Assembly (NCBI GenBank): GCA_020345805.1
Contig: CP070772.1
Coordinates: forward strand, 1,274,810 to 1,338,809
Direction of reading: 5' to 3'
Length of the DNA stretch: 64,000 nt
Origin: Phycisphaerales bacterium
GTDB taxonomy: Bacteria > Planctomycetota > Phycisphaerae > Phycisphaerales > SM1A02
A program made the translations under genes and the position numbers. Below the pieces are notes generated by a model, which worked only from the letters and a program-made list of their open reading frames with translations, was not told where the DNA came from and made no database searches. Shown one piece after another: positions 1-64,000 of this stretch (the stretch's first letter is position 1; every line of letters begins with the position of its first letter).

Positions 1-1
1 C

Positions 2-349
2 AGTCCCGGCTATGAAAGCCCGATCGGCGATCGCATCGTGTCGGTGGCTCCCGATGAGTGGGGCAACAACGGCGAGCTTGGCGACTACGGGGTGTTCTGG
101 GATCCCGCCGAGCAGCGTGGGTTCGTGTGGGCAAACGTGGATTACACGGCGGACTTAGCCGTCGGCACGGCGCTTTGCCCGCCTGACTGCGCTCAGCCGC
201 CCAACAGCATCGTGGGTCTGGAGGACATCATTTTCGTGATGGAAGGGTGGGGCCGTCACGACGGCCCGTTCGACGTCAACCGCGACGGGAAGGTGAACCT
301 GGATGACATCTTCGCGGTGCTCGGGGGTTGGGGCGCCTGCCCGCAGTGA
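2..349 (+). CDS. C-terminal fragment of a protein with a GC-type dockerin-like domain
   Basis: The reading frame is open to the left edge, so only about the last 115 residues are visible and the true start lies outside. The C-terminal third contains two EF-hand-like helices of the kind found in dockerins; the second reads DVNRDGKVNLDDIF and is followed by LGGWGACPQ, while the first is more degenerate and follows CPPDCAQPP. Such ends occur on many exported planctomycete proteins and are thought to bind calcium or act as sorting or anchoring tags. The part before it is too short to identify. A secreted or surface location is inferred, not seen. Confidence 0.75.
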   Translation, partial: SPGYESPIGDRIVSVAPDEWGNNGELGDYGVFWDPAEQRGFVWANVDYTADLAVGTALCPPDCAQPPNSIVGLEDIIFVMEGWGRHDGPFDVNRDGKVNLDDIFAVLGGWGACPQ

Positions 350-401
350 ACGAGGAGTCTCAGGTGAGCAGCCGGCCGGCCGTTGTGGTAAACCATGAAG
401 C

Positions 402-1286
402 ATGAACGAATCGCCCAGGCGCATCGGTTTCATCGGTACGGGCGTGATGGGCGCGCCGATGGCCGGGCATCTGATAGATGCAGGTCACGAGCTGACCGTC
501 CACACTCGCACGAAATCGAAGGCTCAGGACCTGCTGGACCGTGGGGCGGCCTGGGCCGACAGCCCGGCCGAGGCCGCCGACGGACAGGATGTGGTCATCT
601 CCATCGTCGGGACTCCGCGCGATGTGGAGCGGACGCATCTTGGCGAGCAGGGGACGTTGTCGGCGACGAAACCGCCGGTCGTCATTGTCGACATGACCAC
701 CAGCCGGCCGTACCTTGCGGCGCGGATCGCAGAGGTGGCGAAGGCAAAGGGAGTGGGGGCGGTGGACGCTCCGGTGAGCGGTGGGGACGTGGGGGCACGG
801 GACGCGACACTCTCCATCATGATCGGGGGCGAGGATGGGCCGGTCCGTCGTGTTTGGCCGATTCTGGAAGTGATGGGCCGCCAACTCGTCCACCACGGGC
901 CTCCGGGGGCCGGGCAGCACGCAAAGATGGTGAACCAGATTCTCGTCGCCACCAACATAGTCGGGGTATGTGAGGGCCTGCTCTATGCGGCGAAGGCCGG
1001 TCTGGATCCGGAGAAAGTGATCGAATCGGTCGCCAGCGGAGCGGCCGGCTCGTGGTCCGTTTCCAACCTCGGCCCGCGGATGATCAGGCGGGACTTTGAG
1101 CCCGGTTTTTTCGTGGAGCATTTCATCAAGGATTTGGAGATTGCCTTGGACGAGTCGGCTCAGATGGGCCTGGTGATGCCCGGGCTGGCCCTCGCGAGGC
1201 GGCTTTACGAGGAGGTCCGGGCCCAAGGGCACGGCCGGAAGGCCATCCACGTCCTCCTGCCGGTGCTGGAGCGAATGAGCGATTAA
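402..1286 (+). CDS. NAD(P)-dependent oxidoreductase of the 3-hydroxyisobutyrate dehydrogenase family
   Basis: A 294-residue protein of normal length for the beta-hydroxyacid dehydrogenase family, which oxidises short beta-hydroxy acids or reduces the matching semialdehydes in the cytoplasm. The N-terminus has the Rossmann dinucleotide site GTGVMG at 12-17. The substrate motif DAPVSGG lies at 122-128, and GAGQHAKMVNQ carries the expected catalytic lysine (K175) and N178. The second half is the all-helical domain. Members include 3-hydroxyisobutyrate, tartronate semialdehyde and glyoxylate/succinic semialdehyde reductases, and the substrate cannot be told from sequence alone. The gene stands alone. 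No Shine-Dalgarno is visible; a TAAACC sequence at 389-394 sits where a -10 for a leaderless message would. Confidence 0.9.
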   Translation: MNESPRRIGFIGTGVMGAPMAGHLIDAGHELTVHTRTKSKAQDLLDRGAAWADSPAEAADGQDVVISIVGTPRDVERTHLGEQGTLSATKPPVVIVDMTTSRPYLAARIAEVAKAKGVGAVDAPVSGGDVGARDATLSIMIGGEDGPVRRVWPILEVMGRQLVHHGPPGAGQHAKMVNQILVATNIVGVCEGLLYAAKAGLDPEKVIESVASGAAGSWSVSNLGPRMIRRDFEPGFFVEHFIKDLEIALDESAQMGLVMPGLALARRLYEEVRAQGHGRKAIHVLLPVLERMSD

Positions 1287-1481
1287 GCCAGCGGGAGCAA
1301 CCGGGGCGAGAACGCAGGAGCGCTTCGGTTCGGGCTTCCTCGGATGCAGATCCGCCCGCTATGGCCGGTGCTCTCGAAGGTCGCCTATTCTTATCGCATT
1401 GGCAGAAATTCCGCCTTGAAGCTTGCCCCCGGGGCTTTCGCCGATCACGATTAGGGCAACGTCGTTGCCGGAGGGTCGCTC

Positions 1482-1946
1482 ATGCCTGTTCGGATGGAAT
1501 TGTCACGGATCTTCATTCGTGAAATGACCGACATGCAGATCATCGAGTTGAGCGAGATCGACGGCGATCGCACCTTTCCCATCGTCATCGGTCTTCCGGA
1601 GGCGTTCGCCATTGAGCGGCGACTCAAGGGCATCGAGATTCCCCGGCCCCAGACACACGATCTTCTCGCGTCCGTCATCGAGCACCTGGGCGGAGAGCTC
1701 AGGGAAATCGTCATCAACGATCTGACCGGCGGGACGTTCTTCGCCAAGCTGATCATTGATCGGGACGGCGAGGAGATTGAGGTTGACTCGCGACCGTCCG
1801 ATGCAATTGCCCTTGGTGTTGCCCAGGGTGTGCCGATCTTCGTCGCCGAGCATGTCCTGGAACAGACGGAAGCCGATGAGGACCTCGGCGAAGGCTACGG
1901 CTTCGATCCGGATGAAGGGGAGGAGTCCGGACTGGACTGGGAGTAG
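1482..1946 (+). CDS. Bifunctional nuclease family protein (DUF151)
   Basis: A 154-residue protein matching the DUF151/BFN family: an N-terminal beta-rich segment with IVIGLPEAFAIERRL around 35-48, then the characteristic SRPSDAIAL at 103-111 followed by VPIFVAEHVL. Plant members are described as dual DNase/RNase enzymes; in bacteria the role is not well settled. The last 25 residues are strongly acidic (EADEDLGEGYG, DEGEESG), a tail beyond the conserved core. The start at 1482 is supported by a GGAGGG box a few bases upstream. It appears to be a single-gene unit between the oxidoreductase and lysS. Confidence 0.88.
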   Translation: MPVRMELSRIFIREMTDMQIIELSEIDGDRTFPIVIGLPEAFAIERRLKGIEIPRPQTHDLLASVIEHLGGELREIVINDLTGGTFFAKLIIDRDGEEIEVDSRPSDAIALGVAQGVPIFVAEHVLEQTEADEDLGEGYGFDPDEGEESGLDWE

Positions 1947-2124
1947 CCTGCGACGATGCAAGTACAAGATGGCCCGGTTGGTGGAAGCGGCGGCGTTACC
2001 GTGACGCTGGCACAGCCAATCTCCGCCCGGCGGCATTTCAGGGCATCGGGTCGGGGGTAGGGCAGTTGCCACTCCGCGTTCCTCTTTGTCCGACACGCCC
2101 TACGCGCGGATCCGCCCGGGACGC

Positions 2125-2130
2125 TAACAT
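2125..2130 (+). promoter_or_regulatory. Putative -10 element of lysS (TAACAT)
   Basis: TAACAT, preceded by CGC, ends 9 bases before the lysS ATG. Transcription would then begin about 2-3 bases before the start codon, and no Shine-Dalgarno is present between. No convincing -35 box is seen. See the finding on leaderless-type promoters. Confidence 0.35.
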
Positions 2131-2139
2131 CTCAGCCTC

Positions 2140-3705
2140 ATGAGCCAGCAATCCTCCAAGTCCCCTGCGTCTGCCGAGAACGATCACCTCATCCGCGCCC
2201 GCCGGGAGAAGCGGCAGCGCTGGCGCGACGAGTTGGGGATCGAACCTTACGGCCGGCGCGTGGACGGAATCATTCCGCTGGCCGAGGCCAGGGCGAAGTT
2301 CGATCCCGCCTCCCACGAGGCATATCGGGCCTCGGCCGAGGCCGCGAAGGAGAATCCGGCTCATCCCGTCACCGACGACCGGCCCCGGGTGGTGGTGGCC
2401 GGCCGGTGCGTGCAGATTCGGGCCATGGGCAAGCTGGTCTTCCTCGTCCTGCGCGATCACAGCGGCGATCTTCAGATCTCCGTCTCCAAGGCCCAGGTTG
2501 ACGAGAACGCGTTCAAGATCGCCCGCAAGCTGGACTACGGGGATATCGTCGTCGCCGGCGGTGCGATGGGGGCGACACAGAAAGGCGAAGTCTGCGTCTG
2601 GGCCGATCGCTTTGAGGTGCACAGCAAGAGTCTTGCACCCCCGCCGGAGAAATGGCACGGCCTGACCGATACCGAGCTGCGCTACCGGCATCGTTACGTG
2701 GACATGTACGCCAATCCGGAGACGATCGAGACCTTCCAGCTTCGGTCGAGGATCGTCTCCGGCGTTCGCCGGTTCATGGAGGGGCGGGGATTTCTCGAGG
2801 TCGAGACGCCGATGATGCAGCCGGTCGCCGGCGGCGCTGCGGCGCGGCCGTTCGTGACCCATCACAACGCATTGGACATTGACCTGTTCCTGCGCATCGC
2901 TCCCGAGCTTTACCTGAAGCGCCTTCTCGTGGGTGGCCTGCCGCGGGTGTTCGAGATCAACCGATGTTTCCGCAACGAAGGCGTGGATCGCAGCCACAAC
3001 CCCGAGTTCACCACCTTGGAGGTTTATGAGGCGTTCGGGGACATGTGGACCATGCTGGAGCTGACCGAGTCGATGTTGCGCAACCTCGCCACGATGGTGG
3101 CGGGATCGGACAACGCGGTCCTGCCCTTCGGCGAGTTGCAGATCGACTGGTCCCGCCCCTTCGAGCGGGTGGCCTACGGCGATCTTTTCCGGAGCATCCT
3201 GGGCTTCACGATGTGGGATTCGGAGAAGGTGCGGGCAAAGGCTGCGGAGCTGGGACGGGAGAACGTGGCCAACCGCGATCCCTGGCTGCTGGTGAACGAG
3301 GTTTACGAGGAGTGCTGCGAGCCGCACCTGGATCCTGCCCGCCCGACTTTCGTTACCGATTATCCTGCGGTCATCTCGCCGCTCACTCGCCCCCAGCGCG
3401 ACAACCCCGATCTGTGTGATCGTTGGGAGCTGCTGGCCGGAGGGATGGAGCTGGGCACGGCCTACACCGAACTCAACGATCCGGACATCCAGCGGGCCCG
3501 TTTCACCGAGCAGTTGGTCGGTGCTGACGATGAGGAGCAGGCCTTCCGCACGCTGGATGAGGACTTCCTCAACGCCCTCCAGGTGGGCATGCCTCCGGCC
3601 GGGGGCCTGGGTGTGGGGCTGGATCGGGTGGTGATGCTGCTGACCAACCGGCGCAGCATCCGGGACGTGATCCTCTTCCCCCTGCTGAAGCCGGAAGGCG
3701 ATTGA
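2140..3705 (+). CDS. lysS: Lysyl-tRNA synthetase, class II
   Basis: Charges tRNA-Lys with lysine using ATP in the cytoplasm. The 521-residue protein has the layout of bacterial LysRS: an N-terminal helical extension, an OB-fold anticodon-binding domain (about 85-165), the segment around TDTELRYRHRYVD (176-188), class II motif 2 RCFRNEGVDRSHNPEF at 275-290 and motif 3 GGLGVGLDRVVMLLT near the C-terminus. The conserved MELGTAYTELNDP stretch is present. Length and motifs are normal for the family. It stands alone, transcribed in the same direction as its neighbours, with about 190 bases of spacer before it. Confidence 0.97.
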   Translation: MSQQSSKSPASAENDHLIRARREKRQRWRDELGIEPYGRRVDGIIPLAEARAKFDPASHEAYRASAEAAKENPAHPVTDDRPRVVVAGRCVQIRAMGKLVFLVLRDHSGDLQISVSKAQVDENAFKIARKLDYGDIVVAGGAMGATQKGEVCVWADRFEVHSKSLAPPPEKWHGLTDTELRYRHRYVDMYANPETIETFQLRSRIVSGVRRFMEGRGFLEVETPMMQPVAGGAAARPFVTHHNALDIDLFLRIAPELYLKRLLVGGLPRVFEINRCFRNEGVDRSHNPEFTTLEVYEAFGDMWTMLELTESMLRNLATMVAGSDNAVLPFGELQIDWSRPFERVAYGDLFRSILGFTMWDSEKVRAKAAELGRENVANRDPWLLVNEVYEECCEPHLDPARPTFVTDYPAVISPLTRPQRDNPDLCDRWELLAGGMELGTAYTELNDPDIQRARFTEQLVGADDEEQAFRTLDEDFLNALQVGMPPAGGLGVGLDRVVMLLTNRRSIRDVILFPLLKPEGD

Positions 3706-3853
3706 AGCGGTCACGAGCGCCGTTCCGCGTGTCTCCTGAGGCGTGTCAGATGTCCGACACGATGCCGGATGTTCGGCAGCCTCGTACCGCCCGCATAAAC
3801 CCAGCCCGTACGATGTTCTGATACCAGCAATGTTTCTCTGGGAGCCCCCGAAC

Positions 3854-5383
3854 ATGCCGCGAATCGCCGCCCTCCGTCGCCTTCCAGTACACCTGACGGC
3901 CCTGCTTCTCCTGGTGATGCCGTTTTCCGCAGCGGCGGATGAGAAGACGCAGACCGCAGATTGGAAACAACTTTACGAGCACTGGTACGTGCTGGAGATC
4001 GCCGGGGCGGAGGCGGGGTGGATGCGCGAGACCGCCTCCGATGACGGGAAGCAGTACCGGCTGGAATCGGAAGTGCATTTCAAGATCAGCCGCGGGGCGT
4101 TCCCCGTCGAGGCTGCCATGTCCACCACGTCGCTGGAGACCCACGGCGGCAAGTTGAGCGAACTCCGCTATCGGCAGGACATGGCCCAGATGTCGCTCGA
4201 CTCGCAATGGACTTTCCACGACGACCACGTGATGCTGGTCAGCCGACAGGGGGGAAGAGTGCTGGAGAAGAAGCTGGACCCGCCGCAGGACGGGTGGCTG
4301 TCGCCGATGGCGGTGAGCAGGTTCTGGCGCGAGCGCCGCGAGGCCGGAGCCGAGGAGATCACTTTCCGCACGCTCGATCCGGAGCAGGGACTGGAGCCGG
4401 TCACCGTTCGTCAGGTGCTTCAGGGCGAGGAAGAGTACGAGTTTGGCGGACGCAAGATCCCCGTGACGGTCTGGAAGACCACCTCCAGCGCCCTGCCGGG
4501 CATCGAATCGATTTCCCGGATTTCCGCCGACGGGTATCAGGTTTATGAGGAGGTGGCTGTGGGCCTGGGGGTGATTGTGACCCGCATCGCCACCCGCGAG
4601 CAGGCTCTGGCCGCGGGGGGCGCTCCGCCGCCGGAGTTGATGGTCAGCACGTTCGTGAGGCCGGATCGGCCGATCCCGAATCCGGACAAGGTCCACGTCA
4701 TGAAGCTGCGCCTCAAGACCCGTGACGGGCGGTTGCCGGACATTCCGGCGGCGGGTGCTCAACGGGTTGAGTTGGATGAGAACGGCAAATCGGCGATCCT
4801 GACCATCGACATCGACGATCCGCTGCCCGCTTCGCAAGAGGAGGGGGCGGACCCGAAGCTGCGCGAGCCGTCGTCGATGGCCGACAGCTCAGACCCCATG
4901 GTGAAGAAGCTGGCCCGACGGGCGGTTCGCGGGACCGGAGAAGACCCTATCGCCCGGGCCGAGGCCATCCGCGCGTTCGTCTATGACCACATCTCCTCCA
5001 AGTCACTGGATACCGCTTTTGCGACCGCCTCGGAAACCGCCCGCATGAAGACCGGCGATTGCTCCGAGCACGGCGTGCTGCTCTGCGCGATGCTCAGGGC
5101 GGAGGGCATCCCGGCCCGGGTGGCCAGCGGGCTGCTTTATGTCGATGAGTTCGCCGGTGAGGAGGGCGTGTTCGGCTGGCACATGTGGACACAGGCACTG
5201 ATCGACGGCAAGTGGGTGGATCTGGACGCCACGCTGCCCGTTCGCTATCACGCCGGGCACGTTCTCACCGGCACCAGCAGCCTCGCCGATGGCGCCGCAG
5301 GCGGCGACCTGTCCGCCCTCATGCTCCTCGTGGGCAACCTGGATATCGAGATAATCGACCTCGGTTCTGGTGACACAGATTAA
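3854..5383 (+). CDS. Exported transglutaminase-like cysteine-peptidase-fold protein
   Basis: A 509-residue protein. The start at 3854 is chosen because GGGAG lies about 9 bases upstream and the first residues form a signal peptide (basic MPRIAALRR, hydrophobic LTALLLLVMPF, then SAAADE); longer in-frame starts exist but lose this. The C-terminal part is a transglutaminase core with the catalytic triad visible: C403 in GDCSEHG, H443 in GWHMWTQ and D458 in DLDATLP. The first 350 residues are a beta-rich domain without a recognised name. Such proteins in planctomycetes may act as proteases or crosslinkers in the periplasm; the substrate is unknown. A stem-loop follows the stop codon. Confidence 0.85.
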   Translation: MPRIAALRRLPVHLTALLLLVMPFSAAADEKTQTADWKQLYEHWYVLEIAGAEAGWMRETASDDGKQYRLESEVHFKISRGAFPVEAAMSTTSLETHGGKLSELRYRQDMAQMSLDSQWTFHDDHVMLVSRQGGRVLEKKLDPPQDGWLSPMAVSRFWRERREAGAEEITFRTLDPEQGLEPVTVRQVLQGEEEYEFGGRKIPVTVWKTTSSALPGIESISRISADGYQVYEEVAVGLGVIVTRIATREQALAAGGAPPPELMVSTFVRPDRPIPNPDKVHVMKLRLKTRDGRLPDIPAAGAQRVELDENGKSAILTIDIDDPLPASQEEGADPKLREPSSMADSSDPMVKKLARRAVRGTGEDPIARAEAIRAFVYDHISSKSLDTAFATASETARMKTGDCSEHGVLLCAMLRAEGIPARVASGLLYVDEFAGEEGVFGWHMWTQALIDGKWVDLDATLPVRYHAGHVLTGTSSLADGAAGGDLSALMLLVGNLDIEIIDLGSGDTD

Positions 5384-6078
5384 CCGTTCCCGCTCGGCCG
5401 GCCCCGCTCCCTCTCAAGCCAGCGGACGATTAAAAGAAAGCCCAAGCCGGAACGCTCCACCCGAGCGGCCCCGGCTTGGTTGTGTGCACCACGTCCGGGT
5501 GGTGCCGTTACGTCAGTGGTTGCGGAGTGCCGGAGGCGGGCGGGTGGTTCGGCAGGCCCGCACGGATGGGCTTTCAAAAGCCCGGCTTGTTTGATGATTC
5601 CCCGCGTGTACCGGCGACTCGGCGCTGGGCACGCTCGCATCGATTTCGGTCGATGCGTACGGCAAGGCTCGGCTTGACAGACCATCCAGATGCATCGATG
5701 GAATATGGCAGCAGGAGTACCTGATCCCCCGGGGACTGTTCCGGCCGCCCTCCAGCGGCAATGCAGCCACGGTCTGCCGGCCCCCAAGAGCGGTTGATCC
5801 CCGGCCATCTAGCATCACAGGTGAATCCGCAGACTGGGGCATACGACGCTGGAGATGTGCACCCAAGCACTCTTTACTAAATGGTCATCGTTGTCCCAAT
5901 TACCCGTATTTCGGTCATTGCACACCGTAATCTGCACCAATGATCCCCATTCTGTGAAATTGGCCCGGTCTCGCCGGCCCGACGGACCATCGGTCGAGCC
6001 CGAAACCGCGCGGTCGATCCATTGCGGGGGGGCGGTCTCCACCGCCGCCGACTTGCCCTCCGCGGATTCTCCGCGATC
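5384..6078. other. Long non-coding stretch with several hairpins
   Basis: About 695 bases with no credible gene; short open frames on both strands have no protein-like composition. Besides the stem-loop at 5442-5479 it contains GCACCAC/GTGGTGC (5486-5505), GGGCTT/AAGCCC (5568-5583) and an 8-9 bp stem closed by a UUCG-type loop (CGCATCGA at 5636-5643 with TCGATGCG at 5650-5657). The stretch 5860-5960 is clearly less GC-rich than its surroundings. It could hold a small structured RNA or regulatory leader for nnrD; no known RNA family was recognised. Confidence 0.4.
5442..5479 (+). terminator. Stem-loop after the transglutaminase-like gene
   Basis: CCAAGCCGG at 5442-5450 pairs perfectly with CCGGCTTGG at 5471-5479, and an inner CGCTC/GAGCG stem (5453-5457 with 5463-5467) extends it. 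It begins about 60 bases after the stop codon. No real T-run follows (TTGTGTG), so it may be a weak terminator or an RNA 3'-end stabiliser. Confidence 0.5.
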
Positions 6079-7053
6079 ATGACACGCCTGCCGGGGGGGT
6101 TTGGCGAGGCTGTGCTGATGTCAGAGGAACTGCCGAGGCTTCCGGAGCGACCGGCGGACGGCCACAAGGGCACGTTCGGGACCGTTTGCGTACTGGGAGG
6201 CCAGGTTGCCCCGCCCCGGGTGATGCTGGGCGGGCCGGCGTTCTCGGCCCTCGCCGCGCTTCGCTGCGGGACCGGCCTGGCGGTGCTCGCGGTGCCGGAG
6301 CCCATGATGCTTCCGGCCCTGAACGCCGCTCCCTCAGCCACCGGCCTGGCCCTGCCGGTCGATGGCCGCGGTGATCTTTGCCCCAGCGAGGTGGCGGAGT
6401 TGCTTGACAGGTACCTGCCCGAGTTCGACTGTCTGGCCCTCGGACCGGGGATGGGTGACGGGATCGCCCAGCAGCAGGTGGTCGTACGCCTCATCGCCCA
6501 GGATCAGGTTCCGCTGGTCATCGATGCCGACGCCCTTAACGCTCTGGCATGCCTGCCGGATCTCCAGCGGGATTTTCGCGCTCCGGCAGTGCTCACGCCT
6601 CACCCCGGCGAGTACCGTCGCCTGGCCTCATCTGCAGGCATTGACGCCGATCCCACCGAACCGGCGCAGCGGGCTGATGCCGCGACCCAGCTGGCGTCGC
6701 GTCTCGGGTGCGTGGTGGTTCTGAAAGGCGCTTCGACCGTCGTTTCCGATGGCATCGACACGCATGTCAATGAGACCGGCAACGTCGCCTTGGCCACGGC
6801 CGGCTCCGGCGACGTCCTCACCGGCATCATCGCCTCGCTCGCAGGCCAGTTCTTCAAACCCTCGATGGGGGCCGGGTCCCGGCAGATCACCCCGCAGCAG
6901 CAGGGGGGCCTGAGTCTGCTGGACTGCGCCCGGCTGGGGGTCCATATCCACGGCCTGGCCGCGGATCGTTGGGCCGCCCGCCACGGCCATGCGGGCCTGC
7001 TGGCCGCCGATCTCCTCGATGAGCTGCCCGATATTCTCCGCGATCTGCGCTAG
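6079..7053 (+). CDS. nnrD: ADP-dependent NAD(P)H-hydrate dehydratase
   Basis: A 324-residue ribokinase-like protein that repairs hydrated NADH or NADPH by nucleotide-dependent dehydration. Family marks are the N-terminal GHKGTFGTVCVLGG, the LALGPGMG loop, VIDADALNAL, LTPHPGEYRRL and the catalytic glycine-rich AGSGDVLTGIIASL. The partner epimerase domain (NnrE, YjeF N-terminal part), often fused in one chain, is absent here, so this is the stand-alone dehydratase form. The ATG at 6079 is preferred; ATG 6118 is an alternative, and neither has a strong ribosome-binding site. The gene follows the long non-coding stretch. Confidence 0.92.
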   Translation: MTRLPGGFGEAVLMSEELPRLPERPADGHKGTFGTVCVLGGQVAPPRVMLGGPAFSALAALRCGTGLAVLAVPEPMMLPALNAAPSATGLALPVDGRGDLCPSEVAELLDRYLPEFDCLALGPGMGDGIAQQQVVVRLIAQDQVPLVIDADALNALACLPDLQRDFRAPAVLTPHPGEYRRLASSAGIDADPTEPAQRADAATQLASRLGCVVVLKGASTVVSDGIDTHVNETGNVALATAGSGDVLTGIIASLAGQFFKPSMGAGSRQITPQQQGGLSLLDCARLGVHIHGLAADRWAARHGHAGLLAADLLDELPDILRDLR

Positions 7054-7078
7054 CGAGCCTGCCTCGTGGTCGCTGATT

Positions 7079-7100
7079 GCGGGAAGGCTGCCTTTCCCGC
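7079..7100 (+). terminator. Hairpin after nnrD
   Basis: GCGGGAA at 7079-7085 pairs with TTCCCGC at 7094-7100, with a small GG/CC extension around the loop. It lies 26 bases after the nnrD stop. There is no T-run, so termination is uncertain. Confidence 0.35.
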
Positions 7101-7116
7101 CGCGTTCTGCAGCGGC

Positions 7117-7122
7117 TACACT
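7117..7122 (+). promoter_or_regulatory. Putative -10 element of the YhaM-like gene (TACACT)
   Basis: TACACT preceded by CGGC, about 50 bases before the start codon of the downstream gene. The same GGC/CGC-TAYAMT pattern recurs before several genes in the window. No clear -35 box. Confidence 0.35.
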
Positions 7123-7174
7123 GCACAATCCCGGTTGTGCCCCGGCGTTGATTCATCTTTGACCGCAGGTTGCC

Positions 7175-8170
7175 ATGTCCTCCCCACCCCATACCGACAT
7201 CCGCGCTTTGGTCCCCAACACTTACGTGGAAGGGGTCTATAGCATCCTGAACCCGCAAATCGGGACCACCCGGGGAGGCAAGCCTTATCTGAAGTGTCTG
7301 CTCCGCGACGCCACGGGCGAGATTGCCGCCCGGCAGTGGTCCTTCAGCGAGGAGACGTTCCCGGAGATCGAAAGGGCCGGCTTCGTCAAAGTGGCCGGGC
7401 ACAGCCAACTCTACAACGGCCAGGTCCAGCTAATCATCGAGCAGATCACGCCCACCGAGATCACCGAGGAGCAGATCGCCGCCCTCCTGCCCACCACCAC
7501 CCGCGACATCGACGAGATGTTCGGGGAGCTCCGGCAACTGCTCGGCACGCTCGAGCATCCCGCCATGAAGGCCCTCGCCGATGCATACCTCAACGACGAG
7601 GAACTCATGGCCCGCTTCCGCGTGGCCCCGGCCGCCATGAATCTCCATCACGCCTGGATCGGCGGACTACTGGAGCACACCCTCCAGACCATGAAGCTCG
7701 CCGAGGCCATGCTGCCGCTCTATCCCCAGCTCAGCCGCGACATCGTCATGATGGGTCTGCTGCTGCATGATCTGGGCAAGACCTCCGAACTCACCTGGGA
7801 GCAGGGCTTCAACTACTCCACCGACGGCAACCTGGTGGGACACGTGGTGCGCGGGGCGATCTGGCTTCAGTTTAAGGCTGCGGTGGCGGGCAAGGAAAGC
7901 GGCCATCGGCTGCCGTCAGACGCCCTGCGGGTGCTCCAGCACATCATCGTCAGCCATCACGGCGAGCCGGAGTTCGGGGCCGCCAAGCTTCCTTCGACGC
8001 CCGAGGCCATCTTCATCTCGCTGCTGGACAACCTTGACGCCAAGACCCAGATGGCTCTCACCGCCGCCCGGCCCGATCCCGCCCCCGCAGTTGAAACGGC
8101 CGGCGATTTCACCGACAAGGTCTGGGCCCTGGGGACGCGCCTCTATCGAAAGGACCCGCTGAAGGAATAG
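7175..8170 (+). CDS. YhaM-like 3'-5' exoribonuclease (OB fold plus HD domain)
   Basis: A 331-residue protein. Residues 10-95 form an OB-fold nucleic-acid-binding domain (GGKPYLKCLLRDATGEIAA, then GQVQLIIEQI). Residues from about 150 form an HD phosphohydrolase domain with metal ligands visible in NLHHAWIGGLLEHT (157-169), LLHDLGK (196-202) and IIVSHHGEPEFGA. This order is that of YhaM/CBF1, a 3'-5' exoribonuclease that trims RNA and can also act on single-stranded DNA. Length and domain order fit. The ATG at 7175 has only a weak upstream GCAGG. It converges on the S9 peptidase gene with a shared terminator between. Confidence 0.88.
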   Translation: MSSPPHTDIRALVPNTYVEGVYSILNPQIGTTRGGKPYLKCLLRDATGEIAARQWSFSEETFPEIERAGFVKVAGHSQLYNGQVQLIIEQITPTEITEEQIAALLPTTTRDIDEMFGELRQLLGTLEHPAMKALADAYLNDEELMARFRVAPAAMNLHHAWIGGLLEHTLQTMKLAEAMLPLYPQLSRDIVMMGLLLHDLGKTSELTWEQGFNYSTDGNLVGHVVRGAIWLQFKAAVAGKESGHRLPSDALRVLQHIIVSHHGEPEFGAAKLPSTPEAIFISLLDNLDAKTQMALTAARPDPAPAVETAGDFTDKVWALGTRLYRKDPLKE

Positions 8171-8193
8171 GCCCAACCACAATCGATTGCGAA

Positions 8194-8227
8194 AAGAAGC
8201 CCGCGGACTCCCATCCGCGGGCTTCTT
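8194..8227. terminator. Bidirectional intrinsic terminator
   Basis: AAGAAGCCCGCGG at 8194-8206 pairs perfectly with CCGCGGGCTTCTT at 8215-8227, plus an A-T closing pair around a 6-base loop. A T-rich run follows on the plus strand and the A-rich left flank gives T bases on the minus strand. It sits between two convergent genes and would serve both. Confidence 0.9.
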
Positions 8228-8247
8228 CTTTCCTCGCAATTGAGGCC

Positions 8248-10314
8248 TCACTTCTTCAAGTACTTGTTCAGCCAGCCGATCACCTCCTCGTGCCACTGGA
8301 TCGAGTTGTGCGGCTTGAGCACCCAGTGGTTCTCGTCGGGGAAGTAGATGAGCCTGCTCTTGACGCCCTTGCGCTGCAATGCGGTGAACGCGGAGATCCC
8401 CTGTACATCCACCACGCGGTAATCCTTCCCGCCGTGAATGATCAGCGTCGGCTTGCACCACTTGCCGATGTGGTCGATCGGGTTGTGATGCGTGTAGGCG
8501 TCCGGATTGGCCCACGGCGTGCCGGAGCGCTCCCATTCCGGGAACCACAGTTCCTCCGTGTCGTAGTATGCCATCCGCTCGTCGATGTTGCCGTCGTGGC
8601 AGATCAGGCACTTGAACGGCTCGTTCCACACGCCGTGAATCCAGTTGATCATGTACCCGCCGTAGGATGCCCCCAGGGCGCCGATGCGGTTAGCATCCAT
8701 CCACGGGTACTTTTTTAACGCCGCGGCGAGGCCCTTTTGCAGGTCCTCCACCGGCCGGTCGCCCCAGTGGTTGTTGATGGCGTCGGTGAAGTCCTGCCCG
8801 TAGCCGGTCGAGGCGTGGAAATCGACCATGATCACCGCGTACCCCGCCCCGGTATAGACCTGCGGATTCCAGCGGTAATGGAAGTCGTTGCCGAACGATC
8901 CCTGCGGCCCGCCGTGGATAAGAAACGCGACCGGATACTTCTTCTTCGGGCTGAAATCAACCGGCTTTACGACATAGCAATAAACCGTGTCGTCGTTCCA
9001 ACCCTTGAACGTGAACTGCTCGGAATCGCCCATCTTCACCGCGGCAAGCTGCGGGCCGTTGATGTGCGTTATCTGCTTCGATGCGCCGCCCGCGGCTTTG
9101 ATCGAGTACAACTCGACTGGGCTCTGGTGATGGCACATGCCATACACGATCCTGTCGCCCGCGACCGCGATCTCCGTCACCTTTCCCTTTCTTGTCAACT
9201 GTTTCACGTTCCCACCGGCGACCTTGACGGCAAACAGCGGGTGTTGTCCGAGATGATCGGCGTGGGTGTAGATCGTCTTGCCATCCTTTGACCACACGAT
9301 GGCGTGGGCGGAACGGTCCCAGTGCTCGGTGAGCATCTTCAGCTTGCCGTTGGGCCAGTTCATGAGGGCGATGCGCAGGCGATCCGCCTCGTACCCGGCG
9401 CGGACCATGGCCAGACACGCCAGGGTCTTGCCGTCGGGCGAGAAAGCGGGATTCGTGATTACTGCCCTATTTCCGGGGGTGATCTTCTTCGGCTTGGACC
9501 TGCCGTCCACGTTGACCACGAACAGGTCAAACTGTGTGGACCACGCTTCCTTACGCCCCACGACCTTGGCGGAGAATACGATTTGCCTGCTGTTGGGCGT
9601 GAACGTGTACTCTTCTGCTCCACCGAACGGTTTGGAGGGAACGTCGGTTTTCATCCCCTTCATCACGTCCACCGGCTCACCCGCATCAGCCCCGCCAGCC
9701 ACGGGCATCACGAAGATGTGATTCCTACGCCCGTCTTTCCACGAATCCCAATGCCGGATGAGCAACTGGTCATAGACCTTGCCGGTGCGCTTCGACTCCT
9801 TGATCTCGTCAAGCCTCTTCTTCGTGTCCGCCGGCTTGCCCGCACCGGGAAAGACATCGATCGTCACCGCCAGCAGTTTGCCGTCCGGCGAAAGCTTGAA
9901 CGTCTCGACATCCAGCGGCAGGTCGGTGACTTGCTCGGCCTCGCCCCCATCCACGGAGATCTTCCACACCTGCGAAGAATCGCTGCGGCCGGAGAGGAAA
10001 TAAACCATCTTCCCGTCCGACGACCAGCGCGGACTGTGGCTTGAAGATGCGTGGCTGGTAAGACGCCGCAGGTTCTTTCCGTCCGAATCGACGAGCCATA
10101 CGTCGATCTTGCCGCGGTTCTTCTCCAGATCTGTCTTGCGCGTGCAGAAAGCGATCGTCCTGCCGTCGGGCGAGGCGTTGGCATCGCTTATGCGGTCCAT
10201 CGCCAGCAGGTCGTGTACGCTGAACGGGTGCGGCTTGACTGTCTTTCCGCCGCCGGCATCGAGCATCAGAAGGAGAAAGGCGAGAACGGATACGACAATG
10301 ATCAGACTCAGCAT
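8248..10314 (-). CDS. S9 family peptidase (acylaminoacyl/dipeptidyl peptidase type)
   Basis: A 688-residue prolyl-oligopeptidase-family serine peptidase. The N-terminus MLSLIIVVSVLAFLLLMLDA is a signal peptide or membrane anchor, placing it outside the cytoplasm. A WD40-like beta-propeller with ASPDGRTIAF, SPRWSSDGK, LSPDGK and FSPDGK blades fills roughly 35-420. The alpha/beta hydrolase domain follows with S550 in GASYGGY, D631 in GGKDYRV and H663 in DENHW. ATG 10314 is preferred over the TTG two codons earlier because GAGGAGG lies about 7 bases upstream. It would cut short peptides in the periplasm. Single gene, ending at the shared terminator. Confidence 0.93.
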   Translation of the reverse strand: MLSLIIVVSVLAFLLLMLDAGGGKTVKPHPFSVHDLLAMDRISDANASPDGRTIAFCTRKTDLEKNRGKIDVWLVDSDGKNLRRLTSHASSSHSPRWSSDGKMVYFLSGRSDSSQVWKISVDGGEAEQVTDLPLDVETFKLSPDGKLLAVTIDVFPGAGKPADTKKRLDEIKESKRTGKVYDQLLIRHWDSWKDGRRNHIFVMPVAGGADAGEPVDVMKGMKTDVPSKPFGGAEEYTFTPNSRQIVFSAKVVGRKEAWSTQFDLFVVNVDGRSKPKKITPGNRAVITNPAFSPDGKTLACLAMVRAGYEADRLRIALMNWPNGKLKMLTEHWDRSAHAIVWSKDGKTIYTHADHLGQHPLFAVKVAGGNVKQLTRKGKVTEIAVAGDRIVYGMCHHQSPVELYSIKAAGGASKQITHINGPQLAAVKMGDSEQFTFKGWNDDTVYCYVVKPVDFSPKKKYPVAFLIHGGPQGSFGNDFHYRWNPQVYTGAGYAVIMVDFHASTGYGQDFTDAINNHWGDRPVEDLQKGLAAALKKYPWMDANRIGALGASYGGYMINWIHGVWNEPFKCLICHDGNIDERMAYYDTEELWFPEWERSGTPWANPDAYTHHNPIDHIGKWCKPTLIIHGGKDYRVVDVQGISAFTALQRKGVKSRLIYFPDENHWVLKPHNSIQWHEEVIGWLNKYLKK

Positions 10315-10386
10315 CTGCAAACCTCCTCGAATCGCCGACCGCCCCCGCGGCGTCCGCGCGAGCGGTGAAGAAGAGGTAAGGATATG

Positions 10387-10426
10387 AAAAAACCGCCTCC
10401 GCGTGGCCCCGGTCGAGTTCCCACGC
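10387..10426 (-). terminator. Possible terminator of the potassium channel gene
   Basis: Read on the minus strand, GCGTGG and CCACGC (plus-strand positions 10421-10426 and 10401-10406) can pair just after the stop codon, and a run of six T (plus-strand A run 10387-10392) follows 8 bases later. The stem is only 6 bp, so the call is weak. Confidence 0.35.
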
Positions 10427-10429
10427 CGT

Positions 10430-11482
10430 CTATTCCAGACCTTCTATGCGGTCCACCCCGCCCTCCTGGCAGACGATGATCAGCGTGTCGGTCGGCTCGA
10501 TCGTCCGGTCGGCCGGGGGGCTGAAGGAGTGCTTGCCTTCGCCGTCGATGATGGAAATGACGATCGCCCCGGTCTTGCGCGGCAGATCGAGTTGCCGCAG
10601 CGTCTTGCCCGCCACGCTGGGGAAGCTGGCGACCTCCAACTCGACGAACTCGTATTCACCCTCGCCCGTGGCCGAGGCGATGAACTCGCTCACTCGCGGC
10701 TTCAGAATCAGGTGCGACAACTGGGCCCCGGCAATCTCGCTGGGGACGATCACCCGATTCGCCCCCGCCCGGAGAAGCGTCGAACGGGTCTCGTCCCGGT
10801 CCGCCCGGGTCACGATCCGCAGGTCCGGCCTGATCTCCCGGGCGATGAGGATGAGAAACACATTGGTTGCATCGTTGTTCAGAGCGGCGATCAGACCCGC
10901 CGCCCGCTCCAGACCCGCATCCCGCAGAGTCTGCTCGCTTGCGCAGTCGGCGTGTATGGCCAGATGTCCCTCCTTGTCGGCGTCCGCCACCGCCTCATCG
11001 CTTTGATCGATGACCAGCATCGGCCGGCTGGCCCGCTTGAGGTCCTCGGCCACCTTGCGCCCCACCGTTCCGTAGCCGCAGATGATGATGTGGTCATGCA
11101 GGTTGTTGAGCGTGCGTTGCATCTTTCGTCTCACATACAGCCGGCGGATTTCTCCGCTTTGCAGCAGGCTCTGCAGGGTTCCGAAGGCCATCAGCACCGC
11201 CCCGAGGCCGAGCATGATCACCAGCAGAGCCCACACGCGCTGCCAAACCGCCAGGTCGTCGTCGTTGAATGCTCCCACCGTGGAGATCAGCTGCAGCGTG
11301 TCCCACAGGCCCAGCAGGATTCGCTTGTCCAGGGTGCCGCCGCGGGGGGCGAAAAACACCATTACCGCCGTCGATACCACGATGATCCCCGCCAGCACCG
11401 TCAACGCCAGCATTGCCCGCCAGCGCAGGCTCCGGGCGAACTCCTCAACCACCCGATCAGGCTGGATCGAATAGACCGGCAC
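10430..11482 (-). CDS. Two-TM potassium channel with RCK (TrkA_N/TrkA_C) domains
   Basis: A 350-residue protein with the layout of prokaryotic RCK-gated K+ channels. It has TM1 (about 24-44), a pore loop with the filter region STVGAFN (67-73), TM2 (about 82-103), a Rossmann RCK_N domain starting with HIIICGYGTVG (131-141) with D159 at the ribose-binding position, and an RCK_C domain over the last 85 residues. The usual filter TVGYG is here TVGAF, so ion selectivity may differ. RCK_C domains in other bacteria bind cyclic di-AMP, and a diadenylate cyclase lies at 42.6 kb in this window; a link is only inferred. Start at 11482; MLALTVL at residue 24 is unlikely as start since it would cut TM1. 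Confidence 0.85.
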   Translation of the reverse strand: MPVYSIQPDRVVEEFARSLRWRAMLALTVLAGIIVVSTAVMVFFAPRGGTLDKRILLGLWDTLQLISTVGAFNDDDLAVWQRVWALLVIMLGLGAVLMAFGTLQSLLQSGEIRRLYVRRKMQRTLNNLHDHIIICGYGTVGRKVAEDLKRASRPMLVIDQSDEAVADADKEGHLAIHADCASEQTLRDAGLERAAGLIAALNNDATNVFLILIAREIRPDLRIVTRADRDETRSTLLRAGANRVIVPSEIAGAQLSHLILKPRVSEFIASATGEGEYEFVELEVASFPSVAGKTLRQLDLPRKTGAIVISIIDGEGKHSFSPPADRTIEPTDTLIIVCQEGGVDRIEGLE

Positions 11483-11618
11483 CGCGCGGGAGTCTCGGAC
11501 AACTGCTCCCCCCGGTCAAGTGGGCGCCGCTTCGGGTTGGGTCGCCCGCAGGGGGAATACGGGGTATCCCATCGCCGGTTGACCACCTGCGTGCAGCGTC
11601 TGCGGCCGGCTGCACGCG

Positions 11619-11624
11619 TATACT
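11619..11624 (+). promoter_or_regulatory. Putative -10 element of the GT2 gene (TATACT)
   Basis: TATACT ends 22 bases before the ATG at 11647, leaving a short leader with a GGAGA ribosome-binding site. No clear -35 sequence at the right distance. Confidence 0.4.
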
Positions 11625-11646
11625 TACGGTCAGTGGAGAGCCAGAT

Positions 11647-12462
11647 ATGGTCACCCGGACGTGTCGGTCGGATCGTCGAATCCTGGTGGGGATCCCGGTC
11701 TATAACGAGGAAAAATACGTCACGGGCGTGCTGGAAGAGGTCCGGCGCTACGCGGACCACATCCTGGTCATTGACGACGGCTCCACCGACCGTACGCCCT
11801 GTCTCGTGGCCGAGCACCCGGTGGAAGTGATCCGGCATACCGCAAACCAGGGCTACGGCCGGTCCATGCAGTGCATGATCTGCCAAGCCGCCCATGACGG
11901 CTTCGAGTGGCTCATCACCATGGACTGCGACGAGCAGCATGAGCCCGCGGCTATCCCCCGGTTCCTCGACGCCATCGAGGCCGATGACGCCGATGTCATC
12001 TCTGGCAGCCGCTACCTGGTTCCTCATCCCGAAGACCACTGCCCGCCCGAGGACCGCCAGGCCATCAACCAGACCATCACCGCCGAGCTCAACGGACGCC
12101 TCGGTCTCTCCCTCACCGACGGGTTCTGCGGTTTCAAGGCCTACCGCATGGATGCCTGCCGCAAGCTCTGTCTGGATGTGGACGGCTACGACTTCCCCAT
12201 GCAGTTCTGGGTCCAGGCCGTCGCCCACGGCCTGCGCATCGAAGAGATCCCCGTGCGGCTGATCTATAACGATCCCGCCCGCAGCTTCGGCGGGCCGCTG
12301 GATGTGCCCACCTCACGGCTGGATCACTACCGCCGGACCATGCACGAGGAGTTGCATCGCTGCGCACATCTGCTGCCCGCGGCCGCACTCAGCGGTCTGC
12401 ATGAGCCGGCCGCCGTCGCCTGCGGCGATACCGGAGGATGTTCCGGTTGTCCATCGAGCTGA
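11647..12462 (+). CDS. Family 2 glycosyltransferase
   Basis: A 271-residue GT-A fold glycosyltransferase that would transfer a sugar from a nucleotide- or lipid-linked donor. The start at 11647 has GGAGA about 8 bases upstream. Visible motifs are VGIPVYNEE (14-22), VIDDGSTDR (41-49), the DXD-like DCDEQHEP (93-100), SGSRYL and GFCGFKAYR. There is no C-terminal membrane anchor, so it resembles soluble dolichyl-phosphate-mannose-synthase-like enzymes lacking the TM segments. The C-terminus is oddly cysteine-rich (CGDTGGCSGCPSS). It overlaps the next gene by up to 25 bases, which points to one operon of three genes. Confidence 0.88.
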   Translation: MVTRTCRSDRRILVGIPVYNEEKYVTGVLEEVRRYADHILVIDDGSTDRTPCLVAEHPVEVIRHTANQGYGRSMQCMICQAAHDGFEWLITMDCDEQHEPAAIPRFLDAIEADDADVISGSRYLVPHPEDHCPPEDRQAINQTITAELNGRLGLSLTDGFCGFKAYRMDACRKLCLDVDGYDFPMQFWVQAVAHGLRIEEIPVRLIYNDPARSFGGPLDVPTSRLDHYRRTMHEELHRCAHLLPAAALSGLHEPAAVACGDTGGCSGCPSS

Positions 12463-13841
12463 CCATCCAACCATCCTGCCGCGAGTTGACCGATCTGATC
12501 GGATGCGGCGGGAAGTGGGGGGGCGGGGAACTGGACGGCCACGACCTGGCCGTCTGGCGTGGCAAGACCCGATGCGAGCTGGGGCTGGCTGAAGACAAGC
12601 CCGTGATCGCCACCGGCCATCAGTCGCTGCTCTGGCACCCCGGCATACTCGTCAAGTACCTGCTCGTCGATGCCCTGATCAAGCGTCACGATTTCGCATC
12701 CGCCAACCTCGTTGTCGATCAGCACGCGGGCGATTATGCATCGTTCGAGGTTCCGGTAAGGCGCGGCGATGGTTCGCTCTCCGTGCGCAGAGTACGCTTG
12801 GCGAATGTGCGGGCGGATGAACCGATGGGCCGCCACGAGCCTTTCTCACCCGAAGCAGCGCCTACGCATCTGCCCCTCGCCCTGCCGCACATCCAACAGG
12901 GCATTGAGCGCATCTACGCCGCCTGCCGGGCGCATCGCGATGCACCCAACGCGGCCGTCCAGATGGCCCGCGCTCTGGCGGACCTCATGAAGCCGTGGGT
13001 GTGCCCAATTCCTCACGTGACGGCGACGGATCTGGTGGAGACCTCCCTGGCCCGCGCGATCATGCGGCACATGATCGACGATCCCCATCGTTGCGCCGAA
13101 TCTTACAATCGCGCCGTCGCGGCCGTACCGTCCGCCGGCATCGGGTCGCTGCTCGTTCGAGATGATTATGTCGAGCTGCCGCTGTGGCGCATCCGCGAGG
13201 ACGGCCGGAGGATGCGGGCTTACGACAATGATGTGCAGCGCGTGGTGGAAGGCGATGTTGAAGCGCCACTGCTTCTCCCCCGTGCGCTCTTCATGACCGC
13301 CTTGGTGCGCCTGGGGATGTGCGATCTGTTCGTGCACGGCACGGGCGGGGCGAACTACGACCGGGCGATGGAAGTCTGGGTCAAGGATTGGCTCGGTCTT
13401 CAGGCCGCGCCCATCGCCGTGGCCACCGCGACCCTGCGCCTGGATCTGGCCCCCCCACAAGGGGACCTACTTGATGTCGAGGCCGCAACTCATGCGGCCC
13501 GCCGGGCATGGCACAATCCGGAGACCGCGGGTGTTGCCGAGAATAGTCCCGGGCCGACAAAGCGAACGCTCTTGGCGCGTATTGAACAGTCCCCACCGCG
13601 TTCGGATATACGCCGCCGACAGTTCCGCGCCATGCATCGCGAATTGGAATCGCTTCGCGAGCGGCACCGCGATGAAGTCAATTCGGCAGCGGCTCGTGCG
13701 GAGCAGGCCCGACGCCAGGCACGGGACCTGCCCATCGCCAATCGCCGCGACTGGCCGTTCCCACTTTACCCCGATGCGGTGATCGACGAGCTGGCCGAGG
13801 CGGTGAATGCGAAGGTCAACCCCTGCCCGGCCGCGCCATGA
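12438..13841 (+). CDS. Conserved protein of unknown function, possibly BshC-like
   Basis: A 467-residue soluble protein that I do not recognise with certainty. ATGHQSLLWHPGILVKYLL (about 58-76) and NLVVDQHAGDY recall the N-terminal Rossmann-like part of BshC, the cysteine-adding enzyme of bacillithiol synthesis. A second block around DLFVHGTGGANYDRAMEVW is also suggestive. About 380-450 is charged and probably a coiled coil, as in BshC, but the match is loose. GGAGG abuts ATG 12438 directly, so TTG 12447, nine bases downstream of it, could be the true start. It sits inside an overlapping operon with the GT2 gene before and the ParB/Srx-like gene after (ATGA overlap). Confidence 0.7.
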   Translation: MFRLSIELTIQPSCRELTDLIGCGGKWGGGELDGHDLAVWRGKTRCELGLAEDKPVIATGHQSLLWHPGILVKYLLVDALIKRHDFASANLVVDQHAGDYASFEVPVRRGDGSLSVRRVRLANVRADEPMGRHEPFSPEAAPTHLPLALPHIQQGIERIYAACRAHRDAPNAAVQMARALADLMKPWVCPIPHVTATDLVETSLARAIMRHMIDDPHRCAESYNRAVAAVPSAGIGSLLVRDDYVELPLWRIREDGRRMRAYDNDVQRVVEGDVEAPLLLPRALFMTALVRLGMCDLFVHGTGGANYDRAMEVWVKDWLGLQAAPIAVATATLRLDLAPPQGDLLDVEAATHAARRAWHNPETAGVAENSPGPTKRTLLARIEQSPPRSDIRRRQFRAMHRELESLRERHRDEVNSAAARAEQARRQARDLPIANRRDWPFPLYPDAVIDELAEAVNAKVNPCPAAP

Positions 13842-14257
13842 CTGAGAGTCATCCCCCCACATTCATCATGAAGCTGGAGGCGATACAGCCGAGCCAGTTG
13901 TATGTCAGTGCCGGCAAGCTGGGGCGCATAAATGAAGAGATCGCCGCGGACGGTAATCGTGCAATCCAGCCCTTGCCTGTGAGACAGATCGGCGATCATG
14001 TCGTGCTGACCGACGGCCACACCCGGGTACTGGCCGCCCACCTGCGCGGGATGACGGAGATCCAGGTCTGGTGGGATGAGGACGATATGGACTGGGACGC
14101 CTACGAGATCTGTGTCGGCTGGTGCCGGGAAGAAGGCATCCAAACCATCGCCGATCTGAAAGACCGCGTCGTGGAGCCTCCTGATTACCAGTGCCTCTGG
14201 CTCGACCGATGCGGGCGGTTGCACGAGGAACTGAAGATGCGGCGCGGTAAGGACTGA
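13838..14257 (+). CDS. Small protein with ParB/sulfiredoxin-like domain
   Basis: A 139-residue protein whose start overlaps the previous stop codon (ATGA). IQPLPVRQIGDHVVLTDGHTR (ending at residue 63) resembles the ParB/Srx nucleotide-binding fold, in which a D-G-H-T/R-R loop holds ATP or CTP; the follow-on RVLAAHLRGMTEIQV fits the family helix and strand. The rest is acidic and tryptophan-rich (WWDEDDMDWDAYE), and two cysteines lie in CVGWCREEG. There is no DNA-binding HTH domain, so it is not a chromosome-partition ParB. The function is unknown; it probably works with the two genes upstream. Confidence 0.7.
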   Translation: MTESHPPTFIMKLEAIQPSQLYVSAGKLGRINEEIAADGNRAIQPLPVRQIGDHVVLTDGHTRVLAAHLRGMTEIQVWWDEDDMDWDAYEICVGWCREEGIQTIADLKDRVVEPPDYQCLWLDRCGRLHEELKMRRGKD

Positions 14258-14277
14258 CGACGATCCCCGCCGGTCCG

Positions 14278-15051
14278 TCAATTACCGGAGCGCTTCTCGA
14301 TCAGAACGACTCTGACTCCCGTGCGCTCGCTCACCAATCCGAGGACGCGTATCTCTTCAGAGTGCTCCTGCGCAACCACCCCCACCCCCGGCACAACCCA
14401 GTAGGTGCCATCCTCGACCGCGTCGGCAAAGCGCAGGTCGGCGTGGAACTTCACCACCACGCGCTTGGCGGTGAACTCGCCTATCGGCGTGCGGATCCTC
14501 TGGTCATCGACATACTCAAGCGAACGCGTCCCCCGGCCGTTCTCGCGCCGGCGTTTGGGATTGCGGGAATCGAGCACCTGCATGTCGGCGCTGCTTTCAA
14601 ACGGCTCGCCCGGCGCAAGTAGAGGCGGCGCGATGGGCAGTGGGGGATCGAATACGGTCAGGGCGTTCTTGGCGTGCTCGATCGACGCGGGCATGACGAT
14701 GTTCCCGGCCTCGCTCCGCCCCCAGAACTCCGTCCGCTCCTCGCCCTTGTCCAGCGAAACCAGCGCGTTGGGACGATCCGTCGGCGATATGGTGTGAACA
14801 ACCTGCCCGCGCGCCCGGTCGTCATCAACGATCTGATAGACCCACTGGCCGGTCGTGAGGGGATACAGGTCCTCGCCGCGCAGAGGTTCGTCGGCGGGGA
14901 CCGTCTCGATGACGATCAGCAGCGCCTCGGAAGCCGGCGAATCGTCCAGCGAGGGTGCGACGGTGGGGGAGGTGCAGCCGCCGAGGTGGATGCCCGTGAG
15001 GACGAGGGCTATGAAGACCGCAGCCGGGCGGCCCCCTGCGCGCCGTCTCAT
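14278..15051 (-). CDS. Putative lipoprotein, unknown function
   Basis: A 257-residue protein with a lipoprotein signal: basic MRRRAGGR, hydrophobic AAVFIALVLTGIH, then the lipobox LGGC with the acylated C26. ATG 15051 is preferred over one 39 bases upstream because it makes an ATGA overlap with the stop of the preceding gene. The mature part is beta-rich with no family I can name (YPLTTGQWVYQ, RTPIGEFTAKRVVV, GTYWVVPGVGVVAQE), of the kind seen in periplasmic DUF3108-like proteins. Operon mate of the gene at 15048-16517. The convergent gene on the left ends only 20 bases away with no clear terminator. Confidence 0.75.
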   Translation of the reverse strand: MRRRAGGRPAAVFIALVLTGIHLGGCTSPTVAPSLDDSPASEALLIVIETVPADEPLRGEDLYPLTTGQWVYQIVDDDRARGQVVHTISPTDRPNALVSLDKGEERTEFWGRSEAGNIVMPASIEHAKNALTVFDPPLPIAPPLLAPGEPFESSADMQVLDSRNPKRRRENGRGTRSLEYVDDQRIRTPIGEFTAKRVVVKFHADLRFADAVEDGTYWVVPGVGVVAQEHSEEIRVLGLVSERTGVRVVLIEKRSGN

Positions 15052-16517
15052 CGCCCCGCCCCGCCCGGGTCCAGGCCTTTGCTCCGCCACAGCCGCTGCA
15101 GCATTTCAGGATCACCGGGCTCGATGACGGTGCGGTCTTCGCGGGTCTGGCGGACCAGCGAGCCGTCCGCGTTATAGATGGACACCGTCGGCCGGGCGTC
15201 CACGCCCAGCCTGGTGGTGAGCCGCCACTGCCCCGGCTTGTCTGCGACCGGCTCCCAGCGATCGGTCCGAAGCGCCAACTCCGGCTGAGGGCCCTGATTG
15301 TTGTAGAAGTAGTAGGCGTAGGTTTTACCCTCACTGCCATCTCGGGGCAGGAGGCGGCCGATCAGCCACCCCGGACCCTGAGACAGGTACACCTCCGGGA
15401 CCGGCCATTCATACGGTTCGCGGGACCGGATGGCCTCCGAACTCTGAATCACCGTGAGCATCTGGGGGCGGGCGCGGGACGCGGGGGCGTCGCGAACCCC
15501 GATCTCCGACTCGCTGCGGGTCGCTTCGCCCTGCCGGGTCGTGGCCAGCACGTTCCAGCGCTCCTCCGACTGATCCCAGGCTGTCCAGTAGCGGATGGTG
15601 AAGTCCTGGTAGATGCCACGCTGGGCCTGCACGGCCAGGCGGCCCCGGATGAACACCAGCAGACCCTGATCCGGGCCTTCGGCGTACTGTGGGTCAGCCG
15701 GGTTGTCCGCTCCTACGGCCTCCTTGACCGCCGCGTGCGTGCTCACCACGGACCAGCCAATCTCAGTATCGCCCTCTCCCGTCGTCTGGCCGGGCCGGTA
15801 AACCCTCAGGCACTGGCTGAGGCCGACGGCTGATTTCAGCCGATCGGGCGTGAGTGTTTTGAGGAAGGCCCGGCCATTGTCCGCCAGCGTTCGCCACTCC
15901 CGAGATCGTGCCTCGACGGTGCGCACGGTGATCGTGGCAAAGCTCGCTTCGAGCAACGCCCGAGCTTCATCGAAGTCATCAGGTGTCGTAAGTATGGCTA
16001 GAAGCAGGTAGTTGCGCTCGCCCGCGGGCAGGAAGAGATAGCCGAGGACAACCTCCTGGCCGGTGGGGCCTGATTGTTGCAGGTAACAGAGCTGTCCGGC
16101 ACAGTTTCCACACTGGATCGGGTCGTTGGAGATCAGCTCGCCGCCGGCACCGACACGGGCCAGACGTTCAAGATGGGCCGCTGCAAGGGCCGCGGCCGTG
16201 GGGTTGGCCTCGTCGGAGGTCATCTCCTGAATTCTCAGCCGCCATGCGGGAATCTCGGCGGCATCGACGACGGTGAGGGCCGTCTGCCCTCCGGCCGTGT
16301 CCTTCTGGACCCGGCTGGTCAGCGGCAGGCGGATCGACAGCCCCAGCGCCTCGACGGTCAGCGGCTCGTTGTGGAGCCGGAGGTCTGCCCGGGCCTGCCT
16401 CTCTCTTGACGGGGAGGAGGCCTCTTCGGCAGGCGGTCCCGCCCCGCCGGCGATGGTGGCGAGAACAAGGGCCAGAGTCAGGGCCGGAGACGGTTTGGCA
16501 GAGGGCGATAGGTGCAT
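15048..16517 (-). CDS. Exported protein of unknown function
   Basis: A 489-residue protein. The start at 16517 has GGAGA about 7 bases upstream and yields a signal peptide (MHLSPSAKPSPALTLALVLA, then TIAGGAGPPAEEA). The longer open frame extends 94 codons upstream but that part is proline-rich and not protein-like. The mature protein has no recognised domain; it contains a lone CGNC pair (around 190 in the mature numbering) and a segment predicted to be beta-rich. Its stop overlaps the start of the lipoprotein gene, so the two are co-transcribed and may act together in the envelope. It is divergent from rpsJ. Confidence 0.75.
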   Translation of the reverse strand: MHLSPSAKPSPALTLALVLATIAGGAGPPAEEASSPSRERQARADLRLHNEPLTVEALGLSIRLPLTSRVQKDTAGGQTALTVVDAAEIPAWRLRIQEMTSDEANPTAAALAAAHLERLARVGAGGELISNDPIQCGNCAGQLCYLQQSGPTGQEVVLGYLFLPAGERNYLLLAILTTPDDFDEARALLEASFATITVRTVEARSREWRTLADNGRAFLKTLTPDRLKSAVGLSQCLRVYRPGQTTGEGDTEIGWSVVSTHAAVKEAVGADNPADPQYAEGPDQGLLVFIRGRLAVQAQRGIYQDFTIRYWTAWDQSEERWNVLATTRQGEATRSESEIGVRDAPASRARPQMLTVIQSSEAIRSREPYEWPVPEVYLSQGPGWLIGRLLPRDGSEGKTYAYYFYNNQGPQPELALRTDRWEPVADKPGQWRLTTRLGVDARPTVSIYNADGSLVRQTREDRTVIEPGDPEMLQRLWRSKGLDPGGAGR

Positions 16518-16652
16518 GGCCGGTCTCCCTGCCGGTCCGGGGGTGCGGTGGTCCGGACCGGCCGAGCGGAGGTCTCGCTTGAGGACTCTATACGGTATGG
16601 CGGGCACGGGGACCAGGAAGTCAAAAAGGGACAAATGGTACGGTAGATCAAG

Positions 16653-16680
16653 TTGACAGAGTGGTTTACGGCCGTATGAT
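16653..16680 (+). promoter_or_regulatory. Sigma70-type promoter of the S10 operon
   Basis: A perfect -35 TTGACA (16653-16658), a 16-base spacer and a -10 TATGAT (16675-16680). Transcription would start near 16687, giving a leader of about 100 bases before rpsJ that can fold into GC-rich hairpins. This is the best promoter match in the window and drives its most highly expressed operon. Confidence 0.85.
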
Positions 16681-16785
16681 CGCGGGTTCGCATTCTCTGA
16701 GAGGGGCGATGGGCGGTCCGCGTCCGGGCTGGCTTCGGAAGCGGCTGCTGTCGGCCCTCCAGTGTTTGCAGGGACTGTTGCAACG

Positions 16786-17094
16786 ATGACCGGTACCAAG
16801 ATCAGAATTCGGATGGAGGCCTACGACCACCAGGCGCTGGACGCGTCGGCCCGCGAAATCGTGGACCACGCCAAGCGAACCGGCGCCCGGGTGGCCGGAC
16901 CTATCCCGTTGCCCACCCGTCGTGAGATCTATACCGTCAATCGTTCCACGTTCATTGACAAGAAGTCCCGCGAGCAGTTCGAAATCCGTACTCACAAGCG
17001 GATCATCGACATTACCGAGCCCAACGCCCGTACGGTCGAGGCCCTCAATCGCCTGGTGGTCCCGGCCGGCGTCTTTGTAAAGATCAAGGCGTAG
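16786..17094 (+). CDS. rpsJ: 30S ribosomal protein S10
   Basis: A 102-residue S10 of normal length; the protein also serves as NusE in transcription antitermination. The signature [15 protein letters not shown] opens the protein, and [17 protein letters not shown] with HKRIIDI follows. The start at 16786 is set by the family N-terminus; the upstream ribosome-binding site is weak. It is the first gene of the S10 cluster, about 100 bases after the promoter. Confidence 0.97.
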
Positions 17095-17204
17095 TTGTTT
17101 CACGGCGGTCGAGGACTCGGCCGCTTTTTTCGTAGTCTGCAGGATGCCGCCATGTTGGACCGGCGCGCCCGGCCAACCCCTGGTGGTGATTGGAGCCCGT
17201 TCCC

Positions 17205-17891
17205 ATGCCCGCCGCGTTGATCGGACGAAAGATCGGCATGACCCGCTACTTCACGGAAGGGGGAGTGAATCTCCCGGTGACCGTGATTGAAGCCGGTCCC
17301 TGCGCGGTGACGCAGATCAAGAAGGTGGAGACGGACGGCTACAGCGCGGTGCAGCTTGCCTTCGGCGATGTCAAGCCCCGGCGGAGCACCATGCCCCTCA
17401 TCGGCCATGATGCCAAGGCCGGAGTGGCCCCGAAGCGGTATCACCGCGAGATGAGGCTGGATGAGGATCAGCAGGCCGGCGAGTTTGAGCTGGGCCAGAC
17501 GCTGGACGTGACGGTGTTCGAAGGCGTCAAGTACGTGGACGTGACCGGCACGAGCAAGGGCAAGGGATTCCAGGGGCCGGTGAAGCGGCACAACTTCTCC
17601 GGCCTGGAAGCATCCCACGGAGTGCAGCGCAAGCACCGTTCCGCCGGCTCCATCGGCGGCCATGCCACCAACCTCGGCACCGGCCCCAAGATCAAGAAGG
17701 GCAAGCGCATGGCCGGTCAGATGGGCGATGACCGCGTGACCGTCCGGAATCTCGACGTGGTTTCGTATGATCCCCAGCAGAACCTGCTTCTGGTCAAGGG
17801 ACCGGTTCCGGGGCCCAACCAGGGACTGCTGTTTGTCCGTGAATCAAAGCGACTGAACAAGACAAAAGCGAGGAAAGCGTCAGCCGGCTGA
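17205..17891 (+). CDS. rplC: 50S ribosomal protein L3
   Basis: A 228-residue L3, one of the early assembly proteins near the peptidyl transferase centre. It begins LIGRKIGMTRYF and contains GTSKGKGFQGPVKRHNF and the GQMGDDRVTVRNL block near the C-terminus. ATG 17205 is chosen over an in-frame TTG at 17190 because GGAG lies at the right spacing and it matches the family start. Its stop codon lies in the loop of a hairpin that opens the 216-base gap to rplD. Confidence 0.97.
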   Translation: MPAALIGRKIGMTRYFTEGGVNLPVTVIEAGPCAVTQIKKVETDGYSAVQLAFGDVKPRRSTMPLIGHDAKAGVAPKRYHREMRLDEDQQAGEFELGQTLDVTVFEGVKYVDVTGTSKGKGFQGPVKRHNFSGLEASHGVQRKHRSAGSIGGHATNLGTGPKIKKGKRMAGQMGDDRVTVRNLDVVSYDPQQNLLLVKGPVPGPNQGLLFVRESKRLNKTKARKASAG

Positions 17892-17902
17892 CACCAGCCG
17901 GC
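17883..17902 (+). promoter_or_regulatory. Hairpin spanning the rplC stop codon
   Basis: GCCGGCTG (17883-17890), loop ACAC, CAGCCGGC (17895-17902): an 8-bp perfect stem whose loop side takes in the rplC TGA. A second stem (CCGCCG 17916-17921 with CGGCGG 17929-17934) follows. No T-run, so a processing or attenuation site is more likely than a terminator. Confidence 0.45.
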
Positions 17903-18107
17903 GATCATGAAGGCCCCGCCGCCCATCCCGGCGGCCGTCGAGCGACGAGACGGGAACCGCATGATCGCGACAGCGAGTGAATAAGGACCGAGTCAACAAC
18001 TCTGCCGAGGCAAACAGGCGCGTTCGGGACCAGCCGGAAGCTCCCCGCCAAATCGGCCTCGGAGGGTGAGGCGAATGAGACGGCAACGGCCGTCAGGTGA
18101 AGACACG

Positions 18108-18785
18108 ATGATCGAGCTTCCTGTCTATGACAAGAAGGGCAAGCAGGTTGACACGCTTGCAATTGACGAGGCGCAACTCGGCGGCGAGGTGCGCCCGGTT
18201 CTCTTGAAGCAGGCGTTCGTCATGTTCCACGCCAACCGGCGTCAGGGCTCGGCCCGCACCAAGAGCCGGAGCATGGTCGAGGGCTCGACCCGCAAGCTCT
18301 ACCGTCAGAAGGGCACCGGCAACGCCCGGGCCGGCTCGCGCCGCACCGTGATCCGCAGGGGCGGCGGGGTCGCCTTCGCCAAGGACCGGACCCACGCCGA
18401 TTTCCGCCAGCGCATGCCCAAGAAGATGAGGCGTCTGGCCAATCGCAACGCCCTGCTGGCCAAGCTGGTTGACGACGAGGTCAAGTGCATCGACGACCTG
18501 GCCTTCGACCCGCCCCGCACCCGGGATTTCAAGGCCCTGCTCCAGGCCGTCGGTATTGATCGTACCTGTCTGGTGGCGCTGGGCCCGGATATGCGGAATG
18601 CCGCCCTCTCCGCCCGAAACCTCCAGAACGTGGACACCATCCGCGTCGAGCAACTCAACGTTTTCGAACTGTTGAACCACCGCTATCTGGTCGTGGACCG
18701 TGCCGCGCTTCAGTCGTTCCTTGATGGTTCGGCCTGGGCGGACGCCTCCGCCGGCGGCGACGGGGACGGAAAGGAGGCCGCCTGA
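18108..18785 (+). CDS. rplD: 50S ribosomal protein L4
   Basis: A 225-residue L4 with the conserved extended loop RKLYRQKGTGNARAGSRR that reaches the exit tunnel. The globular part ends in a short Gly/Asp/Ala tail (ASAGGDGDGKEAA). ATG 18108 is preceded by AGGTGAAG. In E. coli L4 represses its own operon; here an unusual 216-base spacer with hairpins lies just upstream of rplD. The stop overlaps the rplW start (TGATG). Confidence 0.96.
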   Translation: MIELPVYDKKGKQVDTLAIDEAQLGGEVRPVLLKQAFVMFHANRRQGSARTKSRSMVEGSTRKLYRQKGTGNARAGSRRTVIRRGGGVAFAKDRTHADFRQRMPKKMRRLANRNALLAKLVDDEVKCIDDLAFDPPRTRDFKALLQAVGIDRTCLVALGPDMRNAALSARNLQNVDTIRVEQLNVFELLNHRYLVVDRAALQSFLDGSAWADASAGGDGDGKEAA

Positions 18786-19063
18786 TGGAATCGACCACCG
18801 TCATTCGCAAGCCGCTCATCACCGAGAAATCGACTTTCGCCTCCGGCGAGCAGAACCGCTACACCTTCCAGGTCGATCGGCGTGCCGACAAGGGCCAGAT
18901 CAAGCGGGCGGTCGAGGAGCTCTACGGAGTGCGCGTGCTCAGCGTCGCCACTCAGAACCGGAAGGGCCAGATGCGCCGCAACCGCTTCGGTTACTGGTCC
19001 ACCGCGGACGTGAAGCGGGCAATTGTGAAGGTTCACCCCGACGATCGGATTGACCTGTTCTAG
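18785..19063 (+). CDS. rplW: 50S ribosomal protein L23
   Basis: A 92-residue L23, which sits at the tunnel exit and docks trigger factor and SRP. Family marks are VIRKPLITEKST at the N-terminus and RADKGQIKRAVEELYGVRV. Its ATG overlaps the rplD stop codon, indicating translational coupling. Confidence 0.96.
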   Translation: MESTTVIRKPLITEKSTFASGEQNRYTFQVDRRADKGQIKRAVEELYGVRVLSVATQNRKGQMRRNRFGYWSTADVKRAIVKVHPDDRIDLF

Positions 19064-19112
19064 CAGACCGACTCGACAGGCCCGGGCCGGTCCCGGGCGT
19101 GAAGGAACAGCC

Positions 19113-19967
19113 ATGGCCATTCGCATCTACAAGCCGACAACCGCGGGGCGCCGCAACGCGTCGGTGAATCTCCATGCCGAGGTCACCAAGAAGACGCCCG
19201 AGAAGTCGCTGCTTCGTCCGCTGAAGAGGACCGGGGGGCGGAACAACCAGGGCAAGGTGACGGTGCAGGGTCGGGGCGGCGGACACAAACGCCGCTATCG
19301 CCTCATCGACTTCGCACGCGCCAAGGACGACATCCCGGCGAAGGTGATCGGCGTCGAGTACGACCCCAATCGCACCTGCCACATCGCCCTGCTGGAGTAC
19401 GAGGACGGCGTTCGCCGCTACATCCTCGCCCCGCGGGGCGTGACCGACGGCGATGTCGTGATCAGCTCGGCCAACGTGGTCGATCCCAACGTCGGCAATT
19501 GCATGCCGCTGAAGCACATCCCCACCGGTCTTACCGTGCACAACATCGAGTTCGAGCCGGGCAAGAAAGGCTCGCTCTGCCGATCGGCCGGCTCGGGAGC
19601 GAGACTGACGAATAAGGAGGGGCGATTGGCGACGCTGGTCCTGCCGTCCGGTGAAATCCGCCAGGTCTCCATCGAGTGTCGGGCCACCGTGGGGGAGGTG
19701 GGTAATTCGGATCATCAGAACATCAAGCTGGGAAAGGCCGGCCGCAACCGCTGGCGTGGCCGCAAGCCCAAGGTCCGCGGGGTGGCCAAGGACCACGCCT
19801 GTCATCCGCTGGGAGGCGGCGAGGGTCGCTCCAAGAGCGGCCGGGAGCCGGCCAGCGCCTCCGGCACCAAGTCCAAGGGCGGCCGCACCCGCTCCCGTCG
19901 CAAGTGGACTGACAACCGCATCCTCCGCCGTCGCAAGAGCAAACGGTACGGCCAGCTGAAACTGTAA
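19113..19967 (+). CDS. rplB: 50S ribosomal protein L2
   Basis: A 284-residue L2, needed for subunit joining and peptidyl transferase activity. The N-terminus IRIYKPTTAGRRN, the central RNA-binding GGGHKRRYRLIDF and the C-terminal GGGEGRSKSGREP are present. The normally near-invariant VDHPHGGGEGR reads ACHPLGGGEGR: the functionally important first histidine is kept, but the preceding aspartate is cysteine and the second histidine is leucine. Start supported by GAAGGAA 6 bases upstream. Confidence 0.97.
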   Translation: MAIRIYKPTTAGRRNASVNLHAEVTKKTPEKSLLRPLKRTGGRNNQGKVTVQGRGGGHKRRYRLIDFARAKDDIPAKVIGVEYDPNRTCHIALLEYEDGVRRYILAPRGVTDGDVVISSANVVDPNVGNCMPLKHIPTGLTVHNIEFEPGKKGSLCRSAGSGARLTNKEGRLATLVLPSGEIRQVSIECRATVGEVGNSDHQNIKLGKAGRNRWRGRKPKVRGVAKDHACHPLGGGEGRSKSGREPASASGTKSKGGRTRSRRKWTDNRILRRRKSKRYGQLKL

Positions 19968-20042
19968 GGAAAGGCACTGAGGCGCGAGGCGTGCCACGTC
20001 TCGATGCTGAGACTCAGGAACCACGACTCAGGACTTACCACC

Positions 20043-20327
20043 ATGGGACGATCACTGAAAAAAGGTCCTTATGTAGATGAGAAGCTCTACCGGAAGGTTG
20101 AGCGGCTCAACGCCGAGGGGCGGCGGGCCCCCATCAAGACCTGGGCCCGAGCCTGCACCATCGTGCCGGAATTCGTCGGACATACTTTCCAGGTGCACAA
20201 CGGCCGTACGTTCAACGACGTGTTCTGCACGGAGGACATGGTCGGGCACAAGCTGGGCGAGTTCAGCCACACCCGCCTGTTCCGCGGACATACGAACAAG
20301 AAGGAAGGCGTCAAGATGCGCCGCTGA
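20043..20327 (+). CDS. rpsS: 30S ribosomal protein S19
   Basis: A 94-residue S19 in the 30S head. It starts [14 protein letters not shown] and contains [19 protein letters not shown] and [12 protein letters not shown], all family hallmarks, with [10 protein letters not shown] at the end. The longer in-frame start 39 bases upstream is rejected because it adds non-conserved residues. Confidence 0.97.
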
Positions 20328-20352
20328 TGCGGTGCGGCAAGAAGGTGTGAAC

Positions 20353-20685
20353 ATGGCTTACCGAGCAGTACATCGATTCGCACGCATCGCGCCTCGTAAG
20401 GCGAGGCTGGTGGCGGACGTCATCCGCGGCATGAGGGTCGACGAGGCCATGACCTCGCTGGAGTTCTCGAAGAGGCGGGCCGCTTACTACCTCAGGGCCG
20501 TGCTCAAGAGCGCCATCGCCAACGCGGAAGAGAACGATGCGGACGTCGCCAGCCTCTACGTGAGCGAATCCCGCGTCGACGAAGGGCCGACAATCAAGAG
20601 GTGGCGGCCCAAGGACCGCGGCCGCGCTCACCCCATCAACAAACGCACCAGCCATCTGCACATCGCGGTGGACGAGAGGAACTAG
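20353..20685 (+). CDS. rplV: 50S ribosomal protein L22
   Basis: A 110-residue L22 that lines the peptide exit tunnel, of normal length. The family pattern IAPRKARLVADVIRG is near the N-terminus, and the tunnel beta-hairpin segment with KRWRPKDRGRAHPINKRTSH is present. Start ATG 20353 after GAAGGTGTG. Ends 3 bases before rpsC. Confidence 0.96.
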   Translation: MAYRAVHRFARIAPRKARLVADVIRGMRVDEAMTSLEFSKRRAAYYLRAVLKSAIANAEENDADVASLYVSESRVDEGPTIKRWRPKDRGRAHPINKRTSHLHIAVDERN

Positions 20686-20688
20686 AGC

Positions 20689-21393
20689 ATGGGACAGAAG
20701 ACCCATCCATTCGGCTTTAGAGTCGGGGTGACCGAGGCGTACCGCTCGCGGTGGTACGCCCCCAAGGCCCTGTTCGCCGAACTGCTGGTCGAGGACTATC
20801 GCATTCGCCGGTATGTCGACAAGCGGTTGAATCGTACCCCTCCCTTCGCGGCCGTCTCCGACATTCATATCGAGCGAACCCGCGAAGAGCTCACGGTCAT
20901 CGTCCAGACCGCCCGCCCCGGGCTGGTGATCGGCCCCAAGGGCGCGGAAATAGACCGGCTTACGCAGGACCTGATGGCCCTCACCGGGCGCAAAGTGGCG
21001 GTGAAGATCGTTGAGATCAAGAGCCCCGACACCAACGCCAAGCTGATCGGTGAAGCCATCGCCGAGCAGATGAAGAAGCGCACCAACTTCCGCCGCCTGC
21101 TCAAGCAGCGCTGCGAGGGCGCGATGCAGAACGGGGCCAAGGGCGTGAAGATCCAGGTGGCCGGCCGGCTCGGCGGAGCGGAAATGAGCCGCAAGTTCGA
21201 GACCCGTCTGGGCTCGATTCCGCTCTCCACGCTCCAGGCCAACGTCGATTATGCCTGCGTGCCCAGCCACACGACCTACGGCACGATCGGCGTGAAGGTG
21301 TGGGTCTATAAGGGAATGTTCACTGACAGCGAGGAAGAGCAACTCGACTCCCGGGCCGCCGGCGCACGGGCGAGGGCTCGCGGTCGAAGATAG
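20689..21393 (+). CDS. rpsC: 30S ribosomal protein S3
   Basis: A 234-residue S3 lining the mRNA entry channel. It has the N-terminal GQKTHPFGFRVG, a KH domain with the GxxG loop in GLVIGPKGAEID, and the C-terminal YGTIGVKVWVYKG. The last 20 residues are an Ala/Arg-rich tail (AAGARARARGRR). Start 3 bases after the rplV stop. Confidence 0.97.
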   Translation: MGQKTHPFGFRVGVTEAYRSRWYAPKALFAELLVEDYRIRRYVDKRLNRTPPFAAVSDIHIERTREELTVIVQTARPGLVIGPKGAEIDRLTQDLMALTGRKVAVKIVEIKSPDTNAKLIGEAIAEQMKKRTNFRRLLKQRCEGAMQNGAKGVKIQVAGRLGGAEMSRKFETRLGSIPLSTLQANVDYACVPSHTTYGTIGVKVWVYKGMFTDSEEEQLDSRAAGARARARGRR

Positions 21394-21448
21394 TGCCAAG
21401 GAATCCGCCCGGCCCGGCCGGGATCTGAGATAGCCAGGAGTTCATCCG

Positions 21449-21868
21449 ATGCCTCGGATGCCAAAGCGAATCAAGTTCCGCAAGCAGATGCGGGGCAGCC
21501 TGAAGGGAAACGCCACCCGCGGCAACTTCGTCGCCTTCGGCGATTACGGTCTCCAATCACTGGAGACGCATTGGGTGACCGCCCGGCAGATCGAGGCCGG
21601 CCGTATCGCCGCCCAGCACTTCCTCCGGCGTCAGGGCAAGGTCTATATCCGCATCTTCCCCGACAAGCCCGTGAGCAAGAAGCCGCTGGAGACCCGCATG
21701 GGCAAGGGCAAGGCCGACACCGATTACTGGGCCGCCCGCGTCAAGCCCGGCACCATGCTCTATGAGATTGCCGGGGTGGAAGAGAACCTCGCCAAGGAGG
21801 CGCTGGCCCGCATCGCCCACAAGATGCCGGTCCGCTGCCGTTTCGTGCATCGGAGGATCGCGGTCTGA
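21449..21868 (+). CDS. rplP: 50S ribosomal protein L16
   Basis: A 139-residue L16, which helps position A-site tRNA. Family signatures [43 protein letters not shown]-like text (here [11 protein letters not shown]) and the C-terminal [10 protein letters not shown] are in place. Start at 21449 with AGGAG upstream. Confidence 0.97.
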   Translation: [139 protein letters not shown]

Positions 21869-21910
21869 ACCCCCCGGCAACAAGCCGCACAAGCAGCGTG
21901 AGTGAAGATC

Positions 21911-22102
21911 ATGAAGGCAAAGGAAGTTCACAAGCTCAGCGATGAGGAGATCGACGTCGAAGTCCAGCGACTTCGCCGCAAGAGCTTCGATCTCCGCACC
22001 CAGGCCGCGACGGAAAAGATCCAGGACACCTCGCAGTTTCGGCAAATCCGCAGAGACGTCGCCCGGCTTCTGACCGAGCGATCCGCGAGGAACAACGACT
22101 AA
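21911..22102 (+). CDS. rpmC: 50S ribosomal protein L29
   Basis: A 63-residue helical-hairpin protein near the tunnel exit. It starts [14 protein letters not shown] and has the family pattern [14 protein letters not shown], then [16 protein letters not shown] three codons upstream (21902) is an alternative start. Position between rplP and rpsQ is the normal one. Confidence 0.93.
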
Positions 22103-22137
22103 TCGGCTCGCAGAGAGCCACACGGAGCCAGGTGGTC

Positions 22138-22410
22138 ATGAGTCACCTCAAGGAAATCAAGGTCCCTCAGGCCGCGCCGCACAAGGTCGGCGTCGTGGAG
22201 TCCGATCGGCGGGACAAGACGCGCAAGGTCGCCATTCACTTCAGCGTCAAGCATCCCAAGTACGGCAAGTATGTTCGCCGCCGGACCGTGCTGCAGGTGC
22301 ATGACGAGAAGAACGTCTCGAAGATCGGGGACCGGGTGGAGATCGCCGAATGCCGACCGATCTCAAAGACCAAATCCTGGGTTCTGCTCCGGGTGGTGAA
22401 ATCGGCGTGA
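22138..22410 (+). CDS. rpsQ: 30S ribosomal protein S17
   Basis: A 90-residue S17, an early 16S rRNA-binding OB-fold protein. It has [30 protein letters not shown] and [18 protein letters not shown], all family marks. ATG 22138 is preferred; a GTG two codons earlier lies in the same frame. GGAG sits about 12 bases upstream. Confidence 0.95.
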
Positions 22411-22462
22411 GGCGCCGGCGGATAGGACGGCCGCGAACGATCGCGGCTGAGGATATACAGCG

Positions 22463-22849
22463 ATGATTCAGAAGGAATCCAGACTAGAGGTGGCGGACAA
22501 CAGCGGCGCGAAGGTCGTGCAGGTGATCGGCGTGCTCGGCGGTTCGACGGCCCGGGGCCGGTACACACGCCGCGTCGCCGGGGTGGGTGATCGCGTCGTC
22601 TGTTCGGTCAAGAAGGCCCTGCCCAACTCGGATGTCAAGACCGGCGACAAGATCCGTGCCGTCATCGTCCGGACCAGGTATCCCACGCGACGCAACGACG
22701 GCTCCTACGTGCGGTTCGATTCCAACGCCTGCGTGCTCATCAACCCGGATGGCAACCCCAGGGGCACTCGTATTTTCGGCGCCGTGGCCCGGGAGCTGCG
22801 CGAAAAGAATTACATGAAGATCGTTTCTCTGGCTTCGGAGGTCGTCTGA
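22463..22849 (+). CDS. rplN: 50S ribosomal protein L14
   Basis: A 128-residue L14 from the subunit interface. [31 protein letters not shown] and [13 protein letters not shown] are typical. It carries about six extra residues after VLGGS (text TARGRYTRR) compared with the usual 122-residue form. The next gene starts one base after the stop. Confidence 0.97.
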
Positions 22850-22850
22850 A

Positions 22851-23192
22851 ATGCCACGTCACGTACGAAAGGGCGATACCGTCATCGTCACCGCCGGCAA
22901 TGACAAGGGTGCCACCGGCGAGGTGCTCCGCGTGCTGCCCAAAGAAAACCGGGTCGTGGTGCAGGGCATCAACGTCCGGGCCAAGCACATCAAGCCCTCC
23001 GACGCCAATCCCCAGGGCGGGATCATCAGGCGCGAAATGCCCATTCACATCAGTAATGTCAGCCCCGTCGTGGACGGCAACCCCACCCGCGTGCGCTTCC
23101 AGATCAAGCCGGACGGCTCCAAGGTCCGCCTCGCGGTTCGCGGCGGCAAGGAACTTCACACCCTTCACCGCCCCAGGAAGAAGAAATCGTAG
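22851..23192 (+). CDS. rplX: 50S ribosomal protein L24
   Basis: A 113-residue L24, an assembly initiator for 23S rRNA. The N-terminal KOW motif (RKGDTVIVTAGNDKGATGEV) and GINVRAKHIKPS are visible, followed by a lysine-rich C-terminus (RPRKKKS). Start one base after the rplN stop. Confidence 0.95.
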   Translation: MPRHVRKGDTVIVTAGNDKGATGEVLRVLPKENRVVVQGINVRAKHIKPSDANPQGGIIRREMPIHISNVSPVVDGNPTRVRFQIKPDGSKVRLAVRGGKELHTLHRPRKKKS

Positions 23193-23248
23193 GAATCGTC
23201 CGCGGCCCGGCCCCCCGAGGAGTCCGGACCCGCATCAGGGATTACACC

Positions 23249-23836
23249 ATGGTCGCCGAAAAAAACATGCCCCGGCTCAGACAGCTCTACCTTGAGACGG
23301 TTGCTCCACGGCTGATGGAGGAGTTCGGCCTCAAGAACCGTCATCAGCTTCCCAGGATCACCAAGATCATCGTGAACTGCGGCGTGGGTCGGTTCCTCGA
23401 GAACCAGAAGCTGAAACCCGAGATCCGCGACACGGTCTTCGACACGCTGAGCACCATCACCGGGCAGAAGCCGATCCTGATCAAGGCCGTCAAGTCCGTC
23501 TCCAACTTCAAGGTGCGGGCCGGCTCGCCCTCCGCGGTGATGGTGACCATGCGCAGCGATCGAATGTGGCACTTCCTTGATCGTCTCATCAATCTGGCCA
23601 TCCCCCGCATCAAGGACTTCCGGGGCCTGAAAGACACCTCCTTCGACCCCGGGGGCAACTACTCCCTGGGCCTCACCGAGCAGGCGGTCTGGCCCGAGAT
23701 CAACATGGCCAAAGTCACGTTCACCCACGGCATGCACGTCAACATCGTCTTTGAGGATTCCAATCCGCAGATGAGCAAGTTCCTCCTGGCCGAGCTGGGA
23801 ATGCCGTTCGTCCGGCCGGAGGTGGGAGCGGCCTGA
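23249..23836 (+). CDS. rplE: 50S ribosomal protein L5
   Basis: A 195-residue L5 that binds 5S rRNA and contacts P-site tRNA. IVNCGVGRFLENQK, TGQKPILIKAVKSVSNFKVR and the loop PRIKDFRGL are family marks, with ITMANVTF-like IMAKVTFTHGM near the end. A short C-terminal extension (after MPF) is seen. Start 23249 is set by the conserved N-terminal region. Confidence 0.96.
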   Translation: MVAEKNMPRLRQLYLETVAPRLMEEFGLKNRHQLPRITKIIVNCGVGRFLENQKLKPEIRDTVFDTLSTITGQKPILIKAVKSVSNFKVRAGSPSAVMVTMRSDRMWHFLDRLINLAIPRIKDFRGLKDTSFDPGGNYSLGLTEQAVWPEINMAKVTFTHGMHVNIVFEDSNPQMSKFLLAELGMPFVRPEVGAA

Positions 23837-23909
23837 TGCCGAACCACCCCTCAGACATCGGACCTTTGCCCGCCCGGAATTCAGAGCACTGCATTGAGGA
23901 AAGGTTTAC

Positions 23910-24095
23910 ATGGCAAGCAAACGCATCTTCGCCAGAATGAACAAGGAACCGAAGTACTCCACCCGCAAGCGCAACCGGTGCCTGATCACCGGGCGGTCGC
24001 GCGGTGTGTACCGGAAGTTCGGCATCAGCCGCATCGTGCTGCGAGAGCTCGCGTTGCAGGGGATGATCCCCGGAATGCGCAAGGCGAGTTGGTAA
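23910..24095 (+). CDS. rpsN: 30S ribosomal protein S14, short zinc-free form
   Basis: A 61-residue S14 with the length of the short (type Z) form but without its zinc ligands: of the four cysteines only one remains ([15 protein letters not shown]) and the second pair reads [11 protein letters not shown]. The ending [11 protein letters not shown] is typical. So it is the short, cysteine-free class. GAGGAAAGG lies upstream of ATG 23910. Confidence 0.94.
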
Positions 24096-24181
24096 GGAAA
24101 GGCCCGGAGGCCCCCGGGCGTCGAGTCGCCGCTTCCCCGGTCCCTCGATGACCCGGTACCTCAATGCCTTTGGAGTAACAA

Positions 24182-24580
24182 ATGTCTCAGCAAGACCTCA
24201 CAGCCGACCTGCTCACGCGAATCCGCAACGCGGTTCGCAACAAGGCCAAATCCGTGAAGTGCTTGAACAACAAGCTCAACCGCGGCGTCTGTCGGGTACT
24301 GACAGATGAGGGATACATCCGGTCCTTCAACGTCATCGACGACGGCCGGCAGGGTGTGCTCGTTGTCAACCTGAAATACGGGCCCCGCGGCGAGCACGTG
24401 ATCAACACCATCGATCGCGTCTCCAAGCCGGGGCGGCGAGTCTTCTGTGGTGCCAACGATCTGCCCCAGCCCCTCCAAGGCCTGGGAATCGCCGTGGTCT
24501 CCACCAGCCACGGGGTCATGAGCGATCGGAAATGTCGCAAGGAACGAGTTGGAGGCGAGGTGGTCGCCGTCGTCACCTGA
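24182..24580 (+). CDS. rpsH: 30S ribosomal protein S8
   Basis: A 132-residue S8, the primary binder of the central 16S domain. ADLLTRIRNAVRNK opens it and the C-terminal STSHGVMSDRKCRKERVGGE matches the family pattern STSxGVMTDREAR. In E. coli S8 represses the spc operon. Start at 24182 with TTTGGAG upstream. Confidence 0.96.
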   Translation: MSQQDLTADLLTRIRNAVRNKAKSVKCLNNKLNRGVCRVLTDEGYIRSFNVIDDGRQGVLVVNLKYGPRGEHVINTIDRVSKPGRRVFCGANDLPQPLQGLGIAVVSTSHGVMSDRKCRKERVGGEVVAVVT

Positions 24581-24625
24581 TCGGTGACCAGAAGGCCCCG
24601 CGTCGGGTCAGGAGCCCATACGGAC

Positions 24626-25183
24626 ATGTCGCGCATCGGAAAGAAAAACATCGTTGTTCCCGCCGGCGTCAAAATGTCTTTGGACACGAAGACCCGCACC
24701 GTCGCGGTGGAGGGACCCAAGGGGAAATTGTCCTTCCAGTATCGCCCCGAGGTCGACGTGACCTGGGACGAAGGCGAGAAGCACATCCTCTGCTCGATTA
24801 CCGAAGAGCAGGCCAAGTTCTCCCTGAACCGCTCGCTCTGGGGAACCACCCGCGCCTGCATTCAGAACCTCATAATCGGCGTCACCGAGGGTTACAGCAA
24901 GAAGCTGGAGATCATCGGGGTCGGCTGGAACGCCCAGGCTCAGGGCAAATCCATCCGGCTCAACATCGGATACTGCCATCCCATCGATCTCACGCCCCCG
25001 CCGGGCGTGGAATTCAAGATCGAAGGCCCGATGGTCACCATTACCGGCACGGACAAGCAGGCCGTGGGCCAGTTCGCCGCCGAGATTCGCTCCAAGCGCC
25101 CCCCCGAGCCCTACAACGGCAAGGGAATCAAATACGTCGGGGAGCGCATCATTCGCAAACAGGGCAAGGTGTTCGGCGCCTGA
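24626..25183 (+). CDS. rplF: 50S ribosomal protein L6
   Basis: A 185-residue L6 near the factor-binding site. It begins SRIGKKNIVVPAGV, and the C-terminal half has the family signature PEPYNGKGIKYVGE. ATG 24626 is preferred over 24584 because AGGAG lies upstream and the family N-terminus begins there. Confidence 0.97.
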   Translation: MSRIGKKNIVVPAGVKMSLDTKTRTVAVEGPKGKLSFQYRPEVDVTWDEGEKHILCSITEEQAKFSLNRSLWGTTRACIQNLIIGVTEGYSKKLEIIGVGWNAQAQGKSIRLNIGYCHPIDLTPPPGVEFKIEGPMVTITGTDKQAVGQFAAEIRSKRPPEPYNGKGIKYVGERIIRKQGKVFGA

Positions 25184-25220
25184 GTGACGCCGGGCACATT
25201 TGGGTCGAAGGACCAGACAG

Positions 25221-25583
25221 ATGGATCGCAACAAGCTGAAGACAAAGCGACGCGGACGCCGGAAAGCGGGAATCCGCAAACAAGTGGTGGGTGTTCCCCA
25301 ACGCCCGAGGTTGACGGTCTTCCGCAGCGCCCGGCATATTTACGCCCAGGTCGTCGACGACCTGGCCGGCCGGACCCTGTTCAGCGCCTCCACGGTGGAG
25401 AAAGGCGAGTCGGTGGACAACGGCGGCAGCTGCAAGGCTGCGGCCGTGGTCGGCAAGCGCATCGCCGAGCGGGCCCGGGCGGCCGGCGTTCAGCGCGTCG
25501 TGTTCGATCGCAACGGCTTCAAGTATCACGGCCGCGTCAAGGCCCTGGCCGTCGGCGCCCGGGAAGGCGGGCTCCAGTTCTAG
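25221..25583 (+). CDS. rplR: 50S ribosomal protein L18
   Basis: A 120-residue L18, a 5S rRNA binder. It has [20 protein letters not shown] and the C-terminal [18 protein letters not shown] that define the family. The frame opens further upstream (25200), but ATG 25221 matches the usual start. Confidence 0.95.
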
Positions 25584-25670
25584 AACGTCCGGGTGAGGGC
25601 CCGGGCCTTCCCCGGCACACGGATGAGATTGACAGACCCCTGAGCGGGGAAACTAAGTAAGGCACCAGTC

Positions 25671-26522
25671 ATGGCAGAGATGCTCGACGAAACGGCTGCG
25701 ATTGAATCCACCACGGTCGGCGTGTACCGGACCGCCGCCACCGTCAAGGGCGGGCGGAGATTCAGCTTCAGCGCCCTGACCGTGGTCGGCGATCGCGCCG
25801 GCCGGGTCGGGATGGGCTACGGCAAGGCGAACCAGGTTCCTCCCGCCATCGAGAAAGCCCAGAAGGAAGCTCGCCGGAGGATGAAGCAATATCCGCTGGT
25901 GGGACGGACCATCCCGCACGCCGTCACCGGCCGGTTCGGCTCCTGCGTGGTGAGGTTGGTGCCCGCTTCGCCCGGAACCGGCGTCATCGCCGGTGCCGCG
26001 GTTCGCGCACCGCTGGAGATGCTTGGAATACAGGACTGTCTGACCAAGAGCTTCGGCTCCAACAACTCCAAGAATCTGGTGAAGGCCGTCATCGACGGGC
26101 TGGAACAGCTTCGCGCCAAGGGTGAGGTCTCCGAGCTCCGAGGGGTCGAGATTGCGACCACCTCCGTGGAAGAGGCCATCAAGCGCGGCAAGGCATTCAT
26201 GCCCACGGTCACCGCCCCGGTCGAGGCCCCGGCTGAGGCGCCCGCCAAGCGGGATGACCGGGCCAAACCCGGCGAAAAGGAGCAGGAGGGCCGGCGCGGG
26301 GGGCGTCACCGCGGGCGCGGTCGCGGACGCGGCAAGGGTGGGCCGCCCCGCGGGGAGAAGAAACCGCAGGCCGCGAAATCCCAGGGCCAGGAATCCCAAG
26401 CTCCACGGCCGGAGGCGTCCGCGCCTGACGCTCCGCCGAAAGCCGAGCCCGAAAAAGCCGCCGACACGCCGTCGGCCGGCGGAAACCAGAGTACTCCCGG
26501 CGGCAAGGACCAGGAATCATGA
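25671..26522 (+). CDS. rpsE: 30S ribosomal protein S5 with long C-terminal tail
   Basis: A 283-residue S5, against a usual 160-170. The core has GGRRFSFSALTVVGD, VGMGYGKANQVPPAIEKA and AGAAVRAPLEMLGI, all typical for this decoding-centre and mRNA-helicase protein. From about residue 180 a tail of some 100 residues follows: proline/alanine-rich (VEAPAEAPAK), then an arginine-glycine block (GGRHRGRGRGRGKGG) and another Pro/Ala/Glu/Ser stretch. The tail is in frame, without a frameshift sign. rpmD (L30), normally the next gene, is missing. Confidence 0.95.
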   Translation: MAEMLDETAAIESTTVGVYRTAATVKGGRRFSFSALTVVGDRAGRVGMGYGKANQVPPAIEKAQKEARRRMKQYPLVGRTIPHAVTGRFGSCVVRLVPASPGTGVIAGAAVRAPLEMLGIQDCLTKSFGSNNSKNLVKAVIDGLEQLRAKGEVSELRGVEIATTSVEEAIKRGKAFMPTVTAPVEAPAEAPAKRDDRAKPGEKEQEGRRGGRHRGRGRGRGKGGPPRGEKKPQAAKSQGQESQAPRPEASAPDAPPKAEPEKAADTPSAGGNQSTPGGKDQES

Positions 26523-26600
26523 ACCAGCCGCAGGCGTCCGAGACGTTCGTCTGCGGGCCGCCCGCGCCACATGGATAAGCGAGCTGGAGAACGCGTCATC

Positions 26601-27119
26601 ATGATGATCCACGAGATCACTGAAAAGGTCGGCAAGTACAAGGCCCGCAAGCGCCTGGGGCGCGGCGACGGCTCCGGGCACGGCAAGACGTCCGGCCGGG
26701 GCCACAAGGGGGCCGGGTCGCGCGCCGGTTACAAGCGCAGGCCGTACTTCGAAGGCGGGCAGATGAGCTTCATTCGTCGCATGCCCAAGCGGGGCTTCTC
26801 CAACGCCCGGTTCCGGCGGCCCTATCACATCGTCAACCTCAAGACCCTGGATGCGCGCCTGGAAGACGGTGCGGTCGTCACCCCCGAGACGCTGGTCGAG
26901 GCGGGCATCATCCGCGATACGGATCTGCCCCTGAAGGTGCTCGGCGAGGGCGATTTGACCAAGAAGCTCCAGATCACCGCCGCCAAGTTCTCCGCCTCCG
27001 CCAAGGCCAAGATCGAAGCCGCCGGCGGCGCCGTCACCGAAGTTGCCAAGGTCAAATGGACCCGCCCGCGTGCGACCAAAGCCGGGGCTCAGAAGAAGGA
27101 GAAGGCCGGCAACCCCTGA
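26601..27119 (+). CDS. rplO: 50S ribosomal protein L15
   Basis: A 172-residue L15, a late-assembly protein. The N-terminal GRGDGSGHGKTSGRGHKGAGSR-type glycine-rich region, FEGGQMSFIRRMPKRGF and the C-terminal helical domain are present. Two ATG codons in a row start at 26601; GGAGA lies about 12 bases upstream. It follows rpsE directly, without L30 between. Confidence 0.95.
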   Translation: MMIHEITEKVGKYKARKRLGRGDGSGHGKTSGRGHKGAGSRAGYKRRPYFEGGQMSFIRRMPKRGFSNARFRRPYHIVNLKTLDARLEDGAVVTPETLVEAGIIRDTDLPLKVLGEGDLTKKLQITAAKFSASAKAKIEAAGGAVTEVAKVKWTRPRATKAGAQKKEKAGNP

Positions 27120-27183
27120 TTGACATCTGCGGCGTGGGCCTCCATCCAAAGCCGCCTAAACCGAATCCCGGACGGCCAGTCAA

Positions 27184-28611
27184 ATGCTTCAAGCGGTCAT
27201 CAATATCTTCAGGATTCCCGAACTGAGAACGAGGGTGCTCTTCACCCTCGGCTGTCTGGTGGTTTACCGCATCGGGTTCTGGATCCCCCTGCCCGCGGTG
27301 AGCCAGTCCCAGATGGCCAAATACATCGCGGATCTCACCGAGTCCGGCCAAGCCACCGGCTTCGGGAAGATCATGCAGTACGCATCGATCTTCTCCGGCG
27401 GATCGTTGAGCCAGTCGACTATCTTCGGCCTGGGGATCATGCCTTACATCACCGCCTCCATCATCTTCCAGCTGCTCCAGACCGCGGTGCCCCGGCTTCA
27501 GGAACTGAAGAAGGAAGGTGCATCGGGGCAGCAGAAGATCACGGAATGGACGCGCTACGCGACCATCGCGATGTGCTTCATCCAGGCGGTGATGTGGCTG
27601 CGATTCCTGCTCGGCTCGGGCCTGGTGGAAGCGGAGTTCCAGACCCCGGGCCGGATCATGCTCTTCTTCCTCGCCGGCATCACCGGTCTGACCGCGGGCA
27701 GCATCTTCCTCATGTGGCTGGGCGAGCAGATCGACAAGTACGGAATCGGCAACGGCGTCTCCCTCATCCTCACCGCGGGCATCATCTCCCGCATGCCCCA
27801 GGCCATCCAGTACCTGGTCGAGAAGTTCGACGTCAGCCGGCAGTCCCAGGAAGCCGACAGCATCGGTGTGGTCAAGGTTCTTTTCCTGGCCGGGGCCTTC
27901 GTGTTCGTCGTCGCCGGGGCGATACTTATCACCGTCGCTCAGAGACGGATTCCAATCCAGCAGGCCAAGCATACGCGGGGACGCAAGGTTTACGGCGGCC
28001 AGAAGCATTACCTGCCCCTGCGGATCAATCACGCCGGCGTCATGCCGATCATCTTCGCCACCTCGCTGATGATCTTCCCCTCGGCGTTCTTCGGGTATCT
28101 GTCCTCGGCGGCGACCGCGGCCGAAAGCGGCGCCCCGGCGTGGTGGCGATCCGTGACGATCTTCCTCAACGCCAACTTCGAGATGGGTGAATACCCATAC
28201 ATAATCGTGGAGATACTCCTCATCTACTTCTTCAGCTACTTCTGGACCACCGTGGTGTTCAGCCCGGAGGACATGGCCCGGATGCTCAGGGACCAGGGCA
28301 GCTTCATCCCCGGACTGAGGCCCGGGCCGCGGACCGCCGAGTATCTGGAGACCGTGGTGGAGCGGATCACCTACGTCGGGGCCGGATTCCTGGCCATCAT
28401 CGCGGTCATCCCCGCCATCGTGGCCAAGCAGTTGGGGATACCGTTCTTCGTGTCCAGCTTCCTGGGGGGGACCGGGCTGCTCATCGTGGTCAGCGTGGGG
28501 CTCGACCTCATGCAGCGGCTGGAGGCCAACCTGCTGATGCGGAATTATGCCGGTTTCCTCAGCCGCGGCGAGCAGGGGCGCGGTCCCAAATTGAGGAGCG
28601 GAAGAAGGTAG
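27184..28611 (+). CDS. secY: Protein translocase channel subunit SecY
   Basis: A 475-residue integral membrane protein with about ten transmembrane segments, forming the Sec channel for export and membrane insertion. TM1 (FTLGCLVVYRIGFWIPLP), the plug region after it, GLGIMPYITASIIFQLL in TM2 and the cytoplasmic C5 loop (KYLPLRINHAGVMPIIFA-like, here LPLRINHAGVMPIIF) are all family marks. It lies in its normal spc position; the neighbours adk and map that usually follow are absent. Confidence 0.97.
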   Translation: MLQAVINIFRIPELRTRVLFTLGCLVVYRIGFWIPLPAVSQSQMAKYIADLTESGQATGFGKIMQYASIFSGGSLSQSTIFGLGIMPYITASIIFQLLQTAVPRLQELKKEGASGQQKITEWTRYATIAMCFIQAVMWLRFLLGSGLVEAEFQTPGRIMLFFLAGITGLTAGSIFLMWLGEQIDKYGIGNGVSLILTAGIISRMPQAIQYLVEKFDVSRQSQEADSIGVVKVLFLAGAFVFVVAGAILITVAQRRIPIQQAKHTRGRKVYGGQKHYLPLRINHAGVMPIIFATSLMIFPSAFFGYLSSAATAAESGAPAWWRSVTIFLNANFEMGEYPYIIVEILLIYFFSYFWTTVVFSPEDMARMLRDQGSFIPGLRPGPRTAEYLETVVERITYVGAGFLAIIAVIPAIVAKQLGIPFFVSSFLGGTGLLIVVSVGLDLMQRLEANLLMRNYAGFLSRGEQGRGPKLRSGRR

Positions 28612-28650
28612 GACATGACCGCAGGTATGGCGTCCAACCTGATTCGCCCT

Positions 28651-28678
28651 TTGCCCGCGCCGCGGGCGGGGCTATCAT
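28651..28678 (+). promoter_or_regulatory. Putative promoter of infA
   Basis: TTGCCC (28651-28656), a 16-base spacer and TATCAT (28673-28678) fit a sigma70 promoter inside the 213-base secY-infA gap. Transcription would start near 28685, with a leader of about 140 bases. This would let infA and the alpha-operon genes be expressed apart from the spc genes. Confidence 0.5.
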
Positions 28679-28824
28679 TCACACTTTGTTCGACGCAGAT
28701 GCCGGAGAAGGCCTCGGCGAACCGGAAGGGAAGCCGGTCCAGTTCAAATTATCCCTGCGCCGCAGGTCCGATGGTCCGGGGCGGGCATTTTGCCGCAAGT
28801 CCCGGAAAGGGTGCGTGAGATCCA

Positions 28825-29040
28825 ATGGCGAAAGAGGAAAAAATCACGCTCGAAGCCGAAGTCACCGAGGCGCTGCCCGATGCCCGCTTCAAAGTGAAGC
28901 TCGAAAACGGCCAGGAAATACTGGCCTACGTCAGCGGCAAGATGAGGAAGTTCTTCATACGAATCCTTCCCGGCGACCGGGTGAGCGTGGAGTTGAGCCC
29001 TTACGACATGACCAAAGGCAGGATTGTGTACCGGCACTAG
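28825..29040 (+). CDS. infA: Translation initiation factor IF-1
   Basis: A 71-residue S1/OB-fold protein that blocks the 30S A site during initiation. [38 protein letters not shown] and [13 protein letters not shown] match the family closely. It is the usual gene between secY and rpmJ. Confidence 0.96.
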
Positions 29041-29119
29041 CCATTCGCCCGAGAAACAGCCCCGCGGCTCCAGACCCCCCACGGCGCCGCCGCAGATGAT
29101 CGCCAGCAGAGTCAAAGCC

Positions 29120-29236
29120 ATGAAAGTACGAAGCAGTATCAAGCGCCGCACCAAGGATTGCCAGATTGTGATTCGCAAGGGCAAGCGCTATGTCATCAAC
29201 AAGAAGAATCCCCGCCTGAAGGCCAGGCAGGGTTGA
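29120..29236 (+). CDS. rpmJ: 50S ribosomal protein L36, zinc-free form
   Basis: A 38-residue L36: [10 protein letters not shown] start and NPRLKARQG end are diagnostic. The zinc-binding C-C-C-H set is lost, with only one cysteine left (TKDCQIVIR). ATG 29120 is chosen from the family N-terminus although the frame opens further upstream. Frameshift is not indicated. Confidence 0.94.
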
Positions 29237-29278
29237 GCGGCCTACTCCCCGCCGCCTCCCCCCGATTGGAGCAGCAGC

Positions 29279-29659
29279 ATGCCACGTATTGCCGGCGTTG
29301 ACGTTCCGGACAACAAGAAGATTCGCTACGCCCTGAGATACATCTACGGCATCGGGCCCAAGTTCGCGGACAACATCCTGGCCGAAGCCGGGGTTGATCC
29401 GGAAAAGCGTGCCTCCGAGCTGACCGACCAGGACGTCAGCCAGATCTCCACCGCGATCGACAGCGGCTACATCGTCGAAGGCGCGTTGCGCCGCCAGACC
29501 CAGCAGCACATTCAGAGGCTGCGGGACATCCGATCCTACCGCGGTGATCGCCACCGCAAGGGCCTGCCCGTGCACGGCCAGCGGACCCGGTGCAACGCCC
29601 GGACCCGCAAGGGTCGCAAGAAGACCGTCGCGGGCAAGAAGGGCGTGAAGGGGCACTGA
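29279..29659 (+). CDS. rpsM: 30S ribosomal protein S13
   Basis: A 126-residue S13 in the 30S head, contacting P-site tRNA. It starts PRIAGVDVPDNKKIRYALRY and contains IYGIG and the C-terminal GLPVHGQRTRCNARTRKG. TTGGAGCAGC upstream supports ATG 29279. Confidence 0.97.
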   Translation: MPRIAGVDVPDNKKIRYALRYIYGIGPKFADNILAEAGVDPEKRASELTDQDVSQISTAIDSGYIVEGALRRQTQQHIQRLRDIRSYRGDRHRKGLPVHGQRTRCNARTRKGRKKTVAGKKGVKGH

Positions 29660-29792
29660 CAGCCGGGCTTTGCCGCCGGGCTCGTCCCTGCGGTCACTGC
29701 CGGAGTGATTCGAACATTCGTGAGGTTCCTGCCGGCCGCTTGAGATTGCCACTCCCGGAGAAGGAACCGATCGCAGCGACAAGGTACCGTAA

Positions 29793-30167
29793 ATGGCCAA
29801 GAAGAAGAAGATACGAAGGAACGTCACCCGGGGCATCGCCCACATCACGGCGACCTTCAACAACACCATCATCACCATCACCGACGTAAACGGCGAGACC
29901 CTCTGTTGGGACTCCGCCGGGACCGTCGGCTTCAAGGGTGCACGCAAAGCGACCCCCTTTGCCGCCACCCGCGCCGCCGAAAGGTGTGCGGCCAAAGCCA
30001 AGCGGATGGGGATGCGCGAGATCGAGGTGCATGTCAAGGGCCCCGGTTCGGGGCGGGAATCGGCCATCTCGGCCCTTGAAAACAACGGCCTCAACATCTC
30101 CGCGGTCGAGGATCACACTCCCATTCCCCACAACGGCTGCCGCCCGCGGAAGAAGCGGCGCGTCTGA
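29793..30167 (+). CDS. rpsK: 30S ribosomal protein S11
   Basis: A 124-residue S11 on the 30S platform. [28 protein letters not shown] and the C-terminal [18 protein letters not shown] identify it. rpsD (S4), which normally follows and regulates this operon, is absent; a 156-base gap precedes rpoA instead. Confidence 0.97.
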
Positions 30168-30170
30168 TCG

Positions 30171-30195
30171 CGAAGCCCGGGACCGTCCGGCTTCG
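30171..30195 (+). other. Hairpin in the rpsK-rpoA gap
   Basis: CGAAGCC (30171-30177) pairs with GGCTTCG (30189-30195) around an 11-base loop, just after the rpsK stop. No T-run; it may be an RNA processing or regulatory site where rpsD would usually lie. Confidence 0.3.
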
Positions 30196-30323
30196 TTCCC
30201 GTGTCTGTTCGCCCGATGGGATAGCAGGGGCGCTGGGACCGTTCAGCAGGGTCCGCAACGCCACCGATACCCCGACGGGTTCCTGAGTTTCAGGTTTCTG
30301 CTGAGAATCGTTGGAGCAGTGTC

Positions 30324-31346
30324 ATGCACATCCGTTGGCGCGGTCTTGAGTTGCCGGCGAGAGTTGAGGTCGAGGAGCGATCCCGGACCGATTCCTTCAG
30401 CCGGTTCATCATCGAGCCCTTCGAGCGCGGGTTCGGAACCACCGTCGGCAACAGCCTCCGGCGGATCCTCCTCTCCTGCATCGAAGGGGCTGCGGTCACC
30501 AAGGTGCGCATCGAAGGCGTGGAGCACGAGTTCTCCACCGTTCCCGGAATGCTGGAGGACGTCACCGATGTCGTCCTCAACATGAAGGGCCTGGTCGTCA
30601 GCCTGGATGCCGGTGAGCCCAAGCTGATGCGTCTGGCGGCCACGGGCCCGGGCGAGGTCACCGCCGATCTCATTGAGGCGGACACCGCCGTGACTATTCA
30701 CAATCCCGAGCACATCATCGCCACGCTCACGGAGGAGGTTGACTTCGAGGCGGAGATGACCGTGGACAAGGGACGTGGCTATCAGCCCGCCTCCGAGCAG
30801 TACACCAAACGCGATGAGCAGGTGATCGGCGAGATTCCCATTGACGCCGTCTTCAGTCCGGTGCTCCGCGTGCGCTACCGCGTCGAGGACGCCCGCATCG
30901 GCCAGCGCACCGACTACGACAAGCTCATCATGGACATCTGGACCGACGGAACGGTCTCGCCGGAGATGACCCTGGTGGAAGCGGCCAAGATCCTCCGCAA
31001 GCACCTCAACCCCTTCGTCCAGTATTACGAGCTGGGGGCCGACCAGGTCTCCGCCGCCGCCAGCGCCGCGGCCAGCGTGGATGACGAGCTCATCCGCAAG
31101 CTCAACATGCCCGTCTCCGAGATGGAGCTGACCGTCCGTGCCAGCAACTGCCTGGAGTCGGCCAAGATCGAAACCGTCGCAGAGCTTGTGCAGAAGGATG
31201 AGGCCGATCTGCTCGCGGTGCGAAGCTTCGGAAAAACCTCGCTCCGCGAAGTCAAGCGCAAGCTTGAGGAGCTGGGCCTTTCCCTGGGTATGCAGCTCCC
31301 CGAAGGGTATCACCAGACGGCCGAGACTTCCGAGCCAATAATGTAA
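30324..31346 (+). CDS. rpoA: DNA-directed RNA polymerase subunit alpha
   Basis: A 340-residue alpha subunit. The N-terminal domain has FIIEPFERGFGTTVGNSLRR and SCIEGAAVTKVRIEGVEHEFS, used for dimerisation and beta contact. An alanine-rich linker (SAAASAAASVDDE, about 234-246) leads to the C-terminal domain with LTVRASNCLESAKI and LLAVRSFGKTSLREVK that binds UP elements and activators. It is followed by a strong terminator-like hairpin before rplQ. Confidence 0.97.
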   Translation: MHIRWRGLELPARVEVEERSRTDSFSRFIIEPFERGFGTTVGNSLRRILLSCIEGAAVTKVRIEGVEHEFSTVPGMLEDVTDVVLNMKGLVVSLDAGEPKLMRLAATGPGEVTADLIEADTAVTIHNPEHIIATLTEEVDFEAEMTVDKGRGYQPASEQYTKRDEQVIGEIPIDAVFSPVLRVRYRVEDARIGQRTDYDKLIMDIWTDGTVSPEMTLVEAAKILRKHLNPFVQYYELGADQVSAAASAAASVDDELIRKLNMPVSEMELTVRASNCLESAKIETVAELVQKDEADLLAVRSFGKTSLREVKRKLEELGLSLGMQLPEGYHQTAETSEPIM

Positions 31347-31356
31347 ACCCACATCA

Positions 31357-31390
31357 CCCGCTGCCCGCGAAGGCGGACGGCGGGTTTTTT
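31357..31390 (+). terminator. Intrinsic terminator or attenuator between rpoA and rplQ
   Basis: CCCGCTGCCCGC (31357-31368), loop GAAG and GCGGACGGCGGG (31373-31384) form a 12-bp stem with one G-U pair and one mismatch, followed at once by six T (31385-31390). It starts 10 bases after rpoA and ends 14 bases before rplQ, whose AGGAG box comes right after the T-run. Confidence 0.8.
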
Positions 31391-31404
31391 CAGGAGTCAG
31401 ATCA

Positions 31405-32130
31405 ATGCGTCACCGGATTTACGGCAAACAGCTCTGCCGAGACAGCGAGCACCGCCGCGCCATGCTGCGCAATCTCGCCGCCGGACTCTTCGAGCACGGC
31501 GAGATCGAGACCACCTTGCCCAAGGCCAGGGCGGTGCAGCCCTTCGTCGAGAAGATCATCACCCTCGCCCGCAAGGGAACCTTCAGCGCCCGCCGGCAGA
31601 TCGAGGCCAGGATCAACGACCGCAAGATCCACAGTTGGGTCGCCGATCCCGACGTGCCGGATATGAAGAAGGACAACCCCTACTTCGATCTGCCCGACGC
31701 CTCCGACATCCAGTTCAACCGCTACGGCGAGGTCCGCAAGGCTCCCCGCCTCGTCCAGCACATCATGACCAACATCGCTCCGATGTTCGAGGATCGCGAC
31801 GGCGGCTACACCCGGATCATCAGGACCGGCCGGCATCGCCTCGGCGACGGTTCGGACATCGTCCTCCTGCAGTTCGTCGGTCGCGAGGAAGGCCCGGAGA
31901 TCGGCGGGGGCACCTCCCGACGCCGCGAACAGGCCGACAAACGCACCGCCTTCGCCGCCCGCCTCCGCAAAGGTGAGGCCAAGGAAGAGATCGAGGAGGA
32001 GGTGAAGGACGAAGCCGCCCCGGCCGAGGAGGAGCCCGCCGCCGCCACCGCCGTCGCCGAGCCCGAGACCGAACCTGAAGCCCCCGACGTGCAGGACCCT
32101 GCGGACGAGGAAGAGGAAAAGAAAGACTGA
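31405..32130 (+). CDS. rplQ: 50S ribosomal protein L17 with insertion and acidic tail
   Basis: A 241-residue L17, against a usual 115-130. The core MRHRIYGKQLCRDSEHRRAML, LPKARAVQPFVEKIITLARKG and IAPMFEDRDGGYTRII is clear. About 40 residues are inserted before the last core segment (text around HSWVADPDVPDMKKDNPYF), and after the core a tail of some 70 residues rich in Glu, Ala and Pro (EEIEEEVKDEAAPAEEE, ending DEEEEKKD) follows. It is the last gene of the cluster and has a terminator behind it. Confidence 0.95.
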   Translation: MRHRIYGKQLCRDSEHRRAMLRNLAAGLFEHGEIETTLPKARAVQPFVEKIITLARKGTFSARRQIEARINDRKIHSWVADPDVPDMKKDNPYFDLPDASDIQFNRYGEVRKAPRLVQHIMTNIAPMFEDRDGGYTRIIRTGRHRLGDGSDIVLLQFVGREEGPEIGGGTSRRREQADKRTAFAARLRKGEAKEEIEEEVKDEAAPAEEEPAAATAVAEPETEPEAPDVQDPADEEEEKKD

Positions 32131-32163
32131 TCCTTCCGTTGGTGTCGTAGGGAAAGGTCATCG

Positions 32164-32193
32164 CAGGCCGCGTCTCCAGATGCGGCCTGTTTC
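32164..32193 (+). terminator. Intrinsic terminator at the end of the ribosomal cluster
   Basis: CAGGCCGCGTCT (32164-32175) pairs with AGATGCGGCCTG (32178-32189) with one G-U pair, opened by a few pairs at the loop, and TTTCAT follows. It lies 34 bases after rplQ. Confidence 0.75.
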
Positions 32194-32245
32194 ATCTGTG
32201 GGCGGCACCACCGGGCCCGGCCTACTGCCCCGAACGCTTTCCCGC

Positions 32246-32251
32246 TACACT
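32246..32251 (+). promoter_or_regulatory. Putative -10 element of pheS (TACACT)
   Basis: TACACT preceded by CCGC ends 7 bases before the pheS ATG, so transcription would begin at or next to the start codon. No Shine-Dalgarno is present between. No clear -35 box. Confidence 0.45.
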
Positions 32252-32258
32252 GCCTCTC

Positions 32259-33245
32259 ATGCTCGAGCACCTCAACCAACTGGAATCGACCGGCCTGGCC
32301 GAGCTGCAATCCGTCTCCGACGCCGACGCCCTTGAGCAATGGCGCATCGCCTATCTGGGCACCAAGGGGAAGCTCAAGGCCGCGATGCCGATGATGAAGG
32401 ATGTCTCAAAGGAGGACAAGCCCGCCGTCGGCAAGCGCCTCAACGAGGTCAAGAACGCCCTGGAATCGACCTTCAAGGACAAGAAAGCCTCCCTCGAAGC
32501 CGCCGCCGTCGAAGGGCCGGCAATCGATGTCACCGAGCCCGGCCTGGACTGCGGCGGGGGGCGCCGGCACGTCATCAGCCGCACCATCGACGAGATCATC
32601 GAGGTCTTCGCACGCATGGGATTCACCGTCGCCTACGGCCCCGAGGTCGAGGACGAGTGGCACAACTTCAACGCCCTCAACATCCCCGAGGATCATCCCG
32701 CCCGCGAGCCCATCGACAACTTCTACATGGAGCAGCGGCACCTCATGCTGCGCTCCCAGACCTCTACCGTCCAGATCCGCACGATGGAGAAGACCAAGCC
32801 GCCGCTGAAGATCATCGCCATCGGGCGCGTGTACAGGCCGGACACTCACGACGCCACCCATTACTCCATGTTCCACCAGGTGGAAGGCCTGTACGTCGAT
32901 CACGACGTGACCATGGTCGATCTCAAGACCAGCCTCTTCCAGTTCGCCCAGGCGTATTTCGGGCCCGGGGCGGAGGTGCGCATCCGACCCAGCTTCTTCC
33001 CCTTCACCGAGCCGTCCGCCGAGGTGGACATGAAGATGAAGGTCAAGGGCCAGTGGCAGTGGATCGAGCTGGGAGGCTGCGGCATGGTCGATCCCAACGT
33101 CTTCGAAGCCGTCGGCTACGATCCCGAGGAATGGACCGGCTTCGCGTTCGGCCTCGGTATCGAGCGCATCGCCATGCGCAAGTACGGCATCAGCGATATC
33201 CGCTGGCTCTTCGAAAACGACGCCCGCTTCCTCCGCCAGTTCTGA
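32259..33245 (+). CDS. pheS: Phenylalanyl-tRNA synthetase alpha subunit
   Basis: A 328-residue alpha subunit of the heterotetrameric PheRS. It has the N-terminal coiled coil (about 1-85), then the class II catalytic domain with YGPEVEDEWHNFNALNIP, RSQTSTVQIRTME, GRVYRPDTHDATHYSMFHQVEG and the motif 3 segment GFAFGLGIERIAMRKYGI. pheT, which usually follows, is not in this window. The start codon has no Shine-Dalgarno and a -10-like sequence just upstream. Confidence 0.97.
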   Translation: MLEHLNQLESTGLAELQSVSDADALEQWRIAYLGTKGKLKAAMPMMKDVSKEDKPAVGKRLNEVKNALESTFKDKKASLEAAAVEGPAIDVTEPGLDCGGGRRHVISRTIDEIIEVFARMGFTVAYGPEVEDEWHNFNALNIPEDHPAREPIDNFYMEQRHLMLRSQTSTVQIRTMEKTKPPLKIIAIGRVYRPDTHDATHYSMFHQVEGLYVDHDVTMVDLKTSLFQFAQAYFGPGAEVRIRPSFFPFTEPSAEVDMKMKVKGQWQWIELGGCGMVDPNVFEAVGYDPEEWTGFAFGLGIERIAMRKYGISDIRWLFENDARFLRQF

Positions 33246-33250
33246 GAATC

Positions 33251-33282
33251 GTCGAAACGTCGAAATGTCGAAACGTCGAAGC
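33251..33282. repeat. Tandem 8-base repeat (GTCGAAAC type)
   Basis: Four head-to-tail copies: GTCGAAAC, GTCGAAAT, GTCGAAAC, GTCGAAGC. It starts five bases after the pheS stop. Purpose unknown. Confidence 0.8.
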
Positions 33283-33337
33283 GCGGCGGTGTCGGTCCAA
33301 CTGCCCTCAACCGTGAACTCACTTAGCGGCCCCTCAT

Positions 33338-33413
33338 AGCCGCGGGTGAATACCCGCGGGGCGAGACCGTATTGCGCAATGGACGCCCGCACCGCGGATA
33401 TTCATCCGCGGCT
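33338..33413. repeat. REP-like inverted pair of palindromic units
   Basis: The unit at 33338-33359 (AGCCGCGGGTGAATACCCGC and GG) is itself a hairpin, and the unit at 33392-33413 is its inverse copy (CCGCGGATATTCATCCGCGG then CT) with two changes that keep the palindrome. Between them lies the perfect palindrome ATTGCGCAAT (33371-33380). The layout is that of a paired REP or MITE-like element. Confidence 0.65.
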
Positions 33414-33648
33414 GGAACCCCCGGTTCGACCGGTTGGCCGCCGTCGGCACGGCGCGATCCGGCACGCCGGATCTGCACTGATCTGACCCCGCTGGCCGAT
33501 GTCAGGGAGACATGTCCGAATCGCGGCGGGAACGGACAACAGCAGGCCTCCCGCACTCCCAATAAAATGAGGGAGCGACTGCCGCCGGACCGCGTGTGCC
33601 GCAGTACTGCTCCGCCCTCGCCGACGGCCTTGATCTGGAGTGTGAATC

Positions 33649-34335
33649 ATGGAATCGAACCCCTCGGAAGGGAATCCCCCCGAGCCGAATCCCCCCGCAG
33701 AGATGATGGATCAGTCGTCCAACCCGCCTGTCACAGCAGGCGAAGTGAGCGAACTGGACTTCACCGCGGAGACGAAGTGGCCCAAGGTGATCGGCGTCAT
33801 CTCCCTGATCTACGCAATCATCGGCCTGTCGTGCATGTCGCTGTCGAGCGTTTTCATGGCAGTGCTTCCCCTGATCCCTCCGATATTCCGAGGGGGCGTG
33901 GAGATGCCACCCTTCATCCGCTTCACCGGTTTGGCTCAGTCCGTGCTCCTGGTCATCGTCGGCATCATCATGCTCACCGGTGCGGTCGGTCTGCTTCGAC
34001 GTCGTCAATCGGCAGTGGCCAAGCTCAAGCTATGGGCCGTGCTGCGATTGGTATTGATCGTGCTGAGTATCGTCATATTCGTTCTCACTACTCCCGCGCA
34101 GATACAGATGGCCCGCGACCAGTTGGAATTCAGGAACGACTTGCTCCGTGAACAGGGGCAAACCGACCGGATTATCAGTAGAACCGACGAGCAGTTATGG
34201 CGGTCCACGGCAATTCGAACCGGGATTATGACTGGCCTCCAGGCCATCTATCCGTTCTTCCTAGGTTTCTACCTCTCGCGGAAGAAGGTCACCGACGAGA
34301 TCGCCGAATGGGATGGTCAGGCACAGGTGATATGA
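33649..34335 (+). CDS. Small integral membrane protein, unknown function
   Basis: A 228-residue protein with a proline- and asparagine-rich cytoplasmic N-terminus (about 1-45) and four hydrophobic segments: around VIGVISLIYAIIGL, FTGLAQSVLLVIVGIIML, WAVLRLVLIVLSIVIFVL and a last one near IMTGLQAIYPFFLGFYL. GLLRRRQSAVAKLKLW lies between segments two and three. No family name recognised. The next gene is a paralogue (shared WPxVxGVI, LLxRRQS and AEW end), suggesting a local duplication. GGAG precedes ATG 33649. Confidence 0.75.
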   Translation: MESNPSEGNPPEPNPPAEMMDQSSNPPVTAGEVSELDFTAETKWPKVIGVISLIYAIIGLSCMSLSSVFMAVLPLIPPIFRGGVEMPPFIRFTGLAQSVLLVIVGIIMLTGAVGLLRRRQSAVAKLKLWAVLRLVLIVLSIVIFVLTTPAQIQMARDQLEFRNDLLREQGQTDRIISRTDEQLWRSTAIRTGIMTGLQAIYPFFLGFYLSRKKVTDEIAEWDGQAQVI

Positions 34336-34365
34336 TCGCCGGCTGACCTGCGCTGGAGGTGGGGC

Positions 34366-34953
34366 ATGACCCGATTCCCGACAGAACCGCCGATGGTCCC
34401 CGAGGCCCCGCCCACCGTCGGCGCGCCGGTGATACAGAGGCAGTCCGCATGGCCGACGGTGGTGGGGGTGATCGCCATCGTCTGGGCGATTCTGTCCTAC
34501 CTCGGTGCGTGTTTCAATCTGGTAATGCCGTGGTTCCTGCCGGTGTACCACGAACTGGTGAGCCGATCGATGCCGCCTTCAGAGATAAGAGTGCTGGAGG
34601 CGACCGTCCCGCCCGCGGAGTGGGCGATCATCACCGGCCTTGTGGCTCTGATCCTGGCGACGCTGCTGACAGTCGGCGCCGTCCGCCTGCTCAAGCGCCG
34701 GCAATCCGGGGCGACTCTGTGCAACCTCTGGGCAGCGGTCTCGGTGTTCTGGGTTTTCGCCGGCCTGGCGATCAACAGCCTTCTCATGATCAGCCGCGGC
34801 GGCGAGGAACTGCTCAATTCACCCATGATCATCGGGGCCATTCTCGGCGCGTGCGTTGGGTTGGGCATCGGCTGCGCCCTGCCCGTGTTCATGCTCATCT
34901 GGTTCAGTCGGCTTGCCATCCGCGAGGAAGTCGCCGAGTGGCGGATTCAATAG
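34366..34953 (+). CDS. Small integral membrane protein, paralogue of the preceding one
   Basis: A 195-residue protein with four hydrophobic segments (VVGVIAIVWAILSYLGACF, WAIITGLVALILATLLTV, WAAVSVFWVFAGLAINSLL, and a long C-terminal one around IIGAILGACVGLGIGCAL). It shares AWPTVVGVI, RLLKRRQS and the closing EVAEW with its neighbour, which begins and ends the same way. It starts 30 bases after it with GGAGGTGGGG upstream. Function unknown; probably in the same operon. Confidence 0.72.
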   Translation: MTRFPTEPPMVPEAPPTVGAPVIQRQSAWPTVVGVIAIVWAILSYLGACFNLVMPWFLPVYHELVSRSMPPSEIRVLEATVPPAEWAIITGLVALILATLLTVGAVRLLKRRQSGATLCNLWAAVSVFWVFAGLAINSLLMISRGGEELLNSPMIIGAILGACVGLGIGCALPVFMLIWFSRLAIREEVAEWRIQ

Positions 34954-35031
34954 TCCGGATTCAACCGGCGCGTCGCATCGGGTGGCGTGGTCTGCAGCGC
35001 AGCGGAAGGTCACGTGGCGTGCGGACCTGCT

Positions 35032-36309
35032 TCAGGTGCTATCGCCCGTTCCTTCGTGACTCGACTCTTCCGTCTCTTCCGCGTGCGTGTCTTCCCGCTC
35101 CCGCCAGGCCTTGATGACCTCCGCCTCCCTGGCCGCGCTGAGGCCGGACCGACGTATGGGCAGGCTTTCATCGCTGTCGGTCTCCCCGCGATACACTGCC
35201 TCCGGACCCAGCCTGGCCTGGCGGTCCTCCGGCAGCGTCTTGAACCAATCGACAGTGTCGCGGGCGGTTTCAGCCAGCGGTCGGAACTTCAACCCTGCCG
35301 CCACCGCCTTCTCGCTGCTCACCAGCCCGAACCCCTCGTACCCGTCGGCCGGGGCCACCCACACCGGCATGTGCTGCCAGCCGTGGACGCCGTGCTTGGC
35401 GAGGAATTCCGTATCCGCCCATACGAAAGTGGCATCGTTCCACGTCGCGGCCTTGCAGCCGTGCAGGAGCTCGGCGATGGTGAACCGGCCGGCGGGTGTC
35501 ACCGTGCTGAAGATGCCCGTGATGTTCTCTTCCAGGCAGCGGATGACGAACGCCGCCAGATCGCGCACATCGATGTACTGCACCGGATCATCCCCGCTTC
35601 CGGGGGCGAGGACTTCCCCGCCTCGATCGATCCGAACGGGCCAGTAGGTGAAGCGGTCGGTGGTGTCGCCGGGCCCCACGATCAGGCCGGGCCGGATGAC
35701 CGTGACGCGCCCGGGCATGGCATCCTCGGCGGCCTTCTCGCACAGGGCCTTCAGCGGGCCGTAGGTCACGCCGTTGACGTCCTTGCGCTCGTAGGTCATT
35801 CCGTCCAGCTCGTTGCCGTCCTCATCCAGCAGCCTGCCCACCGGGTAGGTTTCGTCTGCGTAGGGCGTGGAGTGATCGGCAAAGGCGGAGACTGACGAAA
35901 TGAACACGTACTGCTTCACGTGATCGGCCAGCAGTTCCGCCGAGTCCTTCACGTTCTTCGGCGCGTAGCCGGAGGTATCGATGACCGCGTCCCACTCGCG
36001 CCCCTTCAGCGCCTCCAGATCGCCCGCCCGGTCGCCCACCAGCTTCTCCAGTTCGGGGAACAGATGCGTGTTAGTCCGGCCGCGATTGAACAGGGTCATG
36101 GAATGGCCTCGCGCCAGGGCGGCCTCGACGATGTGCGGCCCCAGGAACCCCGTCCCGCCCAGGATGAGCAGGTTCAGCTTCACATCAGCCTCCTCCGGCT
36201 CCGCCGCCGGCGTGATCTGCGCAACCCCCGTCGGGCAGATGCCGATCAGTGCGATGGCAAGCATCACGATCAACGCGAGGCGAAACGACAATTCCTGATT
36301 CCTGGTCAT
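35032..36309 (-). CDS. NAD-dependent epimerase/dehydratase family protein
   Basis: An extended short-chain dehydrogenase: GGTGFLGPHIVEAAL nucleotide site, VFISSVSAFAD, the catalytic YGPLK (YxxxK) and VIRPGLIVGPGDTTDR substrate-side motif. From ATG 36309 (AGGAACAGGG upstream) the 425-residue product has a signal peptide (LALIVMLAIALIGICPTGVA), which would export it. But GTG 36183 has a perfect GGAGGAGG about 6 bases upstream and gives a product that begins right at the Rossmann strand (VKLNLLILGGTG), typical of cytoplasmic members. Both starts are possible. The sugar or other substrate is unknown. The C-terminal 30 residues are acidic and charged. Confidence 0.85.
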   Translation of the reverse strand: MTRNQELSFRLALIVMLAIALIGICPTGVAQITPAAEPEEADVKLNLLILGGTGFLGPHIVEAALARGHSMTLFNRGRTNTHLFPELEKLVGDRAGDLEALKGREWDAVIDTSGYAPKNVKDSAELLADHVKQYVFISSVSAFADHSTPYADETYPVGRLLDEDGNELDGMTYERKDVNGVTYGPLKALCEKAAEDAMPGRVTVIRPGLIVGPGDTTDRFTYWPVRIDRGGEVLAPGSGDDPVQYIDVRDLAAFVIRCLEENITGIFSTVTPAGRFTIAELLHGCKAATWNDATFVWADTEFLAKHGVHGWQHMPVWVAPADGYEGFGLVSSEKAVAAGLKFRPLAETARDTVDWFKTLPEDRQARLGPEAVYRGETDSDESLPIRRSGLSAAREAEVIKAWREREDTHAEETEESSHEGTGDST

Positions 36310-36597
36310 ATCCCTGTTCCTGTGAGACGTTTCCTTCCAACACGCGGTCAGCGAGAGCATAACACCTCGTGCGGGCGGCGCTGATGCCCGCCAGGGATGG
36401 GCGCGGATTCAACCGGCCTCGCTTCCTGAGGTTCCGTGCTGTCGGGACATCGACGGTGAAGAAGCGGGATTTCCTCTTGTCCGGCTCACCGCGCCGCATG
36501 CAGGTCCGGTCGCGGGCCGCTATGGTGATCGCAACTCGCAACCGCCGCGCGACTACAAAACCTCCCGGCGGATCCGACCCCGCGGCCGACTTACCTT

Positions 36598-38112
36598 ATG
36601 CCCTCACCATCCACCCCAAACCCACGACGTGTCTTTGAGCGCCTCATCGACATCCGCGAGGGCGAGTCGCGCATCATCCTCTGGTCCTGCGCGTACTTCT
36701 TCTTCCTGCTCGCCGGCTACTACGTTCTGCGGCCGGTGCGCGAGGCGATGGGTCTGACCGGCGGCGTGCGCAACCTTCCCTGGCTGTATATGGCCACGCT
36801 GGGCTCGATGCTCATCGTCAATCCGATCTTTGCCGCCCTGGTGAGCCGGTATTCACGCCGCATCTTCGTGCCGACCGTGTACGTATTCCTCGGCGTGAAT
36901 CTTGCCGTCTTCTTCGTCCTGTTCCGTTCGCTGCCGGAGTCGGGAACGGTGGGACCGGCCCGCGTTTTCTATGTCTGGCTCAGCGTCATCAATCTCTTCA
37001 TCAACAGCCTGTTCTGGTCGACCATGGCCGACATCTTCCGGCCCGGGCAGAGCAAGCGGCTTTTCGGGCTCATCGGTGTGGGGGGAACGACCGGGGCGAT
37101 TGTCGGGGCTGCGACGGCCGTGTTTGTCGCGGATCATATCGCGAAGCTCCATGAGCAGACGGGAGCGGCCGGGGCCGTGCGCGTCGAGGATGTGCTCCTG
37201 CCGGTCGCGTTCGGCCTGTGGCTGATCGCATGCCTTTGCGCGATGCAGGTTGACCGCGTTGCCCGAGTAGTCAAATGGATGAAGGCATCGAGCGTCGACG
37301 AACCGTACGACGACTTCGCCGATCCCGCGCTCGGCGGCCACATGTGGGCGGGAATAACGCACGTCATCCGGTCGCCATATCTGCTGGGAATATGCCTGTT
37401 TCTTCTGTTCTACACGCTGAGCTCGACCATCACCTATTTCATTCAGGCGAACATCGTCGATGCGGCATTCGAGTCTAGGGAGCAGCGCACCGCGGTGTTT
37501 GGATGGATCGATCTTTCAGTCAATATCCTCACGCTGTTGATCCAGGTCTTCCTCACCGGCCGCATCATCAGGAAGATCGGCGTGGGGGTGACGCTCGGCC
37601 TGCTCCCGCTGGTCTCTTTGATCGGGTTCGTTGCCCTGGGCTTGTACCCGATACTGGTGGTGCTGATCGTATTCCAGGTCTGCAGGCGTGGATCCAACTA
37701 CGCCCTGTCGAAACCGGCAAGGGAGACGCTGTTCACGGTCATCCCGCGCGAGGACAAGTACAAGGCCAAGAACCTGATTGACATGTTCTTTTACCGCGGC
37801 GGGGATGCAATCGGGGCCGCCGGTTTCAAAGCGCTGACGGAGCCCGCCGCCATCTTCAATGGGCTGTCCGGAGCGGCCGCCGGGCTTGGCTTGGCCGAGC
37901 CGGCCGCCGCTTTAAAAGCGATGGCCCTTTCAGTGGTCGGACTCGGCCTGGGCGGAGTCGCCAGTCTAGCCGCCCCGATGGCGGTTGTATGGTTCATCGT
38001 CGCCGTGATCCTGGGTCGGGCGCAATCTAAGCGTGCCACATTGATGGCCCAAACGCCGGGTGCATCGCCGCCGACGCCCGAACCGGCCGATCGTGCTACC
38101 CTACCGCACTGA
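36598..38112 (+). CDS. NTP/NDP translocase-like membrane transporter (Npt1/Npt2 or MFS type)
   Basis: A 504-residue protein with about 11-12 transmembrane segments. It opens GESRIILWSCAYFFFLLAGYYVLRPVREAMG-style text and contains LFWSTMADIFRPGQSKRLFGLIGVGGTTGAI and the late SKPARETLFTVIPREDKYKAKN, which recur in the family around bacterial ATP/ADP carriers and related MFS proteins. Real substrate unknown; free-living bacteria carry such proteins without a proven nucleotide role. The start at 36598 is the first ATG after a GC-rich spacer; no strong ribosome-binding site is seen. tyrS follows 45 bases later. Confidence 0.82.
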   Translation: MPSPSTPNPRRVFERLIDIREGESRIILWSCAYFFFLLAGYYVLRPVREAMGLTGGVRNLPWLYMATLGSMLIVNPIFAALVSRYSRRIFVPTVYVFLGVNLAVFFVLFRSLPESGTVGPARVFYVWLSVINLFINSLFWSTMADIFRPGQSKRLFGLIGVGGTTGAIVGAATAVFVADHIAKLHEQTGAAGAVRVEDVLLPVAFGLWLIACLCAMQVDRVARVVKWMKASSVDEPYDDFADPALGGHMWAGITHVIRSPYLLGICLFLLFYTLSSTITYFIQANIVDAAFESREQRTAVFGWIDLSVNILTLLIQVFLTGRIIRKIGVGVTLGLLPLVSLIGFVALGLYPILVVLIVFQVCRRGSNYALSKPARETLFTVIPREDKYKAKNLIDMFFYRGGDAIGAAGFKALTEPAAIFNGLSGAAAGLGLAEPAAALKAMALSVVGLGLGGVASLAAPMAVVWFIVAVILGRAQSKRATLMAQTPGASPPTPEPADRATLPH

Positions 38113-38157
38113 ATTTGCCGATGACAGGGCGATAAGCGACGCAGACGTGAGGCGAAA

Positions 38158-39456
38158 ATGGACTTTCTGAGAGAACTCGATTGGCGGGGATTGCTGCATC
38201 AGACCACGGCGGGTGATGAACTGGTCGAACACCTTTCCACCCCGGGCCGGATCGGCTATTGCGGCTTCGATCCCACCTCCGACAGCCTCACCATCGGCAA
38301 CTTCATCCCCATCAAGATGCTCATGCACTTCCAGCGGGCCGGGCACAAACCCATCGCGGTCATGGGCGGCGGGACCGGGCTCATCGGCGATCCCTCCGGC
38401 CGCGACACCGAGCGCCAGCTCAACTCACGCGAGCAGGTGGAAGCCAACGTCGCCAGCCAGAAGAGGATCATGGAGCGGCTGCTGGACTTCAGCCCTTCCA
38501 CCTCCAACTCCGCCGTCATGGTCAACAATCTCGACTGGCTGGACAAGCTCGGCTACATCCAGGTTCTGCGCGACGTGGGCAAGCACTTTTCGGTCAACGA
38601 GATGATCCAGCGCGATTCGGTCAAGAAGCGGCTGGAGCAGCGCGAGCAGGGGATGAGCTACACCGAGTTCTCCTACATGCTCCTGCAGGCGTACGACTTC
38701 CTGCACCTGCGCAGAGAGATGAACTGCACCTGCCAGATCGCCGGTTCCGATCAGTACGGCAACATCGTCGCGGGGATCGACCTCATTCGCCGCGAGTACG
38801 GGGCCGAGGACTGCCAGGCCTACGGTGTGACCGCCCCGCTGGTCACCCGATCCGACGGCAAGAAGATGAGCAAATCCACGGGGACCGCCATCTGGCTTTC
38901 CGCCGACACCGAGGATCGGACCAGCCCTTATGCCTTCTACCAGTACTGGATCAACCTGCCGGATGCGGATGTCATCAGGTGGTTGAAGATGTACACCCTG
39001 CTGGAGCAGGAGCGTATCGAGGAGTTGGCCCAGCTTCACGAGAAGGCCCCGCACCGGCGCGATGCCCACCGCGAGCTGGCCCGGCACATGACGGAGATGG
39101 TGCACGGCAAGTCCGAGCTGGACCGCGCCGAGTCCGCGTCACAGGCCCTGTTCACCGGTGATGTGGGACAGATGGATGCGGAGTTGCTCGCGGAAGTCTT
39201 CGCCGACGTGCCAAGCTCAGCTCACGACAAGACCGCCCTGGAAGGCGAGGGGCTCCCGCTGGTGGAGCTGCTGCCCCGGACATCGCTGGCCGGCTCCAAA
39301 CGCCAGGCCCGCGAGTTCCTCACCAACGGGGCCGTGTCGGTCAACGGGGCGAAAGTCCCGCTCGACTACTGCCTGAAGACCTCCGATCTCATGCACGGCC
39401 AGACCATCCTCATCCGACGGGGCAAGAAGAACTGGCACGCGACGCAGTGGTCGTGA
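38158..39456 (+). CDS. tyrS: Tyrosyl-tRNA synthetase
   Basis: A 432-residue class I enzyme that charges tRNA-Tyr. The N-terminal catalytic domain has CGFDPTSDSLTIGNFIPIKM in which TIGN takes the HIGH role, QIAGSDQYGNI and KMSKS at 236-240. The C-terminal part is the S4-like RNA-binding domain (SKRQAREFLTNGAVSVNG). Length and layout are normal. GTGAGG lies upstream of ATG 38158. Confidence 0.97.
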   Translation: MDFLRELDWRGLLHQTTAGDELVEHLSTPGRIGYCGFDPTSDSLTIGNFIPIKMLMHFQRAGHKPIAVMGGGTGLIGDPSGRDTERQLNSREQVEANVASQKRIMERLLDFSPSTSNSAVMVNNLDWLDKLGYIQVLRDVGKHFSVNEMIQRDSVKKRLEQREQGMSYTEFSYMLLQAYDFLHLRREMNCTCQIAGSDQYGNIVAGIDLIRREYGAEDCQAYGVTAPLVTRSDGKKMSKSTGTAIWLSADTEDRTSPYAFYQYWINLPDADVIRWLKMYTLLEQERIEELAQLHEKAPHRRDAHRELARHMTEMVHGKSELDRAESASQALFTGDVGQMDAELLAEVFADVPSSAHDKTALEGEGLPLVELLPRTSLAGSKRQAREFLTNGAVSVNGAKVPLDYCLKTSDLMHGQTILIRRGKKNWHATQWS

Positions 39457-39597
39457 GCGGGAATCGCTGAATCTGATGGTCGCCGTCCGCCGCGGCCGCG
39501 ATCCGACCCCAGCGCGGTACCATTGACCGCGGTGGTGGCGGGTAATCCCTCGATTCCGCCTCCGCAGCCATTCTGCCAGATTCACAGGAAACACGCG

Positions 39598-40968
39598 ATG
39601 TCGATTACGCGCCGCACGATGTTGAAGAACTCCGTTGGAATGGGGCTGGGCATGATGATGTCCACGTCCGCGTATGAACGGGCCGGCGGCGGTTCACGGG
39701 GCCAGGACGCAGACGAGCCAGCGGCGGTCCCCTCGCCCGAGCCGCGCATCGCCCGCTTCGAGCGCATGGCCTTCGGGATGTTCGTGCACTGGGGGCTGTA
39801 TTCCCAGATCGGGGCCGGTGAGTGGGCCAAGCACATGCAGGGCATCGCCACCGACGAGTACATGAAGCTCATGAAGACCTTCACCGCCGCGGACTTCGAC
39901 GGCCGGACCCTGGCTCGTCTCGCAAAACGGGCGGGTATGAAATACATCACCCACACCTCGCGACATCACGACGGCTTCAGCCTCTACGACACGAGAGGTC
40001 TGTCGAAGTACGACGTGATCAACACTCCGGCCGGCCGCGATTTAATATTGGATTTCGTCGAGGGATGCCGGGTCGAAGGAATCGTGCCCATGCTCTACTG
40101 CACGACGCTCGACTGGACGGATCCGCGTTTTTCCTCTGATTTTCCGGCATATTTGCAGTATCTCCGCGATTCCGTGGAGATCCTCTGCACCAACTACGGC
40201 CCGATCGGTGGCTTCTGGTTCGACGGCAACTGGAGCAGGCGCGATGCCGACTGGGAGGAAGACGCGCTGTATGCGGTGATTCGTAAGCACCAGCCTGAGG
40301 CGATGATTATTAATAATACCGGAATCGGCAGCGGCGGCAAGGTCGGCCATCCCGAGATTGACAGTGTTACATTCGAGCGCGGCCGGCCCGAACCGCTGGA
40401 TCGAAGCGGCTGGTCGAAATACGTGGCCGGCGAAATGTGCCACACCATGAACTTCCACTGGGGCATCGCGGTCAACGACTTCAACTATCTCTCGCCCGCC
40501 CATGTCATCGAGGAATTGTGCCTTTGTCGGCGGGCGGGGGCGAATCTGCTCATGAACATCGGGCCCACCGCCACCGGCGGCATCCCGGAATACGAGGCCG
40601 CGGCGCTGAAGCGGGTGGGGGACTGGATCGTACTGCACGGGGGCGAGAACTGCCCCCTCTATCGCGGCCGGCCGTGCGGGATTTCCGGCCAAGAGCACGA
40701 TTTCGCCCTGGAAATGGACGGCGAGGTGTTCCTCTTCGTCTTCAACCTCACCTCGACCAGCAACACCCAGGCCCATGGCGATGCTCGCGGCCCCGGGCCG
40801 CGAACGTTCACGGGTGTCAATCGCCAGTTCTCCAGGGCGATTTGGATGGACAACGACGAGGAGCTGACGGTTGAAAACGACCCGGACAACCGGCGCCTTG
40901 TCCTGCACGCCACGCGTTACCCCTACGGCACGAATACCGTCGTGCGCATCGCACGTCTGGTTCCGTGA
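39598..40968 (+). CDS. Exported alpha-L-fucosidase, GH29
   Basis: A 456-residue glycoside hydrolase family 29 enzyme that removes terminal fucose by a retaining mechanism. The N-terminus SITRRTMLKNSVG is a twin-arginine export signal. FGMFVHWGLYS and KYITHTSRHHDGFSLYDT are family text, and the nucleophile is D209 in GGFWFDGNW; the acid/base residue is not certain. ANLLMNIGPTATGGIP is also typical. The start is fixed by ACAGGAAA 8-10 bases upstream. Fits a polysaccharide-degrading lifestyle. Single gene, convergent with the next one. Confidence 0.92.
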   Translation: MSITRRTMLKNSVGMGLGMMMSTSAYERAGGGSRGQDADEPAAVPSPEPRIARFERMAFGMFVHWGLYSQIGAGEWAKHMQGIATDEYMKLMKTFTAADFDGRTLARLAKRAGMKYITHTSRHHDGFSLYDTRGLSKYDVINTPAGRDLILDFVEGCRVEGIVPMLYCTTLDWTDPRFSSDFPAYLQYLRDSVEILCTNYGPIGGFWFDGNWSRRDADWEEDALYAVIRKHQPEAMIINNTGIGSGGKVGHPEIDSVTFERGRPEPLDRSGWSKYVAGEMCHTMNFHWGIAVNDFNYLSPAHVIEELCLCRRAGANLLMNIGPTATGGIPEYEAAALKRVGDWIVLHGGENCPLYRGRPCGISGQEHDFALEMDGEVFLFVFNLTSTSNTQAHGDARGPGPRTFTGVNRQFSRAIWMDNDEELTVENDPDNRRLVLHATRYPYGTNTVVRIARLVP

Positions 40969-41005
40969 GTCAAACTCGCGCGTTCAGTTGCCGGTTCGGA
41001 TCGCG

Positions 41006-41902
41006 CTATGAGTCGTCCGGCGTAATCGCCTCTTCCACGCGGTCCGGGCGCAGAGCCTGCTGGAGACGCTCAAAGTCGAATATCCGATCCAGCGGCTGGT
41101 CGTCCATGATGGTGGTGGGGGATTCCAGGGCCAGGCGCAGACTGTTCTCGCCTTCGGTCAGATCGATGTCGGCCAGGGTCGGCAGCTGGGGCCAGTTCAC
41201 CGACAGGCTGCCCTCCATCTCGACCCGGGCATAACGACGCAGCCCGCTGGCGGCGACGATGCGGCCTTCCGCATCCAGGCTCTCCACCCGCTTGGGCAGC
41301 AGGCTTTCACGATCGAAACAGATGCGCATCAGGCCGCCCGCGCCGCGGGCCGCGATCTCCCACCCGTCATGCTCTTCGTCAAAGTGCACGGGCGGAGGAG
41401 GTTCGCTGTCGTCCTGCTCTGCGGGGGGCAGGGGCGACAGTCCCATCAGATCCAGCAGGGCCAGCGGTTTGAGGGCAATCGCACTATCGCTCTGCGGACC
41501 CGATTCCTCATCGTGCCGGCCCCAATAAAGAACCGTTTCGTCGGGGATCATGTCAAAGAGCCAGTAGCCCTGGTCGTTGGAACCGAGCCACAGGAGCACG
41601 TCGCCGAGCTTCTCGACGCGAAGCGCGGTCTGTCGCGGCAGGGACAGCCAGAGCTGGACGTTGCCCTGCTCGAAATGGCGGCCGGCCTCATCCTCCCAGC
41701 GGATCTCCACCACGCCTCGCGAATAGAGCTTCTGAAGCCGCCCGACGCGCCGGTTGTGCGTTTGAGCCAGTTGGGCGTAATCCGGACCAACCGGCATCAC
41801 CGGCGTCTCGATCGGCTGGTCCGTATCCGCCTTCGGCGCGCAACTCAACGGCAATGCGGCAATGCAGACGATGGCCGGCACACGCCTCAGCCAGCCGCTC
41901 AT
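41006..41902 (-). CDS. Putative lipoprotein, possibly LolA/LolB-like fold
   Basis: A 298-residue protein with a lipoprotein signal (RRVPAIVCIAALPLSC, cysteine at about 21). The mature part has the alternating pattern RLQKLYSRGVVEIRW, LWLSLPRQTALRVEKLGDVLLWLG and YWLFDMIPDETVLYWG that recalls the open beta-barrel of LolA/LolB-type lipoprotein carriers, but no residue-level signature proves it. ATG 41902 overlaps the stop of the upstream gene (ATGA), so the two are co-transcribed. Function unknown. Confidence 0.7.
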   Translation of the reverse strand: MSGWLRRVPAIVCIAALPLSCAPKADTDQPIETPVMPVGPDYAQLAQTHNRRVGRLQKLYSRGVVEIRWEDEAGRHFEQGNVQLWLSLPRQTALRVEKLGDVLLWLGSNDQGYWLFDMIPDETVLYWGRHDEESGPQSDSAIALKPLALLDLMGLSPLPPAEQDDSEPPPPVHFDEEHDGWEIAARGAGGLMRICFDRESLLPKRVESLDAEGRIVAASGLRRYARVEMEGSLSVNWPQLPTLADIDLTEGENSLRLALESPTTIMDDQPLDRIFDFERLQQALRPDRVEEAITPDDS

Positions 41903-42420
41903 AGCTCGCCCTGCAGTATCTCCCCCAGCTGGGCGGTCAGCTCGCGGATGTCCTCGTCGGTCAGATGCGGATTCAGCACCGGGATCGGCGGCAGGGCCGG
42001 GTCGGCGCCCTTGGGCTGCATGAGCCATTTCTCATCCTCGTCTTTGCCTTCCCGGCCGACGAATTTCAAAAGGCGCTTGCGCATCAGAATCAGCGCCAGG
42101 ACAAAGCGGAAGGCGATCCGTTGCGGGCGGGTTTCCTCGCCAAGCCGCTCGAACAGGTCCGTGAGCACCGCGTCATCGACCAGGAGGTTGGGCCGCGCGT
42201 CCGGGCTGGGCACTATCGTCTTCCAGTAGCTGAACAGACCCTCCGGGCGGCGGCCCTCTTCCCAGGCTTCGGGCAGGAAATCCTTGCGGTCGAAGCCGTC
42301 GTCCTCCTCCCGCTCGCACAAGGTGGCGATGCACGGCGTGCCCGGTTCCAAGGGCTTCCCTGTGGCCGCGCACACTCCCGTGGGGCGGGCCACCTTGTAC
42401 TGACTGCCGAATCTGGACAT
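41899..42420 (-). CDS. Conserved hypothetical protein with cysteine pair
   Basis: A 173-residue soluble protein I do not recognise. YKVARPTGVCAATGKPLEPGTPC and CIATLCERE near the N-terminus have four cysteines that could bind a metal. The rest is predicted mostly helical with AFRFVLALILMRKRLLKFVGRE in the middle, and an acidic end. It overlaps the lipoprotein gene downstream by four bases and is divergent from the diadenylate cyclase. Function unknown. Confidence 0.65.
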   Translation of the reverse strand: MSRFGSQYKVARPTGVCAATGKPLEPGTPCIATLCEREEDDGFDRKDFLPEAWEEGRRPEGLFSYWKTIVPSPDARPNLLVDDAVLTDLFERLGEETRPQRIAFRFVLALILMRKRLLKFVGREGKDEDEKWLMQPKGADPALPPIPVLNPHLTDEDIRELTAQLGEILQGEL

Positions 42421-42554
42421 GGCCTGATCCTACGCGAACCGGCGGCGGGATTCACCCTCCTGCTGCTTTCTCCGTCCCGGCGAGGCTGCGAACAGTTCCG
42501 CCGGTCAGATTCAACCCCGGGGATTCGACTCCGGGCGTCCCGGCCCGCGGCGGC

Positions 42555-42560
42555 TATACT
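42555..42560 (+). promoter_or_regulatory. Putative -10 element of the diadenylate cyclase gene (TATACT)
   Basis: TATACT preceded by CGGC, about 48 bases before the ATG at 42609, in the divergent intergenic region. No clear -35 box. Confidence 0.4.
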
Positions 42561-42608
42561 GCCTGACTGGTAGTATGCGTGCTGCCGCAAACCTCACGGC
42601 GGACGGTC

Positions 42609-43460
42609 ATGATCCGGAGCCTCGAACAGATCATTCGCAGCTACGAGCTGTATGAGGTCATTATCGAGATGGCCGTGATCTGGCTCTGCGTGTACCTGAT
42701 CGTGCGGTTTCTGCGGGGCACGCGGGGGGCGGGTGTGGTCAAGGGCGTGGCCGTGCTGCTGGTATTGCTGACCCTGTTGATTCGGGTGCTGGGGCAGGGC
42801 ACGGACACCTTCGGGCGACTGAACTTCATCTACGAGCGCTTCCTGGGCCTGCTGGCGATCCTGCTGATCGTGGTGTTCCAACCGGAGCTTCGTCAGGCGA
42901 TGATCAGGCTTGGTTACACGAGGCTGCTGCGCGGATCCCGCCGCGAGCTTGACGACGTGGTCAGAGCGGTGAGCGAGGCGGTGAGAGCCCTCAGCCGCAA
43001 TCGTTTCGGGGCACTGATTGCGCTGGAGCGAGGCGTGCAACTCGGCGGCCTGGTGGAGGGCGGGGAAGCGGTCGATGCCAGACTCAGCGCCCGGCTGTTG
43101 GAGTCGATCTTCTGGCCCAGCAATCCGCTACACGACCTGGGGGTGGTGGTGCGGGGCAATCGGATTATCGCCGCCAGCGTGCTGTTTCCCCTCGCCGAAG
43201 AGGGGTACCTGCCGCACCGCTACGGTTCGCGACATCGGGCGGCCGTGGGTCTGACCCTTGACAGCGACTGTGTGGTGGTGGTGGTCAGTGAGGAAACGGG
43301 TGCGGTGAGCATTGCCGAGCATGGCCGGCTGGAGGCGGATATCCCCCTGGGCCAGTTGCCCGCGGCGCTGGCCACCTGCCTGCGGACCTCCTCCCCGGAA
43401 CAGGATGCCGGCAGCGGCGGCAGCGAGGAGTCGTCCTCTGATGATGTGCAGGCAGCCTGA
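42609..43460 (+). CDS. cdaA: Diadenylate cyclase, CdaA type
   Basis: A 283-residue protein that makes cyclic di-AMP from ATP. Three N-terminal transmembrane segments (about 18-34, 44-62 and 76-92) place it in the membrane, followed by a DisA_N catalytic domain. The RHRAA motif is at 208-212, but the usual DGA triplet in PLHDGAVI reads HDLGVV (175-180), an altered but aspartate-keeping form. Its neighbour at 43486 is the YbbR regulator, which is the normal cdaA-cdaR pair. glmM, often third, is missing. Start 42609 fits the family N-terminus; an in-frame GTG 30 bases upstream is possible. Confidence 0.88.
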   Translation: MIRSLEQIIRSYELYEVIIEMAVIWLCVYLIVRFLRGTRGAGVVKGVAVLLVLLTLLIRVLGQGTDTFGRLNFIYERFLGLLAILLIVVFQPELRQAMIRLGYTRLLRGSRRELDDVVRAVSEAVRALSRNRFGALIALERGVQLGGLVEGGEAVDARLSARLLESIFWPSNPLHDLGVVVRGNRIIAASVLFPLAEEGYLPHRYGSRHRAAVGLTLDSDCVVVVVSEETGAVSIAEHGRLEADIPLGQLPAALATCLRTSSPEQDAGSGGSEESSSDDVQAA

Positions 43461-43485
43461 GCGAAGTCCTTAGGGAGAGCGCCCG

Positions 43486-44523
43486 GTGCGACTGAATACC
43501 GAGATCTGGACCATTCTCATCGTGACCGTCGTCACCGCCCTCATCTGGGCGTGGGCGGCCACGGAGACCCGGGAGGAGAAGGACGTTTACGGCACGGTGC
43601 GCTTCACCATTGAAGACGACACGACCCAGTGGCTGATTGACCCGGACGAACATGCTCCCAGCGTGACGCTGGAGGGCTCGACAATGGCGATCCAACGGGC
43701 CGAGCAGATCCTGCGTGCCGGCCTGGACCTTGAGATTGACCGGCGCGGGCCGGGCCACCACACGATCGACCTGGCCAGCGCGCTTCAGGAACAGGAACTC
43801 ATAGCGGAGACGGGGGTGACCGTGGCGGCGACGGAACCTGCGGTGGTCAGTGTTGATCTTGACCGGATCGTTAAGGTTCCAGCGGCCCGGGTGGATCCCA
43901 AGCTGCCCGGAGTGCAGGTCACGGGACTGGAGATCGATCAGACCGAGGTGATGATCTCCATGCCCAGCCTTCTGCGGGGTTTGCATCCGGGCGATCTGGT
44001 GGTCGAGGCATTCGTCGATGCAGCCCAGCTTCAGGGTCTGCCACCGGACAGCGAGCACAAGCTGGATGCCACGGTTCGACTGCCCCAGGCCGGGCTGCAG
44101 AACCACGCGGCGGTCACCGTCACGCCTCCTACGGTGGAGGTCACCTTCACCATCGTCTCCCGCACGCGGGAACTTGCTCTGGACAGCGTGCGCGTGCAGG
44201 TCGCCGGTTCGCCCGAGAACTACCGGGAGTACGTTGTCGAACTGGCGGAGCAGACGTTGCGGGACGTAACCATCGAGGCCGATGCTGACCTGATTCGGCG
44301 CATCGAGGCCCAAAGCATGTACGTGGCGGCGGTGGTTCACCTGAGCCTGGCGGACATGGAACAAGGGCTTTCCGAGAAGGCGGTCACCTATTTCCTCGCC
44401 CTGCCCGCGGTGGGAAGCGTCGCGGCCGAAGGCGAGCTTGTGCAGTTCAAGAAGCAGGGTGATGTGGAGGAACCGCCCATCATTCAATTCACGATCCGCC
44501 GGCAGAATCCTCCGCAGTCGTAG
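43486..44523 (+). CDS. YbbR-domain protein, CdaR-like regulator
   Basis: A 345-residue protein with one N-terminal transmembrane segment (WTILIVTVVTALIWAWAA, about 8-25) and an extracytoplasmic region with repeated beta domains of the YbbR type (EVMISMPSLLRG, VTVTPPTVEVTF, ALDSVRVQVAG). CdaR proteins modulate CdaA activity at the membrane. Its start is GTG at 43486, 26 bases after the cdaA stop, with GGGAGAG upstream. It ends in a terminator-like hairpin. Confidence 0.85.
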   Translation: MRLNTEIWTILIVTVVTALIWAWAATETREEKDVYGTVRFTIEDDTTQWLIDPDEHAPSVTLEGSTMAIQRAEQILRAGLDLEIDRRGPGHHTIDLASALQEQELIAETGVTVAATEPAVVSVDLDRIVKVPAARVDPKLPGVQVTGLEIDQTEVMISMPSLLRGLHPGDLVVEAFVDAAQLQGLPPDSEHKLDATVRLPQAGLQNHAAVTVTPPTVEVTFTIVSRTRELALDSVRVQVAGSPENYREYVVELAEQTLRDVTIEADADLIRRIEAQSMYVAAVVHLSLADMEQGLSEKAVTYFLALPAVGSVAAEGELVQFKKQGDVEEPPIIQFTIRRQNPPQS

Positions 44524-44576
44524 GGCCGGCGGAGACGGTTGAGGTCCGCTGCCGGAGACCCCGTCTCGGGGCGATG

Positions 44577-44608
44577 GGCCACGCCGGAGCAACAGTGGGC
44601 CTCTTTTT
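44577..44608 (+). terminator. Terminator after the cdaA-cdaR pair
   Basis: GGCCAC (44577-44582) pairs with GTGGGCC around 44595-44601 through a one-base bulge, and TCTTTTT follows (44602-44608). A short CCCCG/CGGGG stem lies just upstream. Confidence 0.45.
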
Positions 44609-44638
44609 CGAGAGAAGCATCTGCGGTTCGATCCCGGC

Positions 44639-44644
44639 TATCAT
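44639..44644 (+). promoter_or_regulatory. Putative -10 element of the RDD gene (TATCAT)
   Basis: TATCAT preceded by CGGC ends 6 bases before ATG 44651; transcription would begin at or next to the start codon. No Shine-Dalgarno between. No clear -35 box. Confidence 0.45.
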
Positions 44645-44650
44645 CCGGCG

Positions 44651-46252
44651 ATGCAGAAGCGGTTCAAGCAGATCGTGATGGTTGTAGGGTGGGCGGGGCT
44701 GTTTCCTGGCACCTCGGAAGCGCCGGGGGCGGCCAGCCATCCTCCAGCCGCCGCCGGGCGGGAGCATGTCTGGTTCGCGACCGAACCGTCGGGTTCCGGG
44801 AGACCCGTCGAATTGTGGCATTACGCAGCAGGAACGGACGGGCCATACTACAGGTTGCAGATGGAGTTGACGGCCTCCCCGGAGGCGCTGGCCGCTTGGG
44901 GCGATCGGGTCTGGCTGGTGTTCCCGATCGACTCTAAGTCCGAAATCCCGCGGCGGGAGGTGTTCACCTTGCGGGTTGAGCGGGAGCCGGCGACGGGCTG
45001 GTACTACCCGAGCCCTCGCGATCGCCTGGAGGTGGTGGAGCCGCTGCCGGGCTTGGGCAAACTGGTGGGCTTTCTGGGTACCGCCGACGGACCGGTCGCG
45101 CTGCTCTGGCCATCACAGTTCGCCGGGACCGATGTGCAGGCGGGCGAAGGATCTATCGCCGCTCAGCGCACCCTGGACGGCCCAAGGTTGATGCAGTTGC
45201 GCAGCGGTCATTGGCGCGAGCTGGATCTGCCCCCCATGGTTGAGTCGGGGCAGCTCGCCGGGCTGGCCACCGGCGGCGAAACGAGCGCGGACCTGCGACT
45301 GCTGACCGATTTGGCCGGAGAACCTTCGCAGACGGTGGTCTATCTCCGCAATCCGCTTGACGAATCCTGGCAATCCAGCCGGATTCCTCTGGATATGAAG
45401 CGGTTTCGCTCGGCTCACGCCGTCGGCGATCGGCCGGTACTGCTGCTGGAGGGGGAAGAAGATGCCGGCGAATTTGAAATCGCGCTCCTGCGGCGAGAAA
45501 GCCTTCTGCCCCTCACCCGGCTGAAAGCACCGGCGGGAACCTGGGCGCTTCTGGGATTGCGCGACGGCCTGCGCATTCTGGAATGGCACGGTGCCGGAAC
45601 CGGAACGTACTCCATTCGCAGGATTGATCCGGTGACCGGCGAGATTGGTGAACGACAGGTACTTCGCACGCCGCCAACTCCGACGGGCAGCGTGTTGCAC
45701 ATGCTGGTTCTGCTCGTTGGTCTCGCTGCCGCACTTGCTCTGGTGTTTGTGGCCAGGCCGGCGGTCAGACAAGCCCGGTCGCTGGGTCAGGGGCTTGTCC
45801 CGTTGCCGCTCGGGTCCCGGCTGATCGCGCTGGCGACTGACGTTGCCCCCGGCGCGTTGCTGGCGGTGCTGATCACCGACTGCGCTCCTGCGGAACTGCT
45901 GAAGTGGCCCCTGTGGACCGCGAGCCTCGCCGACGGTGTCCCCTTCCTGATAATGGCCGCGATCACGATCAGCCACGTGACCGTGATCGAACTGGCAAAA
46001 GGCACCACGATGGGCAAGTCGCTGGTGGGCGGGAAGGTTGTGGCCATCGACGGCTCACGGGCGGGCGTGCGCCAGGTCTTGCTCCGCAATCTGATCAAGT
46101 GCTTGGTGATCGTGGTACCACCTCTTGCGTTCTTCCTGGTGCTGAACCCCAACCTGCAGGGGCTCGGCGATCTGGTGTCGCAGACCGTGGTCGTCCGAGC
46201 CGATGGCGGAGAGGAACAGAGCACCCCGGCAGACGATGCTGAGGACCGATAA
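44651..46252 (+). CDS. RDD-family membrane protein with large exported domain
   Basis: A 533-residue protein. The N-terminal part begins with a hydrophobic segment and FPGTSEAPGAAS (signal-like), then about 320 residues of beta-rich, probably propeller-like sequence without a clear repeat unit. A transmembrane segment near 350-372 leads to an RDD-type domain (GSRLIALATDVAPGALLAVL, TTMGKSLVGGKVVAIDG, RNLIKCLVIVVPPLAFFLVL) found in many small membrane proteins of unknown role. The short Asp/Glu-rich end is cytoplasmic. No Shine-Dalgarno, -10-like sequence just upstream. Confidence 0.78.
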   Translation: MQKRFKQIVMVVGWAGLFPGTSEAPGAASHPPAAAGREHVWFATEPSGSGRPVELWHYAAGTDGPYYRLQMELTASPEALAAWGDRVWLVFPIDSKSEIPRREVFTLRVEREPATGWYYPSPRDRLEVVEPLPGLGKLVGFLGTADGPVALLWPSQFAGTDVQAGEGSIAAQRTLDGPRLMQLRSGHWRELDLPPMVESGQLAGLATGGETSADLRLLTDLAGEPSQTVVYLRNPLDESWQSSRIPLDMKRFRSAHAVGDRPVLLLEGEEDAGEFEIALLRRESLLPLTRLKAPAGTWALLGLRDGLRILEWHGAGTGTYSIRRIDPVTGEIGERQVLRTPPTPTGSVLHMLVLLVGLAAALALVFVARPAVRQARSLGQGLVPLPLGSRLIALATDVAPGALLAVLITDCAPAELLKWPLWTASLADGVPFLIMAAITISHVTVIELAKGTTMGKSLVGGKVVAIDGSRAGVRQVLLRNLIKCLVIVVPPLAFFLVLNPNLQGLGDLVSQTVVVRADGGEEQSTPADDAEDR

Positions 46253-46330
46253 CTTCGCCCTTCACGACCCTTTATGAAGGTCCGAGAATCCTGAAGAGCG
46301 GTCGCCATTGCGGCCGATAAGCTCAACTCC

Positions 46331-46350
46331 CCGGTGAATGGATTCACCGG
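46331..46350 (+). other. Perfect hairpin upstream of the TPR gene
   Basis: CCGGTGAAT (46331-46339) pairs with ATTCACCGG (46342-46350). The stem is 8-9 bp with almost no loop. It lies 60 bases before the start of the next gene; possible operator or RNA structure. Confidence 0.45.
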
Positions 46351-46410
46351 CAGCACTGATCGTCCGAGGCGTCCGCGCCCAGCGTGGCCGAGCCGATGAG
46401 AGGATCTCAA

Positions 46411-48957
46411 GTGGCCGACGATCTCCCCGATGGGCGAAGCGCCGACTCCGAGCCCAAAGATCCGATGGCTTCGCGGGCTTCCGGAGAGGAAGACCTGGCC
46501 GAGGTGCCGTCGCGATCGGCAGACTCCGCGGCCTGGAGCAACCTCTGGCAGGTGCCGGCCATCGTTTTCAGCCTCGCGCTGATCGGTGTTGGCATCCGTG
46601 TGGCCATGCAGCGCGCGCCGGCAGACGATTTCGACGGTGCACTGGCTCAGGTCGAGCAGTTCATCAGCGGCAATCACCTCGACCTTGCTTCGTCCCGCCT
46701 CACGGAAACCATCGCCCCCAATCTGGATGAAGCCTCCCAGGCCCAGAATGCCAGGTACCACGCCATTGTCGCGGACTGGCTGACGGCCTGGCAGCAGTCC
46801 CAGGGCATCAGTGTGGCCGAGCACAACGGGAACATCGACAAGGAGTACGCGACCGCGGTGGAGTTGGGCATGCCTCTGGAACCGGTCCGCCTTGAGCGCT
46901 GGGCCGATGCCCTGATCGATCTGGGTCGGATCGCTGAGGCTCAGATGCGCCTTGACGAATTGGACGCGCTGGATCTGCGTGAAACGGCCGCCGCCGACGT
47001 GCGGGTCCGTCGCAACCGCGTTCTGCGCCGCCTCGTCGAGTTCGCCCTGCGGCAGCAGGACCTCTCCTACGACGCTCTGATGAGCCTGCTTGGTCAGTAC
47101 CGAGACGATGAGCGCCTTACCGGCGCCGACCAGGCCTGGGCCATCGCCCGCCAGGTGGAGTTGCGCCTGGAGGCGGGCAGACCCCAGGAGGCGGTCGACC
47201 AGCTGCTCGTAGACATGCGGCGGCTGGAGAGTCGAATCCCCGACGTCGGCCCGGTGGACTTCTCGGAACTGTATACCCTGCTGGGGCGCGGATACTACGA
47301 CCTCGGCAGCTACGACTACGCCGAACACCAGCTCAACATCGCGCTGGAACTGATGGAGGAGACCGATTCCATCCGTGGATTGGCCATGGTGCTGCTGGGA
47401 CAGATCGATGTTTATCGCGGCAACCTTGATGAGGCGTTCGGCAAGTTCGACCTGGCGGTCCGCGATTACCCTGACGCCCACAGCTTCCTGCCCGCGCTGC
47501 TTCAGCGGGCCGAAGTACGCAGTGTTCTGGGCGATCACGACGGAAGCCGGGCGGATTACGACCGGCTGATCGATCTGATCATTGACGCTCCGCCACGACG
47601 GGACGTGACGCTGCCCCGGGTCGCCCGCAGCCTGTGCGACCGCCACGACGCGGCTCTGGCCACCGGCCGGCTCGCCCTGGCCCTGGATTATGTTCTGCTG
47701 GCCCAGCGAATGTTCGACCCGGCTGAGGTGCCGGCGGACGTACTGCTGCGGATCGCCTCTACCAGCCGCCAGTCGGCAGACGATCTGATTGCCAAAGCGA
47801 AGGCCGCGCTGGACCGCCGCGTCCATCGCCCCGAGGACATCCCTCCGGCGGTCCGGCATGAAGCGAACGTAGCCTACCAGCGTGCCGGAGACTACTACGT
47901 CCGGCACGCCCGAGTGATGATGATCCTGCCCGGCGGTGACGAGGACTGGGCCGATTCGCTGTGGCGCGCCGCCGACAGCTACGACCTTGGCGGGCGCCCG
48001 AACCTGGCCATCAAGCACCTGTTGGAGTATCTGGCCGGCCGCGCCACCACCGATCCCCGGCGCGCGGAGCTGACCTACCGGCTCGCCCGGGCTTACCAGG
48101 CCGATCGGGAGTTTGAGTCGGCGGTGGAATACTACCGTCAGGTCATCGCGGAACATCCTCGCAGCCCGTTCGCGTCCCAGAGCTTCGTCCCGCAGGCCGA
48201 ATGCCTCGTTCAGCTCGGCCGGGCGCCTCAGGCCAAGGATCTCCTGATGCAAGTGGTGGCCGGGTCGAGCCGCGTCCTCACGCCGAGTTCGCTCGATTAT
48301 CGCAACGCGCTGGTGGCGCTGGGCACCATCCATCACGACGAGGGCGAGTATTCCCCCGCCATCGAGCGACTCTCGGAGGCCACGCAGCGCTATCCGGACC
48401 ATCCGCGCTTCGGTTCGATTCTCTTCCGTCTGGCCGACAGCTATCGGGGAAGCGCTCTCGAGGCGGGGCGCAGGGTGGTTGACGAGCCGACGCTTCCGCC
48501 GGTGGAGCAGCAGCGATTGCTGGCTCTGCGACGGGAGCATCTGGAGAAGGCCGCGGATCTGTTCGACGCGGTCTGTGAACATTACGACGGGCTTGATCCG
48601 GAGCACCTGGATACCACACAACTTCAGTTCCAGCGCAACGCCCACCTCAACCGGGGGGACTGCGTTTTCGAGCTCGGCCGCTGGACTCAGGCCATCGAGT
48701 TCTATGACTATGCGGCCCGCGCCCACAGCGGGCATTACTCGTCACTCATCGCTTTGATTCAGATTGAGAACTGCTATTGGGAGCTGGGCGACGTCCAGCG
48801 AGCCAACACCGCCAACGAGCGGGTGCGAGTCCGTCTTGAACAACTCCCGGAGGAGGCCTTCGTTGGAGCGCTGATGAACCGAGGCGTGTGGGAGCGCTGG
48901 CTGGAAAACAACCCGCCCGGGAGAACCGCTTCCGCCGACGCCGGATCGTCGCCGTGA
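46411..48957 (+). CDS. Large membrane-anchored TPR protein
   Basis: An 848-residue protein from the GTG at 46411, chosen for the GAGAGGA box 6-7 bases upstream; the frame allows an ATG at 46396. After an acidic N-terminus comes one transmembrane segment (LWQVPAIVFSLALIGVGIRVAM), then TPR-like helical repeats over nearly the whole length (LYTLLGRGYYDLGSYDYAEHQL, AYQADREFESAVEYYRQVIAEHP, FELGRWTQAIEFYDYAARAH). Most repeats are degenerate. Likely a periplasmic scaffold; a role with the flagellar genes 32 bases downstream is possible, but this is inferred only from position. Confidence 0.8.
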   Translation: MADDLPDGRSADSEPKDPMASRASGEEDLAEVPSRSADSAAWSNLWQVPAIVFSLALIGVGIRVAMQRAPADDFDGALAQVEQFISGNHLDLASSRLTETIAPNLDEASQAQNARYHAIVADWLTAWQQSQGISVAEHNGNIDKEYATAVELGMPLEPVRLERWADALIDLGRIAEAQMRLDELDALDLRETAAADVRVRRNRVLRRLVEFALRQQDLSYDALMSLLGQYRDDERLTGADQAWAIARQVELRLEAGRPQEAVDQLLVDMRRLESRIPDVGPVDFSELYTLLGRGYYDLGSYDYAEHQLNIALELMEETDSIRGLAMVLLGQIDVYRGNLDEAFGKFDLAVRDYPDAHSFLPALLQRAEVRSVLGDHDGSRADYDRLIDLIIDAPPRRDVTLPRVARSLCDRHDAALATGRLALALDYVLLAQRMFDPAEVPADVLLRIASTSRQSADDLIAKAKAALDRRVHRPEDIPPAVRHEANVAYQRAGDYYVRHARVMMILPGGDEDWADSLWRAADSYDLGGRPNLAIKHLLEYLAGRATTDPRRAELTYRLARAYQADREFESAVEYYRQVIAEHPRSPFASQSFVPQAECLVQLGRAPQAKDLLMQVVAGSSRVLTPSSLDYRNALVALGTIHHDEGEYSPAIERLSEATQRYPDHPRFGSILFRLADSYRGSALEAGRRVVDEPTLPPVEQQRLLALRREHLEKAADLFDAVCEHYDGLDPEHLDTTQLQFQRNAHLNRGDCVFELGRWTQAIEFYDYAARAHSGHYSSLIALIQIENCYWELGDVQRANTANERVRVRLEQLPEEAFVGALMNRGVWERWLENNPPGRTASADAGSSP

Positions 48958-48988
48958 GGTCCTCAAGCCCGACGCCAAGAGCTGAGAC

Positions 48989-49459
48989 ATGACCGAAACG
49001 CCGCCCAACCCATCCACCGCCTGGTCCCAATCGCTGATCGATGTGCTGGGACGGCAGCAGGCCCTCGTCGACCAGCTGGTTCCGCTGGCCAGGCAACAGG
49101 CGGACCTGATCGCCGCCGGGGAGACGGATGCCCTGCTGGGGCTGCTCGGGCGCCGGCAGCAACTGATTGACGAGCTGACGGGCAGTCAGCAGCAACTGGG
49201 CGACCTGACCGAGGGCCTCGACCAGCGGCTGGCCGCACTGCCCCGGGAGCAGGCGGAGCGAATCCGATCGCTGATCGATCACATCGGCGAATGTCTGAGC
49301 GACGTCATGGAACGCGACGAGCAGGACCAGAAGAGCCTGGAGGCGAGCCGCAGGGAAGTGAAGAAGGAGATATCCGACGTGGGTGCGGCAAAGAAGGCCA
49401 GAAATGCCTATATGCAGGCCAAGGCCGTCGACAACCGGTTTGCGGACCAGCGAGGGTAG
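48989..49459 (+). CDS. flgN: FlgN-like flagellar export chaperone
   Basis: A 156-residue, almost fully helical protein with the FlgN/FliT-type pattern of a long coiled coil (LVPLARQQADLIAAGETDALLGLLGRRQQ, IDHIGECLSDVMERDEQD). FlgN keeps hook-associated proteins soluble before export. The evidence is fold-like and positional; it is the first gene of the flagellar group. It ends 3 bases before the sensor kinase gene. Confidence 0.72.
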   Translation: MTETPPNPSTAWSQSLIDVLGRQQALVDQLVPLARQQADLIAAGETDALLGLLGRRQQLIDELTGSQQQLGDLTEGLDQRLAALPREQAERIRSLIDHIGECLSDVMERDEQDQKSLEASRREVKKEISDVGAAKKARNAYMQAKAVDNRFADQRG

Positions 49460-49462
49460 TCC

Positions 49463-50508
<1,046 letters not shown>

Positions 50509-50512
<4 letters not shown>

Positions 50513-51975
50513 GTCGGATTCTCGTCGTCGATGACAAGGAACTCATGCGCGACAGCGTGGCCACCACCATCGCCCGCAAGGGACACACGGTCGCCGCGGT
50601 CGCCTCCGGCAAGGCGGCGCTGGACAAGCTCTCCCAGCGCTCCTTCGACGCGGTGGTTACCGATCTTCAGATGCCGGAAATGGACGGGCTGGAGCTGCTG
50701 GCGGAGATTCGCCGCGTCGACGAGCAGCTCCCGGTGGTGTTCATGACCGCCTACGGCACGATCGAGACCGCCGTCGCCGCCCTGAAGCAGGGGGCCTACG
50801 ACTACATCACCAAGCCGTTCTCCGGCGATGTCCTCCTGGTCACCGTCGAGCGGGCCGTCGAGCACGGCCGGCTGCTGAAGGAGAACCAGATCCTGAGGGT
50901 CCGCGGCACGCCCGGCCGCACGCGAGTCGATGCCGCCGGCGGCGCCGAGCACGTCATGATCGGATCCGGGCCACTCATGGCTCAGTTGATGCAGCGCCTG
51001 GAGCGCATCGCCGACAGCCACGGCACCGTGCTCATCAGCGGCGAATCCGGCTCGGGCAAGGAGGTCGCCGCCCGTTGGATCCACGAGCACTCCCCCCGCG
51101 CGGAAATGCCCTTCCTCGCCATCAACTGCGCTGCCCTCTCCACCAACCTGTTGGAATCGGAACTGTTCGGCCACGAAAAAGGGGCCTTCACTGGTGCCGA
51201 CAAGCTGCGGAAGGGCCGTTTCGAGCTGGCCGATGGCGGCACGCTGATGCTCGATGAGATCAGCGAGATTGATTCGGGAATCCAGGCCAAGCTGCTGCGC
51301 GTACTTCAGGAGCGCAACTTCGAGCGCGTCGGCTCCTCCGCCAGCCGGGCCGTGGACGTGCGGGTGATCGTCACCACCAACCGCAATCTGCCGGCGGAGG
51401 TTTCAGGGGGAGGTTTCCGCCAGGATCTCTATTTCCGTCTGAACGTCCTGCCGGTCGCCATGCCCCCGCTGCGGGAACATACCGAGGACATTGAAGAGTT
51501 GGCCCGACACTTCCTCAAGCAGGTCGCCGACCGCGAGGGGCGGCCGGTCAAGGAGCTGGAAGCCGAGGCCCTGGCCCTGATGCAGCGCTATCCGTGGCCG
51601 GGCAACGTGCGCGAGCTTCAGAACATCTGCGAGCGGGCCGCGGTTCTGACCAGGGATGAGACCATCCGGGCCTCGCTCATCGAGCCGTGGTTGATCGGTC
51701 AGCCCGGTGCCGAAGCCGCCGCGACGGAACGCAAGCCCGCGGCGATGATGGAGTTGGCCGACGCTCCGACCGTCGATGCCGACCGCACCGTGGGTGTGGT
51801 CTGCGATGGCGACCTTACCCTCAGCCAAATCGAGCGTGAAACCATCGTCGCCACCCTTCGCGCCAACGGCGGTCATCGCCAGAAAAGCGCCAAGGCCCTG
51901 GGCATAGGCGTTCGCACGCTGGGGCTGAAGCTCAAGAAATGGAAGGAGCTGAGTCTTGTCTCGCCCTCACTGTGA
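50509..51975 (+). CDS. Sigma54-dependent response regulator, FlrC/FleR type
   Basis: A 488-residue NtrC-family activator with a GTG start overlapping the kinase stop. REC domain with D8, D9 and the phospho-acceptor D52 (TDLQMPEMDG), central AAA+ domain with Walker A GESGSGKE at 178-185 and the sigma54-contacting GAFTGA at 225-230, then a C-terminal Fis-like helix-turn-helix (GHRQKSAKALGIGVRTLGLKLKKW). It would activate sigma54 promoters of flagellar genes; a matching site lies just downstream. Confidence 0.95.
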
Positions 51976-52074
51976 GTGCGGAAGAACGCGCAGGGATTGC
52001 CGACCCCGCGGGGTGAGGCGCGATTGTTGCGCTCCGGCGAGGGCGTGGTTCGATTCCCAGGCGACCCGCCCCGA

Positions 52075-52090
52075 CGGTCCGTCGTTTGCT
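52075..52090 (+). promoter_or_regulatory. Putative sigma54 (-24/-12) promoter of the flagellar operon
   Basis: GG at 52076-52077 and GC at 52088-52089, separated by exactly 10 bases, in the context CGGTCCGTCGTTTGCT: the TTGC part is perfect and the -24 region partly matches. Start of transcription near 52101, 30 bases before flgB. An inverted repeat CGACGG-T-CCGTCG overlaps the -24 half. Confidence 0.6.
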
Positions 52091-52130
52091 GCCGGTAGCC
52101 CGTGGCCCCGGCCTCAAGGAGTGGTCGTGG

Positions 52131-52565
52131 ATGATTGACGGAGTGGTCAACGCCGATGCCATCCCCGTACTGGAGCGGCTCATGCAGTTCGCCGGCCAGC
52201 GCCATCGGCTCATCGTTCACAACATCGCCAACCTCGATACGCCGGACTACCGGCCGGTCGATGTCTCCGTGGCCGACTTCCAGGCGCAGCTCGGCGAGGC
52301 CATCGACCAGCGGAGGGCGGCCCACGGGGCCACCGGCGTAGAACTGCCCCTCGAAGATTCCAGTCAGGTCTCCTTCACCGCCGACTCCCTCAAGCTTCAC
52401 CCCGAACCGGCCGGGGGCAACATACTTTTTCACGATGGCAACGACCGCAGCGTCGAGCGGATCATGCAGGGCCTGGTCGAGAACTTCATGGTGTTCCGCA
52501 CCGCCTCGGAGTTTATCAAGAGCCGCTTCGACCTCATCAACACCGCGATTCGCGAGCGGCTGTAA
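52131..52565 (+). CDS. flgB: Flagellar rod protein FlgB
   Basis: A 144-residue proximal rod protein. The N-terminal IVHNIANLDTPDYRP is the conserved rod/hook-family motif and the C-terminal VENFMVFRTASEFIKSRFDL is the matching helix. Both ends form the coiled coil that stacks rod proteins. The start is set by AAGGAG about 11 bases upstream. First gene after the sigma54 promoter. Confidence 0.95.
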   Translation: MIDGVVNADAIPVLERLMQFAGQRHRLIVHNIANLDTPDYRPVDVSVADFQAQLGEAIDQRRAAHGATGVELPLEDSSQVSFTADSLKLHPEPAGGNILFHDGNDRSVERIMQGLVENFMVFRTASEFIKSRFDLINTAIRERL

Positions 52566-52627
52566 GCTCGCGATGAACTTCGATCCCTGACCGACTGAAC
52601 GGTCCCATTCCGACACCAAGCCTACCC

Positions 52628-53032
52628 ATGTACGGTTCTCTGAACATCTCGACCTCGGCCCTGATCGCACAGCGCACGCGCATGAACGTGATAAGCGCCA
52701 ACATTGCCAACAAGGATGTGCTCCTTAATGATCGCGGCGAATACGAGCCGTTCCGGCGCCGGGTGGCCCTGCTCGCGCCCGGCGATCCGGCATCCGGCTC
52801 CGAGGGAGGCGTGCATGTTCAGGAGATCATGCTTGATGAGAGCCCCCTCATCATGCGGTACGAACCCCATTCGCCACACGCCAACGCCGACGGCTACGTG
52901 GGGTACCCCAACATCAATCCCGTGATCGAGCAGATGAACGCGATGGAGGCTGCTCGATCGTACGAAGCGAACATCTCCGCCGTGGAGGCGACCAAGTCGA
53001 TGATGTCGGCGGCCCTCCGCATTCTGGGCTGA
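52628..53032 (+). CDS. flgC: Flagellar rod protein FlgC
   Basis: A 134-residue proximal rod protein. The N-terminal MNVISANIANKDVLLNDRG is the rod motif, the middle has the FlgC-type VGYPNINPVIEQMNAMEAARSYEAN and the C-terminal helix ends the rod coiled coil. No clear ribosome-binding site, suggesting translational coupling to flgB. Confidence 0.96.
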   Translation: MYGSLNISTSALIAQRTRMNVISANIANKDVLLNDRGEYEPFRRRVALLAPGDPASGSEGGVHVQEIMLDESPLIMRYEPHSPHANADGYVGYPNINPVIEQMNAMEAARSYEANISAVEATKSMMSAALRILG

Positions 53033-53077
53033 CCGCCTCCGGAGGGCCTCTAGGCAGATAGAGGATGAGAAACACCC

Positions 53078-53404
53078 ATGAGTGACCCACTCGGACTGAT
53101 CGGCAGCACGACCGGCGTAAGCCGCCCTGGTCCCGTCACGCCACCCATGGCCCCGGGGGTTACGGGCAGGGACCAGAAGCAAGGGCCGGCGTTCAAGGAA
53201 CTGCTCATGCGGCAGATCAACCAGGTCAACGAACTGCAACGGGATGCCAAGGAGGCCATCGAGGACCTGGCTGCCGGACGACGCGACGACGTGGAAAGCG
53301 TCATCCTCGCCACCCAGAAGGCGGACACCGCCTTCCGAATGCTTCTGCAGGTCCGCAACAAGGTGATGAACGCCTATGACGAGGTGAAGCAGATGCGCGT
53401 GTGA
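53078..53404 (+). CDS. fliE: Flagellar hook-basal body protein FliE
   Basis: A 108-residue protein that joins the MS ring to the rod. The FliE pattern FKELLMRQINQVNELQRDA and ESVILATQKADTAFRMLLQVRNKVMNAYDEV is clear, with LMRMQ-like end KQMRV. GAGGATGAG lies upstream of ATG 53078. Confidence 0.95.
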   Translation: MSDPLGLIGSTTGVSRPGPVTPPMAPGVTGRDQKQGPAFKELLMRQINQVNELQRDAKEAIEDLAAGRRDDVESVILATQKADTAFRMLLQVRNKVMNAYDEVKQMRV

Positions 53405-53502
53405 CGGACCGTTCTTGTTGACTGCGTCGGAGGTGTAAGGCCAGGAGGGCCGGAGCTTCGGACGTGACGATCCGCCGATCGGAAGGCACGGAGGCCTGCA
53501 CG

Positions 53503-55176
53503 ATGCTGGCACTGAACGAAACATTTCAAACCATCAAAGAGCGGTTGAGCGCCCTGAGCCTCACTGCCCGGCTGCTGATCGGCGCGCTGATGACCATCCT
53601 GGTGATGATGCTGGTGATCGTCGGCCTTGTGGCGGGACGCTCCGCCATGTCGCCGCTGCCCGTTTCCACGCTCTCCACCGAAGCGCGAACCCAATTGGTG
53701 AGCTACATGAACGGTCGCGGAATCGCCTGGGAGGAGCGCGGTGGGGATCTCTTCGTGGCCGCCGATCAGAAATACAACGTCCTTGGCGAGCTGGCCGACA
53801 GCCAGCTCATAGACGGCGGGCAGCTCGACTTTACGAAGCTGGTCGAGAACGACGATCCCTTCACGGATAAGGCGTCCAAGCGACGAAACTTCCTGATCGC
53901 GAAGAACAATGAGCTGGCTCGGATCATCAGCCGCATGCGGGACATCAGCCGCGCCTCGGTGATTATCAGCGAACCGGAGCGGCTGCACGGCCCGGGGAGC
54001 TTGCACGTCGAGTCCACCGCCTCGGTGCAGATTGACACAACCAGCGGCGAACCGAGCCAGAACAGTATCGACGCCGTGGCCAATCTTGTGGCCGGCGCCC
54101 ATGCCGGCCTGAAGTTGGAGAACGTGAAGGTTGTCGCCAACGGCCGCCTCTGCGAGGTGAGGACCGAGGATCGCCTCACCGGCCGGCGCTACCTGGAGCA
54201 GAAGATCGAAACGGAAAGGCTGGCCAAGAAAGCCATCCGCGGCGCCGTGGGCTACATCCCCGGTGTCCTCATCGAGGTGAACGCCCAGGTTGACACTCGC
54301 CGGATTCACGAAACCGGCTTTGATGTTGACGACCCAAAGATCGGACCGCTGGAGTCCTCCAGCCGAACCGTCGAGAGGACCAATCAGGTAACCGCCGGCG
54401 AGGCCGGCGTGCGGGCAAATCTCCCCGCGGATGTCCCCGGGGCGGGCGGGCGCGACAGCCGCGATTCCGAAGAGCGCACCGCCGAGAAGACCGTGCCCGT
54501 TTTTCCCGGCGGGACCAAGGAGATCATCAACCCCACCGGCTACGCGTTGCAGATCAACGCCAGTGTTGGGGTCCCCGAGTCATACCTGGCGGGCCTGTAC
54601 GGAAACCGGCATCCCGATGACACCGCGGAGCCCGACCAGACGGCGCTGGATGAGCTGATGGTGGAGGAAGAGGCCCGCATCAGGTCTGCCGTCAACGAGC
54701 TGATCGATACCGGGGCCATCCCCGACGCCGTGGAAGGGACCGTTTCGGTCTATGCGTTTCCCGACTTCGCCGTTCCCGCGCTGGGCGGCTTCGGCGGCGG
54801 TGTGGTCGGCGGGTCCGAGGCCGATGGGACCGGCTTCGGCGGGCAATTGGTGTTCGGTGATCTCATCAAAGGGGTCGGACTGGGATTCCTGGTCCTCGTC
54901 AGCCTCGCCATGATGTTCATGATGGTCCGCAAGGCGTCGGTGCGGCCGGAGTTGCCGACCGCCGAGGAACTGGTCGGCGTGCCCCCGGCCCTGGCCGAGA
55001 CCGACTCGGACGTCGTCGGCGAGGCCAGTGAGGCCGATGCGGTTCTGGAAGGTGTGGAGATCGATGAGGACGCCCTGCGCCGCGGACAGATGCTTGATCA
55101 GATCAACGATACCGCCATCAACCAGCCGGACCAGATGGCGGCGCTTCTCAAACGCTGGATAAGAGTCGAGGAGTGA
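53503..55176 (+). CDS. fliF: Flagellar MS-ring protein FliF
   Basis: A 557-residue membrane protein. TM1 is near LLIGALMTILVMMLVIVGLV, then a periplasmic region with YscJ/FliF domains (LTRRYLEQKIE-like, here RRYLEQKIETERLAKK), then TM2 near GLGFLVLVSLAMMFMMV and a cytoplasmic tail for FliG. ATG 53503 is preferred over 53464 because of the CGGAGG box. The tail end ALLKRWIRVEE is the FliG-binding helix type. Confidence 0.95.
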   Translation: MLALNETFQTIKERLSALSLTARLLIGALMTILVMMLVIVGLVAGRSAMSPLPVSTLSTEARTQLVSYMNGRGIAWEERGGDLFVAADQKYNVLGELADSQLIDGGQLDFTKLVENDDPFTDKASKRRNFLIAKNNELARIISRMRDISRASVIISEPERLHGPGSLHVESTASVQIDTTSGEPSQNSIDAVANLVAGAHAGLKLENVKVVANGRLCEVRTEDRLTGRRYLEQKIETERLAKKAIRGAVGYIPGVLIEVNAQVDTRRIHETGFDVDDPKIGPLESSSRTVERTNQVTAGEAGVRANLPADVPGAGGRDSRDSEERTAEKTVPVFPGGTKEIINPTGYALQINASVGVPESYLAGLYGNRHPDDTAEPDQTALDELMVEEEARIRSAVNELIDTGAIPDAVEGTVSVYAFPDFAVPALGGFGGGVVGGSEADGTGFGGQLVFGDLIKGVGLGFLVLVSLAMMFMMVRKASVRPELPTAEELVGVPPALAETDSDVVGEASEADAVLEGVEIDEDALRRGQMLDQINDTAINQPDQMAALLKRWIRVEE

Positions 55177-55266
55177 TCCCGGCTCCCCACCACGCCGGCC
55201 GGCATGTGCCGACCGGACTTCTCCCAATCCTGCCACCGGCATCTTGCCAAGGAATCCCCAGTAATC

Positions 55267-56307
55267 ATGCCCCTGAGGCCCGGACAAAAGCTGCCCAAGA
55301 ACATCGATGAGATTGACGGCATCGCCAAGGCCGCCATTCTGCTGCTCACCATCGATCACGATGCGGCCGGCTCAATGTTGCGCGAGCTGCCCACGGAGAT
55401 GGTGGAGGATGTCACCCGCACCCTTGCCTCGCTGGGCGACGTGCCGTCGGAACTGGTCGAGCAGGTGGTCGAGGAGTTCTACACCCTCCACATGGCCTGC
55501 CAATACGACAAGGAAGGCGGGCTGGATTACGCCCAGATGCTGCTGAAGGACTCGCTGGACCCGAGGGTGGCCGAGAAGGTCATCCAGCAGATTCAGACCC
55601 AGGTCCAGAAGACGCCCTTCTCCTTCATCCAGAAGGCGGAAAGCGAGAACGTCCTCACCTTCATCCAGGACGAGCACCCCCAGACCATCGCCATGATCAT
55701 CAGCCACCTTGCCCACCACAAGGCCTCGGAGATCCTCGTCGGCCTGCCCGAGCAGAAGCAGATCGAAGTGGTCCGGCGGGTGGCCAACATGGAGCAGACC
55801 AATCCCGATGTGATCCGCGAAGTGGAGCGGGGGCTGGAGGCCAGGCTGAGCAGCATGCTCGTGCACTCCGTGGAGAGGGTGGGCGGGGTGGAGACCGTCG
55901 CCGAGGTGCTCAACCTCTGCGACCGGGCCACCGAGAAAGCCATCCTGGAGGGGATCGAGGCCGAGGATCCGGACCTGGTAGAGCAGATCCGGCGCCTCAT
56001 GTTCGTGTTCGAGGACATCCTGCTGGTTGACGACAAGGGCATCCAGGCGGTGCTGAAGGAGATTGACAACGACGAACTCTGCATGGCCCTCAAGACCGCC
56101 AGCGACGACCTCAAGGACAAGATCTTCACCAACATGTCCGCCCGGGCCGCGGACCTCATCCGCGAGGACATGGAATACATGGGACCGGTGCGCCTCAGCG
56201 ATGTCGAGGCCGCCCAGCAGCGCATCGTCGACGTCGTGCGGCGGCTCGAGGATGCTGGCGAGATCATCATCTCCGGACGCGGCGGCGACAAGGATCTGAT
56301 CGTCTGA
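55267..56307 (+). CDS. fliG: Flagellar motor switch protein FliG
   Basis: A 346-residue switch-complex protein that converts stator movement to rotation. It has the armadillo-like middle with EHPQTIAMIISHL, the HHKASEILVGLPEQK region and charged torque-helix residues in the C-terminal domain (EDMEYMGPVRLSDVE). ATG 55267 is preferred over 55204 from family N-terminus and GGAATCC. fliH follows after 70 bases. Confidence 0.96.
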   Translation: MPLRPGQKLPKNIDEIDGIAKAAILLLTIDHDAAGSMLRELPTEMVEDVTRTLASLGDVPSELVEQVVEEFYTLHMACQYDKEGGLDYAQMLLKDSLDPRVAEKVIQQIQTQVQKTPFSFIQKAESENVLTFIQDEHPQTIAMIISHLAHHKASEILVGLPEQKQIEVVRRVANMEQTNPDVIREVERGLEARLSSMLVHSVERVGGVETVAEVLNLCDRATEKAILEGIEAEDPDLVEQIRRLMFVFEDILLVDDKGIQAVLKEIDNDELCMALKTASDDLKDKIFTNMSARAADLIREDMEYMGPVRLSDVEAAQQRIVDVVRRLEDAGEIIISGRGGDKDLIV

Positions 56308-56377
56308 CATTCAATCACACTCCCTCAGCCGGATACCTGAACGTCGGGGAACGAAGAATCGAGGAATCGCACCGTTC

Positions 56378-57133
56378 ATGGCTCTCATCAAGCACGCCAA
56401 GGCAGAGAGTATGGCCAAGACCGCTCTGGTCCTCGATCTGGGAGATTTGCAGCGCGAGGCCGACCGGATCCTCGAGCGGGCTCAGCAAGAGGCGCAGACC
56501 ATTCTGGGGGAGGCGGAAGCGCGTGCGGCGAAGATCGACGCTGCCGCCGGCGAGAAGGGATACGCCGAGGGGCACGCCCGCGGCCTCCAGGAGGGACGCG
56601 ACCAGGGACGCCAGGAGGGACGCACCGAAGTCATCGAGCAGTTGAAGCCCCAGGCCGAACAGATCGCCTCAGGGTGGGCCGACGCCTTGGAGCGGTGGGA
56701 TACCGATCGCAAGGAGATGTTCCTGGCCGCCCGCGGCGATGTGCTGCGCTTTGCCGCGGCTATGGCGGAGAAGATCATCTTTAGCGTGATCAAGACTGAT
56801 TCGACCGTGATTGAGCGGCAACTGGCCGAAGCGCTGTCCCTCATCAGCCGCCCCACGTCCGTCCTCATTGCGATCAATCCGGAGGATCGCCCGGTCGCGG
56901 AGGCCATCCTGGGCACTCTGCTGGACAAAATCGGCCGGTGCGAGCAGGGCGAACTCGTCGAGGACGCCTCCGTGACCCGCGGCGGATGCCTCATCACCAC
57001 CGCCGGCGGGTCCATTGACGCGACCATCGAGACGCAGGTCAGGCGCATCGTCGAGGCGCTCATGCCGGCTGCGGAGCCGCCTCTGCCTCCGGAAGCGCCG
57101 GAGCAAGATGCTGAGCCGGCGGGTGGCCCATGA
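56378..57133 (+). CDS. fliH: Flagellar export apparatus protein FliH
   Basis: A 251-residue stator protein of the FliI ATPase. An N-terminal coiled coil (LQREADRILERAQQEAQTIL) is followed by the glycine-spaced repeat GYAEGHARGLQEGRDQGRQEG (about 61-82), a FliH signature, and a C-terminal domain that binds FliI. The proline-rich end (PPLPPEAPEQDAEPAGGP) is an extension. fliI overlaps its stop by four bases. Confidence 0.9.
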   Translation: MALIKHAKAESMAKTALVLDLGDLQREADRILERAQQEAQTILGEAEARAAKIDAAAGEKGYAEGHARGLQEGRDQGRQEGRTEVIEQLKPQAEQIASGWADALERWDTDRKEMFLAARGDVLRFAAAMAEKIIFSVIKTDSTVIERQLAEALSLISRPTSVLIAINPEDRPVAEAILGTLLDKIGRCEQGELVEDASVTRGGCLITTAGGSIDATIETQVRRIVEALMPAAEPPLPPEAPEQDAEPAGGP

Positions 57134-58530
57134 CGGTGCTCGGCCCACAGATCGAGGCCCTCAAACAGATCCAGAGCCGCCAGGTTGTCGGATCGGTGGC
57201 CACGGTCCGGGGCCTCAGCATCCTCGTCGATGACCTGCCCCTCCCCATCGGGTCGCTGGCGCGAATGGAGAGGCGAACCCACGTGCCGAATGCCGAGGGC
57301 CGGATTGTGCGCGGCGAAGTGGTCGGCTTCGAGGGACCGCGCAGCCTCCTGATGCTCTTCGGCCCGAGTCACGGCATCGCGCCGGGAACGCCCGTCATCG
57401 GCGAACAGGTCGCGCAGACCGTCCAGGTCGGCTCCAGTCTGCTGGGACGGGTGATTGACGGACTCGGTCGGCCGATTGACGGTAGGCCGCCGCCGCCCGA
57501 TACCATCGCCCGACCTCTCCACGCTCCCCCGACCTGCGCGTTGAACCGACGGCAGATCGACGAGCCGATCCCCACCGGAGTGCGGGTCATCGACGCGATG
57601 GTCACTCTCGGCAAAGGCCAGCGGGTGGGCATCTTCTCCGGGCCCGGCGTCGGCAAGTCGACCCTGCTGGCGGTCATCGCCCGCAACACCGCCGCGGACG
57701 TCAACGTGATCGCCCTCATCGGCGAACGAGGTCGTGAGGTGCGGGAGTTCCTCGAGAACGCACTGGGACCGGAAGGCCTGGCCCGTTCGGTGGTTGTCGT
57801 CGCCACCGGAGATGAGTCGCCTCTGCTGCGCGTACGGGCCGCTTCCGTGGCCTGCGCCGTCGCCGAACACTTCCGCGATCTGGGCTCTGACGTGATGCTG
57901 ATGATGGATTCGATCACCCGCCTCGCCCAGGCTCAGCGCCAGGTCGGCCTGACGGTCGGCGAGCAGCCCGCCACCAAGGCCTACACGCCCTCGGTCTTCG
58001 CGATGCTGCCGGTCGTTCTGGAACGGGCCGGAGCGATCGAGGGGGGCGGGACCATCACCGGCCTGTACGCCGTCCTTGTGGAGGGGGATGACATGAGCGA
58101 GCCGATCTCCGATGCGGCCCGCGGCGTGCTGGACGGCCACGTCGGCCTGGCTCGAAAGCTCGCCGCCAAAGGCCACTACCCCGCGGTCGACCTGCTTGAT
58201 TCCATCTCCCGTGTCGCCGATGACGTCTGTGACGAACACCATGTCGCCGCCCGCCGACGGCTAATCACGTTGGCGGCGGCCTACGCCGAGGCCGAGGAGC
58301 TCATCAACATCGGCGCATACGCCGTCGGTTCCAATCCTGACTGCGATGCCGCCATCGCCATGAAGCCGGCTATCGACGCCTTTCTGAAACAGACGACCAC
58401 CGAGAAGGCCGCGTATCCGGAAACCTGCCGCATGCTCATCGAACTGTCCGCCCAGATCGAGCGAACCTACGCCGAGCAGGCCGCCGTTCGTGCCGCTCCG
58501 ACCGGAGTCGGTCCCCCGACGGGAGCGTGA
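57130..58530 (+). CDS. fliI: Flagellar export ATPase FliI
   Basis: A 466-residue F1-beta-like ATPase that energises export. Walker A GPGVGKST at 171-178, Walker B-type VMLMMDSITRLAQAQR, and FPTIPRSI-type segment DGHVGLARKLAAKGHYPAVD mark it. The ATG overlaps the fliH stop. fliJ follows after 111 bases that contain no gene. Confidence 0.96.
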   Translation: MTVLGPQIEALKQIQSRQVVGSVATVRGLSILVDDLPLPIGSLARMERRTHVPNAEGRIVRGEVVGFEGPRSLLMLFGPSHGIAPGTPVIGEQVAQTVQVGSSLLGRVIDGLGRPIDGRPPPPDTIARPLHAPPTCALNRRQIDEPIPTGVRVIDAMVTLGKGQRVGIFSGPGVGKSTLLAVIARNTAADVNVIALIGERGREVREFLENALGPEGLARSVVVVATGDESPLLRVRAASVACAVAEHFRDLGSDVMLMMDSITRLAQAQRQVGLTVGEQPATKAYTPSVFAMLPVVLERAGAIEGGGTITGLYAVLVEGDDMSEPISDAARGVLDGHVGLARKLAAKGHYPAVDLLDSISRVADDVCDEHHVAARRRLITLAAAYAEAEELINIGAYAVGSNPDCDAAIAMKPAIDAFLKQTTTEKAAYPETCRMLIELSAQIERTYAEQAAVRAAPTGVGPPTGA

Positions 58531-58641
58531 ACCGCGTCCTCAAGTCCTACTGCAGGCACCGCCGGGTGTGCCCGATTCCCGTTGCAGATCTAATCCGAAA
58601 TCCCTGGCCCGTCAAACCTCACCTCCTGCTCCTTCACTCTC

Positions 58642-59094
58642 ATGGCCCGATTCGTTTTCCCGCTTCAGCCCCTACTGCGAGCCCGGCGACGAGCCGAGCA
58701 GGCCCGGCAGCGCGCCGTGGCCGAAGTCGAGCGCGAGAGGTTGAGTCTGGAGGACCGGCTCCGTCGTCAGCAGCGGCAGATTGCCGAAGGCAAGCGCTGG
58801 CTGGGAGACCGCCTGGTGGGAACACTGGACGTGCCGGTATTGCGCGATCAGGCCGGTGCGACCATGCTCTTCATGCGCAAGGCCCAGCGGGTGGCCCTGG
58901 AACTGGCGGGAGTGCACCGGAGGCTGGAAGCGGTCCGGGCGGAGCTGATCGAGGCCACGAAACGGCGTCGGGCGATCGAGTTGCTGCGAGATCGACGATT
59001 TCAGCAATGGAAAGCCGATCTGGACAAAGCCGAGACCGCCGCCCTGGACGAACTGGCGGTGATCGCGGCCGCGCGAAGGGAGCCTGAGTCATGA
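58642..59094 (+). CDS. fliJ: Flagellar export protein FliJ
   Basis: A 150-residue coiled-coil protein that works inside the FliI ring. The N-terminal FPLQPLLRARRRAEQARQ is the FliJ pattern and the whole chain is heptad-rich. It overlaps the next gene by four bases (ATGA). Confidence 0.88.
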   Translation: MARFVFPLQPLLRARRRAEQARQRAVAEVERERLSLEDRLRRQQRQIAEGKRWLGDRLVGTLDVPVLRDQAGATMLFMRKAQRVALELAGVHRRLEAVRAELIEATKRRRAIELLRDRRFQQWKADLDKAETAALDELAVIAAARREPES

Positions 59095-59813
59095 AGAGTC
59101 TCTGGAACGCCGTGAGCTTTATGGCCGTCGTCAACCTCCTGGTCATGGCCATGCTGGCCGGCTGGCTCTGGCAGAGTCAGCGCCTCAGCACCGGCCGATT
59201 TCAACAGGTCAAGGATGTATTCGCGCTGACCATCCCCGAGCAGGAGGAGGCGGAAGCGAAGGCTGCCGCCGCTGCCGAGGCCGAGGCCCTGGAGGCCGCC
59301 GAACAAGCCAGACGCATCGACCCGCCCCTGTCCACCGATGAGACGCTCACCTATGTATCACGGCTCCGAGCCGAGGAGCAGCAGGTCAAGCGGCGCCTCG
59401 CCTCCGAACGGCAGGCCCTGGAAGAGGAGCTGATCCGGCGGGCAAGGATGCTGGACATGCGCGAAGCCCGGCTGAATGAACGGGACAGCGCGTGGAGGAA
59501 AGCCAATGCCGCCCAGCTGGAACGCAGGACCGACGTGCAGTTTCAGAAGGCCGTCAATCTCTACTCCTCAATGCCCCCCAGGCAGGCCAAGCAGATGCTC
59601 ATCGAGCTTGTCAATCAGGGGGAGGTCGAACAGGCCGTCGGCTATATCGATGCCATGAACGAGCGAGCGGCGGCCAAAGTCATCAAAGAGCTCAAGGTCG
59701 CCGACGAGATCGTGTTGGCAACGGAATTGCTGGAAAAACTCAGGACCTTCGGCCTTCCGCCGGAGGATCCCGAGGATTCCCGTGATGACGATGCCGTTGC
59801 CAGCGCAGAGTAG
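59091..59813 (+). CDS. MotE-like / MgtE-N-type flagellar accessory protein
   Basis: A 240-residue protein with an N-terminal transmembrane segment (AVVNLLVMAMLAGWLWQ), a long charged coiled coil (about 45-150, EEAEAKAAAAAEAEALEAAE), and a C-terminal alpha-helical domain (VNLYSSMPPRQAKQMLIELV and AKVIKELKVADEIVLATELL) of the MgtE-N/FliG-like class found in MotE, the partner of MotC-like proteins. Position between fliJ and fliK is usual for this gene. Partner and exact role are not proven here. Confidence 0.78.
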   Translation: MKSLWNAVSFMAVVNLLVMAMLAGWLWQSQRLSTGRFQQVKDVFALTIPEQEEAEAKAAAAAEAEALEAAEQARRIDPPLSTDETLTYVSRLRAEEQQVKRRLASERQALEEELIRRARMLDMREARLNERDSAWRKANAAQLERRTDVQFQKAVNLYSSMPPRQAKQMLIELVNQGEVEQAVGYIDAMNERAAAKVIKELKVADEIVLATELLEKLRTFGLPPEDPEDSRDDDAVASAE

Positions 59814-61446
59814 CCCCCTGAATGTCTTCGCCCCTTCCAGCCGGCCGCAGCGGATGAAGCAGGCGCCGGTTGCCGAGCCCGATGCGGGCTTTCACGACAC
59901 GCTGGCCGAAGCGCGTCAGCGCCGGTCATCACGCCTCGATCAAGCCGAAAACGGCCGTTCTGAAGGTCTTGAGCCGCATCGGCGCGCTGATCGGCCCGAA
60001 CCCGCCGAGACGCGCGAATCATCGCCTCGCGAACCCGACTCGCGCGATGTGACCGCGGATCACAAGACGGATCAGTCAACTGACGCGCCCTCCTCGGCAT
60101 CCGAATCGCAAGCCCCGATCGAGTCACCGCAGACCGGCGAAAGCCGCTCCGAGGCGACGGAAAACGCCGAGAGCAACGCCCAGCCGCGGCAGGAATCGGC
60201 CCAACCCGTCGCGCAACAACCGTCCGCCTCTGCGCAAGGTTTGCCCGCTCAGCCGCCCCCAGGAACAATGATCCCCGGCGGTCTCCCGCCGATCGGCACA
60301 GCCGAACCGACCAACCCATCGCCTCAGGCCGCAGTGCTTCCTGCCGAAGCCCCCCCCGACACCTCGGTCACTACTGAACCGCAAAGCACAACTGCGGCCG
60401 GGCCGATCGTCACGCCGGCTGCAACGGCAGACTCCGTGATTGGTCCGACGGCGCAACCGGCGGCCGGTTCGGCAGACACGTCAAGCGACCTGCCTGCCGC
60501 AGATCAGGATCGGCCGAACGCCAAACCCGCCGAGCGATCGCAGCCGGCCGTGGCCCCCGATATCCGGGAGCCGACGCGACCCGCCGAGCGACCGACCTCA
60601 GCGCCGTCGACCGTCGCGCAGACATCGTCCGACCCACTGACTCACACTCTCCAGGATCAGACGCCGACTGAGCGTGACGCGACCGGCGAGGAGCGGGAAT
60701 CAAACGGAGACAACCGGCAGGCAGGACGGTGGGCGCTGCGCGGCGAAGCAGCCACAACCGTCCCTGCCGCGGTGGCCCGCGCCGCACAGGTTGACGCGGC
60801 TGTTCGACTGGAGAACGCCACCGCTCAGGCTCCGGGGGCTGAAATGACCGGTCGCGCGACCGCCGCCGTGATACAACACGGGCAGATGCCGGTCGACAAC
60901 GGCGGACTGGAGGGGCAGTCGAACGGACGCGAGGAGCATTCCGCCGGCGGGGCGAGGAATCTGGCCGAAGCGCCCTTCACCGCCCGGGTGATCCGCGGTC
61001 TTACCGCCGTGATCAACCAGCGGGGTGGGGTGATGAACATGCGCCTCCAGCCGCCGGAGCTGGGCGACCTCAGAGTGCAGATGACCATCGCCCGCGGACA
61101 GGTCTCTGCGCAGTTCCATGTTTCCACCGCGGAAGCCCACGCCCTGCTGAACAAGAGCATGGCTTCCCTGCGGGCGGCCCTGGAGAGTCACGGGCTGAAC
61201 GTCGAGCGCCTGCACGTTCATTCACCGCCCCCAAGTCAATCGCAGGACATGCGGCATGAGGACCCCGAGCAGCAGCAGCAACAGGCCCGGGGGCATGCCG
61301 ATGCCGGCGGGGGGCAGAGCCGCGGCCGCAGCAATGGCGATGAATCGCTCAACCATCAAACCGCCGCCCGTAAGCCCTCCGATCGCTTTGCCGAGGCGTT
61401 TGCATCCGCACCCGCGGTTGCCGAGACCGCTGGAGAGAACTCATGA
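59785..61446 (+). CDS. fliK: Flagellar hook-length control protein FliK
   Basis: A 553-residue protein with a long low-complexity, proline/alanine/serine/threonine-rich first 400 residues (PEAPPDTSVTTEPQSTTAAG-type text) and a compact C-terminal domain with MNMRLQPPELGDLRVQMTIARG and the follow-on LNVERLHVHSPPP. This is the FliK layout: a molecular ruler part and a switch domain. The start (ATG 59785 or GTG 59782) lies inside the end of the preceding gene. flgD overlaps its stop. Confidence 0.9.
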   Translation: MTMPLPAQSSPLNVFAPSSRPQRMKQAPVAEPDAGFHDTLAEARQRRSSRLDQAENGRSEGLEPHRRADRPEPAETRESSPREPDSRDVTADHKTDQSTDAPSSASESQAPIESPQTGESRSEATENAESNAQPRQESAQPVAQQPSASAQGLPAQPPPGTMIPGGLPPIGTAEPTNPSPQAAVLPAEAPPDTSVTTEPQSTTAAGPIVTPAATADSVIGPTAQPAAGSADTSSDLPAADQDRPNAKPAERSQPAVAPDIREPTRPAERPTSAPSTVAQTSSDPLTHTLQDQTPTERDATGEERESNGDNRQAGRWALRGEAATTVPAAVARAAQVDAAVRLENATAQAPGAEMTGRATAAVIQHGQMPVDNGGLEGQSNGREEHSAGGARNLAEAPFTARVIRGLTAVINQRGGVMNMRLQPPELGDLRVQMTIARGQVSAQFHVSTAEAHALLNKSMASLRAALESHGLNVERLHVHSPPPSQSQDMRHEDPEQQQQQARGHADAGGGQSRGRSNGDESLNHQTAARKPSDRFAEAFASAPAVAETAGENS

Positions 61447-61913
61447 GTCAGATCTCCACCTACAACAGCATCAACGGCGCCGCCCAGCGCACCAACACGA
61501 GCCAGTTCAGCGAGATGACGTCCGAGGACTTCATCAAGATCATGTTCACTGAGCTGACGAATCAGGACCCCTTCGAGCCCAACGATTCGCAGGCCCTGCT
61601 GGACCAGATCAACACCATCCGCTCCATCGAATCGGACATGGCGTTGTCCGACCAGCTTGAGACCATGGTGACGGAGAACCAGCTTGCCTCCGCCAGCAAC
61701 CTGATCGGCAAGTTCGTCGGCGGTCTGTCGGACGACGCCGGCCGCGTCGCCGGCTATGTCGTGTCGGTCATCCGCCAGGGCAACGAGGTGGCCGTGGAGC
61801 TGGACACCGGCTGGGTGATCCCCGCCGAGAACATCGAGACGATCATTGACCCGTCCCTCTTCGAGGATCCCGGCACCGGCGAACCGGAACCGGGCGAAGG
61901 CGAGGACGGCTGA
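61443..61913 (+). CDS. flgD: Flagellar hook assembly protein FlgD
   Basis: A 156-residue hook-cap scaffold. FIKIMFTELTNQDPFEPNDSQALLDQINTIRSIES is the family core, in particular the LxxQDPxxP pattern. The usual second domain with FlgD Ig-like folds is short here: only about 70 residues follow, ending in a proline/glutamate-rich tail. It overlaps the fliK stop (ATGA). Confidence 0.93.
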   Translation: MSQISTYNSINGAAQRTNTSQFSEMTSEDFIKIMFTELTNQDPFEPNDSQALLDQINTIRSIESDMALSDQLETMVTENQLASASNLIGKFVGGLSDDAGRVAGYVVSVIRQGNEVAVELDTGWVIPAENIETIIDPSLFEDPGTGEPEPGEGEDG

Positions 61914-61951
61914 GCAGTAAAGAACCGCCCGGTACCTGAGAGCGACCGACC

Positions 61952-62494
61952 ATGCCGATCGATCCGGCCCAACTTCTGAAGCGGTTGGAACCGCCCGTCC
62001 GCCCCGGTGCCGCGGGCGGACCTCGCCAGGTGCCGCGGGTTCCGATCGAGCAGCAGAGCTTCGATCAGCTTCTCACCCTGGTCACGCGGGGAGACGTCCA
62101 AAGCGACCGGCCGGTCGATCTGGCCTTCGTGCCGGAAGAAGAGATAACCGAAGAGCAGATGTCGCGACTGGCCGCGGCCGCCGACCTGGCCCAGAGCCGC
62201 GGGGCGCGCCGGGCGGTGATGCTCATCGACGGTCGCGGACTCCTGATGAATGTGCAAGGGCGGGCGGTGGAGACGGAGCTTTCCGCGGGGGAGGAGCGGG
62301 TGTTTCAGAATGTGGACGCGGCGGTGTACGTCGCCGGCGAGGAGGAGGGGCTCGACGAAGCGCCGCGCATGCCCGGGGCGGGGGTGATTCCGCCCGCCGT
62401 CGCCGCTCAGATCGAAGCGGCACGGGATTCGCACAACGTTCCGGGGGGAGCAGAGCTTACCAGAGCAGATTCGGCCGGCCGTTCGGTCGCCTGA
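61952..62494 (+). CDS. Small flagellar-operon protein (TIGR02530-like)
   Basis: A 180-residue protein that matches the description of the small conserved flagellar-operon protein family: an N-terminal part with VEQQSFDQLL-type text, then LAAAADLAQSRGARRAVMLIDGRG followed by LMNVQGRAVETEL and VFQNVDAAVYVA. Found between flgD and flgE in many flagellar operons; the role is unknown. The C-terminal 45 residues are variable. ATG 61952 follows the flgD stop by 38 bases. Confidence 0.72.
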   Translation: MPIDPAQLLKRLEPPVRPGAAGGPRQVPRVPIEQQSFDQLLTLVTRGDVQSDRPVDLAFVPEEEITEEQMSRLAAAADLAQSRGARRAVMLIDGRGLLMNVQGRAVETELSAGEERVFQNVDAAVYVAGEEEGLDEAPRMPGAGVIPPAVAAQIEAARDSHNVPGGAELTRADSAGRSVA

Positions 62495-62510
62495 TTGACG
62501 GAGGAATGCC

Positions 62511-64000
62511 ATGGCTTCCACAACTGCGATGTTCACCGCACTGTCCGGGCTTGCCGCCGCCTCACGCCAACTGGACGTGATCGGCAACAACATCGCCAAC
62601 GTGAACACGACGGCGTTCAAGAGCAACCGGATGATCTTCGCCCCGACCTTCAGCCGGAACTTCTCGCTGGGCACCTCTCCCAGCGACACCACCGGCGGGA
62701 CGAACCCCGGGCAGATCGGTCTGGGGGTCTCCATCGCCGGAACCCAGCGCAACTTCAACAACGGGGCCATCAGCGCCACCGGCGTGGAGACGGACGTGGC
62801 CGTCGAGGGCGACGGGTTCTTCATCGTCACGGTGGGGGGCGAGCGCTACTTCACCCGCTCCGGAGCCTTCCAGCGCAACGAATCCAACGATCTGGTGACC
62901 ATCTCGGGAGCGAGGGTGATGGGCTACGCCGTCGATGACGAGTTCGACATCGTGGAGGGCAACCTCGTCGAACTCAACATCCCGGTCGGAACGCTGACCC
63001 TCGCCGAAGCGTCGCGGAACGTCATTTTCAACGGCAACCTCAACGCTTCCGGCCCCGTCGCCACCACCGGCTCGATGCACCTGTCACGGGCCTTCTACAC
63101 CGATGCGGGCCTGACCACGCTGCTGAACACGGCCGCCTACGACCTCACCGTGGCGGGCAACGACCTCTACATCGATGATGGTGCCGGCGGTTCCTTCCTC
63201 GCCCTCCAGGGCGGAGATCCCGGACCCATCATCACCGTCAACGGAATCGAGAAGGGCGGCAAGGATGTCGGCGAGCACGTCTTCCAGTTCACCACCGGCG
63301 CCGCCGCCGACGGAGTCGATGCCACCGGCACCACGCTGCAGGATTATCTGGACTGGCTTGAGGACGTGCTGGGTCTTGATTCGACCGACCTCGGCGGACA
63401 CGATCTCGGCGGCAGTGCCGAACTGGACACCGCCACCGGGCAGATCGTCATCACCGGCAATGAAGGCACCGTGCAGGATCTGGTCATCGACACCACCGAC
63501 GTAACCGTCAGCAACAACGGGGCCGGCATCAACTCTCCGTTCGTGATGTCCAAGACGACCGAAGCCGACGGCGAATCCATCCGCACCAGCTTCGTGGTCT
63601 ATGACTCGCTCGGCACGCCCCTTACCATCGATCTTACGTTCGTGCTTCAGGAGACCGTTGACGGCAGCGGCACAGTCTGGGAATTCATGGCCGAGTCGGC
63701 CGACAACGCAACTCAGGAACGCGTCATCGGGCTCGGGCTCGTCATCTTTGATGCCAACGGAAAATTCGTCTCGACCAGCAACGAGGCATTCTCAGTCGCC
63801 CGGGACAACGGGGCGGTAAGCCCCCTCACGGTGTCCATGGAGTTCGATTCGGGCACCGACGCCATTTCCGCCCTGACCGATTCGGCCAGCAATCTCGCGG
63901 CCGTGCATCAGGACGGCTCGCCCATCGGCACCCTGAGCATCTTCTCCATCGGAGAGGACGGCATGATCACCGGGTCCTTCACCAACGGGCTTACCCGCAC
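62511..64000 (+). CDS. flgE: Flagellar hook protein FlgE (partial)
   Basis: At least 496 residues; the frame stays open to the right window edge, so the end is missing. The N-terminal SGLAAASRQLDVIGNNIANV motif (about 14-33) with TTAFKSNRMIF is the rod/hook signature, EGDGFFIV and RYFTRSGAFQRN are the following flagellar basal-body-family blocks, and a variable beta-rich hook domain comes after. GACGGAGG precedes ATG 62511. Likely hook subunit, with FlgG-like rod proteins as a less likely reading. Confidence 0.93.
   Translation, partial: MASTTAMFTALSGLAAASRQLDVIGNNIANVNTTAFKSNRMIFAPTFSRNFSLGTSPSDTTGGTNPGQIGLGVSIAGTQRNFNNGAISATGVETDVAVEGDGFFIVTVGGERYFTRSGAFQRNESNDLVTISGARVMGYAVDDEFDIVEGNLVELNIPVGTLTLAEASRNVIFNGNLNASGPVATTGSMHLSRAFYTDAGLTTLLNTAAYDLTVAGNDLYIDDGAGGSFLALQGGDPGPIITVNGIEKGGKDVGEHVFQFTTGAAADGVDATGTTLQDYLDWLEDVLGLDSTDLGGHDLGGSAELDTATGQIVITGNEGTVQDLVIDTTDVTVSNNGAGINSPFVMSKTTEADGESIRTSFVVYDSLGTPLTIDLTFVLQETVDGSGTVWEFMAESADNATQERVIGLGLVIFDANGKFVSTSNEAFSVARDNGAVSPLTVSMEFDSGTDAISALTDSASNLAAVHQDGSPIGTLSIFSIGEDGMITGSFTNGLTR

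Follow-up and report, generated by a model that had tools for sequence, protein, structure and literature searches.

Throughout the bacterial class Phycisphaerae, the diadenylate cyclase CdaA carries leucine or methionine in place of the glycine of its DGA motif; the altered motif is a rule of the class and not a peculiarity of the gene with which the analysis is concerned. DGA customarily serves to recognize diadenylate cyclases and to decide whether a homolog is active. Judged from the sequences, the nucleotide pocket of CdaA has indeed been remodelled across the class, probably long ago, and the remodelled protein is most likely a working c-di-AMP synthase. The gene lies in the window, i.e. 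the whole stretch of 64,000 nucleotides that was analyzed, from a Phycisphaerales bacterium whose genome assembly consists of one contig of 3.94 Mb. Residue numbers such as 171, 172, 187 and 202 follow the B. subtilis/Listeria numbering.

The window cdaA starts with an ATG at 42609 and its stop codon ends at 43460 on the forward strand (852 bases, 283 amino acids). Its product narrowly passes the NCBI equivalog model for CdaA, TIGR00159, with 189.5 bits against a cut-off of 188.8, and matches the DAC domain model PF02457 with 116.4 bits (cut-off 27). An earlier sequence-only reading had called the protein a CdaA whose DGA motif is altered, and this is upheld. The features of the locus are the following.

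42609..43460, forward strand: cdaA, probably membrane-anchored diadenylate cyclase with HDLG (open reading frame; TIGR00159; PF02457)
42975..43328, forward strand: DAC catalytic domain, residues 123-240 (PF02457 stretch; model against 8c4o)
43131..43142, forward strand: HDLG replacing HDGA, G172 to Leu and A173 to Gly (sequence; codons cac-gac-ctg-ggg)
43182..43184, forward strand: residue equivalent to Tyr187, Leu in the window protein (class alignment)
43227..43238, forward strand: SRHR, Ser for Thr202 with RHR intact (sequence; class alignment)
43287..43295, forward strand: SEE metal/phosphate motif, intact (sequence; class alignment)
43486..44523, forward strand: CdaR (YbbR)-like partner gene, membrane-anchored, too diverged for the Pfam model (neighbour profile)
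44651-46252: gene for an RDD-family protein, next after the CdaR-like one

Residues 173-179 of the window protein read PLHDLGV where the solved CdaA sequences have PLHDGAV, and the match is ungapped across the motif, placing DLG exactly over DGA. The aspartate is kept, glycine has become leucine and alanine has become glycine, just as the sequence-only reading had described; the RHRAA that it called intact is indeed unchanged at 43230-43244, within a GxRHRxA motif that reads GSRHRAA. An alignment slip or frameshift as the source of HDLG is ruled out by the ungapped match, and a recent mutation, sequencing error or assembly error by the class-wide occurrence of the change. On its sequence, the gene is a CdaA filed as a variant and not as canonical: GxRHRxA and SEE are present, DGA is not. 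The structure model of the protein was built from only four sequences and is poor in its N-terminal part; the N-terminal helices (three transmembrane helices characterize a CdaA) are present in it, but with a pLDDT of about 45-57. For the DAC domain, where pLDDT lies mainly between 80 and 94 apart from a block at 60, the predicted model superposes on the ATP-bound Listeria CdaA (8c4o) with Z 27.2 and 1.5 A over 151 aligned residues, at 34% identity.

With CdaA/DacA of L. monocytogenes, B. subtilis and S. aureus the window protein shares the domain order, the DAC fold, the HD before the motif, RHR, SEE and a CdaR-like neighbour; it departs from them in DGA to DLG, Thr202 to Ser and Tyr187 to Leu (Gln in most of the class). 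The neighbouring gene at 43486-44523 has no Pfam YbbR match, but its product is recovered with E 1.4e-82 by a profile made from the 139 class genes found immediately after cdaA, and in a control no shuffled version of the window protein, out of 20, appeared among the matches. PF07949 (YbbR) exceeded its cut-off in two of three cdaA-downstream genes scanned; for counting partner genes, however, it proved too insensitive, with 4 of 120 class genomes, and was replaced by the neighbour profile, which also picks up genes that follow a canonical cdaA in other Planctomycetota classes. The next gene in the window encodes the RDD protein, whereas in B. subtilis glmM comes after cdaA-cdaR. An open frame of similar sequence to the RDD gene occupies the same place in locus L033 (5922-7592).

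Within the class, position 172 is Leu in 87 and Met in 73 proteins, i.e. in all 160 CdaA sequences from 159 genomes; 165 genomes were examined, and in six (G014, G082, G088, G105, G124, G159) no CdaA was found. The residue that follows is Gly in 123 and Ala in 37 of the 160. An evenly drawn sample of the class gives the same picture, with CdaA in 115 of 120 genomes and HD[L/M][G/A] in 116/116 copies. Proteins from other classes of Planctomycetota belong to the same family by profile, and many have a CdaR-like neighbour; they differ from the window protein in their HDG[A/G] (78/79), a typical GTRHR and a commonly hydrophobic residue 187. The glycine of DGA is kept in 78 of these 79 sequences and replaced by Gln in one, of which 59 were aligned (58 Gly, one Gln) and 20 read by motif (all Gly). 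The 79 were drawn from 140 genomes, with 30 taken from the top of the score list, 20 from its upper middle and 29 from its low-scoring end, and the survey applies within Planctomycetota; at least one of the 59 aligned sequences (L210) seems to belong to another type of DAC, with GHDGA and RHAAA. A lone CdaA with HDQA replacing HDGA is found at L216 (genome G276, another class). The locus-to-genome map for the alignment was compiled by hand, as were the genome lists for the cross-counts given below; a scan for related loci across genome contigs returned only three loci. The comparison with planctomycete homologs that the sequence-only reading had suggested therefore makes HD[L/M] the rule of the class, absent in the 79 others, and the rarity of HDLG that it had implied is not borne out.

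Position 172 did not change alone. When the class is compared with the other classes, positions 172, 187 and 202 diverge more than any other aligned DAC position. At 187 the class has Gln in 146 and Glu in 11 of 160 proteins (157/160), where other classes are mostly hydrophobic; at 202 it has Ser in 125 and Ala in 26 (151/160), where Thr stands in 54/59 sequences of other classes. The entropy at 187 is 0.52 in the class against 2.20 elsewhere, and this lower value suggests selection for a new state instead of decay. As read from the alignment, the changes at 187 and 202, both of which went unmentioned in the sequence-only reading, are coupled to that at 172. The window protein is a partial exception, with L172 and S202 as usual but Leu at 187 and not the class-typical Gln. 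The catalytic residues, meanwhile, are retained: D171, G201, R203, H204, S222 and E223 are invariant in 160/160 class proteins, R205 is kept in 154 (five Leu in one family, one Gln) and E224 in 149, and position 188 stays Phe or Leu. The mark of a pseudo-cyclase, i.e. loss of the catalytic Asp, Arg, His, Ser or Glu, is found in none of the 160. Besides their changed DGA motif, five genomes of one family have RHL for RHR (L175, L201, L205, L206, L207), and L022 has RHQ; two of the five RHL genomes still possess a c-di-AMP riboswitch. The RHL variants are not tied to a second DAC, as 0/5 of these genomes has a second full DAC match; short matches below the cut-off in G138 and G148 were not counted.

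The history of position 172 was followed on two trees. In a tree inferred without six pocket columns, from which five rows with long or doubtful branches were dropped (L065, L210, L209, L211 and L134; one class row, four others), a single branch, with an SH-aLRT support of 77, separates the class from all other rows. Position 172 then changes twice on this tree: once for the class, and once for the isolated Gln outside it. The first tree (FastTree, all 220 rows) requires three changes at this position, and two for the class label. A single ancient switch at 172 is the simplest reading and the one we favour; it has moderate support in these topologies and is not firmly shown.

In 99 of 120 class genomes no DAC other than the HD[L/M] CdaA was found; a compensating second DAC is hence rejected as the general reason for the change. 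The window genome does possess another DAC, which is DacZ-like and has kept its DGA (locus L002, 1468-2568, reverse strand, near 347 kb of G000:C1). This protein shares the DAC domain family with the window CdaA and differs in its LDGA, its GARHAAA and its N-terminal region; it matches NF041371 with E 1.2e-34, far below the cut-off, and DacZ_P weakly. In relatives, the weaker DAC matches mostly resemble this DacZ-like protein. Furthermore, additional DACs with GHDGA and either GTRHTAA or GTRHAAA, in long open frames, occur beside an HDMG CdaA in G056 and G048 (L062 and L063).

Components expected around c-di-AMP co-occur with the altered enzyme. A PgpH-type phosphodiesterase is detected in 89 of 120 class genomes at E 0.001 and over the cut-off in 75; four partial matches (G091, G097, G103, G136) were excluded, leaving 85 for the cross-count, according to which 68 of the 99 sole-CdaA genomes encode such a protein. 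The PgpH of the window genome is intact, with its extracellular and seven-helix parts (both 7TMR domains) and its HD domain. The c-di-AMP riboswitch (RF00379) occurs in 31 of 120 class genomes, 30 of them over the cut-off, compared with 19 of 149 in a sample of the phylum; none was detected in the window genome. In 28 of the 31 riboswitch genomes the HD[L/M] CdaA is the sole DAC; the others are G039 and G150, with two DAC matches each, and G124, with none. Taken together, 72 of the 99 sole-CdaA genomes contain a riboswitch, a PgpH or both, and 27 contain neither. The core of the family consensus is conserved in all six aptamers that were aligned, five of which come from the class and one from outside it.

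Several of the riboswitches of Phycisphaerae (L244-L251, L253-L261) lie upstream of TrkH or permease-type transporters. A Pfam scan of four downstream genes gave two TrkH and two AA_permease_2; among the next genes of 17 riboswitches viewed, most of the unscanned ones are alike by eye, except at L250, where an unrelated short protein follows, and at L260. Two riboswitches stand back to back on opposite strands in L251 (1501-1665, reverse; 1767-1979, forward). G124 (L253), a genome 91% complete, has two riboswitches, one followed by TrkH, and no DAC was found in it, which may be an assembly gap.

On these grounds, we consider it likely that the HD[L/M] CdaA actively synthesizes c-di-AMP and that its base pocket has been remodelled in a manner specific to the class. 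According to this model, the membrane-anchored CdaA would make c-di-AMP from ATP as a face-to-face dimer, with catalysis by the usual Asp, RHR and SEE residues. The ATP pocket would have been remodelled at the base of Phycisphaerae: the DGA glycine gave way to a bulky Leu or Met, the adenine-stacking residue (Tyr187 in Listeria; mostly other hydrophobics elsewhere in the phylum) to Gln or Glu, and Thr202 to Ser or Ala, and the hydrophobic base contact may have moved from 187 to 172. Chemistry and product would be unchanged, whereas affinity, metal preference or turnover could be altered. The case for activity draws on the invariant catalytic set, on the many genomes with this CdaA as their sole DAC and on the riboswitches and PgpH proteins in many of them; the fit of the DAC domain model to ATP-bound CdaA and the retention of a CdaR-like partner gene also speak for it. 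It is strongest for the sole-CdaA relatives and probably carries over to the window gene by homology; with a DGA-bearing second DAC and no riboswitch, the window genome could obtain its c-di-AMP from the other enzyme. Its protein also lacks Gln187, which counts against activity, as do the 27 sole-CdaA genomes with neither riboswitch nor PgpH and the riboswitches of G124.

In Listeria CdaA, Tyr187 stacks on the adenine, whose edge is recognized by the backbone of Leu188 (PMC11066881, PMC10167629); Thr202 contacts a phosphate and Asp171 the ribose, and the DGA glycine is absent from the ten ATP-contacting residues listed in the available part of the same study (PMC7288161). In a study of DisA, by comparison, this glycine touches c-di-AMP, and the G73A variant of the M. 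tuberculosis enzyme bound ATP and kept its activity, which supports activity without the DGA glycine; RHR to AAA was dead, and DGA to AAL or AAA ended in inclusion bodies (PMC3328451). Because alanine is much smaller than leucine or methionine, G73A supports an active HD[L/M] enzyme only in part. M. bovis CdaM D110A/G111A was inactive, but it had lost the Asp too (PMC13022847). Leptospira CdaA has an RHR- and SEE-type site like the window protein, but a canonical HDGA and measured activity; D172A and R203A, the equivalents of D171 and R203, abolished it, and the window protein keeps both residues (PMC12974146). The open-access literature searched yielded neither activity data for any HD[L/M] enzyme nor a test of Leu or Met at the glycine, and no paper on a class-wide change of CdaA. 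The sequence-only reading had named wide occurrence of HDLG in proven active cyclases as evidence against it; wide occurrence is what the 160/160 class proteins display, occurrence in proven active cyclases is not.

That reading had left the choice between an active enzyme with changed kinetics and a pseudo-cyclase. Of the two, the active enzyme is favoured and the pseudo-cyclase disfavoured. A pseudo-cyclase would bind ATP or c-di-AMP without cyclising and act as a sensor or scaffold with CdaR, while another DAC supplied c-di-AMP; the bulky residue in a motif called essential (PMC12974146, PMC13022847) would fit, as would the second DAC of the window genome, the missing class-typical residue 187 of its protein and the changed third RHR residue in 6/160 relatives. 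Against invariant catalytic residues, the sole-DAC genomes, 72 of them with riboswitch or PgpH, and the active G73A variant of DisA, we regard it as improbable. More doubtful still is a changed specificity, in which the remodelled pocket takes another base and yields a different or mixed cyclic dinucleotide. All three of the most divergent positions do lie in the nucleotide pocket, one being the adenine-stacking residue, and a conserved Gln or Glu at 187 could bond to a base; however, it is the backbone of residue 188 that recognizes adenine (PMC11066881, PMC10167629), and this residue stays Phe or Leu in the class; moreover, genomes with the HD[L/M] CdaA as sole DAC have c-di-AMP riboswitches in which the consensus core is intact. 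It is accordingly a slim prospect that a shift of the adenine clamp from 187 to 172 altered the nucleotides accepted, so that the class makes another cyclic dinucleotide instead of or besides c-di-AMP, perhaps with adapted receptors.

Every CdaA read from the class is without the DGA glycine, and still c-di-AMP riboswitches and phosphodiesterases have been retained there, which suggests that this glycine is an unreliable sign of activity. The Phycisphaerae offer a natural experiment on how an ATP pocket can be rebuilt, at three linked positions.
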